This document shows, in pieces, positions 1 through 64,000 of a stretch of 64,000 bases of DNA. Positions within the stretch are counted from its first letter, which is position 1; each line of letters opens with the position of its first letter. A model generated the notes under the pieces. The model was not told where the DNA came from and searched no databases. It was given only the letters and a program-made list of their open reading frames with translations. Source of the stretch: Acholoe squamosa (taxonomy: Eukaryota; Annelida; Polychaeta; Phyllodocida; Polynoidae); contig OX439036.1 of the NCBI GenBank assembly GCA_949317995.1, positions 5,201,207-5,265,206 on the forward strand, given 5' to 3'. The position numbers were made by a program, and so were the translations under genes.

Positions 1-620
1 CATAACATGCCCTTGGAGTGAGAAGTGCTGTGAAAATGTGAGATTTTTTTCAAAGCAATGGAAATGACCAAATGAGTGGCCTAAAATGTGTAGATATGCC
101 TTTGAAATGGTAATCTAACATATTCTGTATAGGAAATAGGGACGCAGATGATCGTTAATGTTTAAAAGTATTGCTCAGGTGAAAAATCATTTGGATTCCT
201 CACATATGTAACGTTTTTTTTTGTATTCAGAAACACCCATGCAGATCTGGACCAGAATGTCTGCACGCTATATTGTTGCAAAAGGGTAACATTAATTGTA
301 AGTAGGGTCATTCTAGATAATAGAGATTGATTTTTATGAAGATCTACTCATTTTTAAATGTATGAGGTTAAAGTCAGGAATGCTAAGCTACATTTTCACA
401 ACTTTCGCTAATCTTCATATTTGGAATTAGGTGTAATAAAAAAAGGTCTTGATACAGGGATTTGATTTTTACTACACTTAAAGACATGTAATATAACATG
501 ATGGACATGAAATATGATGTAGATAGGATGATATCTAAAAGGTTTTATGACTATCTGTTGGGAAACGTTACGTACGTGAGGGTAAAAACTATAATTTTAT
601 GCCGTGGGCAATAAAATCTG
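1..620. other. AT-rich sequence, nothing recognised
   Basis: No coding potential, array or inverted repeat was found here. The sequence may belong to the same interspersed element as the block at 627-700, but I could only match that block. Confidence 0.4.
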
Positions 621-626
621 ACATGT

Positions 627-700
627 TAGGAGTTGGTGACTTGAATGAACCTTTCTAGTTAGCCAAGATACAGGGCTTTCAATAAAATAAAGTGTTATTG
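627..700 (+). repeat. Fragment shared with the 24.4-25.7 kb element
   Basis: This segment (GGAGTTGGTGACTTGAATG, then CCAAGATACAGGGCTTTC) matches 25572-25646 closely and in the same orientation. There it lies about 70 bp inside the right terminal inverted repeat of a 1.33-kb element. The terminal repeat itself is not present here, so this is a partial or diverged copy. Confidence 0.6.
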
Positions 701-734
701 AGTAATATTGAGTTTGTGATTCCAATGGTCCTCA

Positions 735-2858
735 GGCTGGTGAACATCCTTCACTGAATCACACCATATATATCAGAATCTTAGGAATTTTAGAATGACA
801 TTGTAGCTTGTATTTGCGGGGGAATCCCTTTGTTAAGCCGATTAAATGAGTCCTTATTGCTTTAAGGAAGTCATGGTAGGCTGTCTAATAGTGCATGTAT
901 GGAACATTACAAATACTGTCCAATGGATATAATGAAATTGGACAGTTCCTAGGGCCTACTGCTCCAATCACCCTCTCACAGTTTGAACACCTTCCTAAAA
1001 CATATACAATACGTCTACACCCAACCTCCACCCCTATGAAGTCAGGCAATAAAAGTCTGTATAAGGGTCTATTGTATCAGCCTGTACAAATGATGGACCA
1101 CTCATAGGCCTGTTTGGCCTACAAGTACACTGTATCGTAGGCCTGGTTTCCCTTACAGCTACAAGTCACAATGCCTATGTTTTCAACTTCACACTCTTCA
1201 AACTCAGGGATGGTAAAACCAATTCCTGTAACGTTTACTCACATGTACATCCTGAAACAATCCTCTAAATCCGTCCATTGTTCTGCAATACATATTTACC
1301 ATGAATAATGCAATTTCAGGTTAGTTCCTTGAGCAAATTTTCAGAAATGTTTCCAAAGTTCCCACAACCAGGAACTGGAAGTAGAAATTATATCACAACA
1401 AACCCCTCTAACTTGGGTACCCAGACTGTAAGCAATGGGCCTTGACAGTAACCAGCTAAGAGACTTCCCCTTGCATATGTTCAGTGAGGCACTGCCAGGC
1501 AAACCGAAAATGGTAGTGAATTTAAAAGAGTCAGGAATGATATAGATTCAACTTGGTTTTTGACCAGCCAGTAAATTCAAGGTAGTACCAGTCATTTATC
1601 TGAAAATACCAAGACCTAGTTTAGAATATGGAGAATATAAACAGAAAAAACTGAAAAGGGGGCCAGCCACACTTTACAGACTCCTCAACTGTCAGCCCCT
1701 TACTGAAACCAGAACCCAGAAAAGCTATTGCCTGAGTTCATAACAGAACTAGGCCATTCATCGATTCCAATGTGGCAGTATGTCTGCCCCTTTTTCAAGA
1801 CCAGCACTTGTTTAAGACATGAATTACAGTGAATTCCTTAATTTCATTATCCAGACACTTTATTTGAGTGTGGTGCTTACGGAAGACAAGGGCCAATACA
1901 GCATATAGAAGACAACTTCACTAAACCACCACTAAAACACCACAGTCTAAATTGCCACCATCCACCCGCACCCACAGCCAATTACATTCCTCGTTACAAA
2001 AAGGGTTCTTCTTGATGCAGTCTAGAACTATCCTGTTTGTCTAAAGGTCAGTGAGGGGGGCGTAAAAGAGAATGAAACTATAATAGTTCTAATCCCTCTC
2101 CCCAGGGGGTGTGGGTGTACCAGGGATAGACACCTTCAAGGTTGGTGTTCTTATTTAGAAGAAGTTTGCACTCCATGGTTTCCTTAGTTACCCTGTGAGG
2201 AGGTGAAAACAATGCGTACGTCCTGCCGCCTAGCAACCCTTTGGTAACATGGGGGGGGGGGTGAGAATGGGGGAGGTTGTTACAAGACAGAGGGTACATT
2301 GGCAGTGGGGGTGTCTATAGATAATAAGAAGTAAAGGGTAGCTGTACTAGGGGTAATACAGAGGTACCCACCCTGGTGTAAGGAGGGGTGTAGAAGGGAG
2401 GGTTCAGCAGCACTATAGACTAATGCAGCATGAAAGGGCAAATTCTAAAGACTTTGCTCAGACACTTTGAGCACTTAACAGAACGAATGTTATTATCTCA
2501 TCAAAAATTTGTAATCTCCTGTGCTACAATCAGGAGGAGACTTATGTTGCGATTCTTCTAGTGGATTATGGGTTAAATCATTGGATACACTTGCAACATC
2601 TTTAAAAGCATTCCTGTGAAAACTAAATTCAGGGAAACGTCTCTCGCACTCCCCTCAAGTTTAAACAACAAGATCACAAACAACAATTCATAACTTAGTA
2701 ATCTCCCGTATATGTAAGTTGGAAGAGAATTTCCTTGCAAACTTGTGATGTAAGATGTTGAGTTATATTATAAGACACTTAAAAATACTTGGGTGAAATA
2801 CAATTTAACACAACTTGCCTCTTGTGCGAGGCTATGAGCTCCCGACACTACCCTCCTT
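735..2858. other. No recognised gene or repeat
   Basis: Open frames here are short (73 codons or fewer) and show no family resemblance. The only local feature is a run of ten or more G at about 2250-2261 followed by GAGAATGGGGG, a possible G-quadruplex site. Confidence 0.4.
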
Positions 2859-3155
2859 CTAACCCGGTAAGTACAACTTGGTCGCCCTTTGGGGACTGGG
2901 TGGGTCACATGGTAATTTGTCATGCAACCCCGCCCCTTTTACTGCATAGCTAAAGGGTGGATAAGCAGGGAAGTTACCATAAATATCTAGTGGGCTGAGT
3001 ATACCCAGTGGCATGGAGGAGGGTGGCTGGCTGTCCCTTATAGGTATATAGATAGCACCATGAACTGCTTTTAGGACCACTTCGTGGCCACCCATGTAGA
3101 AGGGAGCAGCTGAGGGGCAGCTGCTGGAGCTACTCACATCACAAACAGCTCTCAT
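2859..3155 (-). CDS. Possible coding segment, 98 codons, unknown
   Basis: The minus strand is open for 98 codons from an ATG at 3155. The translation is Ser/Pro-rich with hydrophobic and aromatic residues and is not low-complexity, which is why it is listed. I recognise no family. A consensus donor-like GTGAGT follows codon six on the minus strand, and a separate CCG|GTAAGTAC donor-like site lies on the plus strand at about 2868, so splice evidence is contradictory. A chance open frame is a real alternative. Confidence 0.15.
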   Translation of the reverse strand: MRAVCDVSSSSSCPSAAPFYMGGHEVVLKAVHGAIYIPIRDSQPPSSMPLGILSPLDIYGNFPAYPPFSYAVKGAGLHDKLPCDPPSPQRATKLYLPG

Positions 3156-3474
3156 AATGTATATACATGGGATAAGTCCTTTTACTAGGGCAAGGTTAAA
3201 TCACATATTATGCCCTTACATTAGATCAAGGTGAAAGTCAGAAGTATATAAGTCCATATACAAGGTCAAGGTCACAGAATGCTCTAATATGAAGACCAGG
3301 ACTGTCATGAATATTACATACAGTGTTGGCATGTCTCAGCACCAGGTCTTGATTAAGTACTAATGAGCGCTGATTAAGCACCTTCATGAATGAGCGCTGG
3401 GGTATAGCCTACTTTGAATCGATGAGCACCGAGGCGGTTACACAGGACAACCCGGTATACAGTACACTAAATCA
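3156..3474. other. Unrecognised spacer with AGGTCAAGGTCA
   Basis: No gene was seen. Positions 3263-3274 hold two directly abutting AGGTCA half-sites, preceded by further AAGGT motifs. Nuclear receptors are known to bind this hexamer. Nothing else supports a regulatory role. Confidence 0.3.
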
Positions 3475-3598
3475 GGAGGCCATTTCTCAACAGACTATGC
3501 CTGTCCCCTCCAAGTGGTACCAGAATTCCCATAGGAATAGCATTGAAATTCAAGTTGTAGTGCTGTGTGCGATCGTAGTGCATTAAGAAATGGCCTCC
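3475..3598. mobile_element. MITE, GGAGGCCATTTCT family (short copy)
   Basis: A 124-bp element with terminal inverted repeats: GGAGGCCATTTCTCAA on the left and TTAAGAAATGGCCTCC on the right. Longer relatives are at 31587-31840, 31898-32160 and 36107-36515, with a more diverged one at 56011-56254. No clear target duplication was found, so the superfamily is open. It carries no coding capacity. Confidence 0.65.
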
Positions 3599-3810
3599 AG
3601 AGCAGCCTTTGGTCCTAATCCGCTGGTTCTGTGTTTGGATAATGTAAATATTTGATGTTGAATATAATGATGAGGTTAAACATAACAAGTCTGTATCACA
3701 CACCAGCACCCCAATGAGATGAACCTTCCCCATATCTCATGGCTAGTTAGTATTCAAAAAGGACACATGTCCATTTTGCGCATCCCGGGTCTGTTTACAC
3801 GACCATTTCT

Positions 3811-4040
3811 GGAAGCCGTTTCACAGCATTTATTCAATAAAAAGAGACTTCCGTCTTTGCAACACGGATGTCTGTCTTTGCAAAGATGTACATCCATATT
3901 TGTGTTTTAGGGTATTTTAAATACAAAGTGGGTAGAGGGCAGGTGGCGTTCAAATATGGACACAAAAGTCAAATATGGACATCCCTCTTTGCAAAGACGG
4001 ACGTCTGGTTTTATTGAAAAAATGTGGTGAAACGGCATCC
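3811..4040. mobile_element. MITE with CCGTTTCAC termini
   Basis: A 230-bp inverted-repeat element. The left end has GCCGTTTCACAGCATTT then TTCAATAAAA. The right end is its complement (TTTTATTGAAAAAATG then GTGGTGAAACGGC). Arms extend about 45 bp, through CCGTCTTTGCAA on the left and TTGCAAAGACGG on the right. An inner motif (TCTTTGCAAAGA) is itself palindromic. No transposase and no clear target duplication. Confidence 0.65.
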
Positions 4041-4280
4041 TGGCTAGCATATAAAGTGTCTTTTTATGTCATCTTTACTTCATATTCCTCTATTTTTTTT
4101 TCCACTCTCCCTCCCTCTGTCCCCTCCCCTGGAGTGCCATCCTTACACCATCAGATACACACACATCACCAGTCCCTACGGAGCACTGAGACCAGTGCCA
4201 TGAACTGTAACATAACAAATGACCTTTCTGTGTTTTTGTTTCACTCTCCTGGTTCTCTTAACTCCTAGAGCTTATGTCTT

Positions 4281-4373
4281 AACCCTTTAAAGGCAGCTTA
4301 TAACTGCATCAGTGCATCACGCCCATGGGTCTTCATGATGCATGAATGCAACCCTAGTGAGTATTTCTGTCTC
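4281..4373. mobile_element. Nested-hairpin MITE, partial copy
   Basis: Begins with the family end AACCCTTTAAAGGC and continues with TGCATCAGTGCATCAC, GCCCATGGGTC and ATGATGCATGAATGCA. It breaks off within the segment that in other copies forms the CCCTGGTGAGT hairpin. Full copies are at 19438-19655 and 22655-22838. Confidence 0.6.
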
Positions 4374-4379
4374 ATTTCG

Positions 4380-4610
4380 TCTTCTTTCCCTGCCCCCATC
4401 TCTCTGTCTCTGACTCTGTCTCTGTCTCTTTGTTTGTCTGTCTGTCTCTCTCTTTGCCTCTCTCTGTCTGTCTCTGTCTCTGTCTGACTCTGTCTCTTTG
4501 TCTCTCTCTCTTTATTTGTCTGTCTGTCTCTCTCTGCCTCTCTCTGTTTCTGTCTGTCCATGTCTCTGTCTCTGTCTCTCTGTCTGTTTCTCTCCATTCC
4601 ACTCTCTTTT
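4380..4610. repeat. TCTG/TCTC microsatellite
   Basis: Degenerate pyrimidine-rich simple repeat made of TCTG and TCTC units. Open frames on both strands here are by-products of the repeat and encode only low-complexity peptides. Confidence 0.95.
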
Positions 4611-4779
4611 GCCTGACCCATGTCTGTCCCTCCTACCCTTCCCATGCCTCCCTGTACCCCTCCTTACCCCCTCCATCCCCCAACATCAGGGTGTGTGTGA
4701 TCTATGCCTGAGTGATGCTCACAGGGTTTTACTGATAAAACCCCTGCTTCTCTCCCTGTGCCACCCCTCCACAGAACTT

Positions 4780-4905
4780 TCTGTTAACCCTTTATGGGCT
4801 GCAAATACAGGACTGCATCATGCATATTGGTAGGCATGAGGCATCAATGAGTGTGGTGCCGACATATGATGCATGAATTTATTCACTGGCACCCGCATTG
4901 CCAGT
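4780..4905. mobile_element. Nested-hairpin MITE, diverged copy
   Basis: Starts with TTAACCCTTTATGGGCTGC and contains GACTGCATCATGCATATTGG and GATGCATGAATTTATTC, matching the ends and middle of the nested-hairpin family with many changes. Confidence 0.5.
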
Positions 4906-5015
4906 GAATTGCCGTAAAAATATGATAAATTTCTGGTGAAACTGTGTAGAATCCCCATACAGTGAACCTTAGGAGGGTTATTATAGGGTAAATCACCATT
5001 CTTTTAAATTAAGCT

Positions 5016-5405
5016 ATGATGAAGGATAGAGGAATACAATCCTCCTCAGTAAATCCCCATCAACAAATTGAGGTGATTCCAAATTGTCAAGGGTTGGCCT
5101 GGTCCACCATTGTCATGCAGGTGAACAGAGTCATCAACAATTGGTTAAAACCCGCAGGGGCGTTTACACCGGCAGGGGCATTTACACCCGCAGAATCAAG
5201 TACACCCGCAGCGGCATCTACACCCGTGGCGGCATCTACACCCACAGGTACGTCTAAACCCGCAGCAGCATCTACACCTGCAGGGTCATCTACACCCACA
5301 GGGGCATTTACACCCACAGGGTCATCTACACCCACAGGGGCGTTTACTCCTGCAGGGGTGTTTACACCTGCAGGGGCGTTTACACCTGCAGGGGCATTTA
5401 CCTGA
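5016..5405 (+). CDS. Possible Thr/Pro/Ala/Gly hexapeptide-repeat ORF
   Basis: A 129-codon frame. About 45 non-repetitive residues are followed by about 13 units of a hexapeptide of the form T-P-A-G-A-F (variants T-P-A-A-A-S, T-P-T-G-S-S). The unit is 18 bp, so the frame is kept through the array. The minus strand is also open through the same stretch (G-V-N-A-P-A type units), which weakens the coding case because an 18-bp satellite without stops gives this on both strands. No signal peptide is obvious. Could be part of a secreted, mucin-like protein or simply a minisatellite. Confidence 0.2.
   Translation: MMKDRGIQSSSVNPHQQIEVIPNCQGLAWSTIVMQVNRVINNWLKPAGAFTPAGAFTPAESSTPAAASTPVAASTPTGTSKPAAASTPAGSSTPTGAFTPTGSSTPTGAFTPAGVFTPAGAFTPAGAFT
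5152..5405. repeat. 18-bp tandem array
   Basis: About 14 copies of an 18-bp unit of the form ACACCTGCAGGGGCGTTT. Variants alternate CCTGCAG/CCCACAG and GCGTTT/TCATCT. The period is a multiple of three. Many units contain a CCTGCAG|G stretch that looks like a 3' splice site. Confidence 0.9.
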
Positions 5406-6544
5406 AGCAATCACTTAATGTTTCTGTCTTGATAGATCACTAGCATCCATAGTCCCCAGCACTGCATTGGTGCATTATGAGCATTATGGAGGAGTCTTCA
5501 GGCACCCCTTGAAGGATCCCCGTCCCTATAATCCTCCATACCCTGCTCTCTTTATCCCCCTCCTCTCCCCGCCCCCTCCCGCTGGTTCTCACCGATCACA
5601 GTGCCACCTTTAGCCGGTAGCGGACATCAGAATCGATGCGGCGTGGAGGAATTTTAATCCTCATGTGATCCCGATTAAGTGTGGGGGATCGATGCTGTCC
5701 GAACCCAGTAGGCTTCATCCCACACCATCCATATCTTTCCCACACGACCCCCCTCTATCCATATCTAACCCCGCCCTTTCCCACTCCCCTCTGCCCCTCT
5801 TAAGTCTGCTCTTATGGTACTCTATCTATAGCAGCTAGGGTCTTTACCACCTATGTGTCTAAAGGCTGCCCTCTGTGTCACTTCAAGAACTTGTTGACAG
5901 TGTGTAGCTAAATTCCTCTCTTCCCACAAATCTTCACATTTTGTACCCTCATCCCTCCATTCCTCCTCAGGTGACAACTAAGATGTTTTGTCAAATAACT
6001 GTCATGCCAGCAACTTTGAAGCAATGAAAGCTGCTTGCCAAGATCAACAGCTATAGCACCAAATCAGGAAGCCAGGTTGGGTAGTGCTCATCAAGTCACT
6101 TAGAAAATTCAATTATTCTGCGCTCTTAGGAGAGACCAGCAGATTCCGTTACATTGGTCCCCTCCAGAATACACAGTAGACACGGTCATGTTTTTTTCTA
6201 TGTAAAAGATGCCAATGCTAGCACAACCCGCTGTTCTTCCTAAACAGGTCTGGGACGAGGCTGAGAAGAAAACCAACACTTGATACATACCCTTTTTCTT
6301 TAGGAACTTAATATAGAAATCGGAAATGTGATTTATTGGTGCCTACAGCCTTTATGCTCAACTTGTGACAAAAATATGACCAAATGGTGACAAAATTATA
6401 CCTCAGATATATACTGGAATTCATCATACTGAGTCTATTCCTGGTAAATAAAAGTTCCTCTTTCATGTAGTGCTGTCAGAAACGTCATACAAGTAATAGA
6501 AATTAGTGAAAAATACATTATTTCATGATGTTTTAAATCATCCA
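5406..6544. other. No recognised gene
   Basis: Contains a short stretch (about 5455-5490) with GCATTGGTGCATTATG resembling the nested-hairpin family, and C-rich sequence at 5550-5800. Nothing else supportable. Confidence 0.35.
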
Positions 6545-6735
6545 TAGATCTGGCCATAGCCCCATTATTCCTTAGTTAGGGAATAATGCACTTGGTCATG
6601 GCTGAGGTCATGCTCTAGACTGCATTGAGACATCTCGATGACTATAAGGCCCCTTGATGTCTCAATACAGTCTAGAGCACTACCACAGCCATGATCCTGT
6701 ACATTATTCCCTAACTAGAAATGGCCACGGTCCTA
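6545..6735. mobile_element. Foldback MITE (CATTATTCCCTAACTA)
   Basis: Inverted repeat with arms of about 85 bp. The left arm contains TAGTTAGGGAATAATG and the right arm CATTATTCCCTAACTA. The inner parts pair through CTCTAGACTGCATTGAGACA and its diverged complement TGTCTCAATACAGTCTAGAG. A single arm of the same family (TGTCTCAATACAGTCTAGAG to CATTATTCCCG) is at 41456-41530. Confidence 0.7.
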
Positions 6736-6982
6736 CATCTATACCTGAGGCCATAAGAAGTGCCGTCTTCAAGCTGCTAAACACTAACAGTAACTCTATC
6801 ACCACCTGCAAGTACCATACCGCCTTACCACTACAACTATGTAGGTGACAGTGGATGGTACTTCTAGGTGGCTAAATTTGCCACCAAAACTGACTATATA
6901 TATATCTTCATATCCTGCCCCGTTGGGACCCAATGCCTTATCTGCCTGTCTTTTCAAGTCACTTACTGTGTCAGCTATAGCT

Positions 6983-7222
6983 GAGAAAATATTGTTACTC
7001 ACTTGAGTCTAGATCCAGACTCAGGCAATGTCGCCAAAATGAGTATGGTTTGAGACTCCGCCTGATCCTTGGATGATACTCAGGCAAAGCCAGAGTATCA
7101 TCCAAGGATCAGTCTCAGGATCTGCCTGAGTATCATCCAAGGATCAGGCTGAGTCTGAAACCCTACTCGATACTAGATACATCTAGTCTGGATCTAGAGT
7201 CAAGTGAGTAACAATATTTGCT
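6983..7222. mobile_element. Palindromic MITE with AAATATTGTTACTCACTTGA ends
   Basis: Left end AAATATTGTTACTCACTTGA is repeated in inverted form on the right (TCAAGTGAGTAACAATATTT). Arms continue through TCTAGATCCAGACT. The interior holds several copies of GATCCTTGGATGATACTC and its complement, so the whole 240 bp can fold. No coding capacity and no clear target duplication. Confidence 0.7.
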
Positions 7223-7989
7223 CAGTGTACAGTCTTGCCTGACTCAGGTGAGGTGGGTTCGGGCGGTACACTTAGGTTATATCAAATGACCTAACTAGGT
7301 TCCCTATACCTTTATAAAGGCACCTAACCTTAAGTACATCTTAGCAAATGTCTTTGATTAGGTAAATCTCCTTGTATCTTCCCTGCTCTGGTGATGTGCA
7401 CGTCTACTCCATCATGCCTAACTAATACAGCGCCAAGACTGCAAAGGGTGGGACTTGAAATAACATCAAGGTTTATATCCTTTATGTAGTCTATATGTGC
7501 CGATGCTGCAAGAGGGATTTTACCAGGTGGTGCTGCATTGGTGCATCATGTTATCCCTGCGGTATTCATTTGACGCGATCGGTATCACACTGAGTTTGGT
7601 GCAATCAGCTCCCAGATTGAACTGGCCTAGCTTCTGAACCAGAAATGGGATGAAAGTAAAAAAAAAATAATTGATTCAAATGAAACTTTGGAATTTGAGA
7701 GCAGGATCAACAGGATTGAAGCAGCGGGGAGAAGAAGAGTTGTACGGGTAAATATGGGGCTTCTGTCTCAATTTAACCAGGATGACCTTGACCTTATTAG
7801 AAGAACCTCTACCCTTGGCACCAGAAGTGGGCCAGGAACGATGGGAGGCGGCCATGTTTCTCGTGACATCTCACGAAAGGCGAGACATCTGGGGACCAGG
7901 CAGTGGTTACCGGACTAATCACATGACCTAATAGCTAAGGGCTGACCCAGGTTCAGCTGTCAGGATGGCCGCTGTAGGCCAGTGGGTGC
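7223..7989. other. No recognised gene
   Basis: A 76-codon frame at 7688-7918 has mixed composition and no recognised family. Around 7850-7890 the sequence TCTCGTGACATCTCACGA is loosely related to the cluster that follows. Confidence 0.3.
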
Positions 7990-8165
7990 CCTTGAAACAA
8001 TTTCACGTGAATTCACCAGTAAAATCACGTGTTGAACTGGTGTCGTTCCCGTGAATTCCCGTGAATTTTACACGTGAATTCACGGGATTCTGTGAGCAGA
8101 AATTCACGTGATATCACGGGATCACGTGAAATGACAGTAAATTCACGTGATATCACGGGAATATT
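7990..8165. repeat. CACGTG-rich short repeat cluster
   Basis: Six CACGTG sites start at 8004, 8026, 8071, 8105, 8123 and 8144, mixed with TTCACGGGA-type variants such as GTGAATTCCCGTGAATT and GATATCACGGGA. The cluster looks like a degenerate array of palindromic ATTCACGTGA/ATTCACGGGA units. A weaker relative lies at 20337-20436. CACGTG is the core of E-box/CLEAR sites known to bind bHLH-ZIP factors. Function here is not shown. Confidence 0.7.
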
Positions 8166-8810
8166 GAAAATACTTTTGCAAATAACCCCCACTTCTAACC
8201 TCAATTTAAGATTTGAAATTGATAGTTTGTATTCCTATGATGAGACTTTCCTCATTGTATTTGTCTTTGATGTAGATCTAGCCTTGAAATGCCATCATTT
8301 CGATTGATAGATTCTTAGGAATATAGAGATTCACACAAAACTAGACACATTGACTTATATTTTGATTTGAGCCTTTATTTGGATAATAAATACATCTAGA
8401 ATGGGGGCAATAAATGGGGAAGGTGGATGGCGCCCATAGGCTAAAAGTAGCTAAATTTTCGCCAGATTTTCACCACGTTTGTAATTACTTTCTCTTTCTA
8501 ATAGTACAAAGAAAGCAGTCTTATAAAGTAGCATAGGGTCCCATGCTAGTTTATGAGATATTTATCTATGAATCTACCATAGGGTTATACAGTGTTTTGC
8601 CATAATTTGCATGGAATCTCATTAAAGAGTAGCTAATTTTTTGTCTTACTTTCCCAGAATATTTTCATCACTTTTCTGCACCCAGAAAATCTATTACCAT
8701 CATGTGATCCCATGCACTTTTGAATCATTTTTCCACATTGAAAATCTCCTGAAAATAATAGAATTACATCATGCAGGCTAAATACTGCTCATAAACCCCC
8801 ACACAGCCAG
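8166..8810. other. AT-rich, possibly an old interspersed repeat
   Basis: A short stretch (GGGTCCCATGCTAGTTTATG at about 8529) resembles GGTCCCATGCTACTTTTTG at about 21889, so both may belong to one old dispersed element. Nothing else was recognised. Confidence 0.3.
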
Positions 8811-8882
8811 CTGGCTTTGTGGCCTAACTAGTTAGTGTGCCTGGTGTAGACACAGAAGGTTGAGAGTTCACCTCAGCTTCAT
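8811..8882 (+). repeat. tRNA-like head of a SINE or tRNA pseudogene
   Basis: TGGCCTAACTAGTTAGTG resembles a tRNA A box. About 40 bp downstream, GGTTGAGAGTTCACCTC resembles a B box with a weakened loop. Downstream, at about 8985-9008, CTTAAAAAAAGCC and CATCATCATAT could be the simple 3' tail of a SINE. It does not fold into a complete tRNA by eye, so a working tRNA gene is unlikely. Confidence 0.4.
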
Positions 8883-10559
8883 GGGCCTGCTATGATTTTG
8901 TATAGTCGTTCACTAGCCATAGAGAAGTACACATGTGCAGAAACCTGCACAGAGAACATGATTGGCATTAGAGCCATCTACCTTAAAAAAAGCCAGCATC
9001 ATCATATTGAATAGAGTAAGCTCCACCGCAATGAAAATATTCAGGTTTTTAATCACACATATAGTCTCGAGCAGGTAAACAGGATTGGTAGCTAGCTTGT
9101 GCTAAATTTATTTCCTAATTTTGCCACAAGGGAGCACAAGGGAGCAAAAGAAATATTCCCCCATCCACATACAGTGGTAAAGGTGGGTGAAGGAAGCACT
9201 GGGATGGCTATCGGTTCTTGAATTTTGAAGATCCATTGATTAGAACAAAATGTACAACATTTACATATCCTTTTATCATATTAGAAAGGTCTGGGTGTGC
9301 CTTAAATGTGGGGTGCACCTTATAGATAGGGTATTGTCACTACATTTTCTTTTGTTTAGAATTCAAGACTGCATGTCTGAATCTTTTTATTCAAATCTGA
9401 CAAAGAAGGCATGATGAATCCAGGGTTGTATTTCCTTTTATCAACAATGCAAGCCTCTCAAAGTTTGGTTTCCCTAAATAGCCATAATTAATGTATCTTA
9501 TGTCTGACAGAACATCTATGACAGCAATAAAAATATCATATGGGTGGCATCACTGTGCTGTTTATCAGCCAGCCCTCTTCTCTGGAGTACCTCTCTTAAG
9601 ATGTGCTATCTAGCAGATTTCACCAAGCTCCTGTGTTGCAATTGACTACCTGCATAAAGAAAACAAAAGTACATGCCCGTGAGTTAAAGTGAATGTGTGG
9701 GTAGTAGTTATTTCAAGTGGAACATGAATCAGGGGCATAGGAAAAGGGGCACCAGCCTCAATTATGAAGGAAGTTTATCTGGGCCCCTCAAAATTTGCAA
9801 ATATTCAAAATAAATTTAAATTAAACAAAAATTACTTTTCAACACAAATTCAAATGACCGATGCACGAGACCACTGATAAAAATTCCACTTATCTTAAAA
9901 CAAGTCATCTAAATAATATTTTTGGGAAAGTTTTAGTTTAAATCAGTTTTATTATGGAATGATAACAAACTAATCTACTACATGAATATCAATTTGTAAA
10001 TTGGGTAGAAGGGTAGAATGACTTCTATATAATAATCATCATTAGTGCATTACAAATTATTGGATAATAGATTGTTTTTGTGTGTCTTTGATACTAACAG
10101 TGAATGACAGCATTTGCTTTTCATATTGATTTTCATCCATATGTAGTTGCCTCAAGGTTGTATCTGCATATTTCAAGTTTTGCTGGAGAGGGAAAAGAGG
10201 GGTTGCTATCTGTCTATATTTCAGACAAACACATTCTATGATAGTATAGCTTAATAACAGGGTTAGTAAAAACCGTTTGATAGAGAGGGGGTTTGTCCCA
10301 GAAACATCAATTGGATGATGAAAAAATGTTGACAAACATTAAACAACGTTTAATGGTAGCCAAATTAAAAAAAAAAATTGAAATGTTCCCAAAATATTTG
10401 TATAGATGTGTAGAGGCAAGGAGAAAGGGTGCTTCATGCTAGAAGTCAACTTTAAAATTCAGATCACTAGCTTTACAGTGATATATTGCATGAGAAGATA
10501 CTCCTGTTAGTTTTGGAGGAATGGCTTGCTAAATATGGGTAGGTATGACCATTTTGTGA
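8883..10559. other. AT-rich, no recognised feature
   Basis: The 92-codon minus frame at 10057-10335 is of a length expected by chance in AT-rich DNA, and I see no family motif. No arrays or hairpins were noticed. Confidence 0.35.
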
Positions 10560-11106
10560 ATGTCAATAAGCCTTAAGTCCCATTGGTCATGAGATACATC
10601 AGTAATTAGCATAATTTATGCTAATTAGCTAAATAAGCATAAATTTTCATTCTTTTGCCCATAACTTTCGATGTAGAAATGGTATTTTCATTCTGTTTAC
10701 ACCATAGTGGACCTTATGAAATGTTCCTTCAAATGGGATCATCGATTTTCTTATTTAGAATGAAAATAATTTTCCATGGCAAAAGAAATCAACAAAAATG
10801 CCTATTTTGGCCCAAAAACATTCTTTTTAATGCCAAATATGGACCCTTTCCCCCAAAAATAGAATGTTTTATAAAAAATCATTGGATTGTCCACAAAAAA
10901 GTAGCCTATAGCAGTTTTAGGCATATTTTTCCTATTCTAGCCCATAGTAGTGCCCCCTGGTGGCTAAAACAGGTACTAAATCCTGCAGGAACCCTCATTT
11001 CTGCTTGCTGGCTCACAGATGTTCTTACATTCCCTGGCATAAAATAGAACCCAAGATCTCTTGATATAGAGTCAAATGTGTTACCACTTGGACTATATGT
11101 TGATAC
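10560..11106 (-). mobile_element. Probable tRNA-derived SINE carrying a CTCF-like motif
   Basis: Reading the minus strand from 11106, a tRNA-like head is visible: TAGTCCAAGTGGTAACAC (A box, about 11079-11097) and GATCTTGGGTTCTATTTT (B box region, about 11041-11058). An AT-rich body follows for about 450 bp. The plus strand at 10948-10966 reads TAGTGCCCCCTGGTGGCTA, very close to the known CTCF binding consensus. The end near 10560-10640 contains a TAATTAGCATAATTTATGCT palindrome. The boundary is uncertain and no target duplication was found. Confidence 0.45.
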
Positions 11107-11507
11107 TTTATTCATTACAAAGATATGCTTATAATCTAAGTGCTCAGGAAGTTATGAAAAAATCTGTCAACTTTTGGATATGAATATGGAGATCAATGTG
11201 ACAAATTACTGCATAATCCTATATAATATTAAAGGTTCTGTATCTCAAAAATATGAATGGGTCCCCCACCGGCAGTAAGCTACAAGCCTATCCATTCCTC
11301 CAGCACTAGTCCAAGGGAAATGAATCTGTTTACATGTGGTCAGTATGGACTATAGGTTGCAGTTATTATATGTACAAGTGACAAGTAATCAGGGATGGAC
11401 TATAGTTTGGCATCATATAAATTTTGATGGCCATGCATCAAATGCATCAACTCACCAACCTGAACCACTACATCCCAACTCACCAACCATTACACCCCTT
11501 GAAGGAC

Positions 11508-11605
11508 CACTAATGCATTAATGCATCCTGCCCATCGGTCATCATGATGCTACATTCATGCATCATGACGACCATATGAGTTGATACACACACTGCAAAA
11601 GGGTC
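11508..11605. mobile_element. Nested-hairpin MITE, partial copy
   Basis: Contains CATTAATGCATCCTGCCC, GGTCATCATGATGC and CATTCATGCATCATGACG, all modules of the family best seen at 22655-22838. Confidence 0.5.
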
Positions 11606-11659
11606 AGCATAATGCTCCAATTAAGTGTTGGAGAGCACTCTAATCCCACCTTACCAACC

Positions 11660-11872
11660 ACTAAAATATAGAACCAGCCTGTACATAGCAGTGTGCGATG
11701 CCTAACCCGGTACTGCTGACAGTCCAGGATCACCTTATGCTAAAACTCTAACCCACATTAACAATTACTAAAATAAACATGTATACATATAAACCCAGCC
11801 TGTAAAATAGCAGTGTGTGACACCTACCAATGACTATCCAGGATCACCTTGTGTTAAATACCTAAAACCCAA
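11660..11872. repeat. Two-copy tandem duplication, about 107-120 bp
   Basis: ACTAAAATATAGAACCAGCC at 11660 and ACTAAAATAAACATG at 11767 each begin a copy. Both contain CAGCCTGTA, TAGCAGTGTG and TCCAGGATCACCTT in the same order. The copies are clearly diverged, with small indels. Confidence 0.6.
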
Positions 11873-12107
11873 AACCACCAATCACTCTGTATGTACCTGA
11901 AGTGACATGGAATGTGTAAAAATAGACACCAGTAAACAGAACAACAGCTGTGTAGGTATTACCAGTCTGCAACATGTGTATTTGTAGCAGTAACTGCTCC
12001 AAATATAACAATACTATGTGACTGGGCTCCTAATATGGGAATGACTTGCTTGTTTTCCATTCTAAGACTCCAATTAACCAATGCCATGTCACTTTGAACT
12101 CCTAATA

Positions 12108-12181
12108 TGCACTTCATACATTGGTGCATCATGATGTCCAATGGACATGATGCATTAATGCATCAGAGGCCCTTGAAGGGT
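12108..12181. mobile_element. Nested-hairpin MITE, right-end fragment
   Basis: Carries CATTGGTGCATCATGATG, GGACATGATGCATTAATG and the terminal GGCCCTTGAAGGGTTAAG of the nested-hairpin family. Its left half is missing. Confidence 0.55.
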
Positions 12182-12925
12182 TAAGAGGTGTGTGCGGCCC
12201 TACTGTGGAGGAGGGGGTATGAGAGCTGTCAAAGTCGTGACCATTAGGGTGTGTTACAGTTAGGCCTCTGTGATGTCACAGGGTGGTTAGCTGCAGGCAG
12301 ACATTGGCAACACATGGTTAGGTGACTACACCATGAGTAGAAGCTCCTCAATATATTAGAATATATTAGATAGGATATTGTTAGATGACTATATGGAATG
12401 ATTAGTATGTAAATTACATGATTTAACATGTACAACAAGAGATTAAGATCTAATTGCAATGTGTGTATAGTTTTCAGGTAAGTGCATCCTAGTCATCTTA
12501 TCCAAAGGTAAGATTACATAGCTGTAATGGTTAAAGGCTATGGGCCACAAAAACCAAAACAAAAATCTAGGACTTTGCCAAGCATGTTGTAGAAATTCAT
12601 TGTTTCTCCATACTATCAACCATTCAGTGATCATGGTCACTGAAAAGCAATTATTCTTTGCTGGGTTTTCACTGGTGGGTGTTAGAAATGTTCATTTCCT
12701 GCTTGGGATATCAGAAAAAATCATTGGCAAATATGTGCATACATGTCAAATAACAATTTTAGAGAACCTTTGAAAATTTTGAAAAAATCATATGGAGTAG
12801 AACGTGTTGTCCTCTTGAACCACTTAGTAGGATGTTGCCTCCAGGTCTTCATTGGTCCAACTTCATGCACCTATAAAGACAAATGGTATATCCATTACTC
12901 ACTAGGTTATGCCAAACCAAACAGA
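12182..12925. other. No recognised gene
   Basis: Several overlapping short frames on both strands; none shows a recognised family or splice consensus. No arrays. Confidence 0.3.
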
Positions 12926-14057
12926 AGGAGGTAGGTGTGGACGTAGAGGGAGCTGGGTGTGGACATAGAGGGAGGTGAGAGTGGACACATGGGGAGGTGG
13001 GTGTGGACACATGGGGAGGTGGGTGTGGACACTGAGGGAGGTGGTTGTGGACATAATGGGGATGTGTAGGAAGATAGAGGGAGGTGGGTGTGGACACGGA
13101 GGGAGGTGGGTGTGGATAGAGAGGGATTTGGATGTGGACATAGAGGGATTTGGGTAGACCCAAAGGGAGGGCGGGTGTGGACATAGAGGGAGGTGGGTGT
13201 GGACCCAGAGGGAGGTGGGTGTAAACACAGAGGGAGGTGGGTGTGAACAAAGAGGGAATTGAGTGTTGACATAGAGGGAGGTGGGTGTGGATAATGAGGG
13301 AGGTGGGTGTGGACACAGAAGGAGGTGGGTGTGGACATAGAGGGAGGTGGGTGTTGACATAGAGGGAGTTTGGTGTGTACAAAGAGTGAGGTGTGTGTGA
13401 ACAAAGAGGTCAGTGGTTGTGGACAAAGAGGTAAGTGAGTGTGGACAAAGAGGGAGGTGGGTGTGGACACAGAGAGCTTTGGGTGTGGACATAGTGGGGA
13501 TGGGTAGGAAGATAGAGGGAAGGCAGGTGTGGACACAGAGGGAGATGGGTGTGGATACAGAGGGAGGTGGGTGTAGACACAGAGGAAAATGGGTGTGGAC
13601 ATAGAGGGAGGTGGGTGTGGACCCAGAGGGAGGTGGGTGTAAACACAGAGGGAGGTGGGTGTGAACAAAGAGGGAATTGAGTGTTGACATAGAGGGAGGT
13701 GGGTGTGGATAATGAGGGAGGTGGGTGTGGACACAGAAGGAGGTGGGTGTGGACATAGAGGGAGGTTGGTGTTGACATAGAGGGAGTTTGGTGTGTACAA
13801 AGAGTGAGGTGTGTGTGAACAAAGAGGTCAGTGGTTGTGGACAAAGAGGTAAGTGAGTGTGGAAAAAGAGGGAGGTGGGTGTGGACACAGAGAGCTTTGG
13901 GTGTGGACATAGTGGGGATGGGTAGGAAGATAGAGGGAAGGCAGGTGTGGACACAGAGGGAGATGGGTGTGGATACAGAGGGAGGTGGGTGTAGACACAG
14001 AGGAAAATGGGTGTGGACATAGAGGGAGGTGGGTGTGGACACAGAAGGAGGTGGGTA
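12926..14057. repeat. 22-bp minisatellite with 418-bp higher-order repeat
   Basis: About 51 units of a 22-bp sequence of the form GGGAGGTGGGTGTGGACACA. A block of 19 units is itself duplicated: the stretch starting GTGTTGACATAGAGGG is at 13263 and again at 13681, exactly 418 bp (19 x 22) apart, as is the CCCAGAGGGAGG unit at about 13200/13618. Because 22 mod 3 is 1 and the unit has no stop, all minus-strand frames stay open and give long His/Pro/Ser/Thr frames (up to 391 codons) that I regard as artefacts. The array resumes at 17291. Confidence 0.95.
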
Positions 14058-14289
14058 CAGTGGCCCACAAGGGTCAAATTGAAGTTGGAGCAAAGAGTTG
14101 ACTTTCACAAAAAAAAGTCCAAAAGCAAAATCAATGTTCAAAGTCAATTTCATTTCATTGCTGTCAAGCTGTCAAGGTGTCAACTCATGAATGCAAACCC
14201 ACTTGTGACAGGTATCTTTTGGCTTTGCATGGTACACTCTCTGTCTTTCTATATGTCTATACCAGCAACTACTGGGTAGCTATTGGTTC

Positions 14290-14850
14290 CCTCACACAAT
14301 AACTGATGGTTCCATACCAAGTAGCTGCTGGTTCCAGCATCCCATAACTGGTGGTTCCAACCCACTGTAACTGGTGTTTCCACACCAATCAGCTACTGAT
14401 ACTGGATCCCATACCAAGTAGCTGCTGGTTCCCACACCCAGCACTTGGTAGTCCCATACACATAAGTTGCTGTTTCCTGTACCCAGTACATGCTGGTTCC
14501 CACATCCAGTAGCTGCTGGTTCCCACATCAGGTAGCTGCTGGTTCCCATATAAACTGGTTCCTAACCCAAGTAGTTGCTGGATCCCACACCCTTGCTGGT
14601 TCTTGTTCCCAATACCTGCTGGCTTTCACATAGAGTAACATGGTAGTGGTTCCCACATCCATTAGGTGCTGGTTCCTGCACTCACTACCTGCTGGTTCCC
14701 AAATAGAGTGCCTGCTGGTTCCCACATCAGGTAGCTGCTAGTTCTGAAAACAGTAGCTGTTGGTTCCCATACAGTAGCTACTTGTTCCCATATCCAGTAG
14801 CTGCTGGTTCCGATATAGAGTAGCTACCGGTTCCCATACCTAGTAGCAAA
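14290..14850. repeat. 23-bp array in left arm of the foldback element
   Basis: Degenerate units of the form CTGCTGGTTCCCACATCCAG plus TAG. The complement array on the right arm is at 16620-17060. Frames across it (for example 14528-14725 minus and 16592-17164 plus) are translations of the repeat, not genes. Confidence 0.85.
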
Positions 14851-14879
14851 AGAGTGATCTGAATAAATTCTGGATGAAA

Positions 14880-16610
14880 AAGGTCATATAAGTCAAAAAT
14901 GGGCAAATTGGGAAAGTTGCGTGAAACTAGGTCATAAGCAGTCAAGATAGTTAAAATTTGTCGAAATAGGTCAAATTGGTTCCAAGTAGGTAAAATTGAA
15001 TGAAATTAGGTCAGACTAGGATAAATTATGTCAAGTTGGTTGAAAATGGGTCAATCAGGTCAAATTCTATCAAATTAGGTCAACGGTGGTAAGAATAGAT
15101 CACATTGGTCAAAATTAGGTCCAAGTGGGTTCAAGTAAGTCAGAGTGGTCAAAAGTAGGTCAATTAAGGTCGAATTATGTCAGAGTAGGTAAGGATAGGT
15201 CAAATATAGCAAAAATAGGTCAAATTGGTAAAAGGTAGTCCAATAAGGTGAAATCATGTCAAATATGGTAAAAGTAGGTCAAATTGGTCAAAAGTAGGTC
15301 AATTAGGTCAAAGTAGGTTAAGATAGGTAAAATAAGTTCAAATTTTGTTAAAACAGGTAAAATTGGTCAAAAGTAGGTCCAGTAGGTCAAAGTAGGCTAA
15401 GGTAGGTCAAATATGGCGAAAATAAGTCAATTTGGTTAAAGGTGGGTCAAGGAGGTTAAATAAGGTCAAATATGGTAAAAGTAGGTCAAATTGGTCAAAG
15501 GTAGGTCAGTAGGTCAAATCAGGCTAAGATAGGTCAAATTAGGTCAAATAATGGTGAAAATAGGTAAAATTGTTCAAAAGAAGGTCAATTAGGTAAGGAT
15601 AGTTCAAATTAGGTCAAATATCTTAAAATAGGTCAAATCATTCAAAAGTAGCATGATTAGGTCAAAGTAGGTTAGAATAGGTCATATTAGGTCAAATATA
15701 GTCAAAGTAGGTCAGATTGGTCAAAAATAGTCAAAGTCGACCTTATTTTGACAAATTTCGACATAATTTGACCTAAATGACCTACTTTTACCTATTTCCA
15801 GCATATTTGACCTTACTTCACCTATCATAACCTACATTTTGACAAAATTGACCTACTTTTGACCAATTTGATCTATTTCAACCATATTTGATCTATCCTG
15901 ACCTTATTGGACCTAATTGACCTACTTTTGATCAATATGACCTGTTTTCACAATATATGACCTTAATTGACCCATCTTGACCTAATTGACCTACTTTTGA
16001 CCAATTCAACCTGTTTTCACCATGTTTGACCTAATTTGATTTACTTTGACCTTATCGAGTTGTTTTCACCATATTTGACCTAATTTGACCTATCCTACCC
16101 TTATTGACCTACTTTTTACCAATAAGACCTATTTTCACCCTATTTGACTTAATTTAAACTATCCTGACATTATTTATCTACTTTTGACCAATTTGACCTA
16201 ATTTCGCCATATTTACTCTAATTTGTCCTATCCTACCCTATTTGACCTGCTTTTCACCAATTTGACATATTTTTCCAGCATATTTGACCTAATTTGACCT
16301 ATCCTACCCTTATCAACCTACTTTTTATCAATTAGACCTAATTTCACCCTATTTGACTTAATTTCACCTATCCTGACCTTATTGACCTACTTTTGACCAA
16401 TTTGACCTATTTTCACCATATTTACTCTAATTTGTCCTATCCTACCCTAATTGACCTGCTTTTGACCAATTTGGCCTATTTTCACCATATTTGACATAAT
16501 TTGACCTATGCTACCCGAATAGACATACTTTTGACCAATATGACCTATATTCAACATATTAATTGACCTAATTTGACCTATCCTGACCCAATTGACTTAT
16601 TTTGACAGCT
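14880..16610. repeat. AGGTCA-rich inverted arrays
   Basis: The left half (to about 15735) consists of short units such as TAGGTCAAATTGGTCAAAAG. The right half is built of the complement (TTTTGACCAATTTGACCTA). The switch of strand is abrupt, at 15730-15745. A few dozen AGGTCA hexamers point right in the left arm and left in the right arm. The combined structure could form a very long imperfect hairpin. Confidence 0.9.
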
Positions 16611-17290
16611 ACTCTTTTAAGAACTCGCAATTACCTGATGTAGGAACCAGCAGGCACTCTATTTGGGAACCAGCAGGAAGTGGGTGCAGGAACCATCACC
16701 TAATGGATGTGGGAACCACTACCAGCTACTCTATGTGGAAGCCAGCAGGTACTGGGTGCAAGAACCAGCAAGGGTGTGGGATCCAGCAACTACTTGGGTT
16801 AGGAACCAGTTTATATGGGAACCAGCAGCTACTGGATGTGGGAACCAGCATGTACTGGGTACAGGAAACAGCAACTAATGTGCATGGGAACCACCAAGTG
16901 CTGGGTGTGGGAACCAGCAGCTACTTGGTATGGGATCCAGTGCCAGTAGCGGATAGGTGTGGAACCGCAGTTACAGTGGGTGGGAACCACCAGTTACAGG
17001 ATGCTGGAACCACCAACTACTTGGTGTGGAACCATCAGTTATTATGTGAGGGAACCGATAGCTACCCAGTAGTTGCTGGTATAAACTTTGTTCATATAGA
17101 AAGACATAGAGTTAACCATGCAATGCTAAAAGATACCTGTCACAAGTTGGCTTTCATGAGTTGACACCTTGACAGTTTGACAGCAATGAAATGAAATTGA
17201 CTTTGAACATTAATATTGGTTTTGGACTCTAACTTTTTTGTGAAAGTCAACTCTTTACTTCAACTTCAATTTGACCCTTGTGGGCCACTG

Positions 17291-17870
17291 TAGTAGGGTG
17301 TAAACGCAGAGGGAAGTGGGTGTGACCACAGAGGGAACTGGGTGCTGACATAGAGAGAGGTGGGTGTGGACACAGAGGGAGGTGTGTGTGGACACAGAGG
17401 GAGATGGGTGTGGAGTAAGTGAGTGAGTAATAGATGTTTAATGCCATTTCGACAGCTAAGGTCATATTCATGGTGAGAACGACATTACGCAATTTCAGAG
17501 GAATGTGTCAGTGCCCGCGCATATGTGCACCACACACATCCTGAGGGGATAGGAAAGATGAGAAGCAGACCCTTTTAAGTGGGTTAGGGAAGCCCGAGAT
17601 GGGTGTGGACATATAGGGAGTTAATTGTGGACAAAGAGAGAGGGGGGTGTGGACATAGAGGGAGGTGGGTGTGGACACAGAGGGAGGTGGGTGTGTATAT
17701 AGAGGGAGGTGTGTGTGCACTTAGAGGGGATGTGGACATAGAGAGGATGTGGATGTGTGAGGGGGTGCATGTGGACAAGAGGCATGTGAGTGTATGTGGA
17801 TAAAAGGGAATGTATGTACATAGATGGATGTGAGTGTGGACACATATACAGACATGTAAATATACTGGGA
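17291..17870. repeat. Continuation of the 22-bp minisatellite
   Basis: The same GAGGTGGGTGTGGACACA units as 12926-14057, in the same orientation, interrupted by the short element at 17415-17596 and becoming degenerate after about 17720. With the two inserts removed, the array would be one block. Confidence 0.9.
17415..17596 (-). mobile_element. SINE-like element, full copy with 13-bp TSD
   Basis: A 182-bp element flanked by AGATGGGTGTGGA at 17402-17414 and again at 17597-17609. The plus-strand left end is GTAAGTGAGTGAGTAATAG and the right end GGGAAGCCCG. On the minus strand it would start with CGGGCTTCCCTAACCC and end in a variable ACTCACTCAC tail. The insertion interrupts a minisatellite unit, and the flanks rejoin cleanly when it is removed. 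A weak A-box-like TAGCCCA (seen in sister copies) lies near the inferred 5' end; no B box was found. Confidence 0.75.
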
Positions 17871-19437
17871 CAGAAGGGGAATCTGACCATGAGTGTTGCA
17901 ATCTACAACAACCCTGCATACAAGTAAAGTCACCTTCTGCTAGGTGCTTGTGTGAGTTACCCAAATTAGGCTGGCTGGGAATGGGTACACTGTATAAGAG
18001 GTAAGGTAATCAGTACACAAGGTGGGCCCACTATGACCTGGATTGGGAAAGGGTCTGACTGCCTCTGACACTTAGTTGTATAGTAGTAGTAGGCAGCTGC
18101 AATAAGGAGGGCTATTTCTGAACACAGCCAGTGGCCACACAATTACATGTATAGGTTTGCAATAGATGTACAATATCACATATTATTGCAAATAAAGATC
18201 CAGTCAAGTACTTAGGATTTATTTTATGGATCATTGCAAATGCTGGTAAAGTGCTTGAATTAGCATTCATGAATATTGCACACAACAAGGTACAATGCCA
18301 TTGGTAATATTGAGATACTAGTGCCATTTCCTATTTAGGATTGTAAGTGCCCTTATGAATAGAGCAGCAAAAGAAAATGGTGACCTTTGCATGTCATAAT
18401 GAATAGAAAATGGTAAAAAATGGCAAATTTATGCTTACCCACTGTTACCCTCAGTTTTTGGAGACAGGTCTTGTGTGTAGGTGAGCCAGGTGGAAATGAC
18501 AGCTGAGGTGGGGCAGTGTAGCCCAAACTGGTTGGTCCTGTTGGTGTTTGGGAGTGTTCAGTAGGTATCAGCAGGGGGTGAGGGGGCACAGGGGTGGTCT
18601 ATTTCCATCTGATATGTCACATTCATTTTTCAAATCATACTCAAATATGTTCTCGACGCACACATGTCATAACATGGTATTTATGTGTTAATAGTCCATT
18701 AAATATCACATAGTTATAGTCCATTAAATATCACATAGTTCATAGTGAGTCTATACATGAGGTGTGATGGACCTAGGCATAAACCTGTTACAGTGTATTT
18801 TCAATGGATGGAACTATGGCATGCATCCCATATGAAGGAAGTCTTGTGTAAATTTGAGATTTCCCCAAATATTTTCCCCAAAAAATGACACAAAAGTGAG
18901 TCAGAAAAGTTTTCCATGTGAGTATCTTGATGCTCATTTTTGAGAAGATTAATTCTTGACACTCAGCAATGATTGCTGGTCTCATATAAGTACCAGTGGT
19001 TAGTGGGGGTGGGGAGGTGTTAAAATAACTCTTCAGCACTAAAATTTCATAAGTACCTGTCTTGGATATGGACCAGGGGTAAAGACCAAACCAAATGTCT
19101 GGGTATTTATTTAGTACAGTGAATAAGGCACAGTGAGATTTTGGGCGCTTTTGCACGGTTAAGTAGACAGCACAGACAGTGTTAAATGATGCAAGTATAT
19201 TTTTCATGGGAGGCTGAGTTTAGATATGCTTTTACATTCACCTATTATGTACCAGAAATCCCCCTCCCCATCTGACTAAAATGACCTGTTCTGTAAGTGT
19301 GTACCACAGGTGGTTTGCCTGCACCCTACCACCTTGACAGTCTAAATTTAGCTGACTCCTTACTTAGTGCCCGTAAACAACTTACCATGCCCTATAATCA
19401 TTGAGTGCCTATTTGCCAGGCCTCTAAATGCTACCTA
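17871..19437. other. Mostly unrecognised
   Basis: A 27-bp sequence (TAGTCCATTAAATATCACAT) is present twice in tandem at about 18690-18745. The 139-codon minus frame at 18788-19207 is the longest non-repetitive frame in the window, but a frame of that length is expected by chance in 64 kb, and no motif was recognised. Confidence 0.35.
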
Positions 19438-19655
19438 ACTCTTTAAGGTCTGCTGATGCAGTAGTGTAACGTGCCCATTGGCTGGCATGTTTTACCGATG
19501 AAGACTTGGGGAGTCTGCTTGCCAGCACTTCATTGGGGCATCATGCTGATCTTCTCAAAGCGTAAGCATGACGCTTGAATGTAGCCCTGGCTGCATTAAT
19601 GCATCATGACAACCAAAATGCATTATTGCATTAGGGTTAGCCCTTAAAGGGTTCA
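19438..19655. mobile_element. Nested-hairpin MITE, near-complete copy
   Basis: Both ends are present: AACTCTTTAAGG on the left and CCTTAAAGGGTT on the right. Between them are TGCCCATTGGCTGGCATG, GCCAGCACTTCATTGG, GCATCATG and GCATTAATGCATCATGAC. The inner hairpins are degraded here compared with 22655-22838. Confidence 0.65.
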
Positions 19656-19731
19656 ACTCTGTTCAAGACATGTCTAGGAAACATGCACATTTAGTGAGAT
19701 ATCAATAAGGGTCATAATTATTAGAACGGGA

Positions 19732-19856
19732 GAGTGAGTGAGTAATAAATGTTTAACGCCATTTTGACAACTGAGGTCATATTCATGGTGAGAACTACAT
19801 TACACATCTTCACAGATGAATGTGTCAGTGCCCATGCATATGTGCACCACACACAT
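19732..19856 (-). mobile_element. SINE-like element, 5'-truncated, with TSD
   Basis: 125 bp matching the GTGAGTGAGT end and middle of the 17415 element but lacking its GGGAAGCCCG end. It is flanked by ATTAGAACGGGA (19720-19731) and ATTAGAATGGGA (19857-19868), a 12-bp duplication with one mismatch. Loss of one end together with an intact target duplication is the usual signature of 5' truncation during target-primed reverse transcription, so the GTGAGTGAGT end is the 3' end and the element reads on the minus strand. Confidence 0.75.
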
Positions 19857-19939
19857 ATTAGAATGGGACACATAATATTATGATTCAATCAACTTTATGT
19901 ATCAATTTTGTCAGTAGCTTAAGTCAATCAATTTTCCTT

Positions 19940-20200
19940 TTTTTGGGAGGGCAAGGCCCTCCCTCTTTTTTTTCTGCCTCGCTCTCTTTCTATTTTCCTC
20001 TCTTTCTCTCTCTTCCCTCCCTCTATTGCCTTCCTCTCTTTCTCCCGTTTCCCTCTCCCTTTCTCTCTCTCTCTCCTTTCCCTCTCCCTCTCTCTCCCTC
20101 TCTCTCTCTCTCTTTCTCTCTTTATATCTATCTCTCTTGCTCTCTCTGTGCCTCTCTTGCCCTCTCATTTCTTTCCATCTCACTCCCTCTCTCTGTTCTT
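19940..20200. repeat. TC-rich microsatellite
   Basis: Degenerate TCTC/CCTC pyrimidine tract. Ser/Leu-rich frames on the plus strand and Arg/Glu-rich frames on the minus strand are products of the repeat. Confidence 0.95.
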
Positions 20201-20336
20201 TGGACCAAACCAGGATTCCATGCTCACACAGAGGCCCCTGGTGGGCTCTGGCATCTTCACTTTATGCTGAAGAATCAGACTTATGTGTATAAATCTCACT
20301 AGAGGGCCCTGTTAAAAACTGGGGAATATAAGGGTA

Positions 20337-20436
20337 ATTCACGGGATTGTAGGTACTATTCCCAGGATCTTCCCGAGAATATGTGCTCACAGATTCACCA
20401 GTCGTTCACGGGTTTTTCCCGTGTCTTGTTTCGAGG
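20337..20436. repeat. ATTCACGGG-type degenerate repeat
   Basis: TTCACGGGATTG, CCCGAGAATATG, GTTCACGGGTTTTTCCCGTG: a degraded relative of the 7990-8165 cluster without intact CACGTG. Confidence 0.4.
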
Positions 20437-20708
20437 GTGGTGGGTGGGCGGGGGTGGAGGGTGTTTAATAGATCTATGGCTGGTTAACACTTTAAAGGGC
20501 CACTGACACCATTTTTTCGTTTTTCACTGAACTTTTGAGCAGAACTTAGGTAGATGGTACACTTTTTCTATATGACAGTAGGCACAGCCCCAACATTACC
20601 ACAGAGGGAGCAGCCACCTCTCCCACCTCCACCAACATGCGGCATTACGCTACCTCCCTTATCTAGCCATGTTGTGACGTCACCAGAGGCGATTGGAGGC
20701 ATAGTGAG

Positions 20709-20893
20709 GAAGCAATATGATTGCCTGTTACAATGTATCTAGATGGTAACCTAGAGAGAAAGAAGCCTGTTACAATGTATCTAGATGGTAACCTAGAGAG
20801 AAAGAAGCCTGTTACAATGTATCTAGATGGTAACCTAGAGAGAAAGAAGCCTGTTACAGAGTATCTAGATGGTAACCTAGAGAGAAAGAGCTG
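20709..20893. repeat. 42-bp tandem array, four copies
   Basis: Four nearly identical copies of a 42-bp unit containing TGTTACAATGTATCTAGATG and GTAACCTAGAGAGAAAGAAG. The last copy differs by one change (ACAATG to ACAGAG). The 42-bp period keeps a plus-strand frame open (P-V-T-M-Y-L-D-G-N-L-E-R-K-K units), continuing to 21095 (124 codons in total). No family is recognised, and near identity of the copies suggests recent expansion rather than a selected protein repeat. Confidence 0.9.
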
Positions 20894-22654
20894 GGTTGTT
20901 TCTGATTCTATGATAATTGTACATCACTCAATCAATCTTAGACATTCATTCTTGGTTTGTAAAAGGCAGGATGAAGTTTTGGGGTTGGCAGCTTTGAACA
21001 GAGTATGCATAGTGACCTGTTTCATAACACATAGTATCTGCATAAGTTACCAAAGACGACTTTCTATTTTCGCAATCAGGGAGGAAAGCAGATGACCAGT
21101 TGAGTTTTTTTTTTCATAACCAAAACCGTGTTTTTTCTAATATATTTTTTTTTTAGTTCGAAAATTGTAATTTGGTGTTCTTATAAACTCATTTCTTTAA
21201 AATACAATATATTCTACGTAAGTACATCTATATTACACTAATTCAATGTTGTTACAACATTGCGGAAGGCCCTTAATCTTCTTTATTACAACATGGCAAA
21301 ACATGTTACAGCTGAAAAAATATCTGAGAGTCATGTCCCCAAAAATGTATTTTTGCACTAAAACTCATAATAGTCATAATAAGGGTCAAATCGATTACCA
21401 ATTGTAAAAAGTACAATTGGTATTCCACCATGGAGGTTTGGTACTTTGCTTTTAATAACTTTCATATCCTTTCCATATTCCAATTATTCACAGAGACTTC
21501 AGCTTCTATATCGACTAGATAGGTAGTTAAATGTACTTCCTGCCATGGTAGCATGGAATATCTGAGAGGCATGTACTTCAAACCACACAAAGCACACCTA
21601 ATAATGTGTATTCACAGCAAGCTAGCATAATTAAATAATGAATGCATATCATAGGACGCTCTAGGGTCACAACTGCAGGTGCTGAGTGATAGCTCTTATA
21701 TAGCTGTATACCAGTGGCTGACTGCCTGTCACCCCACGGCCGATGACACTGGTGACGTGTTATACGGGTCTTCACACTTCAGTGCTATACACGGCCTGGT
21801 TGGCTATGCTATTGTGAGGGTGCACTCTTCAGGGCTACTACTTCTTTACCTTGCGCCATGCTGTAGTTATGAACAGAAAAAGGGGCGGTCCCATGCTACT
21901 TTTTGAGATATGGAATTTTGGAAAAATAAAAGTTCTTATATTTTTTCTCAAAAGAAAAAGGTCAAAACTTCATAATTTTTCTTAATATTAACCATTAATC
22001 ACAGAAACATGAAAGGTCACTATTTATGCAAGATAATTACAAATTTTTTTTTTTGTCCAATGGCATGGCATTCTTGGTAAAAATGTAATTGAGAAAGAGT
22101 AGGAACAATTTGACATCATTTTACAATATTTGTGCCTAAAAACAGTATGGACAGTACATAGAATATTTTTTATTCTTTCTCAGAAAATACCTTACATAAA
22201 TACCTTTTGTATGAAAATAATTTTTACATATGGGCCCACGCATACTTTTAGGGTTTGAAATAAAAAAGTACTCCAAAAATTAACAAAATCTGTTTGGAGC
22301 ACTGCATGAGTAAAATAGCAACAATTATACTATAAAACAGTTTCTAGCTACACCTTTAGGATATTCTGAGCATCATAATCACTTCCCTGATTTTGTTTAG
22401 AACATATGAGTGTTATAGATATAAACCACAGAAGAAAGTTGGAAAAAATTGAATTAAATCTAGATGCAAATATGCACAAATTTTAAGTTGCCATAAACTA
22501 CTCAATTATTGATCAAAATGACCTGAAATCTTTTGTGAGTAGTCAAGGCAAATATAAGTATAGGCCTACCAAAAATTACAATTCTGACTAAGATAACCTA
22601 TATACACAGAGACCTGCGCAGTGGGTTCATTATGAACAAGTAGTGACCAACCTT
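20894..22654. other. AT-rich, no recognised gene
   Basis: Contains poly-T tracts at about 21105-21155 and the short palindrome CAATGTTGTTACAACATTG at about 21243-21261. GGTCCCATGCTACTTTTTG at about 21889 resembles a stretch at 8529. No coding evidence. Confidence 0.35.
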
Positions 22655-22838
22655 AAGGTATACTGATGCAGGATAATTGGTCATCATGATGCACCAATGA
22701 AGTGCTGGCTGGTCTCCTTACCAGCACTTCATTGGTGCATCATGACGATCCCCCAGAAGTGTATCAATCCCATTGTGCCAGCATGATGCTTGAATGCAGC
22801 CCTGGTGAGTTACTCACCAGGGCTGCATTCAGGAACAG
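22655..22838. mobile_element. Nested-hairpin MITE, reference copy
   Basis: Two perfect hairpins are visible. Hairpin 1 has 24-bp arms at 22685-22708 and 22721-22744 (CATGATGCACCAATGAAG and complement). Hairpin 2 has 20-bp arms at 22791-22810 and 22812-22831 (TGAATGCAGCCCTGGTGAGT and complement) with a single-base centre. Family ends of AACCCTTTAAGGG type are not intact here. No coding capacity. Confidence 0.8.
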
Positions 22839-23588
22839 TAAAGAGAGCAGGAGGACTGTGGTATAGCAGGGGCTTTTAGCAAAAACACCATGCTGCAAAC
22901 CTGCAGCATTACTATGACAACAGGAATTTGAGTTATGTGAGATAGCAATGTTACTATTGTCAGGGGTATTGCCCATTGCAACCCAGACAACGATGCAATT
23001 CCTGAAGGGTTACCGCCAATTTAACCCATCCGAATATCTAATTCTGTCAGTATCCAATATTCTACCGCTACTAGGGCTGCCATTTAAACCAACATCCAGC
23101 ACATTTTTCTTATTAGTAAGGCTCCATTTATCCACCCTATGTTAACAGCGAATTTAACCAGATTGAACGCTGCTCCACATGTTTGGGCACAGGTGGCACT
23201 GCAATCAGATCGCTGTCACTCTCACGGCACAGTCATTATATCAGATAGCTTGCTATTATTGAATAAAGAATGTGTTGGGAGAGCTGCAATGTGTGGAGAG
23301 AGTTATGATTAATCAGTTCATATGGTAGGGTGGAATTATGAAACTATGGGCAAATGCAGCAAAAATGGGTAAAACTATGCAATTATCTATAGTCTGATGC
23401 AGCAAGAAGGGATCTACTGTTATGAAACTTACTCAGTTATATCTAGTTGGTTTAAAAAAAAAACACAAAAAATCCACACACAAAAAAAACAATACCTCAG
23501 GGTGCAGCTAGCACACACAAGGGTACTCTGTACATACAGGTTCATGGTTTGTTGTTTATAGTTTTATTGCCCGTAATCAGACCAACGT

Positions 23589-23689
23589 GTAAGTGAGTAA
23601 GTGAGTGAGCAATAGATGTTGACAGCTAAGGTGATATTCATGGCGAGAACTACATTACATAATTTCACAGAGGAATGTGTCACTGCCCA

Positions 23690-23739
<50 letters not shown>

Positions 23740-23807
23740 CACCACACACATCCGAGGGGATAGGAAAGAGGAGATATAGGCACTTTTAAGTGGGCTAGGG
23801 AAGCCCG
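23589..23807 (-). mobile_element. SINE-like element with internal TA expansion
   Basis: Has both family ends (GTAAGTGAGTAAGTGAG and GGGAAGCCCG). A run of TA dinucleotides at about 23692-23736 has expanded inside the CATATGTGCACC part. A short deletion removes the TTTAACGCC segment. No clear target duplication. Confidence 0.7.
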
Positions 23808-24135
23808 GGGCTTGTAAGTAGTGTAAAGAAGCTCCATTTGACTCAGGGACAACTTCCATGTGAACTATAGATCTAAGTAGTGCAGGAAAATGTGACATAG
23901 TTCAAACCATGTTCTGTGAGGGCTGTTAAAGCAGACTTGTTCAAAAGTCTTTTAGTCCTTCATGTCTCTTCGCTTACCTCAGACAAATTTACATACTCTG
24001 GCCACACTTCTCCTCTTTTCTTTTTGTTTCACTTTAATCCTTGAGAGATTACATGGTCTCCACATAGCTACATGATGTTCATTCCCCTGCTATATGAGCC
24101 CCAATACTGCTGTTATGACATAAAGTTATTACCAT
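23808..24135. other. No recognised feature
   Basis: Unique sequence with no convincing frame, array or hairpin. Confidence 0.3.
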
Positions 24136-24149
24136 GGCAGTCAGATTTG

Positions 24150-24236
24150 GTTTGGAGGGTGGGGAGGGGGAGGGGTGGGGAGGGGGAGGGGTGGGGAGAG
24201 GGAGGGGTGGGGAGGGTGACAGGAGGAGGGGGGTTA
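24150..24236. repeat. G-rich array, possible G-quadruplex
   Basis: About four units of the form GGGGAGGGGGAGGGGT with many runs of four or more G on the plus strand. It satisfies the usual G-quadruplex pattern several times over. Confidence 0.85.
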
Positions 24237-24382
24237 GTGTCAGAATAGCGTGTGCAGCATGACTCGTCCCTACAGGAGTGAAGATAGGAGTTCTGGTTTC
24301 TACTTACACTCAATGCTATTATCATACTAGTGATTGTGCATGATCAAGTTGTCATATGAGAAATATCATATGACTAGCGGTA

Positions 24383-25714
24383 TATGGGTCAATCCACCGA
24401 AAGTGGGCACCTGGGTCTTTTTTGGTATTTTTTGGATACAGGGGGCTGTAAAATAAGAAGTAAGTAACCATTCTTCTTATTTCTGGTTTCATTTCAAAGA
24501 AAACACCTTGGGCTTCAAAAGAAGGGCAAGTTTACATATGTCAGCCTGCTATTTTTTTAGATATGGTGGCCCAAAGTTCAAAAATGGCCAAAAATGGCCA
24601 AAAATTGCCTTTTTATTCAATTTCCACCTCATTCCAGGGTCTATACCATCAAACCAAACAGCGACAGACCAATATAATTTTATCTATTCCTTAGTGGGGA
24701 GTCCTATCTAACATTTTCATGTTGTTTGGAGGTGCTCTGGTTGGCATTCCTTTTCCCCTGTTCATTTCGATAACCAAATACAGGTGCTGTAATGGGCGTG
24801 AGCAAAATGAAAGTACACTGGTAGGCTTACTAAAACACTACCCTCAATCTTCTTATTTCCCACCAAGATTAGGGTCATCATAGGGGATTTTCTGGTACAG
24901 AAACTTAGGGTCTACTTGCAGGCATGACTGTGCAGTACATATTCAAGTATTTTCAAGTCCATTTTGCTCACGCCCATTACATTCAAATTTCTGCATCCAG
25001 GACAAATACTATCAAAGTTTTCTTTCTTTCAACCAGTCTAACTTGAAGATCTATTGTTAATAAGTCATTTTAAAAAAAGACTGGAGTCTCTACATGCCTT
25101 GGTTATGCCAAAAAGAGGGGTTAACTGACAGATGTAATGGGCATGAGCGTAATGGGCGTGAGCGTAATGGGCGTGAGCGTAATGGGTGTGAGTAAAATGC
25201 ACTGCAAGCATGTTGGCAGGCCTGATGCATTCCAAATGCATCCTATAAGTATTCTTAGATTATTTTTATTGCCTAGAATAATTCTGGGTGAGGTTATGTT
25301 GCTGAGTTGCTGTCTGAAGCCTGGGAAAGTTGTTTCGCTCACGCCCATTACGCTCACGCCCATTACATTCATATTATTTCCTTATGTATTGTAAAAATCT
25401 ATCTTTTTTCCTATTTTCTTCATAGTGTGTCTTTGGGACCTTTTGTCAAATATCCTAACTGAAAATCATGTAGTTCTCACAAATATTTCTGTGATGTAGA
25501 GAAGAATTCATTTTGCTCACGCCCATTACATTATCATAATTTTGAATATTTGCAATAAAAACTGACTGCTTGGGAGTTAGTGACTTGAATGAACCTTTCC
25601 TAAGAGCCAAGATATAGGGCTATCAATAAAATTAAGTGTCATGATCTAATTCTTAGTTTTTAAAAATGACCCTCTACCATGGACAAGTGCCCACTTTCAG
25701 TGGATTGACCCATA
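24383..25714. mobile_element. 1.33-kb TIR element with repeated 15-mer
   Basis: Termini are TATGGGTCAATCCAC on the left and its complement GTGGATTGACCCATA on the right. The inverted repeats continue to GAAAGTGGGCAC with one difference. Both flanks read TA (24381-24382 and 25715-25716), consistent with a TA target duplication. Inside, the motif GTAATGGGCGTGAGC occurs on the plus strand near 24791 and as about four tandem copies at 25135-25195. Its complement occurs near 24965, twice near 25338-25368, and near 25515. No transposase frame is present, so the element is non-autonomous. A fragment is at 627-700. Confidence 0.75.
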
Positions 25715-25716
25715 TA

Positions 25717-26319
25717 GTGTAAATACATCAAGCTCTCATAAATAGTGTTATTTCCAGTTGTCACTGGTTTATTCAGCTTTAGGCAACATGTAAGAAATAT
25801 CAATCACACAGTAGTTAGTATGTAGGTATTTTGCACATACAGTAAATATACAATAGTTTATAAAGTATAATGTTCTGTTCCACTCCACCTGTGAGGTAAT
25901 AATAATACAATGTCCAGCATAGTTCTAGGTGGGTTCCCACACCTAGCTCCTGACCTGCTGCTTAGAGGAATAATGTAATAATGAATAACTTTACCCTCTG
26001 GTGGATGTCTTGAGGAAGATACCCTCTGGCCACTAATGATAGAAACCAATGCCTGTCTAGCATAGTTTCACCATAGTGCAGTGGTATAGCAGGTAGCAGG
26101 AGATGACTGGAGATGTTACCTCTGGAGCCGTTCTTGGTGTTCTGATTTCTAGGAGGTGCAGCCAGGCTATTTGTAGCAAATCTTGGCATTGCACCTCAGA
26201 CTGACTGGGGCCAGTGGCATCTGCCTAACTCTGCAATTGTTTGAGGGGAGTCTTTCATGTGTCACTGGGTGCACAAAGGACCCCCATGGACGCCGCTGCG
26301 TCCCCCATTGTCTTGGTCG
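25717..26319. other. No recognised gene
   Basis: Short frames only. Sequence leads directly into the tandem duplication. Confidence 0.3.
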
Positions 26320-28785
26320 GTTCTGTGACTTCAAACCCCCATATCTCGGAAGTTTACGCCGTTACAACCGCAATTTTGCGCATGCTCGGAGTTGAATATG
26401 CCAAGTTTATAATGCCCGCTTGATAGGCGCGTAACTTGCGCTGGTTTGTCTGTGGTGCACTCGGAGGTCGAATCCGTCTCTATGGCGTAACTTCCTTAAT
26501 AATAGGAGTTCCGCCTTATTCTTAGGCTCATTTTGACCGTCTTCTTTTGGGCTTTCCATAAATGCTTTGATATTTGACCTAGGTTGCTTAGGAGCGACGC
26601 TAGAGCGACCGGACAGTTATGGCGTCGTGCTTATGTAACCCATTGTTCAGTTATTAGAGTGCTCAGACACTCATGACGGCGTCTGCGGTGCCCAGGCACC
26701 CGTGACGGCCGGTTGCATTCACTTACAACTTATTAGTTTGTGCACTGAACCATGAGGTCGCACACTGAGACCCTCAGTTTTATTATATTGTGCAGTGAAC
26801 CATTAGGTCGGACCCTTTGATGTCACAAACTCTGTGTAACTGACTTGGCTGGTGTGCAGTAAGGCATGAACGCTCTTATACAAGTTTGAGCGCTCTTATA
26901 GCTCTTAGAACCAACCTATGTATTGATTCCTTATACAATACATTATTTGATCAATACAATAATATGTCACAATTTATGGAATAATAAAATGGTATATGAT
27001 ACTATGGTGCATACACACATGGTGAGCCTGGTCACGTGGTAACGCTTTAACGGCAACTGGATAATTCGAAGGCCAAATAATAAAAAAGTTTGTTTCCAGT
27101 AACCCGACCGACCTTAGCAAAATAGGGGCTATGGGTTGATAAAACCATGCACCCCTGCATTGTTCTGTAAATCTTTCAACAAAAACTTGTTTAACTGCTA
27201 TTTTCTTTTACTCCCTGAGTGCATCTCAACATTCATGGGCCATAATGAGTTTCTACAGGTTTTTTTTCAGGTTGAAAATTGCTGAAAGGCCATCTGCGTG
27301 AGCTTAAAATTGATAATAGGTGAGTCCTTGGACCATACTCTTGCACTCAGATGCATTCGTGCATTATAGGACAACAGACAGTCTCGATGTTAAGAAGGAG
27401 TTGTCTAATGTCTTTATAAAACATTTTACTTTTCATTGCAATCAATCAAGTACCCAATCAAGTTATATCTAGAAGAATTAAGGGTACCTGACTGGTTTAC
27501 AGCTATGGTGACCTTCTCAGCTGTGCACTGTATTCCTATGACTCAGCTGTGCACTGTATTCCTATGTTCTGTGACTTCAAACCCCCATATCTCGGAAGTT
27601 TACGCCGTTACAACCGCAATTTTGCGCATGCTCGGAGTTGAATATGCCAAGTTTATAATGCCCGCTTGATAGGCGCGTAACTTGCGCTGGTTTGTCTGTG
27701 GTGCACTCGGAGGTCGAATCCGTCTCTATGGCGTAACTTCCTTAATAATAGGAGTTGCGCCTTATTCTTAGGCTCATTTTGACCGTCTTCTTTTGGGCTT
27801 TCCATAAATGCTTTGATATTTGACCTAGGTCGCTTAGGAGCGACGCTAGAGCGACCGGACAGTTATGGCGTCGTGCTTATGTAACCCATTGTTCAGTTAT
27901 TAGAGTGCTCAGACACTCATGACGGCGTCTGCGGTGCCCAGGCACCCGTGACGGCCGGTTGCATTCACTTACAACTTATTAGTTTGTGCACTGAACCATG
28001 AGGTCGCACACTGAGACCCTCAGTTTTATTATATTGTGCAGTGAACCATTAGGTCGGACCCTTTGATGTCACAAACTCTGTGTAACTGACTTGGCTGGTG
28101 TGCAGTGGGGCATGAACGCTCTTATACAAGTTTGAGCGCTCTTATAGCTCTTAGAACCAACCTATGTATTGATTCCTTATACAATACATTATTTGATCAA
28201 TACAATAATATGTCACAATTTATGGAATAATAAAATGGTATATGATACTATGGTGCATACACACATGGTGAGCCTGGTCACGTGGTAACGCTTTAACGGC
28301 AACTGGATAATTCGAAGGCCAAATAATAAAAAAGTTTGTTTCCAGTAACCCGACCGACCTTAGCAAAATAGGGGCTATGGGTTGATAAAACCATGCACCC
28401 CTGCATTGTTCTGTAAATCTTTCAACAAAAACTTGTTTAACTGCTATTTTCTTTTACTCCCTGAGTGCATCTCAACATTCATGGGCCATAATGAGTTTCT
28501 ACAGGTTTTTTTTCAGGTTGAAAATTGCTGAAAGGCCATCTGCGTGAGCTTAAAATTGATAATAGGTGAGTCCTTGGACCATACTCTTGCACTCAGATGC
28601 ATTCGTGCATTATAGGACAACAGACAGTCTCGATGTTAAGAAGGAGTTGTCTAATGTCTTTATAAAACATTTTACTTTTCATTGCAATCAATCAAGTACC
28701 CAATCAAGTTATATCTAGAAGAATTAAGGGTACCTGACTGGTTTACAGCTATGGTGACCTTCTCAGCTGTGCACTGTATTCCTAT
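26320..28785. repeat. Tandem duplication of a 1246-bp unit
   Basis: 26320-27539 is repeated as 27566-28785 with only a handful of differences seen (for example GGAGTTCCGCC versus GGAGTTGCGCC, CTAGGTTGC versus CTAGGTCGC, CAGTAAGGC versus CAGTGGGGC). At the junction, 26 bp (CTCAGCTGTGCACTGTATTC region) are duplicated once more. The unit has CpG-rich parts and one weak tRNA-like stretch (GGAGGTCGAATCCG preceded by TAGGCGCGTAACTTGCGC). It encodes no recognised protein; frames of up to 77 codons recur because the unit recurs. It may be a real recent duplication or a false duplication from assembly of two haplotypes. Confidence 0.9.
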
Positions 28786-29345
28786 AATGCACTCAAGGTC
28801 ACTTCAATCGTGCAGCCGAGCACTGCCAGCCGTTTTATTGATTTATACCGCTGAATGGCCTGATAAACATAAAATGGTTGAGCAGGTAGAACGGAACTGA
28901 TGCCCTTTTAAAGAGAATAATTAGAGATTCGGCAATCGTTGAGTTGGTGACATAATGATCCCTCATGCTGATCTCAAAACGCTTTATGGAATAAAGTCAT
29001 ACATTTTATATGTACTAACAATAACTATTGAAATCGTAGCCCAGTATTAGATTTCTTTTTAAAATAACTGAATTGTGATCCAAACGGTTTAAAGCGTTTT
29101 ATTTATATTTTTCACAGACAATGGTCCTATTCTATTTACAGGAGTATACGCTAGAGGTCCTGAATGGCGGTGGAATACAAAGTCAGTTAAAAAAACACAG
29201 CTGCCTCAAATAATGCCTCATCATTACCGTAACAGCGTGCTAAACTCAAAGTGGCATAGTCCATTTTCCCCTTTTTCAAAATCTATTTAGATGTGTTCCA
29301 CACACTGTTACATTAGCATACTTAGCTGTTGGGGGACCCCTGAAC
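28786..29345. other. No recognised feature
   Basis: AT-rich unique sequence, no supportable frame. Confidence 0.3.
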
Positions 29346-29588
29346 CTAATCGCACTTGATCCACATACAAGTAAAGGCCTCCATATATGCATAACTTATG
29401 GTCCAAAATGTGTCACCAGTAACCTGATTGTGATACCATATACTGGTTTGATCCTCTCTTATGACTATCCCAAACAGCCCCTCTATAACAGCTCCAAAAA
29501 ACTCCTTATCAACAACAGTAAGATGCTCTCCAGAGACCTTATGATGTAAGGTAGATAGATGGCTAATTCCCTTCAATTTTTCACTCAT
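29346..29588 (-). CDS. Possible first coding exon, unknown protein
   Basis: An 80-codon minus-strand frame starting at ATG 29588. The translation has balanced composition (a Lys/Glu-rich start, then a hydrophobic core and a Trp/Tyr/Phe-rich end) and does not look like repeat translation. Just upstream (plus strand about 29609-29625) is CCAAGATGGCAGCCATC, a YY1-type motif often found near metazoan transcription starts. A weak donor-like CAG|GTTACT lies near codon 59. I do not recognise the protein. It could also be a chance frame. Confidence 0.25.
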   Translation of the reverse strand: MSEKLKGISHLSTLHHKVSGEHLTVVDKEFFGAVIEGLFGIVIREDQTSIWYHNQVTGDTFWTISYAYMEAFTCMWIKCD

Positions 29589-30240
29589 AAGACACCAGCA
29601 CTGTGACTACAAACCAAGATGGCAGCCATCGTGGTACAACATGTGACAGGCGGTATAATGGGATATGGCTTCCCTAGGGATGTGTCAATGTGGTGATTAA
29701 ATATTGTAGTGTCGGGGAGAGGGGAGCAAGACGCTGTCATCGTCATCACATATTCATCTCACTCTTCCCGGGGCACATCACTCACCTATAACTACACCCC
29801 TCCACCACCAGGTGGCAGCACCAGGCCGCTACCTGTACCGTGAACCCCTTCGAGGAGAAACGGTATGATCGGAAGTGTGTCCCTGGTTCCGGCGAAAGTT
29901 TACTGCTCATATTTTACAAGCAAAAATGGCGCCACATTAGCGCTTCTCCCCGAAAGACGTAACCTACATGTACAGACTGATAGGTAAAACAAATGTCATC
30001 AAAATAACTAGAGAATCCTTGTTCCAGAGTTACCAGAGATCCGTCATTATTTCCAGAGATTCCTTGTACCACCATATTGCCACCTGGGGCTTCTTCTGGT
30101 ATACGATTACGGCAGTTCACTGTTCAGTTTTAAAAGGATCCCTGGTAGATTCAACAGTTACATTTACAGTGTAGGAGAGGTAGGTACAGGTGTACACTCG
30201 CACAATGTTATGGCACTACAAGGCACTAGAATGACCATGA
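29589..30240. other. Possible promoter-like region
   Basis: Contains AAGATGGCAGCCAT (about 29611) and AAAATGGCGCCAC (about 29923). These are the kind of motif seen near CpG-containing animal promoters. A 68-codon minus frame at 29914-30120 also has ordinary protein-like composition. No TATA element or splice structure could be fixed. Confidence 0.25.
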
Positions 30241-30310
30241 GTGGATCAACACGGTAAAAAATATGCCCACACACCCTCTACTGGGCATACCTTTTACCGT
30301 GTTGATCCAC
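30241..30310. repeat. Perfect-type hairpin, 29-bp arms
   Basis: GTGGATCAACACGGTAAA at 30241 is matched by TTTACCGTGTTGATCCAC ending at 30310. Arms extend to ATATGCCCA / TGGGCATAC with one or two mismatches and a loop of about 12 bp. Likely a very short MITE or a hairpin RNA source. Confidence 0.7.
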
Positions 30311-30649
30311 ATGAACTTGTTACTCTGCTAGGAAAAATATAGTTCTGACAAAGATAGGAATTCTGCCTAAAGAGTTAAGAGTTTTCTCTGTCTCTGGTGA
30401 ATGGAAGAGGTCCCAGTAGAACTCCCTCTAGATGCACCTGGATTACTAGCATGTCTTTGGTTTCCTGTACAGTGGTTCCCTGAGCGTTTATTACTCAGAG
30501 CACCAGAGTAGTAGGGGAGGATGGACAGGAAGGGTCCTACTGAAATAGCAGTCTGTATAATTGCTCTGTCTTTGAAAATTGGGAAGCAATTATGATATAA
30601 GAAAAACAATCCAGTACCTCATAGCCCCCTTCTCATAAACTTGATCTCT

Positions 30650-30936
30650 GGAGGGTGTTGCTCCTATGGGAAAAGGTAGTACTGGCTAAGAAGTGCCTCT
30701 TCGGCAGAACTGGCATTGAATATGTACCTAGCCGGGAGAAGTCAGACATTATAGTAAAGTACAGAGTGTGTGACATGAGTAGGTACATGATAGTGCAGCT
30801 CTCTCTATTCTAAACAAGGCAGGTGACTTTTCAGACTAATGTGGTGAGTGCAAGTTGAATGGTGAAGTAGAGTGTGACATGTTTTGAAAATAGGGCACAT
30901 ACTGACAGCTACATTTACCATAGGAGCAACACCCTT
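30650..30936 (-). mobile_element. MITE, GGAGGGTGTTGCTCC family, copy A
   Basis: Ends GGAGGGTGTTGCTCCTATGG and CCATAGGAGCAACACCCTT. Interior matches copy B (32540-32895) in the opposite orientation, for example CTTTTCAGACTAATGTGGTG and GTGACATGAGTAGGTAC. No clear target duplication. Confidence 0.75.
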
Positions 30937-31586
30937 GCCAACTGTATATCAGGTATATTGGCTAGTCTGACTTGTTGGTACCACCTGCTGAAGTTGTAAG
31001 ACATGTCTTATTCAGTAGTAGTCTACTTTGTTGAACAAGGCTAGGCAGCGGATGTCTAACAAAGAACTTGAGGTTCTCAAACATGTCAAATTGCAAAAGG
31101 AATTTCCTGGTATTCCAACACCCTAGAAACACATTTTGTCCCATGGACTATTTGGAAAGCATTAAGTGTCAAATAGCTAAAGAATGTATTATAGTGTCTA
31201 ACATTGTAACCAGCACCAGCCTTTATCAAATAGCGTGTAACATGTAGACGTTTGTCACGTTGACTGCCAAGTTGTACAAATACCCCTGTCCGGGTCTACC
31301 CCGCAGGGATACATTCATGCGTTACCAATCCTACCCGGCTTAAACGCCAATACCAACAGAATGCAAATTAGTCATGTGACCTTTGTGCTGGTCCCTGGAT
31401 TCTGTAGGACTGTGGTCATGGGAGTCACGTGGTATTGACAGGGGTCACATGACCGGAAGTGTGGGGCTGTGTTCCTGTCCTGGGACCACCTGGTGGTGCC
31501 ACCAGTGGAATAAAGGTTTGACTGACCCTGCCCTCCCTCTCCTGTACCCCAGTGGACAGTACAAGGCAGGTACCTTACATCTGGAT
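30937..31586. other. No recognised gene
   Basis: A 105-codon plus frame at 31383-31700 runs into the next MITE, so it is unlikely to be a gene. The sequence GGACCACCTGGTGGTGCCAC (31484-31503) is a local inverted repeat. Confidence 0.3.
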
Positions 31587-31840
31587 GGCATTTCTCAAAA
31601 AGGGGTGACTGAACATAGCCACTATGATTTGAAGCCCGCAAAATTAGAGTGGATGATCATAAGTAATGCCTTACGACTGCTCTGTACGATCAGCACTTAA
31701 TGTAGTAATTACTTAGGGTTTTGTAGGACAGTCATACCAGTGAAATAATTAGTGACCATTAGCTGCAGGGCTGTAATGTCATTAGATTGAGAGATCCCAA
31801 TACGATCTGAAGGGTCTAGTTGTACCATGATGAAATGCAT
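31587..31840. mobile_element. MITE, GGAGGCCATTTCT family
   Basis: Ends GGCATTTCTCAAA and TGATGAAATGC. The interior has GCCACTATGATTTGAAG, CTGCTCTGTACGATCAGCAC and GGACAGTCATACCAG, shared in order with the next copy at 31898. Confidence 0.65.
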
Positions 31841-31897
31841 ACAAGGGTCAGTAGATAAAAATGTCGATTGGAGGGGAGAGCAGGGAATCCAACCCTA

Positions 31898-32160
31898 GAG
31901 GACGTTTCTCAAGATGGTACCACTAGACACTTCCAGTATGACTTAAAAACCCTCAACATCAGAGTGGGTGATCGTAGGTTACACACTATGACTACTCTGT
32001 GCGATCAGCACTAAAGGCAGTAATTACATAGGCTTTGGTAGGGCAGTCGTACCAGCCATATTATTAGCGACCACTAGATGCAGGGCTGTAATGACATTTA
32101 ACTGAGGGATCTCACTACGACTTGAAGGGCGGCTAGTCGTACCATCTTGAGAAATGCCTT
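31898..32160. mobile_element. MITE, GGAGGCCATTTCT family, better-preserved copy
   Basis: Left end GACGTTTCTCAAGATGGTAC, right end GTACCATCTTGAGAAATGCC. Interior includes TCTGTGCGATCAGCAC and GGGCAGTCGTACCAG. It lies 57 bp from the previous copy in the same orientation. Confidence 0.7.
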
Positions 32161-32539
32161 CCAGGTCTGCACACATGCAGACAGGCGTCATACCATTAGA
32201 TCACAACCCACAGGCCACCTTCACTTTCACATAGTACTGAAAGCCCCACTCTGATGCCAATATGGCCCTACACATGGTGGTCTGCCCTACCAGACCCTGA
32301 TTGCACAGAGCAGCCATATAGCATTAGTGGTTGTGTGGCCGGAGTAACTTGTGAAATAGCCTGCAGATTCTGTAAACGTAATACAGAGGTTAAGCTCACA
32401 ACGTGTATGCGAACATGTAATTCTAGTAAACAATAGTAAATAGTAGGGTAGGCGTTGCCATACACCTTACATGTAGGCATATCTTAACCTGTCTACTGCG
32501 CAGCACTTGATACCCAGTGGGACAGTGTAAAGGGCCCCT
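32161..32539. other. No recognised feature
   Basis: Unique spacer between two MITE families. No supportable frame. Confidence 0.3.
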
Positions 32540-32895
32540 GGAGGGTGTTGCTCCTATGGTAAACAGAGCTGTGAGTATATGCCCTCTTTAAAAAGAAAGT
32601 CACGCTCTGCTTCAGCATTCAACTTGCACTCACCACATTAGTCTGAAAAGTCACCTGCATTGTTTAAAACAGAGAGAGCTGCACTATCAGGTACCTACTC
32701 ATGTCACACACTCTATACTATACTATACTGACTGACTTCTCCTGACTAGGTACCTACTCAAATCAGCCTTTTCTAGCACCGTACTAGCTTGACAACCTGT
32801 AAGCAACACAAGTGAAAAGTTACATGGAAAGTCAGTTCTGCAGAAGAGGCACTTCTTAACCAGTACTACCTTTTCCCATAGGAGCAACACCCTCC
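32540..32895 (+). mobile_element. MITE, GGAGGGTGTTGCTCC family, copy B
   Basis: 356 bp, ends GGAGGGTGTTGCTCCTATGG and CCATAGGAGCAACACCCTCC. Closely matches copy C at 62482-62835 over its length (CACTCACCACATTAGTCTGA, AGAGAGCTGCACTATCAGGT). No protein-coding capacity. Confidence 0.8.
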
Positions 32896-33030
32896 CGATG
32901 CAGTAGTACATCATGCATGGTGCCCCAATGAAGTGCTGGCCAGCAATCTCACTTCATTAGTGCATCATCACAACCATTGGGTATGATGCATTAATGCATC
33001 AGAAGCCTATAAAAAAGGGCAAAAATGGTT
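32896..33030. mobile_element. Nested-hairpin MITE, partial copy
   Basis: GATGCAGTAGTACATCATGC, CCCAATGAAGTGCTGGCC, CTTCATTAGTGCATCATC and GATGCATTAATGCATCAG are in family order. It abuts the preceding MITE directly. Confidence 0.6.
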
Positions 33031-33322
33031 AAACGTCCCATCACACAACCTAAACATGTCCCTCAACCCAACTACACTGACCCCAGGTATAACAGAACAT
33101 GTCCCTGGGGTAACCTTGGTCATAGTAGCTATATGATAGGTAGATATATGTATATTGACTTCCTGAGTGCATGTGTAGATTGACCTTGGTCAAGTTGTTA
33201 GGGTAAACATAGAAGTAATATTAGACAGACCCGTAACATAATGTGCAGTACAGGCCAAACACATCCCACATAACATTGGTCAATATATGGGGCAGGCAGG
33301 ATACCGATGACAGCGGGTTAAC

Positions 33323-34250
33323 TAGTCCTCAGGACTAAAGCGCCTGCCGCGTCCGCGCTGACGTAGATACCCGCAGACTACGCGGAGACACGCGGTGCGT
33401 ATGGGGGCATAGTCCTAGGGACTACGGTACCCTTTTAGTCCTGAGGACTGAAAATGTAATTTTCTAGTCGTCAGCACTAATGTGTGGTCCTCAGGACTAT
33501 GGATGTAGTCCAGAGGACTAACATCTAATTATCATGAATGTGTAGTGGACCTCCCGAGGACTAAAGTCTAGTCCTCAGGACTACATCTTTCGTCTCTAGG
33601 ACTAAAGATCTAGTCCGAAGGACATAGGATTTAGACCTGAGGACTAAAGATTTAGTCCTAAGGACTGTTTATTAATCCCCAGGACTACCATTCCAGGCTG
33701 AAAAAAAGACACTGAAAGTCCTAGGGACTACAGATAATAGTGCTGGGGACTTTACTTTAGTTCTGAGGACTAGGTAAGTATATATTTAGTCCTCAGGACC
33801 AAACAGAGGTAGCCCTGGGACTATGAATCTAGTCCCCAGGGGACCATGACTGTTTCTCTAGTCTTGGGGACTACAGATATAATGGTCTAGTCCTGGACTG
33901 ACTAGTCCTGAGGACCACTATACAGTCCTCAGGCCTTATGTTCTATCCCAGGGACTATGGAACAATGGCTGCTTTTTTTGCACCCAGGGCTATACCTATT
34001 TGACTGTACAAACATGTTGACAGGCACCCCTGGGGCCTAAGGCATTGGTCACAAGGACTGTGTCTCTAGTCCCAAGGACAATGTTCTAGTCCCCAGGACT
34101 GTATCTTTAGTCCCTGGGACTACACAGAGCAGTCCTGGGGACTTAGAAGTAGTCCTCAGGACTAAATTTGAAGTCCCGGGGACTAAAGATACAGTCCTGG
34201 GGACTAGAACATTGTCCTTGGGACTAGAGACACAGTCCTTGTGACCAATG
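33323..34250. repeat. Array of AGTCC-n-GGACT palindromes
   Basis: About 30 short inverted units in which AGTCC is followed after two to five variable bases by GGACT (AGTCCTCAGGACT, AGTCCTGAGGACT, AGTCCCCAGGACT, AGTCCTAGGGACT). Units are spaced roughly 18-28 bp apart. The five-base arms are conserved while the centres and spacers vary. A CpG-dense patch (33340-33400) lies near the left end. There is no coding potential and I know of no named family. Confidence 0.85.
34043..34250. repeat. 79-bp inverted repeat within the palindrome array
   Basis: Arms 34043-34121 and 34172-34250 are complementary at 78 of 79 positions by eye, with a 50-bp loop. Outer ends are CATTGGTCACAAGGACTG and CAGTCCTTGTGACCAATG. 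The arms themselves consist of four AGTCC/GGACT palindromes. Confidence 0.85.
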
Positions 34251-36106
34251 TACAAGAGATATTACCATAAAATAAAGTTTGGTTCTATTCAATATTCATT
34301 AGAAAATGTAATATCATTTGATAGAGCACTGTAATTTTCCTTCATATATGGGCCCCAATTATTTGGACAGCTGTAATCCCAGTATCGCATTGCCAAGCAC
34401 ATCACCTTTTGGCTTGGGTACTAAGTATGGACTGTAGATGACCTGTTTAATGGTGTGTCCATACAGCTTTGATCCTCAAAAGGCTCATACCATCAAGCAC
34501 ACTTTTTAAGATTGAATAATTGCCTGAGTAGATGTTATAATTTAACCGGCTTGACATTGTACCCATGGCGCGTAGCAGACAGTGTACACAGAGCGTTATC
34601 AGCTAACATGGTAAATGATGGTTCTTATCTATGGTTAATGGTGCATAGTGGTGAAGGTACCCTCAACCTGGAGGGGCTGCAGAGGGCCCTATTTTAACCT
34701 GGCTCTGATGTTGCTGAACAATGCCATTGTCAGTACTATGCCCTAATATATGGTTCTCATGTATTGTATCACAGCAGCCTTTATTGCTTCCTCCTTACCA
34801 GCAGGAAATCCGCTTCCTCTTGTTAAGAATGCTTGTAAATTTAGAATTGAGAGGTAGACTGCATTGTATTTAAGTTGGCCATGGTTAAATTACATCTTAC
34901 AATATATTGATCAGTTAGATGGCAGGCCAACGGAATAGCTAACCTAGATGTACTCTGATGCCCTAAGGTATACGGCACATGGCTATTGTATTATTGACCA
35001 ATGGGAGGCATCCCTGGCATATACTGCAGAGTCGGGGGCTGAAGGTGTTAGTCATAGTGCCGTCGGGGTCTAATGGCGGCCCCCAGCTGATAATGGCTAT
35101 GTGAGCTATAAACCCTTAGGTCACCACCATACAGGAAGCAGCAAAGCATAGTGGTCGTAAACTATATATAACTTCTACAGTGCCCCCTCTTCTAGTTAAT
35201 AGGAACAGGAAATGGAGCAGGAAATACTGCTAATTCTTCAAGCATATGTTCTATTTTTTGTAGTCTGAAACAAATCCTTGAAAAGTGCCATGTTCAGGGG
35301 CTTTCAGGTCGTTAACAGTTAACAGTCAGGTATGCGTGTGATCTACAATCAGAATATCACTACATTTCTCTTATAATAACCCAAACACACAATTCAAACC
35401 AACAAACTGAATAAATGTGATACCCATTCCCAAAATGGCTGACAGCCTGACAGGGGTGCTTCCTGATTAGCAGGCCCTCGGCAGGGCGTTTTGTGTTTCC
35501 TGTTCTAGACGCCAGCCGGGAATGAAGGTAATTATATGATTAGTTACCAGGACGATGGATCGCAATTATCAATTACCACTCCAAATATTTCCAAAATGAG
35601 CAGCATGGTGGGGCCCCTCGGTCTAGTCATGTGATGACAGGGAGATCTATTATTAGGTCTAGGATGTGAGGACAAGAGTCTGTTGTCCACCTGGATTCAG
35701 TTTTACCATACACCTCAGTACAAGAATCATTTTGACCCTAGTTGGGGCATATATAGAATCACCATGACCTTGGTTTCTGCAGCTCATTCTTGCTTTTAGG
35801 TTGACACTGTTCCAGTAACAGGACAGGGAAACACACATCATTGCATTAGTGAAAACGCTTTTACGGTCTCTTCTGGAAGGTTTGCACACAGACGCATGCA
35901 AAAGTTTTGCGCCCCCCCCTCTCGAGGGTCAAAGTGCTTTTTGACCCCCCCCTGAAGGACCGAAAATCGAGTGTAATATGCTCTTTTACCCTTTAGTAAC
36001 ATGAAGGCTTTTTTGCAAAACAGATGAAATTATTTTGACCCTCCCTGGTCAAGGGGTCTAAAAAATTCTGACTCCCCCCTCAACCCCTCCCTTGATCACT
36101 CGCTAA
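34251..36106. other. No recognised gene
   Basis: Frames are at most 80 codons without family resemblance. GCAAAAGTTTTGC at about 35898-35910 is a small palindrome; C-rich runs occur at 35911-35960 and 36060-36090. Confidence 0.35.
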
Positions 36107-36515
36107 GGAGGCTGTTTCTTAAGATGCTACAACTGCAAGTAGCCTCTACGATTTGAAACCCACAAGATTAGTGCTATAGGGATCATAGGGAGTGCCTTGT
36201 AACTGCTCTCTATGATAAGCTGTTTTGTAGTTATTACACAGGGCAGTTGTAGACTGTCAGACAACGGTTTTACAGTAGACTGCTTCTATTTCTGGAATAC
36301 AGTGGTAGCTGCTGTAGGTAGAAAACCAATGACCCAAACTGGATTGTGATGTAGCTATTACAGCGGTCTTTATATCCCATTTACAATTGCGGAGAGTATA
36401 GTACTGCATGTACAACATGACACCTCACATTGACTGTAATGTTCCTAAATTAAGGGATCCTACTTCAATTTGAAGGTGAGCAGTCGTTGCATGTCATATC
36501 AAGAAATGGCCTCTG
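36107..36515. mobile_element. MITE, GGAGGCCATTTCT family, long copy
   Basis: Left end GGAGGCTGTTTCTTAAGATG, right end ATCAAGAAATGGCCTCTGG. Interior is longer than in other copies (409 bp) and diverged, with TCTACGATTTGAAACCCAC and AATTTGAAGGTGAGCAGTCG. Confidence 0.6.
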
Positions 36516-37549
36516 GAGAATATCACAAGAAGCTGTAGATGACGTCACTGAAGCTGTTACTTAGTGACAAGGTACAGATGCGTTTTACGTGGCCATGTTT
36601 TTGAACAGGGTGTAATTGTGAAGCTTACAGTGGTCTTAACATGGGTTGCTACTCTTGGATTTAAGCCTACTGCGCAGGTTCCTGCGCAGGTTCCTGCGCA
36701 GATAGATCTTCATCAGAATCAGACCATTTTAGTATGCACATACACCAAACCCCTTAATGTCCACAAAAGAAAATTGGATGGCTTCAAACAAAATTGTGTA
36801 TTTTATGACACTTTGAATTTTTGGGACATTTGAATTTAGATTTTTCTCATGTTTCTCTAACAATATTTTGCACCTTAGAATTATAAATAATACCAACACA
36901 ATGCCTTAAAAGTGTTAGGCTATTCACAGTGACAGGGAGCATAATCATGAAGCAGTCCAATGACAAGGATTTGCATATTTTACGGATCATATACTATGCT
37001 TTGAATATAGATTTTTGTTAATTTTTTCAATACTTTCTTTATTCAAATGGCCAAAACTATAAAATAATGCATGGGACCCCATATCAACAATACTCTTATT
37101 GAAAGGCAAATTATCTGAACAATATTCCGAAGAAGTTTAAGAAAATTCTATTGGTTAAAAATGTGAATTTTATCTGTTTTTGTTTTGAAATAGTAGAAAA
37201 TTTAACCCTCTCTTTCCCGAAAAAAATTTAGAAAAGAAATTTACCCAGAATGCCATGTTATGGTGTTAAAATCAAAAATTCTTAATAAATATCAGACTGT
37301 TTACCATGCAAGCTTTTATATCTCTTTATTATATAGTTATGACAGAAAAAAATTCTCAAATCTGAAACATATTTTCTCTAATTTCTAGGTGAAGATTAAA
37401 ATACTTTTATTTTTCAAAAATCTGTAAAAAAAAAAAAAAAAAAAAAAGCTCGGGACCCCCTACTTTTCCTTTCAAATTCTTATTCTAGATTATTTTTTGT
37501 ACCTCTGGGAGAATATGAAGAAAATCTAGGATCTTTGATTCAATGGTAG
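36516..37549. other. AT-rich stretch with internal poly-A
   Basis: A 12-bp sequence (TGCGCAGGTTCC) is repeated about three times at 36670-36702. From 36780 the DNA is AT-rich, and an uninterrupted run of 22 A lies at 37426-37447. The run could be the tail of an old retroposed copy, but no matching body or target duplication was identified. Confidence 0.4.
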
Positions 37550-37795
37550 CGGATAATGACTCACAATGACAGCTACCCCTCCCCCCATATCACCCGAATC
37601 CAGAATCTACCCGACCATTGTCCTCAACAACAAGATGCTGTCATGACGTCACTAACAGACGCTGGCAGAATGCCAACAGATGATTTAGAAGCGCTTGGAA
37701 CCGGGTTTTTTTCCCTGCCATCATGTCCCGATGTGTCTATTATCGCTCATCACCAGACGCAGCCTGACCGTTGTTCGACTGAGACGTTACCCCAG
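37550..37795 (+). CDS. Candidate internal exon (82 codons), unknown protein
   Basis: Open for exactly 82 codons between an AG at 37548-37549 and the donor-like CCCCAG|GTAAAC at 37796. The translation has ordinary, hydrophilic composition with Asp, Glu, Gln, Pro and Cys and ends in QPDRCSTETLPQ. It is bounded upstream by an in-frame stop, and the pyrimidine tract before the AG is weak. The last 37 bp are copied in inverted orientation at 40111-40147, where the same peptide is encoded on the minus strand. No family recognised. Confidence 0.3.
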
Positions 37796-38130
37796 GTAAA
37801 CTAGGTCTAGCTCATTAGAAGTCTACCCCAGAGAGACAAGGAAAGTGACCAATCAGAGGCCAGAGTGCACAGCAGCAGGTGGAGGGGGCCAGCAGCTGCT
37901 ATAAATAGCATGGCAGTGGCTGTAGATCGTAGTTTGGGACTGTATGTATGATGTAAAAACACTGATATATGCATTTCTATGTAGAATTATGCTCTGTAAA
38001 TTAATTTTACTGACTGAATAACAAATATATTGAGAATTAGAGCACAGAATACCGCTACCATGGCATAGTTTTCTATTTCGGACATGTCTAGCTATCCCAG
38101 TATACAGTATGCTGACAACAATTGTCAAAG

Positions 38131-38582
38131 TCTACTTTACCCCAAGTAACCTATGCATCCATACATTACCACAGGTAACCTACCCATCAATACATTACCC
38201 CAGGTAACCTACCCATCCATACATTACCACAGGTAACCTACCCATCCATACATTACCACAGGTAACCTACCCATCCATACATTACCCCAGGTAACCTACC
38301 CATCCATACATTACCCCAGGTAACCTGCCCATCCATACATTACCACAGGTAACCTACCCATCCATACATTACCCCAGGTAACCTACCCATCCATACATTA
38401 CCACAGGTAGCCTACCCATCCATACATTACCCCAGGTAACCTACCCACTCATACATTACCCCAGGTAACCTAACCACCCATTCATTACCCCAGGTAACCT
38501 ATCCACCTATATCTTACCCCAGGTAGTCTACCCACCAATACCTTACCCCAGGTAGTCTACCCCATACATATATTACCCAAGG
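38131..38582. repeat. 29-bp array, left arm
   Basis: About 15 copies of a 29-bp unit of the form ATTACCCCAGGTAACCTACC. Every unit contains (C/A)CAGGTAAC, which resembles a 5' splice site. The array continues for about 30 bp beyond the inserted element, at 39369-39400. Confidence 0.9.
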
Positions 38583-38584
38583 TA

Positions 38585-39368
38585 GGGTAAAATCCGGTAG
38601 TATCGCACATCTTATTGTATCGTGCATCTACACTTACAAGGCCATATTTTCCAGGTTTTTGAAGATTTTGCAAATTTTCTTTTTGCAGTGGGTGCCCATG
38701 TTATATCTACACATGTTTCAATGCAGTTTGCTTCCCTCGGTTCTCTATATATTTTCTAGGCTTATTAACAACATAAAGGTGTCAAACTCGTCATTCCTAG
38801 CATGTCTTTTGTTAATAGATTCCCATAGAGAACAATAGTTACTTGAGTAAAGCTTATATCGCGCATATCTAGTTGTTATATCGCACACATTATAATGGAT
38901 ATATAGTAAAAAGTTATAACATAGCTAAGATGGAGAAAATCAGTCATGTGATAGCCATTGACATGATACAAGACTGGTAGAAAAATTAGGAGGCCAGTCC
39001 TCACCTGGCAGGTGTAATAGCATTCACCCTGGCCCTTGTCTTTTCACACCTAAATCACAGCTAAAGCTGTGAACACATGTGCGCGGTATAAGCTCTATGA
39101 CAAAACACATTATATTTGGGTTATATCGTGAATTACGCGATATAACCCAAAGGGCCACGATATAACCCAAACAATTACATAGTCTTCAGTACCCCCATCT
39201 CTCACCATGCGGCAGACCAAACAGTGCAGTTTCCCATGGGTGGTGAGCGCGACTGAGGTCCATATATGTACACGTCATAACATCGATTCCCAGTCCACTG
39301 TACCTTGTGCAGGGTGGCATATTTTGGTTGTATCGTGTCTTGGTGCGCGATACTACCCAATTTTACCC
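38585..39368. mobile_element. 784-bp TIR element, TA-flanked
   Basis: Starts GGGTAAAATCCGGTAGTATC and ends with the complement-type GATACTACCCAATTTTACCC. Both flanks are TA (38583-38584 and 39369-39370). The interior has repeated TATATCG-type motifs (TTATATCGCGCATATC, GATATAACCCAAAG) but no transposase. It interrupts the 29-bp array, whose units resume after it. Confidence 0.75.
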
Positions 39369-39424
39369 TATACAGGTAGTTTACCCACCCATACCCAGTA
39401 TCTCGAGTAAGCAAGGTGTCCATA

Positions 39425-39812
39425 GTGTACCTCAGGTAGTCAAAGGGTCTATAGTGTATCTCAGGTTGGGTTTTGTTGTGTATCTGTGGTAACATAGGGG
39501 TGAGATGTGTACCTGGGGTAAGCTAGGGGTGGGATGTGTACCTGAGGTAAGGTAGGGGTGGGATGTGTACCTGGGGTAAGGTAGGGATGTGATGTGTACC
39601 TAGGGTAAGGTAGGGATGGGATGTGTACCTGCGGTAAGGTAGGGATGGGATGTGTACCTGCGGTAAGGTAGGGGTGAGATGTGTACCTGGGGTAAGGTAG
39701 GGGTGTGATGTGTACTTGGGGTAAGGTATGGGTGGGATGTGTACCTGGGGTAAGGTAGGGGTGAGATGTGTACCTGGGGTAAGGTAGGGGTGGGATGTGT
39801 ACCTGGGATGTT
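39425..39812. repeat. 29-bp array, right arm (inverted)
   Basis: About 12 copies of GTGTACCTGGGGTAAGGTAG plus GGGTGGGAT. On the minus strand the unit reads TTACCCCAGGTACAC, the same period and core as the left array. Long minus-strand Pro/Thr/Tyr-rich frames here are translations of the repeat. Confidence 0.9.
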
Positions 39813-40208
39813 ATTGTAGATATGCCCATTATAAGAAATTATGCAATGATAGTGGTTGTCTTTACTCTCTATCTCCATATATTTACAATTTAGTCAGTAA
39901 AAATATACTAGAGAGCGAAATTCTACACACAAACTAAGATATCAGTGTGTTCACACCATGTTTGCAGCCTAAAAGTATGAGTTAGAACTCTGCCATATTG
40001 TCTATAGCAGCTGCTGGCCTCCTCCACCTGCTGCTGCTGTCCCTGGTCCGTGATTGGTCAGTTTTCTTGTCTATCTCAGGTAGCCTACTAATAAGTATTT
40101 GCTTGTTTACCTGGGGTAATGTTTCAGTCGAACAACGGTCAGGCTGCTCACCAGATACTCTACAATGGAAGCATGATGTGACCAGGAGGAGACCAGGAGG
40201 ATAACCTA

Positions 40209-40620
40209 AACAGAGCACTGAGAAGGTGCCCTCTCTCCCTGAGACGTCTTGCTCTGCTTCACCGTCAAACTTCCACTTACCATATTGGACCAAAATGCCA
40301 CCTGCCTTGTTTAAAAAGAGTGGGTACTGCCCAACCTTTTTATGTCCCCATTCTATTAATAGGAACAGGTGTAAAAAGGCCACAAACAGTGCTGGCAGCT
40401 GTAGGCAGAATTGATACTTAACAATATAGACTCAAACAGACATGCCTCATAAGCTGCTGAAGTACAAGACTAACTGACTACTCCACACAAGGTACCTACT
40501 CACGTCACCCTTCTCTGGCACCATACTGACATGACCACTTCTGTGTGATATAAAAAAAAACTACAAAAAAGTGACTGTTGCGCCAAAACTATCATTTCCT
40601 CTATGTGCAACACCCTCCAG
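40209..40620 (+). mobile_element. MITE, GGAGGGTGTTGCTCC family, diverged copy D
   Basis: Shares GTGCCCTCT, TTGCTCTGCTTCACCGTC, CCACCTGCCTTGTTTAAA, GGTACCTACTCACGTCAC and the right end GTGCAACACCCTCC with copies B and C. The left terminal repeat is not recognisable. It contains an extra AT-rich segment. Confidence 0.6.
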
Positions 40621-41455
40621 ATCTATTCAATATAGAGGAGCGAGGAGATGGCAGCAGCGGCTGAAAAGGGCGTCTAAAAAGGGAGGACTAGGAGCCATTC
40701 GAGGTAGACTTATAATAATGTTGCTTGTCAGTGAGCAGTACACTCAGTGGCCGCTGGTGGCGCTAGTAGGCCTGTTTCTGGTTCCTGTGGGCTTCATTAG
40801 CTGGTCATGTGATATCTGTGTAAATAGGAGGGGTAAGGAGACTTGATGGTGGCATGTGTGTGTGTGTGTGTGTGTTTCCTGGGAACTGGGGACTTGGACG
40901 TGAAAAAGTACCCACCAACTGGGGACCTCAAAATCTAACTGGGGACTTGGCCAAGCCCCTAATTAATTGAAACCTGTTTCAAGCAGGAAATAGCTTTGTG
41001 ATACCTAAGTGTTGATTTTGGCAAAAGTCCCCAGTTGCAGTCAAATTTGGACCACTCTCCATTCTCACCATGTCCACCCACACCACTGTCTGCTGAGTAA
41101 AAGTTGAAATTCCTAATGCCACGTCTGATACAAGTGGTCAATCTAACCCCTCGTCCTAATGGCAGAGTTTTCTAAAAATCATATGGATGCAATCTCTGGT
41201 GCTAGAAAGCCAATAAACCCTTCAGAACGTATTTGCCCCAGTTACCCGTATGAATCCCAGGTCCCCAGTTTGGAGCATAAACCAGTATGGGTGTGTGTGG
41301 GGGTTGGGGGAGGGACCAGTAACCCACAAGTAGAAGGAGGTGAACTGAAAGAAGTGAGCCGAAAAAGATAAGCGAGGCAAACCTGTTAAATCGAAATCAG
41401 GGCATCAGTACGAGCATATATGGCAGTTGTGGTGAACCTTTCCTCAGTATGTAAG
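40621..41455. other. No recognised gene
   Basis: A short GT run is at 40856-40875. GCCGCTGGTGGCGCTAG at about 40749 loosely resembles a CTCF core. Short frames only. Confidence 0.3.
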
Positions 41456-41530
41456 CACTATAAGGCCCCTCGATGTCTCAATACAGTCTAGAGCACTCCC
41501 ACAGCCATGACCAAGTGCATTATTCCCGTT
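41456..41530. mobile_element. Single arm of the 6545 foldback MITE
   Basis: AAGGCCCCTCGATGTCTCAA, CAGTCTAGAGCACTCCCACA and GTGCATTATTCCCG match the right arm at 6649-6715. The other arm is absent. Confidence 0.65.
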
Positions 41531-41968
41531 ATAACACAGAAAAATAACCCATCAGCCACCTGACAACATATCAATATCAATTGTGAAGTCTAAATGTGAG
41601 ATGAAGTTGATCTCCTGTGCTGGGAGTGCATTATCCATCTAGATAATGCACGGTCAATCAGCCAATCAGAATGCAGCATTCAGGATAATGCACTCTGGCT
41701 TCACCCAGCAGTGTTATAACTAGCGATACAGAGGACCTGTGCAACCAGCAATGCTCCAGCCTTCTCGCCTTTTCTCGTGAGAAACTGACTGACCTCAACC
41801 TAAAAATACTTAGAAATTTGTACATTTCTGGAACTAGCAGCACAACAAGACTTTGGCACCCATCTTTGCTGGTCATGGTAATTGGCATGTTCATTTTAAC
41901 CTATGACGGGCACCAACATTCGCATTTAGGGAGGGCTACAGGTAAGGCATTGGTAAAGGTGTTAGTGA

Positions 41969-42110
41969 ACAAGTAATCAACGGATAATTCATGATGTGTG
42001 TGTGTCAGCAAAGGATAATTACATGAGGGCACAGCCCGAGTATAATTATCCTTTGCTAACACACACAAGTCATGAATTATCCATTAACTACTTATTTTAT
42101 TACACGATAC
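41969..42110. mobile_element. Foldback MITE with GGATAATTCATGA arms
   Basis: Left arm GGATAATTCATGATGTGTG to CAGCAAAGGATAATTA; right arm TAATTATCCTTTGCTAACAC to TCATGAATTATCC. Arms are about 52 bp with a 30-bp centre. No clear target duplication. Confidence 0.7.
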
Positions 42111-42239
42111 CAATAGATAATCAATAGAATATCAATAAAATCAAGTTGAAAACAAAAATTGTTCCCCTCCCCGGGACTCAAAGTCTGCCATAGTGTGTGT
42201 ACACTAGGAGTCCTCCCACCAACACCTTTGCCAGACTGA

Positions 42240-42332
42240 AAAAAAAAAACAGATGAAACAGGCTGGGGCTTGAATGCCTACACCTGGGGTTTGGAGTGCT
42301 ACTTGCTAGCCACTATACTCTTGGTACATACA
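42240..42332 (-). repeat. tRNA-like SINE head or tRNA pseudogene
   Basis: On the minus strand TAGTGGCTAGCAAGTAGCAC resembles an A box and GGCATTCAAGCCCC a B box, spaced about 20-30 bp apart. A T-run follows on that strand at 42240-42250. It lacks a full acceptor stem, so an active tRNA gene is unlikely. Confidence 0.4.
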
Positions 42333-42597
42333 CCTTGGCGCCTGGCAGCTGTTGGTTTGGTCTGAATGCATCCCGCAGTCATCGCGGTTATGGGAGCAGC
42401 AGCAGTTGTGCTGAGGAGGGCTTGGCGTGACACGGACAGCCACTGGTGGCATTCTAAACACTTTGGAGGTCGTCCAGCAGTCGTCTATAATTATAATGCT
42501 ATTCTAACCTTGCGCATGTGAGAGTTGCTGGAAAATAAATTGGCAAAATCTAAAAGTAAATGAAAAGTGAACCAAGTGAAAGCTTCTGTAAGAAATG

Positions 42598-42845
42598 AAT
42601 GCAAGAGGGGGAGAGAGAGGGAGAGAAGGACAGAGACAGACAGAGGGAGAGAGAAAGTGAGAGAGAGAGACAGACAGAGGCAGACAGACAGAAACACAGG
42701 GAGATGATAAACAATCAGGGGAAGATTAGCCGTATATGGATACCTACAGAAAGTAATATGCAGGGTAAATACTTATATTACCACGCAGATAGAGAGAGAG
42801 GGAGAGAGAGACAGAGACAGAGAGAGACAGAGAGAGAGAGAGTGA
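42598..42845. repeat. GA/GACA-rich microsatellites
   Basis: Two purine-rich simple tracts (42598-42690 and 42788-42845) of GAGA, GACAGA and GGGAGA units with unique sequence between them. Confidence 0.9.
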
Positions 42846-42981
42846 CACAGAGTATGTGTGTAAGAGAGAGCAGGATGACGTCCCAGTACCTTAATGTCCT
42901 TTTCAGATAGGTTTTAACCCATATAGCTGTGCATCAACCTCCACCTCCAACTGACCGCCGTGCAGGGTTCGTGGAATCTAC

Positions 42982-43279
42982 AGGGGGCTATTGCTGAAAA
43001 CCTGAAGAGTGCACTAAGTTCTGAATATCATACATTCCCCATGCCCTTTTTCACTCTTCACCTTCCACTTACACTATTAGAGTGAAAAGCCAGAAAGTAT
43101 TTTTAAAATTAAACTGTACAGTCTACAAAAACTCAAATTACTCCTCTCTGGCACCTTGCTTCCTTACAACTTGTGGACAACACGGGCAAAAGCCAATACA
43201 GCATGAAATGTGAAATACTGTGGGTGAGCTATACATCAACAGCAGAACTATCTTTTCCTGTTTCAACAAGACCCTCCAG
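42982..43279 (+). mobile_element. MITE, GGAGGGTGTTGCTCC family, diverged copy E
   Basis: Shares CACCTTCCACTTACACTATT, AGTGAAAAGCC, CTGGCACC, and a right end ACAAGACCCTCCAGG, in the order seen in copies B-D. The left terminus has degenerated. Confidence 0.5.
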
Positions 43280-43619
43280 GACACCAGCTCTAGTGAGACT
43301 AGGAGGCATGGAGAGGCTCTGGGAGGAGCAGGCTGGGTAGACCACCAATTCGACTATATCACTACCCACATCCTTTTCCTTGAGAATCATTGTATCACTG
43401 TATTGCAGCGTAGAGTCGTTCTGATAGTACAAGTGTGTAACCTGAAGTAAAGCATGTATAGTGTCAGGCAATCAGATGCAGACATGAAAAGTAAGTTCTG
43501 AGGCCCTTTCTACTCTGTACCCATGTGGCTATAACATTGACGACCTGCCAGCACACATCGGGTGTGTTTTAACCCTACATGATCAATTTAATGTACCTGT
43601 GAGGCTTCAGTGGATACTA

Positions 43620-43798
43620 GTGAGTGAGTAATAGATGTTTAACACCATTTCGACAGCTAAGGTCATATTCATGGCGAGAACGACATTACACAATTTCACA
43701 GGGGACTGTGTCAGTGCGCGCGCATATGTGCACCACACACATCGCTAGGGGATAGGAAAGAGGAGAAATAGACCCCTTTAATTGGCTAGGGAAGCCCG
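43620..43798 (-). mobile_element. SINE-like element, full copy with 12-bp TSD
   Basis: 179 bp, ends GTGAGTGAGTAATAGATG and GGGAAGCCCG, flanked by identical CAGTGGATACTA at 43608-43619 and 43799-43810 in otherwise unique DNA. This is the cleanest demonstration of the family's boundaries. It contains GTTTAACACCATTTCGAC and GGTCATATTCATGGCGAG. Confidence 0.85.
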
Positions 43799-44404
43799 CA
43801 GTGGATACTATAGTGGCCAATTATGCGCATGGGCGCTTATAAATTTGAATCCCTTACCTCCCTTATTCAAAACTAGCCTTTATTCGAGACTAGCGCTTAT
43901 TTGAGACACCTCTGCTTAAATGGTTACTACAATTAACCCAATCTCAACTTCTCATGGACGACAAGCCAATGGCACTATGGGAATGTATTGATTAACCTTA
44001 TAGGGCCACGTGATGCATGGTGTCACAGTTAAGGCAGTAGGTGTGTAGAATTGCTAGTGGCTGTAACCCTCCTGTAGAGTAGGTCACCTAGAGAGGTGGG
44101 AGGCGTAAAGCCACCTCTCCGACTCCCACTACAGCCTGCAGGGGGAGCCACTCACAATAAGATTTACCCTACCCAACATCCCCATATGGGGGGTCAGGAA
44201 CGGACTGTCTATGCATGGGGCCTGAATGGGGAGGAGGGCTTTATGGCAGCTTGGGAAGAAAAGGGAACACTCATGGGGGATAGGTAGGATGAGAGATAAA
44301 GAAGAAACCATGGATGAGAGATCCAGAAGAAGGGAAAGAAAAATGACAATTAAACTGTTGGTGTATGTATGTCGATATGGCAACATCATCATACAACATA
44401 TTAA

Positions 44405-44575
44405 AACTGAAGGCAGATACAGACAGAAAGAGAGACAGAGTGACAGACAGACAGAAACAGACAGATATGCAGAGGAATAGACAGAGACAGACAGACAGAC
44501 AACGGGAGACAGACAGACAGAGGGAGACAGACAGACAGATATATAGATAGACATACAGCCAGACAGATAGACACC
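44405..44575. repeat. GACA/CAGA microsatellite
   Basis: Degenerate GACAGACAGA tract. Frames through it on both strands are low-complexity. Confidence 0.95.
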
Positions 44576-45020
44576 GAAACCTACCTTACCTACCCCCACC
44601 CCATGGACCACCCAGTCCTCTAGCATTGATTGTGTGCTGATCTAGGGGGACATCACCCCCTTACACACACCAAAACCTACCTTACCTACCCTCCCCCCAT
44701 AGACCACCCAGTCCTCTAGCATTGATTGTGTGCTAATCTAGGGGGGCAGCACCCCCTTACACACACCAAAACCTACCTTACCTACCCCCCCTTAGACCAC
44801 CCAGTCCTCTAGCATTGATTGTGTGCTAATCTAGGGGGACAGCACCCCCTTACACACACCAAAACCTACCTTACCTACCCCCCCCTTATACCACCCAGTC
44901 CTCTAGCATTGATTGTGTGCTAATCTAGGGGGACAGCACCCCCTTACACACACCAAAACCTACCTTACCTACCCCCCCATAGACCACCCAGTCCTCTAGC
45001 ATTGATTGTGTGCCGATCTA
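44576..45020. repeat. 93-96-bp tandem array, five copies
   Basis: The marker TAGCATTGATTGTGTGCT starts at 44621, 44717, 44810, 44904 and 44997. Each unit also has ACCTACCTTACCTACCC, a C-run of variable length, ACCACCCAGTCCTC and AGCACCCCCTTACACAC. Copies differ mainly in the length of the C-run. Confidence 0.95.
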
Positions 45021-46493
45021 GGGGATACCGCTGCTTACACAGCCAATCCCATTTCTCACTGTTTTAAGGGTGTTAGCAGTGTCACTGTCGGTTTCACTTT
45101 TTGTTTTATTTATTTACCTCATTCCAGGTAGCATACCGCATAAATGCATTACAGTAGTAACTTGTTTTTAAGTGTCAGGGTTTCAAATATAGGCGTCCAT
45201 CTCAAATAAGCAACAGGGGAAAAGGGGTTTGGAAATCTGTAAATGAACTAATCAAATAGAGTATTCAAATAAGTACCAATCTTATAAGCGGCCTCTAGAC
45301 TAAGCCTTTAACAGCTGCTAAAGCCGTGTGTCCTCACAGAGAGAAGAACACTGATCGCTTTGACGCATACTGCACAAGTCACAAATTGTCTCCTACATGA
45401 CATGTATGAAGGCATGTCGAATGAGGTTGACACTCTCATATTTGGTTCGTCAACTCTACTTGACAAGCGTAATGAAGACATGTCACATATTTCTGATCCA
45501 TTTACCTGAGTGCTAGGTAATACTGTGAGACAATTATGTAAGGGTCAAGAGCAGTCAATAGCTATGTACCAATGGTTCAATCAAGGCAGGCCTATAATAG
45601 AAGACAGGGGATATCATAGTCCCACAGGCCTGCAACACTAAGGCACTTTTTCCTATCTGCAGAACTTCTACTTGACTGAGGACCTCTATGCAGTCTAGAA
45701 GACAAGGGCATGGAGGTGCATGGCAATGCCATCTGTCTCCATGTAATGAAGATACTGAGATTATAGACTGTGGGTTAGCATACAATCCTTTTGTATTTTC
45801 ACTGACCCACACACAAGGTGTCTAACCTCTCCAGTTGAAGAATTCAGGATTGTGGTTGTCTATTTTGATATTCAATAACAAATGCAAATTTAACAATGAA
45901 ATAGAATTCACTACCATTCATTGATAGTATTTACAGACCTTAGTGATCTATTCTTCATGAAAACAAAATGACACAGATACATCAAATGTCTCAAGTGTTG
46001 TTAGTACCTCTTGGTAGTGATTAATCCTGGTACCAAAATGGTTGTTTGCCCCATCTAGTGGAATATCCTAGAACAAATATGTATGTCAAACTATCACATG
46101 TCAAGTGCCTTCGACATGGCCGTGACCCTAGTCGACTCACAGATGACATGTCATTTTAAGGCATGTCAAATCATATGAGGATTACTGTGTACTACAGTTG
46201 TCATGGTGACATATGTGCACATGTCCCAATGACGTATGCTCTCTGTGTCAAATCAAGTTGACATGGGTATACATGTCACTTTGTCAGGAAGACTTTTGTC
46301 AGTTCTCATGGCGAAAGAATGTGGTGCCGATAAAATTACCGACGATAAAACCATGTTTGTCATCCATTTCCGACAAAAGAAATCGGCCGATAAAAGTGGT
46401 TATATCGTCGGAAATGAACAATGGATTTTGTTGGCATGAATTCTGTCGCCCTGTGGACACAAGGCTTAACGGATAAATATATTGCGAACATTG
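45021..46493. other. No recognised gene; CATGTC-rich patches
   Basis: CAAATAAGCAAC and AAATAGAGTATTCAAATAAG (about 45200-45280) resemble the CTTATTTGAGAC sequences at 43885-43915 and 63190, perhaps one old interspersed element. The motif ACATGTC/GCATGTC recurs at 45390-45480 and 46090-46285. Short frames only. Confidence 0.3.
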
Positions 46494-46695
46494 TTCAGCA
46501 TGGTGCATGAAGGCAGCCTTGGCGAGTAGCCTACCAGGGCTACATTCATGTATCATGCCAACCCATGTATGCCAACCCCATTGGGTTGTCAAGATGCTCC
46601 AGTGAAGTGGTGGTGAGCAGACTCACCAGCACTTCATTGGTGCATCATGCCGACCAATGAGCATGATGCACTCCTGCATTATTGACCCTTAAGGG
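46494..46695. mobile_element. Nested-hairpin MITE copy
   Basis: GGTGCATGAAGGCAGCC, GGCGAGTAGCCTACCAGGGC, CAGCACTTCATTGGTGCATC and the right end CCTTAAGGGACT are present in family order. Confidence 0.65.
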
Positions 46696-46974
46696 ACTAA
46701 AGAACTAACTGGCTGGATCTCAGGACCTGTCATGGAGGTGGACCGTTCTGTCAGGCAGTTAGACCGTGCTGATCAGTACTCCAGGCACGCAGCCAGGGCT
46801 GGCAGAGTCAGACGTCAGATTTAGCACAACACCAGAATACCATCCACTCATATTCATACACTGTGAGGCTAGGGGAGGCATCCTGAGCCATTTAATACTT
46901 TAGCAGGGGTGGTCTCATTGATGCTCCAATACAGTGCTGTAGACTTGTCAACCCTGCAGTACGATGTGATACCA

Positions 46975-47190
46975 AACATGCATGCATCATACAGCCTAAC
47001 CTAACATGAAGGCATCACGAAGCTTCGATCCGTGGTAAGTAACTCGCCACGGCTACATTTATGGTGCATGGCGACCCCACGGGTTAAATTAAAACAGTCC
47101 TGGAGGGTAGGCAATGAAGTGCTGGCAAGACTGCTTCATTGGTTCATCATGATGACCAATATGCATGATGCACTCCTACATCCATGGCCA
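46975..47190. mobile_element. Nested-hairpin MITE, diverged copy
   Basis: CATGCATGCATCATAC, CCGTGGTAAGTAACTCGCCA, GCAATGAAGTGCTGGC, CTTCATTGGTTCATCATG and ATGCATGATGCACTCC. The second hairpin keeps pairing around GTGGTAAGT despite divergence. Confidence 0.55.
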
Positions 47191-47816
47191 TGAAAGAGTT
47201 CACTCATAATTCCTGAAATGATTAAAAAGGCTCATGTCTACATCGATTTCAGTGTTCCTCAAAACACGGTCCTCATTCTCTATAAACTAATTTTTCCAAT
47301 CGCCTGCGGCTGGGGTAACATTCTTTTTGCCTGTTTTATTAATTTAAACTCGCCGCTATCTTCTTCACACGTGTGGGCACAGTGCTTGAGTTCCCGCTAA
47401 GCTAATTCATGAAATAAATGATGAAAAATGCAGATAAAAGATGATAAAGCTGATAATGATGATAAAGCTCAGCAGCCAGTCAGGTTTAATGGGTCATCAC
47501 TTTCCAGTGCTCTGCGTTTTAATCATGGATGCTGTCTTACATGGTAGGATTACAGATTACATTATTTATAGGACAGGGTTGCCAATCAGTCTACAATCCT
47601 TCACAAACAGTAATACTCTCCCCCTTTCCTACCTCACAGCTTCTTTCTCTACTTGTTTCCCTTGTCGCTCCTTCTTTCCCACTGTTTCCGTTCCCTCCCC
47701 ACTCCCTCCTTCACTTCCTCTATATACTTCATGATGACCAAAATACCATGGGACCTTACTTAGTAGCTGTACCCTTGTATAAGCTGCAACCACCATCTTG
47801 CAAAATCTACACACCT
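47191..47816. other. No recognised gene
   Basis: A pyrimidine-rich tract at 47620-47725 produces Ser/Pro/Leu frames. A GATAA-rich patch lies at 47410-47470. Confidence 0.35.
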
Positions 47817-47959
47817 TAAGCGGGTATTCCACTGCTGGCAGTCGGCCGAAATTATGCTAATCCGATCATTTTTGATAATACAAAATTTACTTTTTGATTA
47901 TTAAAAATGATCGGATTAGCATGATTTTGGCCGGCTGTTGGTAGTGGGATACCCACTTT
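47817..47959. mobile_element. Hairpin MITE with GGGTATTCCACT ends
   Basis: Left arm GGGTATTCCACTGCTGGCAG to GATCATTTTTGATAAT, right arm ATTATTAAAAATGATCGGAT to GTGGGATACCC. Arms are about 60 bp with only a few mismatches and a 17-bp loop. Adjacent to a second, more decayed relative. Confidence 0.8.
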
Positions 47960-47964
47960 AGGCA

Positions 47965-48092
47965 GGAATTCCACTGGTGTCGGACAGATGAATATTTGCT
48001 AATCTGACTGATTTTTTTCTATACTTTTGCAATATCAAGAATAATCGAATTATCAAAAATCAGCCTGACCAATGGCAGTGGAATACCCATTT
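47965..48092. mobile_element. Second GGGTATTCCACT-family MITE
   Basis: GGAATTCCACTGGTGTCGG on the left, CAATGGCAGTGGAATACCC on the right. Interior ATTTGCTAATCTGACTGATT pairs with AAAATCAGCCTGACC. It lies 6 bp after the previous copy. Confidence 0.65.
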
Positions 48093-48100
48093 CTGGCTGA

Positions 48101-48619
48101 GTGCTATTCTAATATCTGTACTATTGAAATCCACACAAAAGCCAAACCCTGAGTTTCCGAAAGCTTAAGTTTGTCAGAATCAAATTTGGCTCCATTTTCC
48201 TGTAGGCGTACACATGCACTATGGAGCTGCCTGCTCAGGGATAATATCTGTTTACATATAGCCACTAAAGCAACCAGTGGACCAGAAACACTCTAATCAT
48301 GATGCTCATTGTATATACCAGTGAATACTCAAGCTTGTGGTCAAATGACATAGCCACCAGCACTATACCAAATATAGATAGAGCCATGAATAGCAGACTG
48401 GGTTATCTATCGTATATGTATCATGTTTTTTTTTGTTTTTTATACCCTTATTCCTGGATCTATAAGCAGCGCATTAAGGAAACGGTTGTTTGCAGAGCTG
48501 CTATGCCTAAGGGAAGACTTCATCCCATTCTATATTTCGAACACCTCAGTACATTACCATCCCGGGATATATTTATACAGAACGTTTTTATAAACCATTT
48601 AAAAGTCGTTGATGTAGGA
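48101..48619. other. No recognised feature
   Basis: A 115-codon plus frame at 48299-48646 runs into the following MITE and has no recognised family. I treat it as chance. Confidence 0.3.
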
Positions 48620-48945
48620 AAGCATCATGCCCATTGGTCGTCATGATGCACCAAAGAAGTGCTGGCGAGAATGCTTGACAGCACTTCTTTGGTGCATCAT
48701 GTTGACAGGCTCGCTTCACCCCATTGGATCATCTTGCCGAACCAACTGGATATTTTAACTTCATGGAGTCGCCATGATGCATGAATATAGCCCTGGTGAG
48801 TCACTCACCAGGGCTATATTCATGACCAGCATGATGCATGAATGCATCACATTATGCATGAATGCATCCTGGCAAGTAGACTCACCAGGGCTGCATTCAT
48901 GCATCATGCCAACTAACTGGAATGATGCGCTAATGCATGAAGCGG
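48620..48945. mobile_element. Nested-hairpin MITE, copy with co-varied arms
   Basis: Hairpin 1 has 23-bp perfect arms at 48642-48664 and 48679-48701, reading CACCAAAGAAGTG and CACTTCTTTGGTG, where other copies read CACCAATGAAGTG and CACTTCATTGGTG. Hairpin 2 has 21-bp perfect arms at 48781-48801 and 48803-48823, reading GAATATAGCCC and GGGCTATATTC, where other copies read GAATGCAGCCC and GGGCTGCATTC. A further repeat of the CCAGGGCTGCATTCATG module is at 48880-48910. Confidence 0.8.
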
Positions 48946-49899
48946 CGCATGCTTGTTTTAGCTACCCTAGCTTCCACATAAGAAATGATGATATATATTG
49001 TCTAGCTGTGTAGAAAGCACCCATTATACCCTAGCATTCTAGGAAAGGAAGTTGGACAATTTCTTGGTGGGAAAAACATAGTGAAGACGCACCAAAGAAA
49101 TAAAACAAATATAAGATGGAAAAAAGCCAAAACAAAATGAAACAATGGAGAAAAAAAACAAGATGGCCTGTCTCCTGTACGTGCCAGCATTAGGGAGGTT
49201 TCTCATTCACCAAACACCTCAGGGTTCTCTCTCACCTGCTGGACTTAGAATGACATGCCCACTAGATTACTGCGCAGGTCAAAACCAGGCTAGGAATAAC
49301 AACTGTCCTTGAGCTTCAGAATGCTTGGTTGTGAAAAAATGGACTTTTATAGCAACCCCCACCTCCCTAAAGAGAGAATCCCCAAACCACCACAGGGGGA
49401 CCGGGCTGCATGGCAGTAAACTATATACAAATTTGCACTTCAATTGGTTGAGAAATATGGATAAGCTAGTGAATTTATGATCTATTTATGACCTAACAGG
49501 GCTGAGTTATATTCAGAAGGGCAATGACATGACTCTTGCTTGGCTAGTGAAGTCCTTGCTCTACTATATTGTCAATATTAGATTAGCGTCAGGATTACAC
49601 CATGGTCTATGTATGATAGGCTATGGCTGCAGATTGCTCACCTAGTGTCACCTGTAATATTCATGGATTTATGTGGTGTAGCTGGCCAATCTTTAAATCC
49701 GGCCATTAACCTGCACTGATCTGTGTCCATTGTAGCCTACAGCCATCAAATGCTTGGTTGGCAACATTCTGTCACTAGCGCTCGCCTAGCATCATAAAGG
49801 AACTGTCATAGTGTAGTGTACTATAGCCTTTTGACACCCAATACCCAGCTATCCTCATCCTCATATCATTTCTACAAAAGCAGCCTATGCAGGACCAAG
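48946..49899. other. No recognised gene
   Basis: Unique sequence leading into the satellite; short frames only. Confidence 0.3.
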
Positions 49900-52256
49900 G
49901 TCATATGTACAACATCGTCTAGTCCTGTATAACAAACCGATGTTGTCTAGCCTCATCTGAACAACATTGTCTAGTCCTGTATAGCAAACCAATGTTTGTC
50001 TAGCCTCATCTTTACAACATCGGCTAGTCCTGTATAGCAAACCAATGTTGGTCTAGCCTCATCTGTACAACATCATCTAGTCCTGTATAGTAAACCACTG
50101 TTTGTCTAGCCTCATCTGTACAACATCTAGTCCTGTATAGTAAACCAATGTTTGTCTAGGCTCATCTGTATAACATCGTCTAGTCCTGTATAGTAAACCA
50201 ATTTTTGTCTAGCCTCATCTGTACAACATCATCTAGTCCTGTATAGTAAACCACTGTTTGTCTAGCCTCATCTGTACAACATCTAGTCCTGTATAGCAAA
50301 CCAATGTTTGTCTAGCCCCATCTGTACAAAATCATCTAGTCCTGTATAACAAACCAATGTTTGTCTAGCCTCATCTGTACAACATCTAGTCCTGTATAAC
50401 AAACCAATGTTTGTCTAGCCTCATCTGTACAACATCATCTAGTCCTGTATAGCAAACCAATGTTTGTCTAGCCTCATCTGTCAACATCTAGTCCTGTATA
50501 GCAAACCACTGTTTGTCTAGTGTCATCTGTACAACATCATCTAGTCCTGTATAGCAAACCAATGTTTGTCTACCCTCATCTGTACAACATCTAGTCCTGT
50601 ATAGTAAACCAGTGTTTGTCTAGGCTCATCTGTATAACATCGTCTAGTCCTGTATAGCAAACCAATGTTTGTCTAGCCTCATCTGTACAACATCTAGTCC
50701 TGTATAGTAAACCAGTGTTTGTCTAGCCTCATCTGTACAACATCTAGTCCTGTATAGTAAACCAATGTTTGTCTAGCCTCATCTGTACAACATCTAGTCC
50801 TGTATAGTAAACCAATGTTTGTCTAGCCTCATCTGTACAACATCTAGTCCTGTATAGCAAACCAATGTTGGTCTAGCCTCATCTGTACAACATCGTCTAG
50901 TCCTGTATAGCAAACCAGTGTTTGTCTGGCCTCATCTGTACAACATCGTCTAGTTCTGTATAGTAAACAAATGTTTGTCTAGCCTCATCTGTACAACATC
51001 ATCTAGTCCTGTATAACAAACCACTGTTTGTCTAGCTTCATCTGTACAACATTGTCTAGTCCTGTATAACAAACCAATGTTTGTCTAGCTTCATCTTTAC
51101 AACATTGTCTAGTCCTGTATAGCAAACCAATGTTTGTCTAGCTTCATCTGTACAACATCTAGTCCTGTATAGTAAACCAATGTTTGTCTAGCCTCATCTC
51201 TACAACATCGTCTAGTCCTGTATAGTAAACCAATGTTTGTCTAGCCTCATCTGTACAACATCATCTAGTCCTGTATAGTAAACCAGTGTTTGTCTGGCCT
51301 CATCTGTACAACATCGTCTAGTCCTGTATAGTAAACCAATGTTTGTCTAGCCTCATCTTTGCAACATCGTCTAGTCCTGTATAGTAAACCACTGTTTGTC
51401 TAGCCTCATCTTTACAACATTGTCTAGTCCTGTATAGCAAACCAATGTTTGTCTGGCCTCATCTGTACAACATCATCTAGTCCAGTATAGCCAACCAATG
51501 CTTGTCTAGTGTCATTGCTAGACAATTGTCTAGTCCTATATAGCCAACTGATGCTTGTCTAGCCTCATCAGCTAGTTCTATATTGTCAATCAAGGCTTGC
51601 CTAGTGTCATCAGTAGAACATTATCTAGTCCTGTATGGCAAGCTAATGATTGTCCAGTATACCAAACCAATGCTTGTCTAGTGTCATTGCTAGACGATCT
51701 TCTAGTCCTATATAGCTAACTGGTGCTTGTCTAGTGTCATTGCTAGACCATTGTCTGGTCCAGTATACCAAACCAATGCTTGTCTAGTGTCATTGCTACA
51801 CGATTGTCTAGTCCTATATTGCCAATAAATGCTTGTCTAGTGTCATGATATACTATCATCTAGTCATATATAGCAAACCAATGATTGGCGAGTGTCATCA
51901 GTACACCATTGTAGAGTCCTTCTATAGCAAACCAATGCTTGTCTAGTGTTCTTGCTAGACAATCGTCTAGTCCTATATAGGCAACCAATGCCTCTTTAGT
52001 CTTAGCTGTACACCATTGTCTAGCCCTCCTACTATAGCAAACCAGCGCTTGTCTAGTATTATCGCTACACCATCATCTAACCCTAGATATAGCCAACTAA
52101 TTCATGTCGATCGTAATCACTACACCATTGTCTAGTCCTTTATATAGTCAGCCTATGCTTGTCTAGTGTCATTGCTACACCAACATTTCCTATTCTAGCT
52201 AACCAATGCTAGTCAGTACAACATCTAGTCTTCCTACTATAGGAAACCCATGCTTG
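49900..52256. repeat. 50/53-bp satellite, about 45 copies
   Basis: Unit of the form TCATCTGTACAACATCATC, TAGTCCTGTATAGCAAACC, AATGTTTGTCTAGCC. Units come in two lengths because a three-base ATC/GTC before TAGTCC is present (53 bp) or absent (50 bp). The array is homogeneous from 49900 to about 51480, then decays steadily to 52256 (centres change to TGCTTGTCTAGTGTCATTGC). No coding capacity. Confidence 0.95.
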
Positions 52257-53284
52257 TCTCACATCATCATCCTGTCTTGGTCTGAATCCACCAGGAGATA
52301 ATTGAACTGCTTATCTTAGAAGGAGGCCTGGCGCTTTTAGTGTCAGGGTAATTAAGATGATATTACCGCCTTCGTCTGACATGCGGAGATTGGGCACAAA
52401 CTAACGGGGGGTCCAAAGACAACGGGGTAGGCTATGAGTTATTCACTCGTAGCACACACCTCCATGGTGTATGGTCGTGCTGGCTATGAGGCCATTTTGA
52501 AGACTTACCTTCAAGGCATGTGTCTTGCTCGTAACATGCAAATGGACGAGGCAGGGCAAACTGCATTAGCTAGTTAGCAATTCTGTGCATTGAAATTAAA
52601 GGAATTTAGAGTACTTTTGAGAAATTATAGATTTTTTCCCCCTCCCACTTTTCTATGACAATTTGTGAGTAAATGACCAAAGCCACACATTTTACCAACC
52701 TGAGTCTGCATTGGCTTCCAGGCATCTTGGGTTAAAATAGTTTGTTCATTAGTTGATGAGAGGTAATGTGTAGGCAGGTAGCGTGCGTAGAAACATCACC
52801 CACCTAATTGGCCTCCAAAATGCCTAAACACACGAAAGGCATTTCTTAGAATGTGTCTCGCTGCGAGATTTAGTCCTGGACATTTACTGCAATTGGGTAT
52901 TTCGGCAATAGAATGTCTGTAAAACCAGTTGCCAATTAATCTTTGATAGAAGTTTCCGGTCCATCACAGACTGAAAAGATATTTGCCGTCCTTGATTTAC
53001 TAGCCATGATATCCAAACATGTAACATTAAACTGAGTTGAAAAAATATTATCTGGACCCCGTCCTATCATTCACATTGAACAAGTAGCAACTGTTCTAAA
53101 GGGAGTTAGTGAGGCTGTAGAGGATAGGGGTTGGGGGGGGTGCCTTGAAGTCGGGGCACTGCTCCCCTCCTGACTGTTCAAAGTGTATTTAAGTTACTAC
53201 TCCCTCCTGCACGGCCTAGGATAATACCATCTGTAATAAAGCTGTAAAATATAGACTCACACAACTACCTGACTTCATAACGGG
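52257..53284. other. No recognised gene
   Basis: Unique sequence with a G-run at about 53131-53138. No convincing frame. Confidence 0.3.
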
Positions 53285-53510
53285 CTACTAATGCAGGAGT
53301 GCATCATAGCCTTTACTCATCCTGAAACAACATTCAAGTGCTGCAATGACTGTGAGCAGGCAGGCAAAAAGGATCATCCATGTGGCTTAGGGTGGATGTC
53401 CCTTTCCGCTTGCCTGATGCATGTGAGAAAGTTGCTAGGGCTACATGCATCATGGCGGCACATGTTGGTGATGCATTAATGCATTGGTGAACTTTGAAGG
53501 GTTAAGGGCC
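53285..53510. mobile_element. Nested-hairpin MITE, diverged copy
   Basis: Starts GCTACTAATGCAGGAGTGCA and ends GATGCATTAATGCATTGGTG then GAAGGGTTAAGG. The hairpin modules are largely eroded (CTGATGCATGTGAGAAAG, TACATGCATCATGGCG). Confidence 0.5.
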
Positions 53511-54394
53511 CCTTTATGTCACTAGATTCATTGCGATTTGCGACCATGATTTACCGATACAGTACCGGATTACCTACTCACGCAGCTATAGAATCCAGTC
53601 AAGTATTCCGCCACTATAGGGCACACTGAAAAATAACTGAACGGGGGATCACCATAGCTGTAAAGGTTGGTTTGTACAAGAAGGTGGCAATGTCATGGTG
53701 CACAAATGTATGAGGAATCTCTGTGACAGATCAGCAACTTTGGGATGCGGAATGCAACATATTTTTACAGTTGAGCACAGTCTGTGACTGTGCTGCACTG
53801 TAATTCAACTCTACTGGCATTAGTCTATATCCTCTCCCCGTTTAGTGGTGACTTTGCCAAGGTAACCCCTCACCTGAGGTCTACCCCATACAATCCGTTC
53901 ACCGGGGCTGTTATGATATAGGGTCTATACCTATAGATTCCTGATAAATGCCTCTACATATACAGAAACCTAGCTTCTTCTCTTCTGCCTCAACAACAGA
54001 CATACAGCTCGGATCCTACATTTTTTTTTCCTTTTATGATATTAAACCCAAAATGGAATCTCAAATTAGTGGATCATATCTCCATAGATTGTTATCAAAC
54101 TCACTAAACTAGCCCCTGTTTCACCCCTCATTATAAATTAATTACTAAATTAGTCCCACTATAGCCAAAGATCTAAATTTATATTCACTGACAATTTGAG
54201 AATCTTTCAGGAGAGCCAGTGTGTAAAGGCCTGGTTCCACCCTGCGTCTGTCATGTCCATTTTCTATTAGTCTGAATAACTTTTATATATAGCAAATGTA
54301 TGGGCAAAAATAAATCATCGGATAAGCTGAAAATAACCCAGACTGTGCGTGCTGGTGTTGTTGTACACAAAGGAGCACTACGTATAGGGAGTAT
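53511..54394. other. No recognised gene
   Basis: Unique sequence, no arrays or supportable frames. Confidence 0.3.
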
Positions 54395-54690
54395 GTGTGT
54401 GTGTGCGGGGGTTTACCCCTACCTCCCCCTTCACCCCTACTTCCGCCTTCCCCCCTACCCCCTAGCCCCCTACCCCCTACCTCCCCTACCCCCCTACCTC
54501 CCCCTACCCCCTACCTCCCCCTTCTCCCTAGCTCCCCCACGCCTACCCCCTAGCTCCCTACCTTCCCATTCCCCCTACCTTCCCCTACCCCCCTACCTCC
54601 CCCTATCCCCCTAGCAACCCCTACCCCCTACTTCCCCCTACCCCCTACCACCCTATAACCCCCATACCTCCCCCTCCCACCCCTACTGTA
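54395..54690. repeat. C-rich CCCCTACCTCC low-complexity tract
   Basis: Irregular CCCCTA/CCTCC repeat on the plus strand; the minus strand is G-rich with many runs of three to five G. It is not a telomere repeat (CCCTAA is absent as a regular unit). The Pro/Leu-rich frame at 54300-54614 is a translation of the repeat. Confidence 0.9.
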
Positions 54691-54964
54691 AGGCCTACAT
54701 GTCTCAGGTTCCCATACATACCTTACCCTGTCTCACGCTACCTGTAGGTGGTTGAACTTCAGGCTCCTTGTCCAGTTTCTATTCATCTCCCATTTATCTT
54801 ATAACAGTCCCAATACATAATATTATATACATAAATAAGCCGGTATGTGATATTTATGCCTTCAATACATAATGACACAGATGAATTCATGACTGTAGAA
54901 TTTATTTTTATCGATTCCCTACTTTTAATACTATACTATACACGCATTGACACTTTCTACACAC

Positions 54965-55335
54965 AGGACTACTTTGCATATGCTACTAACTGTACCACTT
55001 CCCATATACTACTTACAGGACCACTTTTCATATGCTACTAACTGTACCACTTCCCATATACTACTTACAGGACCACTTTTCATATGCTACTAACTGTACC
55101 ACTTCCCATATACTACTTACAGGACCACTTTTCATATGCTACTAACTGTACCACTTCCCATATACTACTTACAGGACCACTTTTCATATGCTACTAACTG
55201 TACCACTTCCCATATACTACTTACAGGACCACTTTTCATATGCTACTAACTGTACCACTTCCCATATACTACGTGTACACAGGACCACTTTTCATATGCT
55301 ACTAACTGTACCACTTCCCATATACTACTCACAAA
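54965..55335. repeat. 52-bp tandem array, seven copies
   Basis: The marker TGTACCACTTCCCATATACT starts at 54991 and then every 52 bp (55043, 55095, 55147, 55199, 55251), with one 55-bp step caused by ACGTGTAC near 55270. Copies are nearly identical. Confidence 0.95.
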
Positions 55336-55795
55336 TGTGACACTACCCAGAATGTTTCTATTGTTTTGTTAAGCCTTTACCTACTCTATCCTGGGTTACC
55401 CCTATGTAACAGGGCAGTAGGTGCTAGACTTGTTAGGCGCAGACAGACATAATTATATCTCCTGTGAGTGTAGAACTACCCTATGGCATCTCTATATACT
55501 AATCTCTATGAGGAACATGGAAAAACCCAAAACAGAAAAAGTATACCATAACCTTCTTATTATCAGGACATTGTAAAGTTTAATGTACCTGTATACACAA
55601 TGTACTTGTGGTGGGTATAACATGAGAGCAGTATGTAGATGTTCATATAGCCACGTGTCCATGAGTGCAGCCATCAGTGACAGAGACTCACATGTAGTAG
55701 TACGAGTACCATGTCAGGGCCTATTGCCTTATTTGGTAGAAGAAGCGTCTATTTACGGACGCTGCGTCTCGGCAGACGCTATAGAAAGACTCCTG
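55336..55795. other. No recognised feature
   Basis: Unique sequence; CpG content rises towards 55745-55790 (TTACGGACGCTGCGTCTCGG). Confidence 0.3.
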
Positions 55796-55803
55796 TGACG
55801 TCA
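55796..55803. promoter_or_regulatory. CRE-type site TGACGTCA
   Basis: A perfect palindromic cAMP-response-type element in a locally CpG-rich stretch, about 97 bp upstream of the ATG at 55900. The same octamer occurs at 20675, 36540, 37644 and 59549. Binding is not shown. Confidence 0.3.
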
Positions 55804-55899
55804 TCAGCGCGCTCCTTCCGCAGGCTTGTAATCTGGGCACTTGGAGGAGGAACAATATCCCAACCCACCTCACCACCTCCTTCAGTTCCACTACGCCCG

Positions 55900-55980
55900 A
55901 TGGCTGAAAATAGTAACTATGATAACTATGACAATAAGTACAGAAGGGGCAACTCTTCAATGGCCGCCATGGTATCTTAA
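55900..55980 (+). CDS. Possible start of a coding region, unknown
   Basis: ATG at 55900 opens a short frame encoding MAENSNYDNYDNKY and a few more residues. It ends at 55980, or could splice at ATG|GTATCT near 55969. The CpG-rich stretch and TGACGTCA upstream make a first exon conceivable. The peptide is too short to identify and a chance frame is more likely than not. Confidence 0.15.
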   Translation: MAENSNYDNYDNKYRRGNSSMAAMVS

Positions 55981-56010
55981 TGAACTATTATATGAATTGA
56001 GAGGTTGTCA

Positions 56011-56254
56011 GGAGGCAATTTTCTAACACACTACGACTGCTCACCTTCAAGTCGCAGTGAAGTCCCTTAACATTCCAGCCAAAGAGTATTGGTTATATAG
56101 TACCTGCAGCACTATGACTGCCCTAACAATCTCTATGTATTAGCAACATAAGGTCTGATCGTACCTGAGCAGTCACATGGCACTGCTTACGATTACTGGG
56201 ACTAATGTTTAGAATATCAGATCGTAGTGGCTGTGTGCAGTTGTAGTGCCTCTA
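56011..56254. mobile_element. MITE, GGAGGCCATTTCT family, diverged copy
   Basis: Left end GGAGGCAATTTTCTAA. The interior has CACTACGACTGCTCACCTTC, ACTATGACTGCCCTAAC and ATCAGATCGTAGTGGCTG; the right end TAGTGCCTC is weak. It shares modules with 31898 and 36107. Confidence 0.5.
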
Positions 56255-56334
56255 GTGAATTCAGGGGTAAATACAGCTCTACCGGGTAAGATCAATGAGA
56301 GTCATACTGGTTCTCCTGGGTCTACCATATGATA

Positions 56335-56722
56335 CATCCCTGCAGGCTCGGCATGCTGCATTCGTGCAGTACTGAGGGGTTTCCCGCCTCCACTTCATTA
56401 CTGCGTCATGATAATGACTGAAGATGGAGGCCTAGTGGAACTGCCATTTTGAATTTTGCTGGTTGAGGTAAAACCCACTGATAACACATACCATGATGGG
56501 CACCTTGTCCCTGGTTAACACCCACTTCCAGGGATATGCTGGTCCCATCTTATCAGTGTGTGTTGCCGGGACCAGCTCCAGACAGCTATAGTGGCCAATT
56601 AGGGTACCTTTAAGGGCCACTGACGCAGATGTGCATCATACCCAGTGATCAGCATAAATCACCAACGAAGAGTCGAAGAGTATGGTCACCAGCACTTCAT
56701 TGGTGCATTATGCCAACTGTAT
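56335..56722. mobile_element. Two nested-hairpin MITE fragments
   Basis: Fragment one (about 56335-56412): GCTGCATTCGTGCAG, CTTCATTACTGCGTCATG. Fragment two (about 56607-56722): TTTAAGGGCCACTGACGCAG, AGCACTTCATTGGTGCATTA. A third end fragment is at 56965-57025 (CATTGGTCATCATGATGCG, TGGCCCTTAATG). Confidence 0.5.
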
Positions 56723-56868
56723 CGACTCTGTAGGGTCGTTCTGAATGTATGAATGTAGGTATGTGGCATTAATAGCCGTGTTTAAAAGGGTTAATGTTAG
56801 TATGATTGTAAGCCAGTCTATGCATAGAACACCACTTCGAATTTCTAAGTGGCTATTCACCAGATCAC

Positions 56869-56870
<2 letters not shown>

Positions 56871-56920
<50 letters not shown>
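56871..56920. repeat. GT microsatellite
   Basis: About 24 uninterrupted GT dinucleotides. Confidence 0.98.
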
Positions 56921-56924
<4 letters not shown>

Positions 56925-57025
56925 ACAGCATACAGAATAAGCTATATCACAGTTTCTAGAATGCTAACCTGCAGGAGCGCCTCATTGGTCATCATGATGC
57001 GTTAAAGCACCGGTGGCCCTTAATG

Positions 57026-57631
57026 AATTTAGACATTCACCAACTTAGTCATAGTGGTCAAACTAAATATGTACAATTCTGATAATGAGTCAACATGCAT
57101 GTCTCAAAGGATCTCAGATTTCAATGAAGCTAATGACAACCTAGCCCTCGGATAGTTATGACTAGAACTATCCGCTGCTCATAATAGCCTACAATACTGC
57201 CTGCAGAGCTACGACAAGCCTACTAAATCTAGTGGGTATTGAGCATATAGTGGACAACATTAGGAAGTGATATCTGGAGAGAGAATGCATCTAAAATCTG
57301 CAAACTCGTCAGTGAGTTTGCAGATCTACCGTATGTCCTTACTGAAGGAAGCTCTTGAAGCTTATTGCTACAATACTACATTCGCTCACAGCCTACTACA
57401 ACAAATGAAAGTGCTGTTTCTTTAGCGGGTATAACAGACGTAGTGTATTTGATGTGCATTCTAAATATTTTAGGACATTTCTATCGGCTTTCTTTTCAAG
57501 TTTCTTCTGTTTCTTTCACTTTCAGGTTGACAAAACCTATAAATCTTTGGGGCATTGTACTCTTTGGTTTTTACCGTTTTATTTTGTCTGGCCTTCGAAA
57601 AAATAAAACCTCCCAAACTTGATGTGTGCAG
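57026..57631. other. No recognised gene; small hairpin at 57298
   Basis: TCTGCAAACTC, six bases, GAGTTTGCAGA forms a perfect 11-bp stem at about 57298-57325. No other feature recognised. The last part ends in a possible 3' splice site (TTGATGTGTGCAG) before the next candidate exon. Confidence 0.35.
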
Positions 57632-57860
57632 ACGTAGAAAAGCTCTACAGCAGTGTACAGGAGTCAAGCATGTATGAAGACGACACCAAAAGTCCCTCTT
57701 CCCCTTCAACCCACTCCACCGCACTGCTGCACAGTACATACCATATAAGCCTGTACAAGCGACAGGGCGCTCATTGGTTTGAACGTGACTCTGCCAAGGC
57801 CCTTATCAAGGAAAGGTCTTTATCCAAGACTACACCTGTTCCCGGCAGATTATGCAGCTT
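57632..57860 (+). CDS. Candidate internal exon, unknown protein
   Basis: The best coding candidate in the window. It is open for 76 codons and ends in a consensus donor (AGCTT|GTAAGTATGG at 57861). It is preceded by an acceptor-like TGTGTGCAG|AC. With these sites the exon is 229 bp, starting with the last two bases of a codon and ending with the first two of another. The translation begins DVEKLYSSVQES, is Ser/Thr/Pro-rich in the middle (SPSSPSTHST), then basic and mixed (YKRQGAHWFERDSAKALIKE). This could be a disordered regulatory segment followed by a structured part. No family recognised, and no flanking exon was found in this window. Confidence 0.4.
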
Positions 57861-58057
57861 GTAAGTATGGCACCAACTTACATGGAGTCATATAATAAGT
57901 CCTGTCTGCAGATACAGGGCGTTCCAATTCAGCGCTATACCTCGACACACCCTACATCATGGAATGGAAGGGTGTACAGCGGCCTCTTGATAGTTTATAT
58001 TACAATCACAATGACATTTCATTTAGTCTGATTTATTGCACATGTTCTCAACCCTAA

Positions 58058-58199
58058 AGCGGAAAACAAACATAGCGCGTTTCTTGACGCGTCGACACGT
58101 GAGATAACCCCCAGTAGGGCATTTCTGACGCCCTTCAGCATACGTTGGCATGGTAATATCCCTCTGCGTCGACGCGCCGCACTATGTTTGTTTTCCGCT
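58058..58199. mobile_element. 142-bp Harbinger-like MITE
   Basis: Ends AGCGGAAAACAAACATAG and its exact complement CTATGTTTGTTTTCCGCT. Each flank is TAA (58055-58057 and 58200-58202). A three-base TWA duplication with short perfect termini is characteristic of PIF/Harbinger elements. Inner arms also pair (GACGCGTCGAC / GTCGACGCG). Very well conserved ends suggest a fairly recent insertion. Confidence 0.75.
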
Positions 58200-58202
58200 T
58201 AA

Positions 58203-60328
58203 GATGTCTCTATTCCTGTAAGCTTTTGATAAATGGTTGTAAAATTGATAATGAAAAAAGATCGATCACTTACTCAGTTAATTAAATGATGAATTGACTG
58301 CTGGGTTAGCTAATGCTGGACAGGCTGGCAGGGTCCCAGGATGAGAAACAGGGAGGGCAGATATGTCAAAGATACAGGCAGATAGTTATCGAGGCAGTTG
58401 CCAACTATGATAGTTATTTACAGACCCCCAATTATACATTTATTGCCATGTCCATCATTTTTCTGCCTCGGCTCCGCTATGTCAAAACTGCAGCCTGTAC
58501 CATATTGTTACCGAGTGTCCTCCCTTCCCCGGCCCGGGCTTGTACCATACACTGTATACTTAGGAAACTAACCATTCTATTTATCCAATACTACACTGGC
58601 AGGCATCCCAGGGGAACAGTGCTCGGATAAACCACAGCAGTAAAAATACCCGCAGAGAAAGTGTGACTTTTACCACTCCGAACAGCAATCTGCTGCTTTT
58701 ATAGAACCAACCAACCAGAGCTTTTTCATCGTCTAAATTATCAACGCTACCCAATATCCTCATCTGGAAACGAGACAGTCTTAGTGTTTCAGACCAATAA
58801 AAAAAGGTGCCTTATCCACTCCACTTGGTAAGACATGTTTGGTTAAGCGTGACAATGCTGTATTAATCAGTTTACTAAAAACGCAGCTTTAATGTTTAAT
58901 CAGTCCAGCTGTTTTTTGTAACTGACTGTATGGCTATATGGGTGCAGGAAGAGGGAAGATTGGATGTTATTTTTTGTATGATGGAGTTATGCTGCAAGGC
59001 TCAGGCTTCCCGGGGAAACTGATATATAAGTATGTTGTGTCTTCGTTAAAAGCTCTCATGAGTAATGCTTCTAATAATTCAGGTATAATCAGAGTAGTAA
59101 TCTGGTATGACAGGACCTTTAGTCCTTTAGGTTGCACCCCAATTATAAATAAGAGGGAACACTATATGCCACATCTAGGCCTAGATTTTGTGACCCGTGA
59201 GAACACATAAGTAAAATCCCTCTGAACAGAATGCCTCTAGCATGTGCCACTGATCCTATTTTGGCTGTAACGCTATGGGGAATAAGATCACTGGTAGTGC
59301 AAGAGCCAGTTCATCGTATCTTTGTATACACAACAAACCCTTGATTCACGGCCAACTGATTTCACAGCCAACTGATGACTGTCAGTCACTGATGGAGGGC
59401 GTAGGGACAGTATCATTAGCCTTTCTAGTTCTATTAGAGCTTGGGGGATGATTATTTGGTTCACTATTAATCCCTACTCTTTGTAATTCCGTTATCATTG
59501 CACACCGGCGGCCGAATCTGGCAGCCAATTGGCTGCCATCACTGCATGTGACGTCATGACCTCTTGACCTACTTGGACCTCAAAACGAGGCTTGCAGAGA
59601 TCACTTGCCTCTAGTATCAGCCTGATTAGGATCACCTGCCTATAGCACTACCAAAGCGTTACGGCCAGAGCTTGGAGTATGTTATCTTGATTTTTGTTTT
59701 CTCGACTTGTATTATGAGCTATGTTGCAGCTGTTGTTAGCTGACACGGAAATCTCATTTGCACATATATGGACAGTACACTAACAGTAGCAGCCATAGCA
59801 CTAAGGTCTAATCCTGAGCAGTTATACAGTGTAACATCCTCAGCTGCAAAGGTAAGGGAAACTGAGGGCGAGGTAGTTAAGTTCTAATCAGTTTCTCCTT
59901 CTTTCTATACTATATATCTTAAAGTTGGTATATCCGCTAAAAAGACAGATTTGAAAATTTGTGGAAACATGTCTAAATAGTCTGTAAAAGCTCATCTCTT
60001 GTGCCATGCTTATATTGTTCAAATCACTGCTTAACCAAAGTGCCTCAAAATGATGTGTCTAATCACAGCACAATACACTTCAATGGATAGTTCTTGACAT
60101 TCCTGTTGACTGCAGTACCACCTGTTGGCTAGTCCAACAGGCTTTGAGTAGTGTTTAGTACACCTTGAAAAGTAGGACTGGCTATTCATTCACAGCAAAA
60201 AGGCTCCCTCTATAGGAAATCAGACATACCTGAATTATTACTAGGATAGGAATTAATACAGGGCATGGATTTTCTTTGTTTTGGAGCAGAAATATGTCAT
60301 ACAATCATTAGATATTTTAACACATAGA
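58203..60328. other. No recognised gene
   Basis: A 105-codon plus frame (58313-58630) and a 90-codon frame (58938-59210) have no recognised family. TGGCAGCCAATTGGCTGCCA at 59519-59538 is a perfect 20-bp palindrome, next to TGACGTCA at 59549. Confidence 0.3.
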
Positions 60329-60434
60329 TAGAACTAAACGACCGTGGTGTACGAGGTGGCCGATCCACCACGAGGGGGAGACCTCCCCCGAGGGGTGGAT
60401 CAGCCACCGAGGACACCAGGGGAGTTTAGTTCTA
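60329..60434. repeat. 106-bp foldback with TAGAACTAAAC ends
   Basis: Left arm TAGAACTAAACGACCGTGGT, then GAGGTGGCCGATCCACC. Right arm GGTGGATCAGCCACC, then GGGAGTTTAGTTCTA. The centre GGGGGAGACCTCCCCC is itself a palindrome. It looks like a small MITE. Confidence 0.75.
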
Positions 60435-60506
60435 TATTTATTTTATGTTTTTAGATGTTTTAATAAGGAAAAATTATCAAAATCCGGTACCGTAGTTCCC
60501 CGTAAA

Positions 60507-60624
60507 AGAGCCGATCCGCCATTTTGAATGTTTACATGCACCCAGAAGGAGGCTGCAGTGGTGGATCGGCCGCTGTGGTGGATCGGCACACGTTACGCCA
60601 CTGGGGGTGTGTGGATCGGCTCCC
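60507..60624. repeat. GTGGATCGGC-containing inverted repeat
   Basis: GAGCCGATCCGCC on the left and GTGTGGATCGGCTCCC on the right form the ends. Two further GGTGGATCGGC copies lie inside (about 60561 and 60579). The GATCCACC core is shared with the neighbour at 60329, so the two may be related. Confidence 0.5.
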
Positions 60625-62481
60625 TAATGCTATCTCTATGGGAAGAAGTTATTCACATAAAATAAATGGTTGTACTACCATAGTGATTGATAAGAAATCC
60701 CAAATTTGATACTGTGATAGCGAACATGCCAACTTTAATCCACACATTGCAACTGTACACAATATCAAAGAAACTGAATTGTGGCCTATTTTCTAGGAGC
60801 TTCAGGAGAAGATGGATCTAATAGGGTTTATAGACTTATACATTACAAAGGACATGAGTGTAGTATACATTATTCTTTATAACTGTCAACATGTTTATTA
60901 GATTTAAGGCTACCATGTTTGAAGACATAGACCAGGACTCCCCACCACCCCCTGCTCCTCCCTATCCAGGCTCCCCTATCAGCTGTCGCAGCTGCTGGGC
61001 CCCATTATCCCAATTTGATCATTTTGTTTTGTTTGATTTCATTTCTTCTCCAAATTCAATTATTTACTCTGGCCAGAATTAAAATTCTCTGGAGGGGAAT
61101 CCACAAAAAGCCACAGCAGAATAAAGCAGTCCAGACCCCATAGCCTAGTCCTGATTGGGACTATTGTGAATCTAGTCCTGCTCAACAAGGTGTCTCCCCC
61201 ACAGTCTTTGTCTGAGCTGCTCACCTAGCTCTGATTACAAAACTATGCTTGGAGAGTGAACTAAGAGCTTCCTTGTCAGAGACGGTTATCATTTTGGGGT
61301 TTGTGTAATAATGGAACGCTAAGATAAGAAAAAGAAAATTCACAAAAAAGCGGGGAACACAAAGAACAGTAAAAAGGCGGAGGTATAATGAGATCAGGGC
61401 AGTTGTGCGCCAGGTTTTGAGCTCAGTGTGTGTTTTGGGAGCAGCTCACGCCACCCGCGTACTCCATCATTCACATAACGAACCGCTCAATAAAGGAATG
61501 CTGTGCTGCGCCTCTTTACTGCCAAAACCAATTTCCGTATTTTCAGTGGAAATGCTGCAGTAGTTCCTAATCACCCAGACTGTATTTTACAGGAATATTT
61601 CTTTATGAGATACAATTTCTTTTCTGTCCAATATGAGAGGTTACTTAAAAGCACTGTTTACTTTTTTTTTTTTTTTAAAGTGCATTTACTATTATTGTAT
61701 CACAGTGAACCAGTGTAGTTCTCACAAGAAACCCCCGATGGCAGTGCGGTGGTACAAGGAATCTTTGTGAATATAACAATGGATCTCTGGCAGCTTCAGG
61801 ACAAGGATTTTACCATTACAAATTTTATTTTTACAGTTATAGTGAAGATAACCAGAATGTTATCTTGATAAAACAAGGGAGTCGCAGGAGGACTTTGGAT
61901 GCTTTGACTCTGATGTTCCTCCGCAGCCATTCAGATTATTACCAAAAGCGCTTCAGGTGAAGTGTCCAGGAAGGAGGTCTTAGGTCTGGATGTCTGTTCC
62001 GTATACATGACTCAACCACCCCCCACCTCCCACCACCAGCGACACACACATATATTTTGTACCCTCCAGTAGTACTCAGGTAATGTCTATGTATACACTG
62101 TATCTGAGGACGTGCCTAAATGACCTGCATTTGCACACCTGCACTGATACATTTCAGCCTTTGATTAGCCCCAACCTGCACTTCTTTTCAGTCTAATAGT
62201 GTGTTGAATTTCAGATTTCAAAACTCCCCTCCTTTGTTTGGCTGAATCAGGACCTGTGCCTATTCGAAACCCTTTACTGAAATAGAGCAGGGTTGTATTG
62301 CCAGGTAAGGCAATGACAACTCTGGGTTTGTATACTGAATGTAAGGTGTATCTCTGTTTCTCGTCTGCACCAAGTAGAATTACCAAAATAAAATTAATAA
62401 GCAAATGTTAATGACAATGTAACATCGCCGCATCGTATTCACCTTATTCAATGATGCCTTATAGGCGGAGTTGAATGCAGA
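60625..62481. other. No recognised gene
   Basis: A 63-codon frame at 60891-61082 has a Pro-rich patch but no family. A run of about 15 T lies at 61661-61676. Nothing else supportable. Confidence 0.3.
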
Positions 62482-62835
62482 CAGGAGCGTGTTGCTCCTA
62501 TAGTAAATAGAGCTGCCAGTATGTGCCCTCTTTTCAAAACAAGTCGAGCACTGCTTCACCATTCAACTTACACTCACCACATTAGTCTGAAAAGTCACCT
62601 GCCTTGTTTAAGATAGAGAGAGCTGCACTATCAGGTACCTACTCATGTCACACACTCTATAGTATAGTATACTGACTGACTTCTACCAACTAGGTACCAA
62701 CTCAAATCTTCCTTTTTTAGCACCGTATTTGTGAGCAACACAAGAGAAATGTTATAACTACATGAAAAGAAAGTACTGGAAACAAGGTCCTTTTAAGCCA
62801 GAACTACCTTTCACAATAGGAGCAACACTCTCCTG
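62482..62835 (+). mobile_element. MITE, GGAGGGTGTTGCTCC family, copy C
   Basis: 354 bp; left end CAGGAGCGTGTTGCTCCTAT, right end ATAGGAGCAACACTCTCCTG. Almost the same length and closely similar interior to copy B at 32540. Two such well-preserved copies 30 kb apart imply recent activity. Confidence 0.8.
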
Positions 62836-64000
62836 GCCTCACAGAGGTGAATACGATGCAAAAATATTCCAGGGAAATTGACATTTGCATTTATGTCATT
62901 GCTACACAAGTTTGGAAGCTTTTAAAGGAATAAATTAAACTATATTTAGCTGTTTTAATTGCAGCAGGTCACGTGATCATCAGCCATTGAATACAGACAT
63001 TACCAGTGCTGTTCTATAATAACGGTGGCATGTAATATTGTAATTGTCATGCACTTTCTTTCTCGCATCAACAAAGAATGTGTTTATGGATAATGTCCCA
63101 TTTAAGAGCCTCATAACAACCCATTCAATATCTTTGGCCCTCATATAAGACCGGCACATATATAAGATACAGTCTCTACCCTACAGTAACCCTGGTGCTT
63201 ATTTGAAACCAGCACTTTTTTGAGGCCCTAGCACTTAATAGGTGAATACAGTCAGTTACATCCACTTGAGGCAATCTTGTCCGGTTTGCAATCAGGGGAA
63301 TACCTCCGTTGTGTCTGGGGATTATGGTGGCCATTTTCTGGGGAAGATTTCTTCGTGAGGTACCTGCCTACAAATAAGCACTACAGCAACCAGTGGGCAA
63401 AACTATTTTTACCCAGCATCCCTGTAAGCTAGTGGTCGAGTTGGGGCCAGCTTGCAACTTGAGGAAGACACTCCTTGTATAACGTGACATGAAGACATCC
63501 ACATACAAGACCCCACCCCTTTTAGCACAGCGAGGTTAGAGTCTGGTCCAGGTACAGTGACATAGAGAGGGCTTAGGCCTATCTATAGTAGGAGTATGCA
63601 CCTTGTATAACATGATATCAGGAGATCCATCTATATCTATACCTGTCTACATAGGAAGGTCAGTGTCTGGTGCAGGCACAGATTAGAGCTTACCCACTCA
63701 TAGGTACCACACCACCTCACCAGGGCGCACCATAGGTCAGGCATTAGGGTATATATTATAACTCTATTCTATTTAAAAAGTCAAAGAGATCTCCAGCGGA
63801 TGTCATCTAACTGGGAATATGATGGCACCTATTCCTACCCAGACTTTAGGGAGTTGTCTGATAGCTTTTTACGTTTTAACAACCCTAAAAAACCTGGTAG
63901 GAATAGGTTCCATGAAGGACCTTGCCTTGTTTAGAGCCCTAGGTTACATTAGGACGCTGAAATAGTCTTAGTTCCCTACTACTGTAAAACCCTGCATATA
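62836..64000. other. No recognised gene
   Basis: GCTTATTTGAAACCAGCAC at about 63199 resembles sequences at 43885 and 45200 and may be a remnant of one old interspersed element. No supportable frames, arrays or hairpins. Confidence 0.3.

Follow-up and report, generated by a model that had tools for sequence, protein, structure and literature searches.

Mirrored differences between the hairpin arms of two copies of a repeat family in Acholoe squamosa exceed chance only against a model that ignores standing variants; concerted change of the two arms as a general process was not upheld, and a weak, small family-wide excess of mirrored variants remains. The explanation that probably holds as a whole is that the family is a non-autonomous piggyBac-type DNA transposon (MITE) of about 255 bp, the arms of which, once inserted, for the most part mutate independently as neutral DNA, as most of the sample shows, and that new mirrored subfamilies are most likely rare and would be born in source elements, when replication folds back and one arm is copied into the other. 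A piggyBac-type MITE with hairpins inside its ends is a new, abundant family of a known kind. The stretch of DNA analysed (64,000 nucleotides, positions 5201207-5265206 of contig C2; hereafter the window) is repeat-rich, belongs to a genome of 1.48 Gb in 63 contigs, and contains 12 copies of the family together with smaller fragments.

The element has TTAA sites, CCCTTTAAGGGCC ends, a length of about 255 bp and one hairpin inside each end. In the printed elements each end carries a CCCTTTAAGGGCC tip adjoining TTAA, then a small palindrome, then a longer hairpin in which the terminal repeat runs on as the outer arm. In the oriented copies a common end TTAACCCTTTAAGGGCC is followed by the small palindrome TGATGCA...TGCATCA (H0), by CCCATTGGTCG and by hairpin 1, and at the opposite end hairpin 2 is accompanied by another small palindrome of similar kind and by the tip in inverted form; the TGATGCA/TGCATCA motif repeats in H0 and in both hairpins. 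A short terminal inverted repeat beginning with CC[C/T]T was found, the consensus from 14 ends of the 12 window copies being CCCTTTAAGGGC; the genome elements also bear a tip of this type, having been selected for such tips. TTAA occurs at one end of window copies G, J, L and O and, by reading of the rows, on both sides of 11 non-overlapping rows among the 26 printed for end-to-end elements, as a target-site duplication. The search that produced these rows allowed up to three mismatches in both tips, and three rows of locus L019 overlap. The end-to-end length was 239-259 bp in 16 of the 26 rows and 188-277 bp in 23, and a genome search for the inner stem of hairpin 1 gave 8152 matches, the backward control none; small size and high copy number, both expected of a MITE of the piggyBac/TTAA type, are documented by these lengths and stems. 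According to passages of PMC2872659, TTAA adjoining CC[C/T]T tips is the hallmark of piggyBac-type elements. A piggyBac-family transposase encoded elsewhere would presumably move the element. Family matches were present in only 4 of 17 arbitrary 10-kb stretches (L021-L025, L027-L031, L033-L039) and were dense in the window and among the best hits. The latter often lay within about 15 Mb of contig ends, and the family may be enriched towards chromosome ends.

Copy A, the subject of the preliminary description, spans 48588-48945 and reads on the forward strand. It begins with a degraded 5' terminal inverted repeat and H0 (48588..48640, aligned with 13 other ends), departing there from the family end in 9 places over 55 nt. 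There follow hairpin 1 (48642..48701; arms 48642-48665 and 48678-48701), an AAAG/CTTT variant; a spacer separating the two hairpins, delimited by inspection (48702..48766); hairpin 2 with ATAG on both arms (48773..48824; left arm 48773-48801, perfect 22-nt inverted arm 48803-48824); further hairpin-2-like arms (48830..48914); and, by inspection, a remnant of the 3' small palindrome (48915..48945), the 3' terminal repeat being unrecognisable. The copy with which it had been compared, copy B, lies on the same strand at 22651..22836 with damaged or lost ends. The other forward-strand copies are E (19437..19653), with both terminal repeats present; O (53270..53506), degenerate, also with both terminal repeats and with the 3' end GAAGGGTTAA; H (56603..56718), a 5' end with a decayed hairpin 1; and L (4784..4850), composed of TTAA, the 5' end and one arm. 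The reverse strand carries C (46495..46695), with many one-arm changes in both hairpins; F (47020..47200), partial; D (32911..33015), a 5' end with a shortened hairpin 1; G (12094..12184), with TTAA, the 5' end and one arm; I (11490..11643), read from the hairpin-2 end; and J (4279..4366), TTAA with the hairpin-2 end, the orientation of the last two being assigned by inspection. Inspection also showed that in copies E and H the left arm of hairpin 1 (19486-19509 and 56653-56676) carries the same three changes, at columns 7, 19 and 21, which the right arms do not have; an older, mispaired arm lineage is perhaps represented.

The window contains neither a tRNA nor an Rfam match at the gathering threshold, and 10 frames selected from its 151 stop-to-stop frames of at least 70 aa had no Pfam match; exact searches with single chosen patterns gave no match in viral contigs or prokaryote genome contigs. 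Four other long inverted repeats with short spacers were observed at 47814-47962, 41959-42105, 6573-6717 and 7041-7168. They too are imperfect, with 79-87% of the arms paired, and that at 6573-6717 has a relative at 41457-41527. Two frames of 77 aa with identical translation (26977-27207 and 28223-28453), 1246 bp apart and with the same 16-mer at 27039 and 28285, indicate a recent direct duplication. Several minisatellites lie in a partly mirror-symmetric block at 12921-17753: arrays with units of 22-23 bp, and GGTCAAA-type arrays that face TTTGACC-type arrays at about 15.74 kb.

The preliminary description had recognised a hairpin MITE in which the letters of both arms change together, and this identity was confirmed, as were the two mirrored differences: AAAG/CTTT in hairpin 1 of copy A (48642-48701) against AATG/CATT in copy B (22685-22744), and ATAG/CTAT in hairpin 2 (48780-48824) against GCAG/CTGC (22791-22831). 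The accompanying statement that both hairpins are perfect applies to hairpin 2 over 22 bp but not to hairpin 1, where a single mismatch interrupts the 24-bp core and another three lie at the core edges. The right arm of hairpin 2 ends after the perfect 22 bp while the left arm runs on, and the left side (48767-48802) also pairs over 36 nt (89%) with 48879-48914, a second right arm bearing GCAG. This second arm, together with the lack of any other exact ATAG arm in the window, was the basis for regarding the ATAG arm as a private fold-back insertion, a reading weakened by the perfect ATAG/ATAG hairpins of loci L013, L055 and L057. An apparent AAAG arm near copy A, at 49089, is a single 12-nt match with one mismatch and was judged by inspection to be due to chance.

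Compared with independent mutation from the window consensus, copy A is unusual in hairpin 2 (P 0.0005-0.001) and in hairpin 1 (P 0.03-0.04); the other window copies contained 2 mirrored sites, the expected number being 1.1-1.7, so that within the window copy A alone stood out. The outer end of copy A has 9 changes in 32 nt, whereas its hairpin-1 arms have 3 in 48 nt (Fisher P 0.011); uniform neutral decay does not predict this difference, which counts against the explanation favoured here.

The frequency of these letters was assessed in a genome sample of 104 distinct hairpins (74 of type 1 and 30 of type 2) taken from the window and from fetched stretches: 20 three-kb loci selected for their similarity to copy A (L001, identical with the window, was dropped), 20 stretches of 10 kb, of which 17 were arbitrary and 3 centred on hits, and 19 stretches of 1 kb surrounding other hits. 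Duplicates of one place were removed by context, and a sampled hairpin had to cover nearly the whole model, truncated or shortened ones (hairpin 2 of copies A and B, and copies D, F and G) standing outside the sample. At hairpin-1 column 14, A was found in 20 of the 146 other arms, and the 74 arm pairs comprised 54 T/T, 15 with A and T, 3 A/A (copy A, L026 and L052) and 2 others. Of the 18 hairpins in which this column has A and no other letter but T, 15 had A on a single arm; the three A/A pairs compare with 1.5 expected (Fisher P 0.15). AAAG is thus a standing variant, mostly unpaired, and its occurrence on both arms of copy A hairpin 1 does not exceed what chance would give in this sample.

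For hairpin 2, 11 of 60 arms have A at column 15 and 21 have T at column 16; counted beside each mirrored hairpin, the figures are 9 and 19 of 58, copy A's own hairpin 2 lying outside the sample. Three further hairpins, in L013, L055 and L057, have ATAG on both arms without mismatch over 29 columns, all of them retrieved by the copy A query, which is itself ATAG on both arms. This recurrence suggests that the state of copy A is most likely an inherited subfamily state, a reading left unproved because the three hairpins were selected by the query and because ATAG faces GCAG 119 times in the genome, some of these in two satellite arrays. Among the matches listed, hairpin-2-like ATAG/GCAG hairpins repeat in one orientation at 62.99-63.01 Mb of contig C8 and 28.32-28.35 Mb of contig C10; on C8 the spacing is frequently 0.8-1.1 kb, a pattern that resembles capture of the MITE by satellite arrays. 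Letter frequencies suggest that source lineages differ in some letters. The preliminary description had named separate AAAG and TATAG subfamilies as the alternative to arm conversion; this is borne out in part, in that AAAG is a mostly unpaired variant and ATAG/ATAG recurs in three more perfect hairpins, but rare copying between arms may still have taken part.

Most tests for a joint change of the arms were negative. In the window, where 13 hairpins were aligned by hand with some arms partial, arms differed within copies as much as between copies, both for hairpin 1 (0.253 vs 0.253, P 0.56, 7 copies) and for hairpin 2 (0.239 vs 0.237, P 0.51, 6 hairpins of 5 copies). Mirrored changes affected 5 of 288 pairs, among 63 arm changes in total, with three in copy A and two elsewhere. 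Where hairpin-1 units are neighbours (16 pairs with 32 entries, a hairpin of L042 being counted twice), partner arms were no more alike than by chance (P 0.61), and there was no excess likeness of arms across the two element ends. The loop-side stem pairs 25-28 matched as expected (smallest P 0.14) in 50 hairpin-1 cases, the first listed of the 8152 stems, which combine a 12-nt loop with perfect pairing of the inner 10 bp, and in 76 hairpin-2 cases, obtained from 100 listed of the 119 mixed ATAG/GCAG hairpins by removing the C8 and C10 arrays and thus drawn from a list of hairpins that are unlike-armed by nature. Cores were perfect in 9 of 74 type 1 and 4 of 30 type 2 hairpins of the genome sample and imperfect in 65 and 26, a few of them through missing outer columns. 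Moreover, 42 of the 74 type 1 hairpins are mismatched at one column, mostly outer ATGCACC against inner ATGCTCC, and this standing mismatch argues both against continual correction and against selection for perfect pairing. Continual arm correction is at least weakened by the window arm comparison, the imperfect cores, the neighbouring pairs and the loop-side pairs.

The genome sample as a whole gave a different result. Arms of one copy were slightly more alike than permuted arms, with differences of 0.1003 vs 0.1107 for hairpin 1 (P 0.0002; 0.0004 on repeat) and 0.168 vs 0.200 for hairpin 2, for which none of 5000 permutations was as low; mirrored variants numbered 16 against 7.3 expected and 24 against 12.1 expected. 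The likeness fell to P 0.031 after the ten query-selected type 2 hairpins were dropped (n 20), and to the same value without the six type 1 hairpins that have C at column 16 (n 68). The covariation score of five window copies was reached by 7 of 500 shuffles, a control that is lenient for related sequences. The preliminary description had held that unpaired changes in most copies would speak against arms changing in concert: most sampled hairpins are indeed imperfect, but the small mirrored excess (P about 0.03 after the exclusions) remains. The two causes it proposed, ongoing copying between arms or selection on the hairpin, are not needed for the two hairpins of copy A, but the same excess persists.

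One rival explanation, which seems improbable, is that template switching at replication repeatedly copies arms onto each other in individual copies, so that hairpins stay perfect while their sequence drifts. The number of mirrored variants above the expectation under independence is in its favour, and so are single cases: A>C at column 13 on both arms of L043:505, the core of which is otherwise matched (1 of 146 other arms has this change), two mirrored changes in the partial hairpin L057:165, and the perfect 22-nt arm of copy A, which has an older GCAG arm next to it, the arrangement expected after a fold-back insertion. The type of mutation is established elsewhere, according to parts of PMC8794818, PMC8604942 and PMC3820800. 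Such repeated copying is nevertheless at odds with the large majority of imperfect cores, with the standing mismatch shared by 42 hairpins, and with the lack of association in neighbouring hairpins and loop-side pairs. Selection on the hairpin, as an RNA (a small RNA precursor) or as a DNA structure that keeps compensatory changes, is very improbable: the predicted RNA folds are stable (-45.2 and -36.4 kcal/mol) and the covariation is weakly in its favour, but most sampled copies have unpaired changes, the arms assort independently in most tests, and the window contains no Rfam match at the gathering threshold. An RNA gene is at least made less likely by the same Rfam result and by the mismatches in most sampled copies.

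Selection might act instead on source elements only, if the palindromic TGATGCA half-sites were transposase-binding sites, the arms being kept alike while an element is active and decaying after insertion. The repetition of the TGATGCA/TGCATCA motif in H0 and both hairpins is consistent with this, as is the binding of piggyBac-end palindromes by the cysteine-rich domains of the transposase, described in a portion of PMC11707139; a conserved outer part of the arm would not, however, explain mirrored letters further in (columns 14-16), and selection of this kind is regarded as unlikely.

Most of the sampled copies decay as neutral DNA would; a special cause is needed mainly for the rise of mirrored source variants. 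These comprise the five differences, all mirrored, that separate hairpin types 1 and 2 (25 of the 30 positions in their consensus arms are shared) and the GTAG-, ATAG- and GCAG-type hairpin-2 units that stand next to one another in a single 404-bp element at L055:371-774 (contig C17, about 59.828 Mb). In the latter element the first hairpin units are separated by nearly the same CCCATTGGTCGT flank, forming a tandem hairpin array inside the MITE. The small excess, the five mirrored type differences and the L055 hairpins leave room for rare copying as a new type arises. Passages of PMC8794818, PMC8604942 and PMC3820800 indicate that template switching makes and repairs stems of this kind; rare fold-back copying in source elements is therefore favoured as what would most likely have produced the mirrored source variants, and recombination between subfamilies is a possible cause. 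A further reading, which is doubtful, is that in source elements fold-back copying of a single terminal-repeat arm gives rise to the hairpins again and again; with the same reserve, hairpins 1 and 2 and the GTAG, ATAG and GCAG hairpins of L055 could then be successive products of this process.

Among known systems, the CMITE elements of Acropora corals, as described in sections of PMC2872659, share with the present family the TTAA sites, tips of the CCCTTT... type (CCCTTTAAGCCCTA in CMITE family II), small size, high copy number, tandem arrays and an internal sequence common to the variants. The present family differs from them in the internal sequence itself, in its length of about 255 bp against about 100 bp, and in the long hairpin inside each terminal repeat. 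The ends of piggyBac and piggyBat, in the portion of PMC11707139 that concerns them, likewise show a short tip followed by a palindrome near the end, whereas the element described here has no transposase gene, a palindrome of other sequence and additional long hairpins. A third comparison is with the compensatory mutations that template switching produces in RNA genes and in inverted repeats of yeast (parts of PMC8794818, PMC8604942 and PMC3820800): multi-base mirrored changes are predicted, as are perfect new stems such as hairpin 2 of copy A. Those cases were inferred on phylogenies or seen in reporter strains, whereas here there is only a weak statistical excess. No title or abstract among the matches listed dealt with mirrored changes between the arms of MITE hairpins; this does not prove that such work is lacking.

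Striking mirrored changes between two copies can thus arise where a very large repeat family contains standing variants and, probably, subfamilies. With thousands of hairpins and a measurable arm mismatch, the family would be a good test bed for the frequency of arm copying. If the repeated rebirth of hairpins by fold-back copying were true, the family would naturally document template switching over short distances in a eukaryotic genome of large size.
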